From Deltaproteobacteria bacterium (GTDB lineage: Bacteria > UBA10199 > SBBF01), in contig JACQOY010000105.1 in the NCBI GenBank assembly GCA_016207765.1, positions 1 through 11,743 on the forward strand: a stretch of 11,743 bases of DNA, written 5' to 3'. Numbering within the stretch: position 1 is the stretch's first letter; every line of letters starts with the position of its first letter. This document shows positions 1-11,743 of this stretch, piece by piece. The notes beneath the pieces are model-generated. The model did no database searches and was not told where the DNA came from. It saw only the letters and a list, made by a program, of their open reading frames with translations. Both the position numbers and the translations under genes were made by a program.

Positions 1-17
1 GCCAAACACTCCCCAAA

Positions 18-44
18 AAGATGGGGGAGGCACCCCCCCATCTT
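18..44. terminator. perfect 10-bp hairpin, terminator-like on the minus strand
   Basis: AAGATGGGGG (18-27) pairs perfectly with CCCCCATCTT (35-44) around a 7-base loop. Read on the minus strand, the stem runs straight into a TTTTT stretch (rc of 16-20), as in a Rho-independent terminator. Read on the plus strand there is no T-tract. It could end a gene lying to the left or insulate the cassette that follows. An in-frame ATG at 21 falls inside this stem, which argues against that codon as the start of the next gene. Confidence 0.45.
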
Positions 45-75
45 AAGGCCTCAAAGAGGGGAAAAGTCCTTTTTG

Positions 76-104
76 TTGCATCACCCCCCAAATTTGATCA
101 TAAT
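76..104 (+). promoter_or_regulatory. candidate sigma70-like promoter of the peptide cassette
   Basis: TTGCAT (76-81) and CATAAT (99-104) are separated by 17 bases. The -10 box matches the TATAAT consensus at five of six positions; the -35 box is weak. Transcription would begin about 111, only a few bases before the ATG at 117, giving a nearly leaderless mRNA. That fits the absence of a Shine-Dalgarno sequence before the first gene. Judged by eye only. Confidence 0.35.
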
Positions 105-116
105 ACACAAATTATC

Positions 117-1100
117 ATGTCCGTTTTTGAAGAAATCCGTTGTTTTATCCAAAAAAAAATTTCCAACCCTGTTTCACTTTCCCTCTTGCTCGAACAGCTC
201 GACAAAACCCGACGAATGATCGCCGACGGTTACTGGATCCCCGCCTTCGATCTGCCGGAACAAATCGGATTGAATCTCAATCAACCCCAACGAGAATCAC
301 GTCTCCTGACAAGAATTTGCGCCTTTATCTATTTGGGTGCGGATTTGCTGGACGATCTGCACGATGGAGAACTTCAGCTCCCGCAAAATATTTCAACCGC
401 GGAGGTCACCCTCCTTTCCGCAACCCTTTTGACCGCCTTTCCCTCGATGACCCTTTCCGAATTGCACGTAAATGCGGAAACAAAAGTTAAAATGCAGGAA
501 ACCATCGCCCAATCCCTTCTGAAAATGAGCCTGGGGCAACAGCAGGATATTTCCACCGTGGCGCGGGAGGATATTTCTCTGGATGAGGTTAAACAATCAG
601 TCATGGCCAAAAGCGGGGAAGAATTGGCCCTGTTTTGTTTGTTGGCGGCCCAATACTCCGAATTACCGTTGCCGCAACAAAAATATCATGAAAACTTCGG
701 CCGCTTGTTGGGAACAGCCCTGCAAATGGCGTCGGACTACCACGATCTCATGTGGGCCCCTGTAAGTTGCGATTTAAAACGGGGCACCCGATCGCTCCCG
801 ATCGCCTTCTGTCTGGAAAAATTAAGGGCCAAGCCGCGACGGGAATTCATGAAACTTCTCGAAGAAGCCGCAGACAACGCAGAGAAGCTTCAACTATTCA
901 GGCATTTTCTGGCCGATTCGGGGAGTCTCGATTATCTGGCCTTGTTGGTGGAGGATTGTTGTCTTGAGTCGCTCAAGATGCTGGAATTGTTGAATCTTGG
1001 AAAAGAAACGAAAATGCGCCTTAAAACCAGGATTGAATCGGTTTCCCTGCTTGCAACGCGAAAAGACCGGGCCGAAAGGCCCATGCTGTTTGGCATGTAG
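117..1100 (+). CDS. ComQ-like isoprenyl-diphosphate-synthase-fold enzyme
   Basis: All-alpha trans-isoprenyl diphosphate synthase-like protein of 327 residues. The first metal site is DDLHD (79-83) after LGADLL. The Lys-Ser-Gly segment near 165 sits where family members carry a Lys-Thr pair. A diverged second Asp motif, SDYHD (206-210), is followed by DLKRGTRSLP (219-228), the lid segment typical of polyprenyl synthases. The N-terminal GGKR/RP isopentenyl-binding signature is not visible, which suggests transfer to another acceptor, as in the peptide prenyltransferase ComQ. The next gene encodes a ComX-like peptide, supporting that role. The reading frame extends back to ATG 21, but that codon lies in a hairpin and the region 33-116 looks non-coding, so ATG 117 is preferred. 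Oddly, the C-terminus (LFGM) is identical to that of the downstream peptide. The fold is well supported. A terpene synthase or a short-chain prenyl diphosphate synthase remains possible. Confidence 0.8.
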   Translation: MSVFEEIRCFIQKKISNPVSLSLLLEQLDKTRRMIADGYWIPAFDLPEQIGLNLNQPQRESRLLTRICAFIYLGADLLDDLHDGELQLPQNISTAEVTLLSATLLTAFPSMTLSELHVNAETKVKMQETIAQSLLKMSLGQQQDISTVAREDISLDEVKQSVMAKSGEELALFCLLAAQYSELPLPQQKYHENFGRLLGTALQMASDYHDLMWAPVSCDLKRGTRSLPIAFCLEKLRAKPRREFMKLLEEAADNAEKLQLFRHFLADSGSLDYLALLVEDCCLESLKMLELLNLGKETKMRLKTRIESVSLLATRKDRAERPMLFGM

Positions 1101-1104
1101 TCAA

Positions 1105-1111
1105 AAGGAGG
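1105..1111 (+). promoter_or_regulatory. strong Shine-Dalgarno of the small peptide
   Basis: AAGGAGG lies four bases before ATG 1116. This near-perfect ribosome-binding site is much better than those of most genes in the window. It is the main evidence that the 64-codon frame is translated, probably abundantly. Confidence 0.8.
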
Positions 1112-1115
1112 CACC

Positions 1116-1310
1116 ATGAAAACATTGTCACGATTGATCGATCTCTTTGAAAAAGACCCCCGGTTTCTCAAAGAGTGGAGAACAGACCCTGTTTTGGCGG
1201 TCAGGAACAGGAAAATACCCGAAGCGGGGAACAGGCAAATAACACGAATCATTGATGGACTCCGAAAAGAAACTCATTTGAAAAAGCAGATGAAATTGTT
1301 CGGCATGTAA
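1116..1310 (+). CDS. ComX-like precursor peptide (64 aa)
   Basis: Small basic, soluble peptide without a signal sequence, starting 15 bases after the enzyme gene. Residues 7-19 read LI-x2-F-x3-P-x2-LK, the same residues at the same spacing that I remember in the leader of Bacillus subtilis ComX. The middle (DPVLA, then a predicted helix 38-50) is leader-like. The C-terminus is QMKLFGM: an aromatic Phe62 stands third from the end before Gly, where ComX has Trp-Gly-Asp with its prenylated Trp. The only Trp is residue 21, inside the leader-like part. Inferred role: substrate of the adjacent prenyltransferase-like enzyme, possibly a secreted signal or other modified peptide. No protease, exporter or histidine kinase is seen nearby. 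Helical N-terminal regions rich in DPxxL also occur in other RiPP leaders, so family membership is not proven. Confidence 0.7.
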   Translation: MKTLSRLIDLFEKDPRFLKEWRTDPVLAVRNRKIPEAGNRQITRIIDGLRKETHLKKQMKLFGM

Positions 1311-1322
1311 TACAACCCTTAC

Positions 1323-1328
1323 AGGAGG
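1323..1328 (+). promoter_or_regulatory. strong Shine-Dalgarno of the lipoprotein gene
   Basis: AGGAGG is five bases before ATG 1334 and fixes that start, 23 bases after the peptide stop. The two short gaps and strong sites make 117-2242 look like one transcription unit. Confidence 0.75.
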
Positions 1329-1333
1329 TCGAA

Positions 1334-2242
1334 ATGTTTGTTCATTCAATCTGGCATCGGTGGTGTTTGGCTCTTTTCTTTGGCTTTCTCATCCATTGTT
1401 CGGGCTCCTCGGGAGGAACCGACAGCGAAGACGAGGAAACGGAAACAGCCTCGGCGGATCTGGCCGTTTTTTTGGAATGGTCCGGCTCTGCGTGGGATTC
1501 TCTGGTTGCCATTGCGGAAGATGACGAAACATTGACTTTTCCGGTGGAATGCCCCGGTGGCGGCACAATGGATTCTGAGGGGGACGAGGTAACCATTAAT
1601 GACTGCGTGGTCACTTCTGAAACGGGAACAACTTATTTGGGACGGGGCGCCTATACGCTCACCGAATCGGGATCACTGGTTACCCATGAATGGGATCAGG
1701 ACCTGATCGTGGACGACGATGCAACCTTCTCGAGTACCGGTTCAGTCAGCTTTAACACGCTCGAAGACCTCATCGCCTTCGATTTTTCGGCCACTTTTTC
1801 AAGCGGCGTTTTTCGCCTGACCGGCACCGTAATCGATAACGGCAACGGCACCAGTGATTTGACTTTGTCGGTCCAGCAGGATGGCGAAGCGTGGCTTGAT
1901 TGTTCCCTCGACAACCAGGCTCTTGACTCCCTGACCGACAGCCTCATTAACGCGGCCTGCGCGGACAATGAGGACGCCGCCTGCGATACGCTGGAATGTG
2001 GAAATGATTTTCAATGCCAGCTTTTTGCGGATGACGATCCGGATGATGAGTTCGAAACGGGCAATGTGGAATGCAGTGAGGGGTGCTGTGCAATAATCGA
2101 GGAGGTTGCCGACTGCCCGGAATCGAGTTCATGCACCGATGATTTTTCGTGTCAGCTTTTTGCCGACGACGACCCCGATGATGAATTCGAAACGGACAAT
2201 GTGGAATGCGGGGACGATGGCTGTTGCGCCCTGATCGAATAA
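1334..2242 (+). CDS. acidic Cys-rich secreted lipoprotein with C-terminal repeats
   Basis: Protein of 302 residues that I do not recognise. Residues 1-21 form a signal peptide with a hydrophobic core, followed by LIHC-SGSSGG. Cys22 is a likely lipidated cysteine, although His at -1 is an unusual lipobox residue. A very acidic linker (24-40) is typical of surface lipoproteins. Residues about 45-205 look beta-rich, with alternating polar and hydrophobic residues and paired Cys. The last about 80 residues hold two copies of a Cys-rich unit (DFxCQLFADDDPDDEFET, then NVEC and CC). The Asp-rich runs could bind calcium and the Cys could form disulfides outside the inner membrane. It is third in the cassette with the ComQ-like enzyme and ComX-like peptide, so it may be a surface partner, receptor or immunity factor for the peptide. 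That role is inferred only from position. Confidence 0.75.
   Translation: MFVHSIWHRWCLALFFGFLIHCSGSSGGTDSEDEETETASADLAVFLEWSGSAWDSLVAIAEDDETLTFPVECPGGGTMDSEGDEVTINDCVVTSETGTTYLGRGAYTLTESGSLVTHEWDQDLIVDDDATFSSTGSVSFNTLEDLIAFDFSATFSSGVFRLTGTVIDNGNGTSDLTLSVQQDGEAWLDCSLDNQALDSLTDSLINAACADNEDAACDTLECGNDFQCQLFADDDPDDEFETGNVECSEGCCAIIEEVADCPESSSCTDDFSCQLFADDDPDDEFETDNVECGDDGCCALIE
2006..2101 (+). repeat. Cys/Asp-rich repeat unit, copy 1 (32 codons)
   Basis: Residues 225-256 of the lipoprotein. The unit begins DFQCQLFADDDPDDEFET and ends in NVEC-SEGCC-AIIE. Protein identity with copy 2 is much higher than DNA identity: many third positions differ (for example gcggatgacgat versus gccgacgacgac). This indicates an old duplication kept by selection on the protein. 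Confidence 0.85.
2141..2239 (+). repeat. Cys/Asp-rich repeat unit, copy 2 (33 codons)
   Basis: Residues 270-302, the very C-terminus of the lipoprotein. It repeats copy 1 with one extra residue (GDDGCC for SEGCC) and two changes near the start and middle (Gln to Ser, Gly to Asp). The four Cys of each unit (one early, one in NVEC, then CC) are all conserved. Confidence 0.85.
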
Positions 2243-2301
2243 CGGGGACCCCACAAATACCAATTGCCCCCCTCCGGCCGGTTTGTTAAGGGTTTCGGGT
2301 C

Positions 2302-3129
2302 ATGCCCATTCACATTGCCCACAGTCCCGACTCCGATGATGCCTTCATGTTTTACGCCTTGGCGGCGGGAAAGATCGACCCGGAAGGATTGGAGTTTGTC
2401 CATGTCTTGAAAGACATCGAAACATTGAACCGCGAGGCGCTTAAAGGGACCTATGAAATCTCCGCCGTTTCCATCCACGCCTATGCCTTTCTTTCCGATA
2501 AATATGCCCTGCTGGGAAGCGGGGCCAGCATGGGGGAAAAATACGGGCCGATGGTTGTCGCCAAAGAAAATTTTTCCCTCTCCGACCTGAAGAAAAAGAA
2601 AATAGCCGTCCCCGGAACCTTGACCACCGCTTTTCTCGCCCTCCGCCTCGTCGAACCCGATTTTCAGTATGTGGTTGTCCCGTTCGACCGGATTCTCGAT
2701 TTTGTCCGGGAGGGAAAAGCCGATGCCGGTCTGATCATTCACGAAGGGCAGTTGCAATACCAAAGCCTCGGGTTCAACCTAATTGTCGATCTCGGCGCCT
2801 GGTGGCACGAGCAAACCGGCCTCCCTCTTCCTTTGGGGGGAAATGCCGTCCGCCGCGATTTGGGAAACCAGATGATGAAAAAACTGGCCCGTCTGCAAAA
2901 AACGAGCATCGCCTACGGACTTTCGCACCGCGAAGATGCCCTCGCCCATGCCATGCAGTACGCCCGCGGGTTGTCAAAAGAGACCGCCGACCGGTTTGTC
3001 GGGATGTACGTCAACCAGCGAACGCTTGATTATGGAGAGGACGGCAAAGAGGCGGTCCTCAAAATCCTCGATTTGGCTCATCGGAAAAAAATTATCCCGC
3101 ATCCCGTCCCTGTCGAATTCATCGATTGA
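2302..3129 (+). CDS. mqnD: MqnD, 1,4-dihydroxy-6-naphthoate synthase
   Basis: Cytoplasmic enzyme of the futalosine route to menaquinone, which forms 1,4-dihydroxy-6-naphthoate from cyclic dehypoxanthine futalosine. The 275-residue length is normal. The N-terminus carries IAHSPDSDDAFMFYAL (5-20), the family signature. GLIIHEGQLQY (143-153) holds the conserved His147, which corresponds to the catalytic His described for this family. DLGAWWHEQTGLPLPLGGN (163-181) is also diagnostic. The fold is periplasmic-binding-protein-like. ATG 2302 is preceded by AAGGG (2288-2292). No mqnA, mqnB or mqnC is in the window, so the pathway genes are dispersed. The TolC-like gene follows 52 bases later but has no evident functional link. 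Confidence 0.93.
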   Translation: MPIHIAHSPDSDDAFMFYALAAGKIDPEGLEFVHVLKDIETLNREALKGTYEISAVSIHAYAFLSDKYALLGSGASMGEKYGPMVVAKENFSLSDLKKKKIAVPGTLTTAFLALRLVEPDFQYVVVPFDRILDFVREGKADAGLIIHEGQLQYQSLGFNLIVDLGAWWHEQTGLPLPLGGNAVRRDLGNQMMKKLARLQKTSIAYGLSHREDALAHAMQYARGLSKETADRFVGMYVNQRTLDYGEDGKEAVLKILDLAHRKKIIPHPVPVEFID

Positions 3130-3181
3130 AATCGGTCCCCTTTTCTTTTAAATTTGTGGGATAATCCGCGGCACCGAACAG

Positions 3182-4609
3182 ATGCATTCTCGATTTTTCC
3201 TTTTCATCTTTCTTCTCCTTCTCGTGTCTCCGCTTGCCGTCGCAGGCAAAACCATTGTTCTCACCTCCGATATGGTTAAAAACAGTGCCCTGGAAAAAAA
3301 CCTCGAGGTCCAGCTTGCCACGCTGGATGAAGAAATAGGCGAACAGGATCTCCCCGCCGCCAAATCAGTCTACGATATCACCCTTTCCGCCCGGGCAGTT
3401 CACCTTCGGGACAAATCGGAACGAAGCACCATTGTTTTCGGCACCGAAACCAACACCACCAATTACGATATCAGCCTCTCCCAAAAAACCCCGCTGGGAA
3501 CCGAGCTGGGGCTTGGTTTCTCAAACCAGCGGGAGTCCACCGATTCGGCCTTCGCCACCGTCAATCCGTCGTTTGATTCGGAGGCATCGGTAACCTTCCG
3601 CCAACCGGTGGCTAAAAACGCCTTTGGTTTTGTCGATCGAAAAACCGTTCAACTGGTGAAAAAACAACTCGAGGCGCTTGATTACACCGTCAAGTCCCGC
3701 ATCGAAACAACCGTTTACAGGACAATGACCGATTATTGGCTTTTCTACCGCGCCCATTACCTAAAGGGCCTGGCCGACGAGTCGCTGGCCAAAGCGCGCA
3801 AACTCTACGACACCAATGTGAAAAAAAAGGAAATGGGGCTGATTGAGCCTTCCGACCTCAATGCCTTTGCTGCCAATCACAATATTCAGCAAAATAACCA
3901 GTTGATCACGCAGGACCTTTTGAGTTCCGCAACCGAAACCATCCGGATGGACTTGAGCCTCTCTTCCGAAGAAAGCCCGAAACCGGGGCGTGAAAGTTTC
4001 GGGAAGAAAAAAGATGTCGCTCTGGGTGAGGCCCTTGGATTGGCTTTTGAGGGGCGTCCCGATTACCTCGCCCTCAAAAAAGAACTCGAGGCCTCGCACC
4101 TTAAAGTGGCCCTCAACAAAAACAGCCGCTGGCCGCAGGTGGATGTCGTCTCCTCACTTGCCCTAAACGGCATCGACGATGATTATGGACAGGCAGTCGA
4201 GGATATCAGCGATGGCCATCCCACTTGGTCGGTTGGGATGGAGTTTGCCTTCCCGCTTCAAAACCGGGCCGGCCGGGCGAACGCCAAAAAAAGCGCGCTG
4301 GAACAGGCGAAAAAAATTATCGAGCTGAAGAGGAAGGAACAGGAAATTACCCGGCAAGTAACCGAAAAGGTGGAACAGCTCCGGCATGCCAAAAAGCGCC
4401 TGACCGCCACCCGTCTGGCGCGCGAAAACCAGTATCAAAAAATGGCGGGGGAGATGCAGAAATACGAACAGGGACGATCCGACAGCGATACGGTCATCCG
4501 GTATCAAAATGATTACATTGAGGCCAAAAAACTGGCGCTGGATGCGGAGGTGAATTATGCGCTGACGGCGCTCGATTTGGATTTTGTGACGGGGAAAATT
4601 CTGGAATGA
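3182..4609 (+). CDS. TolC-family outer-membrane channel protein
   Basis: Protein of 475 residues with a clear Sec signal peptide (1-21; hydrophobic FFLFIFLLLLVSPLAVA, cleavage predicted after AVA before GKT). Two long helical, coiled-coil-prone stretches (about 150-240 and 350-440, rich in Lys/Glu/Gln/Ala) flank beta-strand-like segments, matching the duplicated outer-membrane efflux protein fold. SLSQKTPLGTELGLGFSNQ (near 100-118) resembles a membrane strand and turn. The protein is expected to trimerise into an outer-membrane exit duct for a tripartite exporter or type I secretion. No inner-membrane pump or periplasmic adaptor is adjacent, so the substrate is unknown. The Shine-Dalgarno is poor. 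The stop lies one base from the stop of the opposing exonuclease gene. Confidence 0.85.
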   Translation: MHSRFFLFIFLLLLVSPLAVAGKTIVLTSDMVKNSALEKNLEVQLATLDEEIGEQDLPAAKSVYDITLSARAVHLRDKSERSTIVFGTETNTTNYDISLSQKTPLGTELGLGFSNQRESTDSAFATVNPSFDSEASVTFRQPVAKNAFGFVDRKTVQLVKKQLEALDYTVKSRIETTVYRTMTDYWLFYRAHYLKGLADESLAKARKLYDTNVKKKEMGLIEPSDLNAFAANHNIQQNNQLITQDLLSSATETIRMDLSLSSEESPKPGRESFGKKKDVALGEALGLAFEGRPDYLALKKELEASHLKVALNKNSRWPQVDVVSSLALNGIDDDYGQAVEDISDGHPTWSVGMEFAFPLQNRAGRANAKKSALEQAKKIIELKRKEQEITRQVTEKVEQLRHAKKRLTATRLARENQYQKMAGEMQKYEQGRSDSDTVIRYQNDYIEAKKLALDAEVNYALTALDLDFVTGKILE

Positions 4610-4610
4610 G

Positions 4611-5213
4611 TCAAAACAATTTATACTGCGCCGGTTCGGTGCGGAGGGACGGCACAAGCCTGGCACTCTTGTATTTTTCCCATTCGACGGCGATTTCCTT
4701 CTTGGTGTTCCCGATTTTCGAAAAGTAGTGGATTTTTCCGTTTTCAATTCCGTAGTCAAACACCTCCTTGGTCACCTTCACATCGTTGAGGCAATACTCT
4801 TTCAATTCTTTTATTTTCCCTTCGCGGTAAAACCGGATCGCATCGATGCCGTGTCCCGTTTTGCCGACACCCAAGGTGGCCGTCGCCACCGAATCGAGAC
4901 CGATCCGGTGTCCCAATTTTTGTTGAAGGTCGAGCATGATGTCGAAGAGGGGGAGTTTTTTGGCGTCAATGGAAAGGTAGGGCTGTAAAACCGGCATGTC
5001 AAAGCCGATATGGTTGAAGCCGATAATCAACGAGGCGTTAATCAGCAGATTCTGCAGGGCCCCCGTCTCGCTCTCCTCATAGGTGCGATATTCCCGGGTG
5101 GCATAGTCGTAAACTCCAACAACCGTAATTTCCAACTGGTCGAGATGGTCGCGACCTCCCACTTCATCAAAAGTGCGTTTGGTTTCCAGATCGAGGACAA
5201 GTCTTGTATCCAT
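4611..5213 (-). CDS. DEDDy-type 3'-5' exonuclease / RNase H-like protein
   Basis: A 200-residue cytoplasmic protein with the DEDD exonuclease signature. LVLDLETK supplies Asp8 and Glu10 (ExoI), GFNHIGFDMPVL supplies Asp72 (ExoII), and EYCLNDVKVTKEVF supplies Tyr140 and Asp144 (ExoIII in Y-x3-D form). These would bind the two metal ions that cleave nucleotides from a 3' end. FNHIGFDMPVL is typical of the YprB-like RNase H superfamily branch. The protein stands alone, without polymerase or helicase domains, so the substrate (DNA or RNA) cannot be told. The start at 5213 lacks a good Shine-Dalgarno. It is convergent with the TolC-like gene with a single-base gap, and no Rho-independent terminator lies between them. 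Confidence 0.8.
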   Translation of the reverse strand: MDTRLVLDLETKRTFDEVGGRDHLDQLEITVVGVYDYATREYRTYEESETGALQNLLINASLIIGFNHIGFDMPVLQPYLSIDAKKLPLFDIMLDLQQKLGHRIGLDSVATATLGVGKTGHGIDAIRFYREGKIKELKEYCLNDVKVTKEVFDYGIENGKIHYFSKIGNTKKEIAVEWEKYKSARLVPSLRTEPAQYKLF

Positions 5214-5485
5214 GAGGCGTCTTCATGCCACACGTTTCAAAAAAATCAAAGGAAAATGGGGGGTTAAAGCCTCATCCATCTCTAGCCGCTTGCCGCCCCT
5301 TGAACATTTCAATCATTAAATCAAGAAGTTATGAAAAATAAAGGAATAACTTAATCTGGCATCTCTTTTGCTTTACGAGTAGAATATAAGGCAGGACGTT
5401 TTGCTGTGTAATTCCGCAAGGGCTTAGGTAGTGCGAATTATATGCAACTCGTGGTGTTTCGTCGCAGGACGAAACATACAAAATT
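5214..5485. other. 272-base AT-rich divergent intergenic region
   Basis: This stretch lies between the 5' ends of the minus-strand exonuclease and the plus-strand 85-codon gene, so promoters for both should be here. No convincing -35/-10 pair was found. TATAAG at 5385-5390 could be a plus-strand -10 box with only a weak -35. The right part (5408-5476) can fold into two hairpins, annotated separately. Short frames seen here look random. Confidence 0.5.
5407..5477 (+). promoter_or_regulatory. structured leader with two hairpins
   Basis: Hairpin 1 pairs 5409-5418 with 5432-5440 (TAATTCCGCA with TGCGAATTA, one bulged C). Hairpin 2 pairs TGTTTCGTC (5455-5463) with GACGAAACA (5468-5476) around a GCAG loop, a perfect 9-bp stem ending ten bases before ATG 5486. 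The 8-mer GCAGGACG occurs at 5391-5398 and again across the loop and 3' arm of hairpin 2 (5464-5471). There is no T-tract, so this is not a simple terminator. It may be an mRNA leader controlling translation, a protein-binding site or a small RNA. It matches no riboswitch that I recognise. Confidence 0.4.
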
Positions 5486-5743
5486 ATGAGTTTCATCAAC
5501 ATTTCACGAGGCCCCGGCCGGAGAATCCAGTTCGACTCCGAACCTCTCAAGGCTCCAAAGCCGAAAACCACCGAGAGTTCGCCCAGTGACTCGTTCAGAC
5601 TGGCTCGAAATGATGCCGTATACCGCTATCAAAACATCATCAAACCGGCAGGCCCTTCGGACGACACCAGTTTGGCCGATCTGGATCAACTCCTCGGGCC
5701 AAAATCCGGAATAGCTTCACACAAATCCAATCGACGCGCGTGA
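5486..5743 (+). CDS. hypothetical 85-aa protein
   Basis: I do not recognise this protein. It is hydrophilic, rich in Pro, Ser, Lys and Arg, and probably largely disordered, with no signal peptide or membrane segment. The middle (FRLARNDAVYRYQNI) could form a helix. ATG 5486 has only a distant AGGAC upstream and follows the hairpin at 5455-5476. Its stop TGA overlaps the GTG start of the next gene as GTGA, a usual sign of translational coupling and the best evidence that both frames are real. It could be a cytoplasmic partner of the downstream membrane protein. Reality of the gene is moderately supported. Confidence 0.5.
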   Translation: MSFINISRGPGRRIQFDSEPLKAPKPKTTESSPSDSFRLARNDAVYRYQNIIKPAGPSDDTSLADLDQLLGPKSGIASHKSNRRA

Positions 5744-6066
5744 ACCCTTCCAAAAACCGTGTCATTGCCGTGATTCTCTCCCTGTTTGTCCTACCCGGAT
5801 TCGGGCATGTTTATCTGGGAAAGAAGGTAAAAGGGTATTTGATTGGCGTTGTCGTCTGCCTGATTCTTCTGGCGCTTTTCATTCTCTTCGAACGCGAATT
5901 GTTGCATCAGGCCTCCCTTCTTAACGATCAGCGGATGATTCTCTCCTCGATCTTCGATCTTGCCGCACGGGCATGGCGGACACATCGGACCATTTTTCTC
6001 TCGGGATTAAGCCTTCTCGGCTTGATCTGGATCTTCGCCGCAGTGGATACGGCGCGGAAGGGGTAA
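5740..6066 (+). CDS. small membrane protein, TM2-like
   Basis: A 108-residue integral membrane protein beginning at GTG 5740, inside the GTGA overlap with the preceding gene. Hydrophobic segments lie at about 8-24, 33-50 and 84-101. The first part, LSLFVLPGFGHVYLGKKVKG (14-33), resembles the P-G-x-G-x-x-Y-x-G turn of TM2-like and related small membrane proteins. Its RNA, DNA or lipid role is unknown. The hydrophilic stretch 51-83 between the second and third segments is short and mixed in charge. A 99-base gap follows before the helicase start. Confidence 0.65.
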   Translation: MNPSKNRVIAVILSLFVLPGFGHVYLGKKVKGYLIGVVVCLILLALFILFERELLHQASLLNDQRMILSSIFDLAARAWRTHRTIFLSGLSLLGLIWIFAAVDTARKG

Positions 6067-6165
6067 TAGCTGGACTTCCCCCGGTTATTGGGGCATATAC
6101 TGATCCCCGCATGCCCAGGTGATACTCTTTGGCATGTGTCATGCAGGCAAGAGAGTCACTTTTAT
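6067..6165 (+). promoter_or_regulatory. 99-base helicase leader with small inverted repeats
   Basis: The gap before the DEAD-box gene contains GCATG-TGT-CATGC (6132-6144, 5-bp stem) and a looser GGGCA...TGCCC pairing to its left (about 6090-6117). Helicase mRNAs of this family often have regulated leaders, but these stems are short and could be chance. No clear promoter was found. Confidence 0.25.
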
Positions 6166-7419
6166 ATGCGCTACGCAGTAGCATCCCTTGTGAATTTTTC
6201 ATCCCTTGGCGTCTCGGCGCCTATTTTAGCGGTTTTGGACCGTCTTCATTTCAAGACACCAACCCCCATTCAACATCAATCGATCCCGGCCGGGCTGTTG
6301 GGCAAGGATATCATCGGCATTGCCCAGACCGGCACGGGAAAAACGCTCGCCTTTGGAATTCCGATGATCCAGCGCCTGCAGGCAATGCCGGGAAGCGGGT
6401 TGATCCTTCTTCCCACGCGCGAACTGGCCCAACAGGTGGATGAGGCGCTCCACAAAATTGGAAAAGGACTGGGAATGACCGCCGCCGTCGTAATCGGAGG
6501 GGAGTCGATGTACCGGCAGATTGACGCCCTTCAAAGACGTCCCCGCATTGTCATTGCCACGCCGGGGAGGCTGTTGGACCATCTTCAGCAGGGAACAGCC
6601 AGGATGGATGATGTGAGAGTATTGGTGCTCGACGAGGCCGACCGGATGCTCGACATGGGCTTTGCCCCGCAAATCAATCAGATCTTGAAAAGGCTCCCCC
6701 GCGACCGGCAAACCCTTCTTTATTCGGCAACCATGCCGGGGGCCATTGTCAACATCGCCACAGCACACATGAAACTTCCGGTACGGGTGGAAGTGGCCCC
6801 TGCCGGCACCGCCGCCGAAAACGTGGAACAAGAAATCATCATTGTCGGCAGGGAATCGAAACAGGCCCTTCTGGAATCGGTTTTGCACGAACATGCCGGC
6901 ACGGCGCTGGTTTTTTCACGCACCAAACACGGAGCCAAAAAAATCTGCCGCAACTTGAACATCCGCGGATTCCACGCCGCGGAAATTCACGCCAACCGAT
7001 CACAAAGCCAGCGCCGCCAAGCCATGGAAGGTTTCCGAAACGGACGATACCGGGTTCTGGTAGCCACTGATATCGCCGCGCGGGGCATTGACGTAAGCCA
7101 CATTGAAACAGTCGTTAATTACGACCTCCCCGACAACTCGGAGGATTACGTTCACCGCATCGGCCGGACCGGACGCGCCGGACGGGAAGGGAGGGCCATC
7201 TCGTTCGCCACTCCCGACCAAAAAAGGGACATTCGCGACATTGAAAAGCTCATTCGGAAAACACTGAAAGTCACCTCACGGCATGGGTTGGCGACCACTC
7301 AGTCTCCCGGCCCGTCAACCAGACCCGTCCCCTTTGAAAGACCGGCCGATCCCCAACCTCGAAGAAGTTTCGGGTTTCGCACCTCCGGCCGGAGCCGAAG
7401 GCGGCAACGGGGTTATTAA
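6166..7419 (+). CDS. rhlE: DEAD-box RNA helicase, RhlE type
   Basis: ATP-dependent RNA helicase of about 417 residues, cytoplasmic, acting in RNA remodelling such as ribosome assembly or mRNA decay. All core motifs are intact: Q motif TPTPIQ (31-36), motif I AQTGTGKT (53-60), Ia PTRELA (83-88), Ib TPGR (132-135), II DEAD (156-159), III SAT (187-189), and VI HRIGRTGRAG (330-339). A short basic tail ends in RRRQRGY, a probable RNA contact. The frame is open upstream to 6088, but family alignment favours a later start. ATG 6166 is chosen, though GTG 6190 (giving M-NFSSLGVS) matches the usual RhlE N-terminus even better. The specific symbol is a subfamily judgement. The hydrolase gene begins nine bases after the stop, so they may be co-transcribed. 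Confidence 0.9.
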   Translation: MRYAVASLVNFSSLGVSAPILAVLDRLHFKTPTPIQHQSIPAGLLGKDIIGIAQTGTGKTLAFGIPMIQRLQAMPGSGLILLPTRELAQQVDEALHKIGKGLGMTAAVVIGGESMYRQIDALQRRPRIVIATPGRLLDHLQQGTARMDDVRVLVLDEADRMLDMGFAPQINQILKRLPRDRQTLLYSATMPGAIVNIATAHMKLPVRVEVAPAGTAAENVEQEIIIVGRESKQALLESVLHEHAGTALVFSRTKHGAKKICRNLNIRGFHAAEIHANRSQSQRRQAMEGFRNGRYRVLVATDIAARGIDVSHIETVVNYDLPDNSEDYVHRIGRTGRAGREGRAISFATPDQKRDIRDIEKLIRKTLKVTSRHGLATTQSPGPSTRPVPFERPADPQPRRSFGFRTSGRSRRRQRGY

Positions 7420-7428
7420 GATTTCTTC

Positions 7429-8436
7429 ATGTCAAAAATACAAAAAATTTTCACGACATTAAGCCGGGGAAAAGCCCGGACCTTAAGCATCGTTAACGGA
7501 GTTATCGGCAACACGTTCGAAAAGAAAAAAAGCGGCTTTGCCATTCAAATGGAGTTCTTCAGCGGAGAAAAGCAACTAAGTGGCAAGCCTCTTTTGTTGA
7601 CAAAAACCGGGCTCACCCAAATAAAACTTCCCAAGACCGGCAGAATCTCCATTTTCATACATGGTAGTTGCGCCTCCCAGACAAGCTGGCATTTTAAAGA
7701 CAACCCGTCAGTAAACTACGGCCGGCTTCTCCAAAAGGACGCCGGATTCACCCCTTTTTTCGTTCGATACAACTCGGGCCTGCACATATCCACCAACGGC
7801 AAACGCTTATCCAGCCTTCTGGAAAAACTGGTCGCCTGTTATCCAAAATCGGTGACTGACATTGTGCTGATCGGTCACAGCATGGGAGGGCTCATTTTTC
7901 GCAGTGCCTGCTATTACGGGGAAAAGGAGAAGAAAAAATGGGTTAAACTGACGAGAAAGATTTTTTACCTCGGCTCGCCCCACCTGGGGACCCATTTCGA
8001 AAAATTTGGAAAGCTCACCACCACCTTGCTGGATAAAATCCCCAGCCGCTATACCAAGTCGCTTGCAAGGTTTATCGATTTGCGAAGCGACGGCATCAAG
8101 GATATGAGACACGGATACATCATCGATGATGACTGGCAACATGACCATGCCGAAAAACTTTTTTACCTGCACCAGAACAGGACCCCGCTCCTCAAAAATG
8201 TCGATCACTATCAGATCTGCAGTACCCTTTCGAAAAAAGCGGATTCCAGGATGGGGCGGTTTTTCGGCGATGGCCTGGTTCATCCGGGGAGCGGCACCGG
8301 ACAGGGGCTATTTTCGGGGAGCACCATCCCTTTTTTAAAAAATAACTGCAAAATCTTTCCCGGTCTTTCACATCACAACCTGCAGAAAAGCCGGCGTGTT
8401 TACAGGCAGATCAAGACGTGGTGTGAAGCTTGTTGA
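7429..8436 (+). CDS. alpha/beta-hydrolase, lipase / PGAP1-like
   Basis: A 335-residue serine hydrolase. ISIFIHGS (73-80) is the first core strand and oxyanion loop, and GHSMGG (149-154) is the nucleophile elbow with Ser151. FYLGSPHLGTHFEKFG (179-194) matches the segment after the elbow in PGAP1-like and triacylglycerol lipase-like proteins. Asp281 in GDGLVHPGSG and His315 or His316 in GLSHHNL are the likely remaining triad members. The 70-residue N-terminal region is mixed and has no clear signal peptide, so the enzyme is probably cytoplasmic or membrane-associated. The substrate is unknown; lipid or ester hydrolysis is inferred from the family. It starts nine bases after the helicase and ends three bases from the opposing permease gene. 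Confidence 0.8.
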   Translation: MSKIQKIFTTLSRGKARTLSIVNGVIGNTFEKKKSGFAIQMEFFSGEKQLSGKPLLLTKTGLTQIKLPKTGRISIFIHGSCASQTSWHFKDNPSVNYGRLLQKDAGFTPFFVRYNSGLHISTNGKRLSSLLEKLVACYPKSVTDIVLIGHSMGGLIFRSACYYGEKEKKKWVKLTRKIFYLGSPHLGTHFEKFGKLTTTLLDKIPSRYTKSLARFIDLRSDGIKDMRHGYIIDDDWQHDHAEKLFYLHQNRTPLLKNVDHYQICSTLSKKADSRMGRFFGDGLVHPGSGTGQGLFSGSTIPFLKNNCKIFPGLSHHNLQKSRRVYRQIKTWCEAC

Positions 8437-8439
8437 GAA

Positions 8440-9162
8440 CTAAAGAGCCACCAGTCCCAAACCAAACAGAAAAATCAGAACCGTCATCAAGTGCTGATAG
8501 GCCGTCTGAGTCGAGGCCCTGAAAAGACGGTTGCCGAAAAGAAGAAAAACCGCCGCCGACAGTGCGGGAAACAGAAGCATGACCCAATCCCATTCAACCC
8601 GGCCGAAAATAGAAAGAAAAATGATCTGCACCAATGCCATGATGAGGTAGACACCGGCGATATTGGCGCGGATTGCTTCCTTTCGTTCGAAAAGGGCATT
8701 GGCCAGGACGGTCAAAAGGCCCCCTCCCATGTTGGTCAATCCGTGCACCAAACCCATGAGAACAAGGTAACCCTTGGTCTGTCTTTTAAGAAAAAAAGAA
8801 AGATAGGTTCGCACCTTTTGGGAAAGACGGATGGCGGCGTTGGCCAACAGGAGACAGCCGACGTAAAAACGGGCGTTATAGGCATGCCCGGCAACCACCA
8901 CAAATGTCAGTCCCAAAACAATAAAGGGGACGCAATAAAGGGTCAGTTGCCGGTTTAACTCTTTAAGTTCCTTTTTTCCCTCCAGGGCCTGAAGCAGACT
9001 GACGGTAATCGAGCAGGGGAGGAGATAGCCCAGCACTGTCTGGAAAGGATAGCCGAGAAGGATAAGGGCCGGCGTGCCGAACACCAAAAGGCCGACGCCG
9101 AAAAGTGATTGAACAAGGGAGCAAACGGCAATAATGCCTGTCAGGATAAAAAAATCGGGCAT
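8440..9162 (-). CDS. TauE/SafE (TSUP) family permease
   Basis: A 240-residue polytopic inner-membrane protein with about seven to eight hydrophobic segments. GIIAVCSLVQSLFGVGLL (9-26) followed by FGTPALILLGYP (28-39) is the conserved first half-repeat of the TSUP family, and GLVHGLTNMGGGLLTVLANA (137-156) is the matching second half. Family members export or take up sulfite, sulfonates or other organic anions, and the substrate here is unknown. The gene lies 22 bases downstream of tRNA-Leu on the same strand and has no Shine-Dalgarno. It may be translated from a transcript that reads through and is cut at the tRNA 3' end. The 3' end faces the hydrolase gene with a three-base gap. Confidence 0.8.
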   Translation of the reverse strand: MPDFFILTGIIAVCSLVQSLFGVGLLVFGTPALILLGYPFQTVLGYLLPCSITVSLLQALEGKKELKELNRQLTLYCVPFIVLGLTFVVVAGHAYNARFYVGCLLLANAAIRLSQKVRTYLSFFLKRQTKGYLVLMGLVHGLTNMGGGLLTVLANALFERKEAIRANIAGVYLIMALVQIIFLSIFGRVEWDWVMLLFPALSAAVFLLFGNRLFRASTQTAYQHLMTVLIFLFGLGLVAL

Positions 9163-9184
9163 AATACTTTACTTTGGAGAAGGG

Positions 9185-9268
9185 TGCCGGGAGAGGGAAT
9201 CGAACCCTCACACCCTTGCGGGCTTCGGATTTTGAGTCCGACGCGTCTGCCAGTTCCGCCATCCCGGC
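9185..9268 (-). tRNA. tRNA-Leu (anticodon CAA)
   Basis: Read on the minus strand, the sequence starts GCCGGGA (rc of 9262-9268) and ends TCCCGGC plus discriminator A (rc of 9185-9192). The acceptor stem is fully paired. The anticodon arm CGGA-CTCAAAA-TCCG places CAA at 9232-9234, reading UUG. A long variable arm (GCCCGCAAGGGT region) and the T arm GAGGGTTCGATTCCCTC are present, as expected for a class II tRNA. The genome does not encode CCA: ACCC follows, so CCA must be added by nucleotidyltransferase. Confidence 0.95.
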
Positions 9269-9288
9269 CTTGTACGATGGACGCGGAA

Positions 9289-9317
9289 ACGATAGGACGC
9301 GGGACAAATTTCTTCAA
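9289..9317 (-). promoter_or_regulatory. sigma70-like promoter of tRNA-Leu
   Basis: On the minus strand TTGAAG (rc of 9312-9317) and TATCGT (rc of 9289-9294) are exactly 17 bases apart, each matching consensus at four of six positions. The -10 box ends 20 bases before the mature tRNA 5' end, leaving room for a short 5' leader. GC-rich bases follow the -10 box, as in stringently controlled promoters. This promoter may also drive the TauE-like permease gene. Confidence 0.5.
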
Positions 9318-9354
9318 TTGTTTTTTCATCCGCACTGTGGCTTCATCTATTTAT

Positions 9355-9428
9355 GGGGGCTCGCGTCGCCCCCTCCACCCCGCGTTGCGGGGATGGAGCC
9401 TCCCCCTCACCGCCGCTTTGCGGCTGGT
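9355..9428. repeat. GC-rich cluster of three hairpins
   Basis: Three stems lie back to back: GGGGGC/GCCCCC (9355-9360 with 9368-9373), TCCACCCCGC with GCGGGGATGGA (9374-9383 with 9387-9397, one bulged base), and GCCGC/GCGGC (9412-9416 with 9420-9424). CCTCCCCC (9399-9406) could also pair with the GGGGGC arm, giving a larger alternative fold. The block ends six bases before the next gene. It resembles a REP-like intergenic element or an mRNA leader. It is not followed by a T-tract, so it is not an ordinary terminator. Confidence 0.5.
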
Positions 9429-9433
9429 TATTT

Positions 9434-10036
9434 ATGCTTTTAAAAATCGCCATTCCCCTTTATTCCCTTGTTTTGTTTCTGGCCGTGGCGGCCAAAAAGC
9501 GGATGGTCCAAAAAAAAATCGGGCGAAACCCTGTTTTGATTCAGCGGTCCAAATCGGCCGCCGAAACCTTTCTGCAACGGCTTGCCTTCTTTTTTTTCCC
9601 GCTCTGGTTGGGAGGAGCCAACCTCTTTGCCTTTCGTCCCGACCTCACCGATAAAATCCAGCACCTGCATTGGGCCCCCTCGGTGCGTTTGACAGGTCTT
9701 GTCCTCCTCATTGCCTCATGGTTTCTGTTCGTCACCGCCTTAGTCCATATGCGCGAGGCATGGCGCTTCGGCATCGATTGGGAGGGATCGATCGAACTGG
9801 TCGACCGGGGAATCTATCGTCATATTCGCCACCCCATATATACCTCGTTCAAACTGGCGCTGATCGCCACTCTGATTGTCTTCCCTAATTTCTATTTTCT
9901 CTGGATCAATACCGCCGCCTTCATCGGCTTTTCGATGATTGCGCTGATGGAAGAGGATTTTTTGAAGGGGCGTTTGGGGAAAAAATACGAGGATTACATG
10001 AAAAAAACCGGGCGGTTTTTTCCGAAAATTTTGTAA
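9434..10036 (+). CDS. ICMT/PEMT-family membrane methyltransferase
   Basis: Integral membrane S-adenosylmethionine-dependent methyltransferase of 200 residues in the isoprenylcysteine carboxyl methyltransferase family. Hydrophobic segments lie at about 4-20, 50-66, 86-104, and 138-172 (a hairpin of two). The signature GIYRHIRHPIY (126-136) is followed by MEEDFL (172-177) and KYEDYMKKTGRFFPK (184-198), the usual SAM- and acceptor-site block. The frame is open back to 9353 through the hairpin cluster, but the Arg/Pro-rich translation there is not protein-like, so ATG 9434 is chosen. It has no Shine-Dalgarno. Bacterial members methylate varied lipid or small acceptors, and the substrate here is unknown. 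A link to the prenyl-peptide cassette 8 kb upstream is possible but not shown. Confidence 0.8.
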   Translation: MLLKIAIPLYSLVLFLAVAAKKRMVQKKIGRNPVLIQRSKSAAETFLQRLAFFFFPLWLGGANLFAFRPDLTDKIQHLHWAPSVRLTGLVLLIASWFLFVTALVHMREAWRFGIDWEGSIELVDRGIYRHIRHPIYTSFKLALIATLIVFPNFYFLWINTAAFIGFSMIALMEEDFLKGRLGKKYEDYMKKTGRFFPKIL

Positions 10037-10107
10037 CAGATCGGATGGTTCCCGCGATCCGCCGTTGGCGAACCTTGAAAGGTCGGAGGAAACTACCCGA
10101 CATGTTA

Positions 10108-10434
10108 CTAATTATGAAACTTGTGATGCGTATCGTGGAGGGTGTTTTCGATGCGATCGAGTTCGTCGGCCAGATCGGCATTGGCGTCGCTGTAATATTC
10201 GAGTTCTTCTTCGGTGCGGAGGATGACAACCTCATATTTTTCTTTGGGGAGGTGAAACAGGGGGGGGATATCGTTTTGGGCGCGAAGGCGATGACGTTGC
10301 GGGTGCGGTAAAAAACTTCCACCACAACTCAAGATGGGGGTCGTTCCCTGCACAACGGTCGCCGGACTTGCCATTGCACCATTTGCCGCCGAGGGAACCA
10401 CTTTACCGCAAAGAGTCTCTCTCCAACGTGTCAT
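10108..10434 (-). CDS. hypothetical protein with acidic C-terminus, possible frameshift
   Basis: A 108-residue frame that I do not recognise. Its start has the best minus-strand ribosome-binding site in the window (GGGGAGGAG at 10441-10449, six bases from ATG). The last about 50 residues, from the LPKEKYEVVILRT strand through the helical EELEYYSDANADLADELDRI, look like genuine protein. The first about 55 residues are less convincing. A run of eight C on the coding strand (10260-10267) sits at the junction. In the alternate frame, GTG 10325 gives a protein-like start (MVEVFYRTRNVIAFAPK) that one extra C would join to the good C-terminus. So this may be one 108-residue gene, or a gene broken or switched by the C-tract. 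Confidence 0.5.
   Translation of the reverse strand: MTRWRETLCGKVVPSAANGAMASPATVVQGTTPILSCGGSFLPHPQRHRLRAQNDIPPLFHLPKEKYEVVILRTEEELEYYSDANADLADELDRIENTLHDTHHKFHN
10260..10267 (-). repeat. C8 homopolymer tract inside a small gene
   Basis: Eight G on the plus strand (eight C on the coding minus strand). Tracts of this length slip during replication. Nine C would fuse the frame starting at 10325 to the acidic C-terminal domain, and eight C keeps the frame that starts at 10434. The tract could be a phase-variable switch, a real lesion or an assembly error. Confidence 0.6.
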
Positions 10435-10518
10435 AATCGGCTCCTCCCCAATTTATTAAGCAATATGCATGCCAAGAGAGACCAAAAAAATGAATTAATA
10501 ATCTACAGATAATTCAAT
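10435..10518. other. 84-base AT-rich divergent spacer
   Basis: Separates the minus-strand small gene from the CapA-like gene and should hold both promoters. It contains the minus-strand Shine-Dalgarno (10441-10449) and the palindrome ATGCAT (10465-10470). TTGGCA on the minus strand (near 10470) is a fair -35 box, but no well-spaced -10 box was found. Confidence 0.4.
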
Positions 10519-11628
10519 ATGATAAAAAATTTCGCCAAACCAATAATTATAACGCAAAGCAGAATAACGACAAGATTATGGCTCTTGTCTGTCAACAAAT
10601 TGACGAGATCGTGGTTTTTTCTCATTTTGATTTTCTCACTTTGTGGGACCGGCATAAGGGCTTTTGCCGGCGAAACGACGCTCGTTTTCGGCGGCGATGT
10701 GATGTTGGGGCGGCTGATGAACAGGGCCAAAAGCCCTTTGGTATGGGGAAACCTGCGGAGTGTTTTGAACGGGGCCGATCTCACGTTGGTGAATCAGGAA
10801 TTCGCGATCACCTCTTTTAAAAAGGAATGGGGAAAAAAGGCCTTTTATTTTCGGGCTGATCCCGGAGTCACATCGATTTTTAAATCGGCCGGGATCGATT
10901 ACGTTTCGCTCGCCAACAATCACATTCTCGATTACGGGCCTGTCGGGCTTGAAAACTCCCTCAAATTTTTGAAGCGGGCGGACATTGCCCATGCGGGGGC
11001 GGGGGAAAATGAGACAGCCGCGAGAGAACCGGCGCGGCTGACGGCGGGTTCGTTAAACATCGCCGTCATTTCCATCACCGATAACGAACCGGGATGGAGG
11101 GCCGGAGAAAAATCCCCCGGCATCTTTTATCTGCCGATTCAGCCAAGTAGCGTCTCAACTATTCGAGCAATTTCGGCCGACGCCCGAAAGAAGGGAGCTT
11201 CCTTTGTCATCCTGTCGGCCCATTGGGGGGGGAACTGGGTGACACACCCCTCCCCCACGTTCCGTCAGTTTGCGCATGCAGTCATTGATGCGGGGGTTGA
11301 TTTGATTCACGGACACAGCGGGCACATTGTTCAAGGAATAGAAATCTACAAAGGGAAGCCGATCTTCTACAACATGGGGGATGTCATCGACGACTATGCC
11401 GTTGATCCGGCAAAGAGAAACGACCTGGCCTATCTGGCACGCGTGACTCTGGTTGGGGAAAAGGTGGTTCAGATTGAGGCGATTCCTACGGTGATCGAGA
11501 AATTTCAGGTCAACCGGGCGACGGGAGAGAATGCGGACTGGGTGCTTGAGAGTCTGCGGAAGATGTCGGCGGAGATGGGGACTCAGGTCAAGCGTGAAGG
11601 AAATCAACTGAAAATCAGTCTCCATTAG
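10519..11628 (+). CDS. CapA-family exported metallophosphatase-like protein
   Basis: A 369-residue protein of the CapA/PGA-synthesis family, which has a calcineurin-like phosphoesterase fold. An N-terminal signal peptide (hydrophobic core 32-48; probable cleavage AFA before GET at 50-51) sends it to the periplasm or outer membrane. Motifs: LVFGGDVMLGR (55-65, metal-binding Asp60), VNQEF (91-95), LANNHILDYG (131-140), SAHWGG (233-238) and DLIHGHSGHIVQG (261-273), the expected His/Asp/Asn ligands. Members take part in poly-gamma-glutamate or other surface-polymer synthesis, and some may be nucleases or phosphatases. No capBCD partners are adjacent, so the substrate is unknown. ATG 10519 gives a long basic N-region and no Shine-Dalgarno; a later TTG start (near residue 22 or 28) is possible. 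Confidence 0.85.
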   Translation: MIKNFAKPIIITQSRITTRLWLLSVNKLTRSWFFLILIFSLCGTGIRAFAGETTLVFGGDVMLGRLMNRAKSPLVWGNLRSVLNGADLTLVNQEFAITSFKKEWGKKAFYFRADPGVTSIFKSAGIDYVSLANNHILDYGPVGLENSLKFLKRADIAHAGAGENETAAREPARLTAGSLNIAVISITDNEPGWRAGEKSPGIFYLPIQPSSVSTIRAISADARKKGASFVILSAHWGGNWVTHPSPTFRQFAHAVIDAGVDLIHGHSGHIVQGIEIYKGKPIFYNMGDVIDDYAVDPAKRNDLAYLARVTLVGEKVVQIEAIPTVIEKFQVNRATGENADWVLESLRKMSAEMGTQVKREGNQLKISLH

Positions 11629-11687
11629 CCGCGTAGCGCCGGGAAAAAGAAGGTTTATTTTTAGACAGGTTATGCAATAATGAAAAC
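11629..11687 (+). promoter_or_regulatory. spacer with a weak promoter candidate
   Basis: TTTATT (about 11654-11659) is followed 16 bases later by AATAAT (about 11676-11681), a fair -10 box with a poor -35. Transcription would start just before the ATG at 11688. No Rho-independent terminator for the CapA-like gene is visible. Confidence 0.2.
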
Positions 11688-11743
11688 ATGCGGCTCCACG
11701 AATATATCAAGGAAACCTACAGCGAGTATGGCATTGATCGCAC
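11688..11743 (+). CDS. 5' end of an unidentified gene (partial)
   Basis: ATG 11688 opens a frame that runs off the window after 18 codons (MRLHEYIKETYSEYGIDR). The residues look like an amphipathic N-terminal helix with no signal peptide. No Shine-Dalgarno is visible. An ATG eight bases earlier in another frame (11680) gives a less protein-like start. Too little remains to assign a function. Confidence 0.45.
   Translation, partial: MRLHEYIKETYSEYGIDR

Follow-up and report, generated by a model that had tools for sequence, protein, structure and literature searches.

A divergent isoprenoid-synthase-fold enzyme co-inherited with a RiPP-precursor-like small protein: a candidate peptide prenylation cassette in Gram-negative bacteria

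The trans-isoprenyl-diphosphate-synthase-like (trans-IDS-like) peptide prenyltransferases named in the available part of a 2026 review are ComQ, the P domain of ChrPC and PalQ, and the characterised ones are all Trp-directed (PMC13290415). ComQ of Bacillus keeps the first Asp-rich motif (FARM), and its second (SARM) starts with Asn or Gly and keeps only the second Asp (PMC5331326, partial text). In Paenibacillus alvei, PalQ-PalX pairs an NHLP precursor with a prenyltransferase of the isoprenoid-synthase fold (PMC10853753, partial text), and MppC is a prenyltransferase that depends on the structured NHLP/Nif11-like leader of its Nif11-like precursor MppE (PMC12715784, partial text). A literature search that reached few subscription papers returned, among the best matches listed, no description of the enzyme-peptide combination reported here.

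The window analysed in this study is an entire contig of 11,743 nucleotides, and for this reason only 116 bases are visible 5′ of the enzyme gene. The cassette has the following features:

117..1100 (+): enzyme gene, 327 aa (ATG at 117, stop at 1098-1100); divergent trans-isoprenyl-diphosphate-synthase fold, proposed peptide prenyltransferase
351..365 (+): first Asp-rich motif, DDLHD (enzyme residues 79-83)
732..746 (+): second Asp-rich motif, SDYHD, altered from the canonical DDxxD (enzyme residues 206-210)
1086..1100 (+): enzyme C-terminal LFGM plus stop, within a disordered extension (residues 315-327)
1105..1111 (+): Shine-Dalgarno sequence AAGGAGG of the small gene
1116..1310 (+): small-protein gene, 64 codons plus stop; diverged NHLP/Os1348-type, RiPP-precursor-like product with helices and an LFGM tail
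1296..1310 (+): small-protein C-terminal LFGM plus stop; comparable tails occur in relatives
1323..1328 (+): Shine-Dalgarno sequence AGGAGG of the lipoprotein gene
1334..2242 (+): predicted acidic lipoprotein gene, 302 aa, with Cys22 and two C-terminal Cys-rich repeats; the type II partner

The layout agrees with the sequence-only reading, which had listed the enzyme motifs DDLHD, SDYHD and DLKRGTRSLP, a 15-base gap before a 64-codon gene with a strong Shine-Dalgarno and a 23-base gap before an acidic lipoprotein gene; the ATGs of these two genes are at 1116 and 1334. Its cassette start at 76 needs correction, the likely enzyme start being further downstream at 117. The enzyme reading frame is open from base 3, and the ATG at 117 lines up with the starts in its nearest relatives (alignment A1).

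The enzyme has the isoprenoid-synthase fold (PF00348 at 51 bits, cut-off 27), and its top hits by sequence and by fold are canonical synthases. The family to which it belongs, with 16 members, forms a clade separate from the canonical polyprenyl/geranylgeranyl diphosphate synthases. Fold and DDxxD are common to both, whereas the three IPP/diphosphate-binding motifs GKRxRP, RRG and GKxxGxD are present in 0/16 family members at the aligned columns (G038 is gapped at the third); all 17 canonical comparison enzymes carry DDxxD, RR and GKRxRP or a near form of it. The FARM reads DDxxD in 15/16 members, including that of the window, and DNxxD in G424. The SARM starts with Ser in 14 members and Thr in two, its second Asp is kept in all 16, and its last Asp is kept in 14, the window enzyme included, with Glu in G006 and G172. 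The near-complete retention of DDxxD and of the second SARM Asp argues for Mg-diphosphate chemistry. As in ComQ (IPR033965), the enzyme gene precedes that of the peptide, the FARM is kept, the first SARM residue is not Asp and the second Asp is; unlike in ComQ, the SARM starts with Ser or Thr and mostly keeps its last Asp as well.

Several candidate assignments were set aside. A Gln upstream of the SARM, sought together with the first SARM Asp as a PalQ-like trait, is found in 16/16 members, with that Asp lost; it was dropped as a mark of Trp recognition since canonical enzymes carry it too. G099 (89 bits) was dropped as a family member, having GKRLRP and housekeeping-like neighbours. The window enzyme scores 51.9 bits against NF041169 (Family 2 encapsulin cargo polyprenyl transferase), below the cut-off of 450, and a tblastn search against plasmids gave no match. 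The main reading is not an ordinary menaquinone-chain synthase beside mqnD, a possibility rejected on the grounds that the enzyme lacks the IPP-site motifs and that the genome has two canonical PF00348 genes elsewhere, which could supply prenyl diphosphates.

The distribution of the two genes supports a genetic tie between the enzyme and a dedicated small peptide. Of the 46 genomes in the window's class, 11 carry the enzyme and exactly these 11 carry the peptide, and in a wider set of 385 genomes both occur in the same 13, with peptide profile scores of at least 53 bits in enzyme genomes versus at most 34 bits elsewhere. The 64-codon frame recurs in relatives, in 11/11 and 13/13 enzyme genomes of the two sets. 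A search for enzyme homologues lacking a peptide gene showed that at 15 of the 16 family loci the peptide gene adjoins the enzyme gene or is no more than about 1 kb away, in G424 by a weak match only and in G006 behind the lipoprotein gene, where a profile search located it. The sixteenth genome, G176, which stood outside all training sets, has both enzyme and peptide, unlinked, with two peptide copies on another contig beside a cNMP-PqqD-M50-like gene. Peptides occur in 2-4 copies with differing tails in 4/16 genomes; dN/dS of tandem peptide bodies is 0.06-0.29 in six of seven pairs and 0.69 in one (no type II pair among them). Occurrence outside Firmicutes, as had been proposed, is borne out by six named relatives, four 'Deltaproteobacteria' and two 'Elusimicrobia' MAGs in GenBank.

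The window peptide has no match in Pfam or NCBIfam. When 15 related peptides were scanned with NF038399 ('Os1348 family NHLP clan' RiPP precursors), eight exceeded the curated cut-off of 40, three fell below it and four, the window's among them, had no match; none of the eight belongs to the type II loci of the window's clade. Judged by profiles A2 and A5, which include it as a row, the window peptide is a diverged NHLP/Os1348 relative; it matches A2, with this same caveat, at 7.0e-18. Against the PDB, profile A2 finds the Os1348 structure 6lk7 in the second row at E 0.0046. The AF2 model of the window peptide is helical, and in Foldseek rows 1-14 are all SonA, a RiPP precursor, followed by borosin domains; the SonA matches are weak (E 0.15-1.4, none at or below 0.001) and represent repeated entries of a single protein.

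Comparison with the described systems gives both likenesses and differences. In PalQ-PalX, too, the enzyme belongs to the isoprenoid-synthase superfamily and the small precursor has a body of NHLP type, but the prenylated Trp of PalX is terminal after the core DNVRRFFW and a histidine kinase lies alongside (PMC10853753, available text), and the tails and partners of the present family differ. The P domain of ChrPC (Hubrich et al., 2024, via the accessible part of PMC13290415) is likewise a trans-IDS-like peptide prenyltransferase that does not belong to the ComQ family; ChrPC has a cyclase domain in addition, and some overlap with the present family is conceivable. MppC acts on Trp82 of a lanthipeptide (PMC12715784, in the part available). 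Os1348 of Pseudomonas sp. Os17 (PMC7726476; PDB 6lk7) is the namesake of the NCBIfam model passed by eight of the 15 peptides. The Os1348 cluster includes acetyltransferase, HExxH and SagB-like genes, the main text of that article, the part available, does not contain 'prenyl' (PMC7726476), and Os1348 has Thr at the position where most enzyme-associated peptides have W51. In the split borosin SonM-SonA, SonA is the nearest predicted fold to the window peptide, though weakly (E at least 0.15), and the modifying enzyme is a methyltransferase, unlike the window enzyme.

Partner genes divide the loci into two types. In type I, a cNMP-PqqD-M50-like metalloprotease is present in 7/17 neighbourhoods and in G176, which gives eight related loci; HExxH is found in seven of the eight proteins, and among seven scanned against Pfam, PqqD is above the cut-off in one and M50 in two. 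Four of these proteins (one end-cut) score 78-144 bits against NF041824 (Daptide intramembrane metalloprotease; cut-off 300), and by these scores the type I neighbour is related to that family and not a member of it. In type II, which comprises the six loci of the window's clade, a lipoprotein takes the place of this protein, and no cNMP-PqqD-M50-like gene was seen at the loci themselves. The lipoprotein profile reaches at least 85 bits in 6/46 class genomes, always beside the enzyme. It is predicted to be a lipoprotein from its hydrophobic start together with a Cys that five aligned relatives conserve (alignment A4); the residue before this Cys is His, which is not usual.

The occurrence of Trp differs between the types. 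In alignment A5, W51 is present in 16/23 enzyme-associated peptides versus 0/15 weak NHLP-like matches from enzyme-free genomes (11 of which are aligned at that position), and W13 in 17/23 versus 1/15. W51 is absent from five of the six type II peptides, which have no conserved acceptor residue among them, and the alignment does not support a conserved-Trp argument for this type. The sole Trp of the window peptide is W21 of 64, in the leader-like part, and of 22 peptides G019 copy 3 (tail WLA) is the only one with a Trp in the last 5 or so residues. Peptide tails are short and variable (GM, FGM, IP, LFV and similar), with 1-4 residues after the last Lys in 17 of the 18 peptides that are left when type II and G424 are set aside.

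On balance, we think it more likely than not that the cassette encodes a trans-IDS-derived enzyme that transfers a prenyl group to the adjacent RiPP-precursor-like mini-protein. The best reading is that these trans-IDS-like peptide prenyltransferases form a new family with a mode of action like that of ComQ or PalQ, though not necessarily ComQ itself. For prenyl transfer, docking, acceptor, maturation and lipoprotein role we infer the following scheme. The enzyme would descend from trans-isoprenyl diphosphate synthases; its retained metal-binding DDxxD would ionise an allylic diphosphate, with the IPP-binding residues lost, and the prenyl group would pass to the small partner protein encoded adjacent. 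This partner would consist of a helical NHLP/Os1348-type body, which docks on the enzyme, and a C-terminal end. In type I the acceptor would most likely be the conserved Trp51 (or Trp13), and maturation would be carried out by the cNMP-PqqD-M50-like membrane metalloprotease. In type II the lipidated peptide or the LFGM-type tail may go to, or act with, the lipoprotein, a proposal made because a lipoprotein is present, no such protease gene was seen at these loci and both Trp positions are mostly lost. The prenylation reading is weakened by tails of 1-4 residues, very short for a core, and by the Trp preference of the characterised trans-IDS-like enzymes (PMC13290415, available part), given that W21 of the window peptide is leader-like and W51 is mostly lost in type II. 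It is also weakened by the enzyme sequence, which matches canonical synthases (64 bits at best) more closely than Ord1, a Trp farnesyltransferase (about 30 bits).

Those canonical best matches, in fold as well as sequence, also fit an enzyme that makes a free isoprenoid, which might be a short-chain prenyl diphosphate or else, via class I cyclisation, a terpene, with the small protein as a regulatory or structural subunit. The kept FARM, the helical mini-protein and the small subunits of heteromeric prenyl synthases point the same way. Nonetheless, we consider this unlikely, as all three diphosphate-binding motifs are missing from the aligned columns of every member, many of the small partners fall into a clan of RiPP precursors and are present in several copies with differing tails in four genomes, and a RiPP-type metalloprotease-like protein adjoins the partner at eight loci. 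The motif loss could also belong to a peptide-modifying cassette in which the isoprenoid-synthase fold performs other chemistry or has become a catalytically reduced, leader-binding scaffold, and type II peptides without a conserved acceptor residue would agree with it. Retention of DDxxD (15/16) and of the second SARM Asp (16/16) speaks against such a change, and we give it a small chance.

The sequence-only reading had placed the cassette near ComQ/ComX. Of this, the divergent trans-IDS fold, the tied peptide and the SARM change stand, while the peptides are not ComX and the window's Trp is at 21 of 64. A true ComQ-ComX pheromone system spread to Gram-negative bacteria would explain the gene order, the kept FARM and the changed first SARM residue, but is very improbable: Pfam ComX (PF05952) has no match to the window peptide or to the peptides of eight relatives, the window peptide has no Trp near its C-terminus, and the 13 window proteins scanned include no histidine kinase or response regulator, with no comP/comA in the window. 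Chance occurrence of the 64-codon frame would account for its lack of a family match, yet has practically no probability left in view of the strong Shine-Dalgarno, the mostly low dN/dS and the co-occurrence in all 11 class genomes and all 13 of the 385-genome set, by which it is refuted.

The prenylation reading leaves room for a variant in the window's clade, where enzyme and peptide end alike (RPMLFGM and QMKLFGM in the window; QPKLFGA and CPQLFGM in G006). LFGM-stop has two matches in the window's own genome (84% complete), one of them the enzyme tail, while a third pattern match ends in TGG; the reversed-pattern control gave 0 there and 0-1 per strand elsewhere. In other genomes the pattern is not exclusive to the cassette, with two further matches in G032 and some in G001, G002, G006 and G038. 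The enzyme tail lies in the C-terminal extension with pLDDT <50. By analogy, the clade may hold a lipidated mini-protein/tail system in which the enzyme bears a copy of the substrate tail, acts both in cis and in trans on a site other than Trp and delivers the product to its dedicated surface lipoprotein, a doubtful proposal to which we attach little probability. Such double action would resemble that of the borosin methyltransferases, whose cores are either fused or split, and a fused borosin such as OphMA is also a parallel to an enzyme carrying a peptide-tail copy.

If the prenylation reading is true, a separate family would be added to ComQ, ChrPC and PalQ. It would have its own precursors, come in two types, one with a metalloprotease and one with a lipoprotein, and occur in two or more named groups among the Gram-negative candidate lineages. 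The co-inheritance in these little-known groundwater bacteria suggests a possible unstudied form of lipid attachment to peptides. Because one clade has peptides with and without the conserved Trp, it could offer a direct test of the change from isoprenoid synthase to peptide-modifying enzyme. An ICMT-like gene at 9353-10036 was discarded as part of the system, since comparison of the 17 neighbourhoods placed it in none of the neighbour families they share. At two type I loci, L078 (scanned with Pfam) and L082, histidine-kinase and NtrC-like genes lie nearby, behind a gene read as folC.

The family of trans-isoprenyl-diphosphate-synthase-like enzymes to which the window's cassette belongs comprises 16 loci, and in the window the enzyme gene is followed by genes for a small protein ("the peptide") and a predicted lipoprotein, with gaps of 15 and 23 bases and good Shine-Dalgarno sequences. 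The source genome is 1.89 Mb and 84% complete, and since the window is the entire contig, DNA 5′ of the enzyme is out of view.

117–1100: enzyme, 327 aa (sequence)
1116–1310: small protein, 64 aa (sequence)
1334–2242: predicted acidic lipoprotein, 302 aa (N-terminal hydrophobic stretch and Cys22)
2302–3129, plus strand: mqnD-like gene (PF02621, 247 bits), directly 3′ of the cassette
9183–9268, minus strand: tRNA-Leu (caa)

Cys22 of the predicted lipoprotein is invariant across five aligned relatives. The mqnD-like gene makes the futalosine pathway the probable source of menaquinone in this organism. At 9353–10036 on the plus strand, some 8 kb away from the enzyme gene, lies an isoprenylcysteine carboxyl methyltransferase/phospholipid methyltransferase family gene (ICMT 32 bits, PEMT 31 bits), which in the neighbourhood comparison falls in no neighbour family common to other loci.

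The window's enzyme matches Pfam polyprenyl_synt at 51 bits, and the same genome holds two further, canonical members of that family at 250 and 186 bits. Its AlphaFold model (pLDDT 90.4, seven input rows) has the trans-isoprenyl diphosphate synthase fold. Motifs were counted in one alignment of 16 family members and 17 canonical enzymes, leaving out two wrong frames of locus L003 also present there. The first motif, DDxxD, is retained in 15 of the 16, and GKRxRP, RRG and GKxxGxD are found at the aligned columns in none. In the second motif the first Asp is replaced by Ser (14/16) or Thr (2/16), the second Asp is present throughout and the last in 14. Family and canonical enzymes form the two sides of one branch (support 100/99) in a tree with long branches flagged at genomes G172, G424 and G027. 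The enzyme of locus L083 (G038:C140, 467–1336, minus strand) is missing a stretch, which shows as an alignment gap directly behind the second motif and reflects a decayed copy or else an assembly fault.

Within the window's class the enzyme scores at least 275 bits in 11 of 46 genomes, the next-best score being 62. A 385-genome set that includes the class added two (G176, 330 bits; G172, 184 bits), a further sample of 191 genomes gave G424 (165 bits), and a scan of named genomes gave two Elusimicrobia MAGs; no additional match above 74 bits was found in 149 genomes searched around G172. Six named relatives are by title four "Deltaproteobacteria" and two "Elusimicrobia" MAGs, with "groundwater" in at least three of the titles.

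The small protein occurs in all 11 class genomes that have the enzyme and in none of the 35 others, by a profile trained on 10 of those 11. The genome left out, G006, has a peptide that matched at 8.3e-4, sits behind the lipoprotein gene and ends in LFGM. Across the 385 genomes a wider profile scored at least 53 bits in exactly the 13 genomes that have the enzyme and at most 34 bits in 14 others, in a search that scored up to 15 candidates per genome and may miss weak relatives. G176, which was in no training set, carries two peptide copies on a contig separate from the enzyme, adjoining a cNMP-PqqD-M50-like gene. Tandem copies number three and four in the Elusimicrobia loci and four in G019. 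In G424 the enzyme's neighbour is a weak peptide match (23.8 bits with peptide profile A2; 35.8 bits with NCBIfam NF038399, cut-off 40).

In an NCBIfam scan of 15 peptides, which omitted that of L012 and further tandem copies, eight passed the cut-off of NF038399 (Os1348 family NHLP clan), those of L007, L013 and L084 matched below it, and those of the window, L005, L014 and L021 gave no match. The peptide profile matched the Os1348 structure at E 0.0046, with a designed protein ranking higher. Modelled from its sequence alone, the window's peptide folds into a bundle of helices (pLDDT 78, pTM 0.53). Against the PDB it found nothing at E 0.001 or better; rows 1–14, many entries of one protein, are all the RiPP precursor SonA (E 0.15 to 1.4), and Os1348 appears only at row 47. 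These structure matches are weak but consistent with a RiPP-precursor-like small protein.

In the isoprenyl-synthase superfamily, DDxxD ionises an allylic diphosphate. Because fold and motif are kept, an allylic diphosphate would be ionised at the DDxxD of this enzyme as well. We infer that the enzyme transfers the prenyl group to the small partner peptide, given that it lacks an IPP site, that the two genes co-occur, that the partner is RiPP-like and that ComQ (PMC5331326) and PalQ (PMC10853753) set precedents. Peptide prenyltransferases resembling trans-isoprenyl diphosphate synthases are a known kind, and PalQ works on an NHLP-type precursor (PMC10853753). The family would be of this kind, to which ComQ and ChrPC also belong; our literature searches, whose coverage did not extend to the ChrPC paper, showed no description of this enzyme–peptide family among the papers they listed.

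In type I loci, which have the cNMP-PqqD-M50-like neighbour, the prenyl group is likely to be accepted by conserved Trp residues. Of the 23 enzyme-associated peptides in peptide alignment A5, 17 have W13 and 16 have W51, against 1/15 and 0/15 (11/15 aligned at column 51) among 15 weak NHLP-like matches from 14 genomes without the enzyme, a comparison weakened because the enzyme-associated peptides share ancestry. Both are mostly absent from type II peptides, those of the window's clade, and the window's sole Trp is W21; the acceptor there is the weakest step of the prenyl-transfer reading.

Tandem copies are 59–91% alike in the body and vary in the final one to three residues past a Lys (IP/Y/WLA/GM; IP/M/FFS; GA/VA/LFV/AFG), the split at the last Lys being our choice and L009 not conforming. 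Type II peptides end in LFGM, FFGM or LLGM in five of six cases and in RGM in G038. Enzyme and peptide end in RPMLFGM and QMKLFGM in the window and in QPKLFGA and CPQLFGM in G006; the full tail occurs in none of the other 14 enzymes. In the window's own genome LFGM with a real stop is found only at the enzyme and peptide genes (a third pattern match ends in TGG), and among 236 long frames of the neighbourhood set only the window's enzyme has a C-terminal GM.

The type II lipoprotein occurs at six loci, and its profile, trained on five of them, reaches 85 bits or more only there among the 46 class genomes. Type II forms one side of a tree branch (support 91/98; recovered in 88% of 200 bootstrap trees, which falls short of the tool's star), pointing to a probable single acquisition of the lipoprotein. 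Partial matches at about 30–43 bits occur in G018, G023 and G015, and an additional one in G011. The C-terminus (window ~1980–2236) carries two Cys-rich repeats of the C-x-DF-x-CQ-x-FADD type, and, judging from the weak profile matches, repeats of this sort may occur in further proteins encoded by G018, G023 and G011.

The type I partner is found in 7 of 17 neighbourhoods compared (L022, L072, L076, L077, L078, L079 and L082) and in G176. Its cNMP-binding domain is clear and its PqqD-like and M50-like domains are weaker; of the seven scanned with Pfam, one (L022) has PqqD above its cut-off and two (L076 and L077) have M50 above theirs. The four scanned with NCBIfam are related to the daptide metalloprotease, at scores below cut-off, and HExxH is present in seven of eight, L078 having HDLGH. 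At L025 and G424 neither partner type lies within the DNA seen. The flanks of L076, L078 and L082 hold a LolA-like gene, two MacB/FtsX-like permeases, an ABC ATPase and an unassigned protein, F7 (the Pfam assignment of the LolA/FtsX/ABC genes resting on L078), which could export a product to the outer membrane. In G312, a genome without the enzyme, a 1075-aa protein (L134:7227–10454) has a region like the PqqD-M50-like proteins with the motif HEMSH; a weak NHLP-like peptide match is located some 1.6 kb away, perhaps a related system with a different modifying enzyme.
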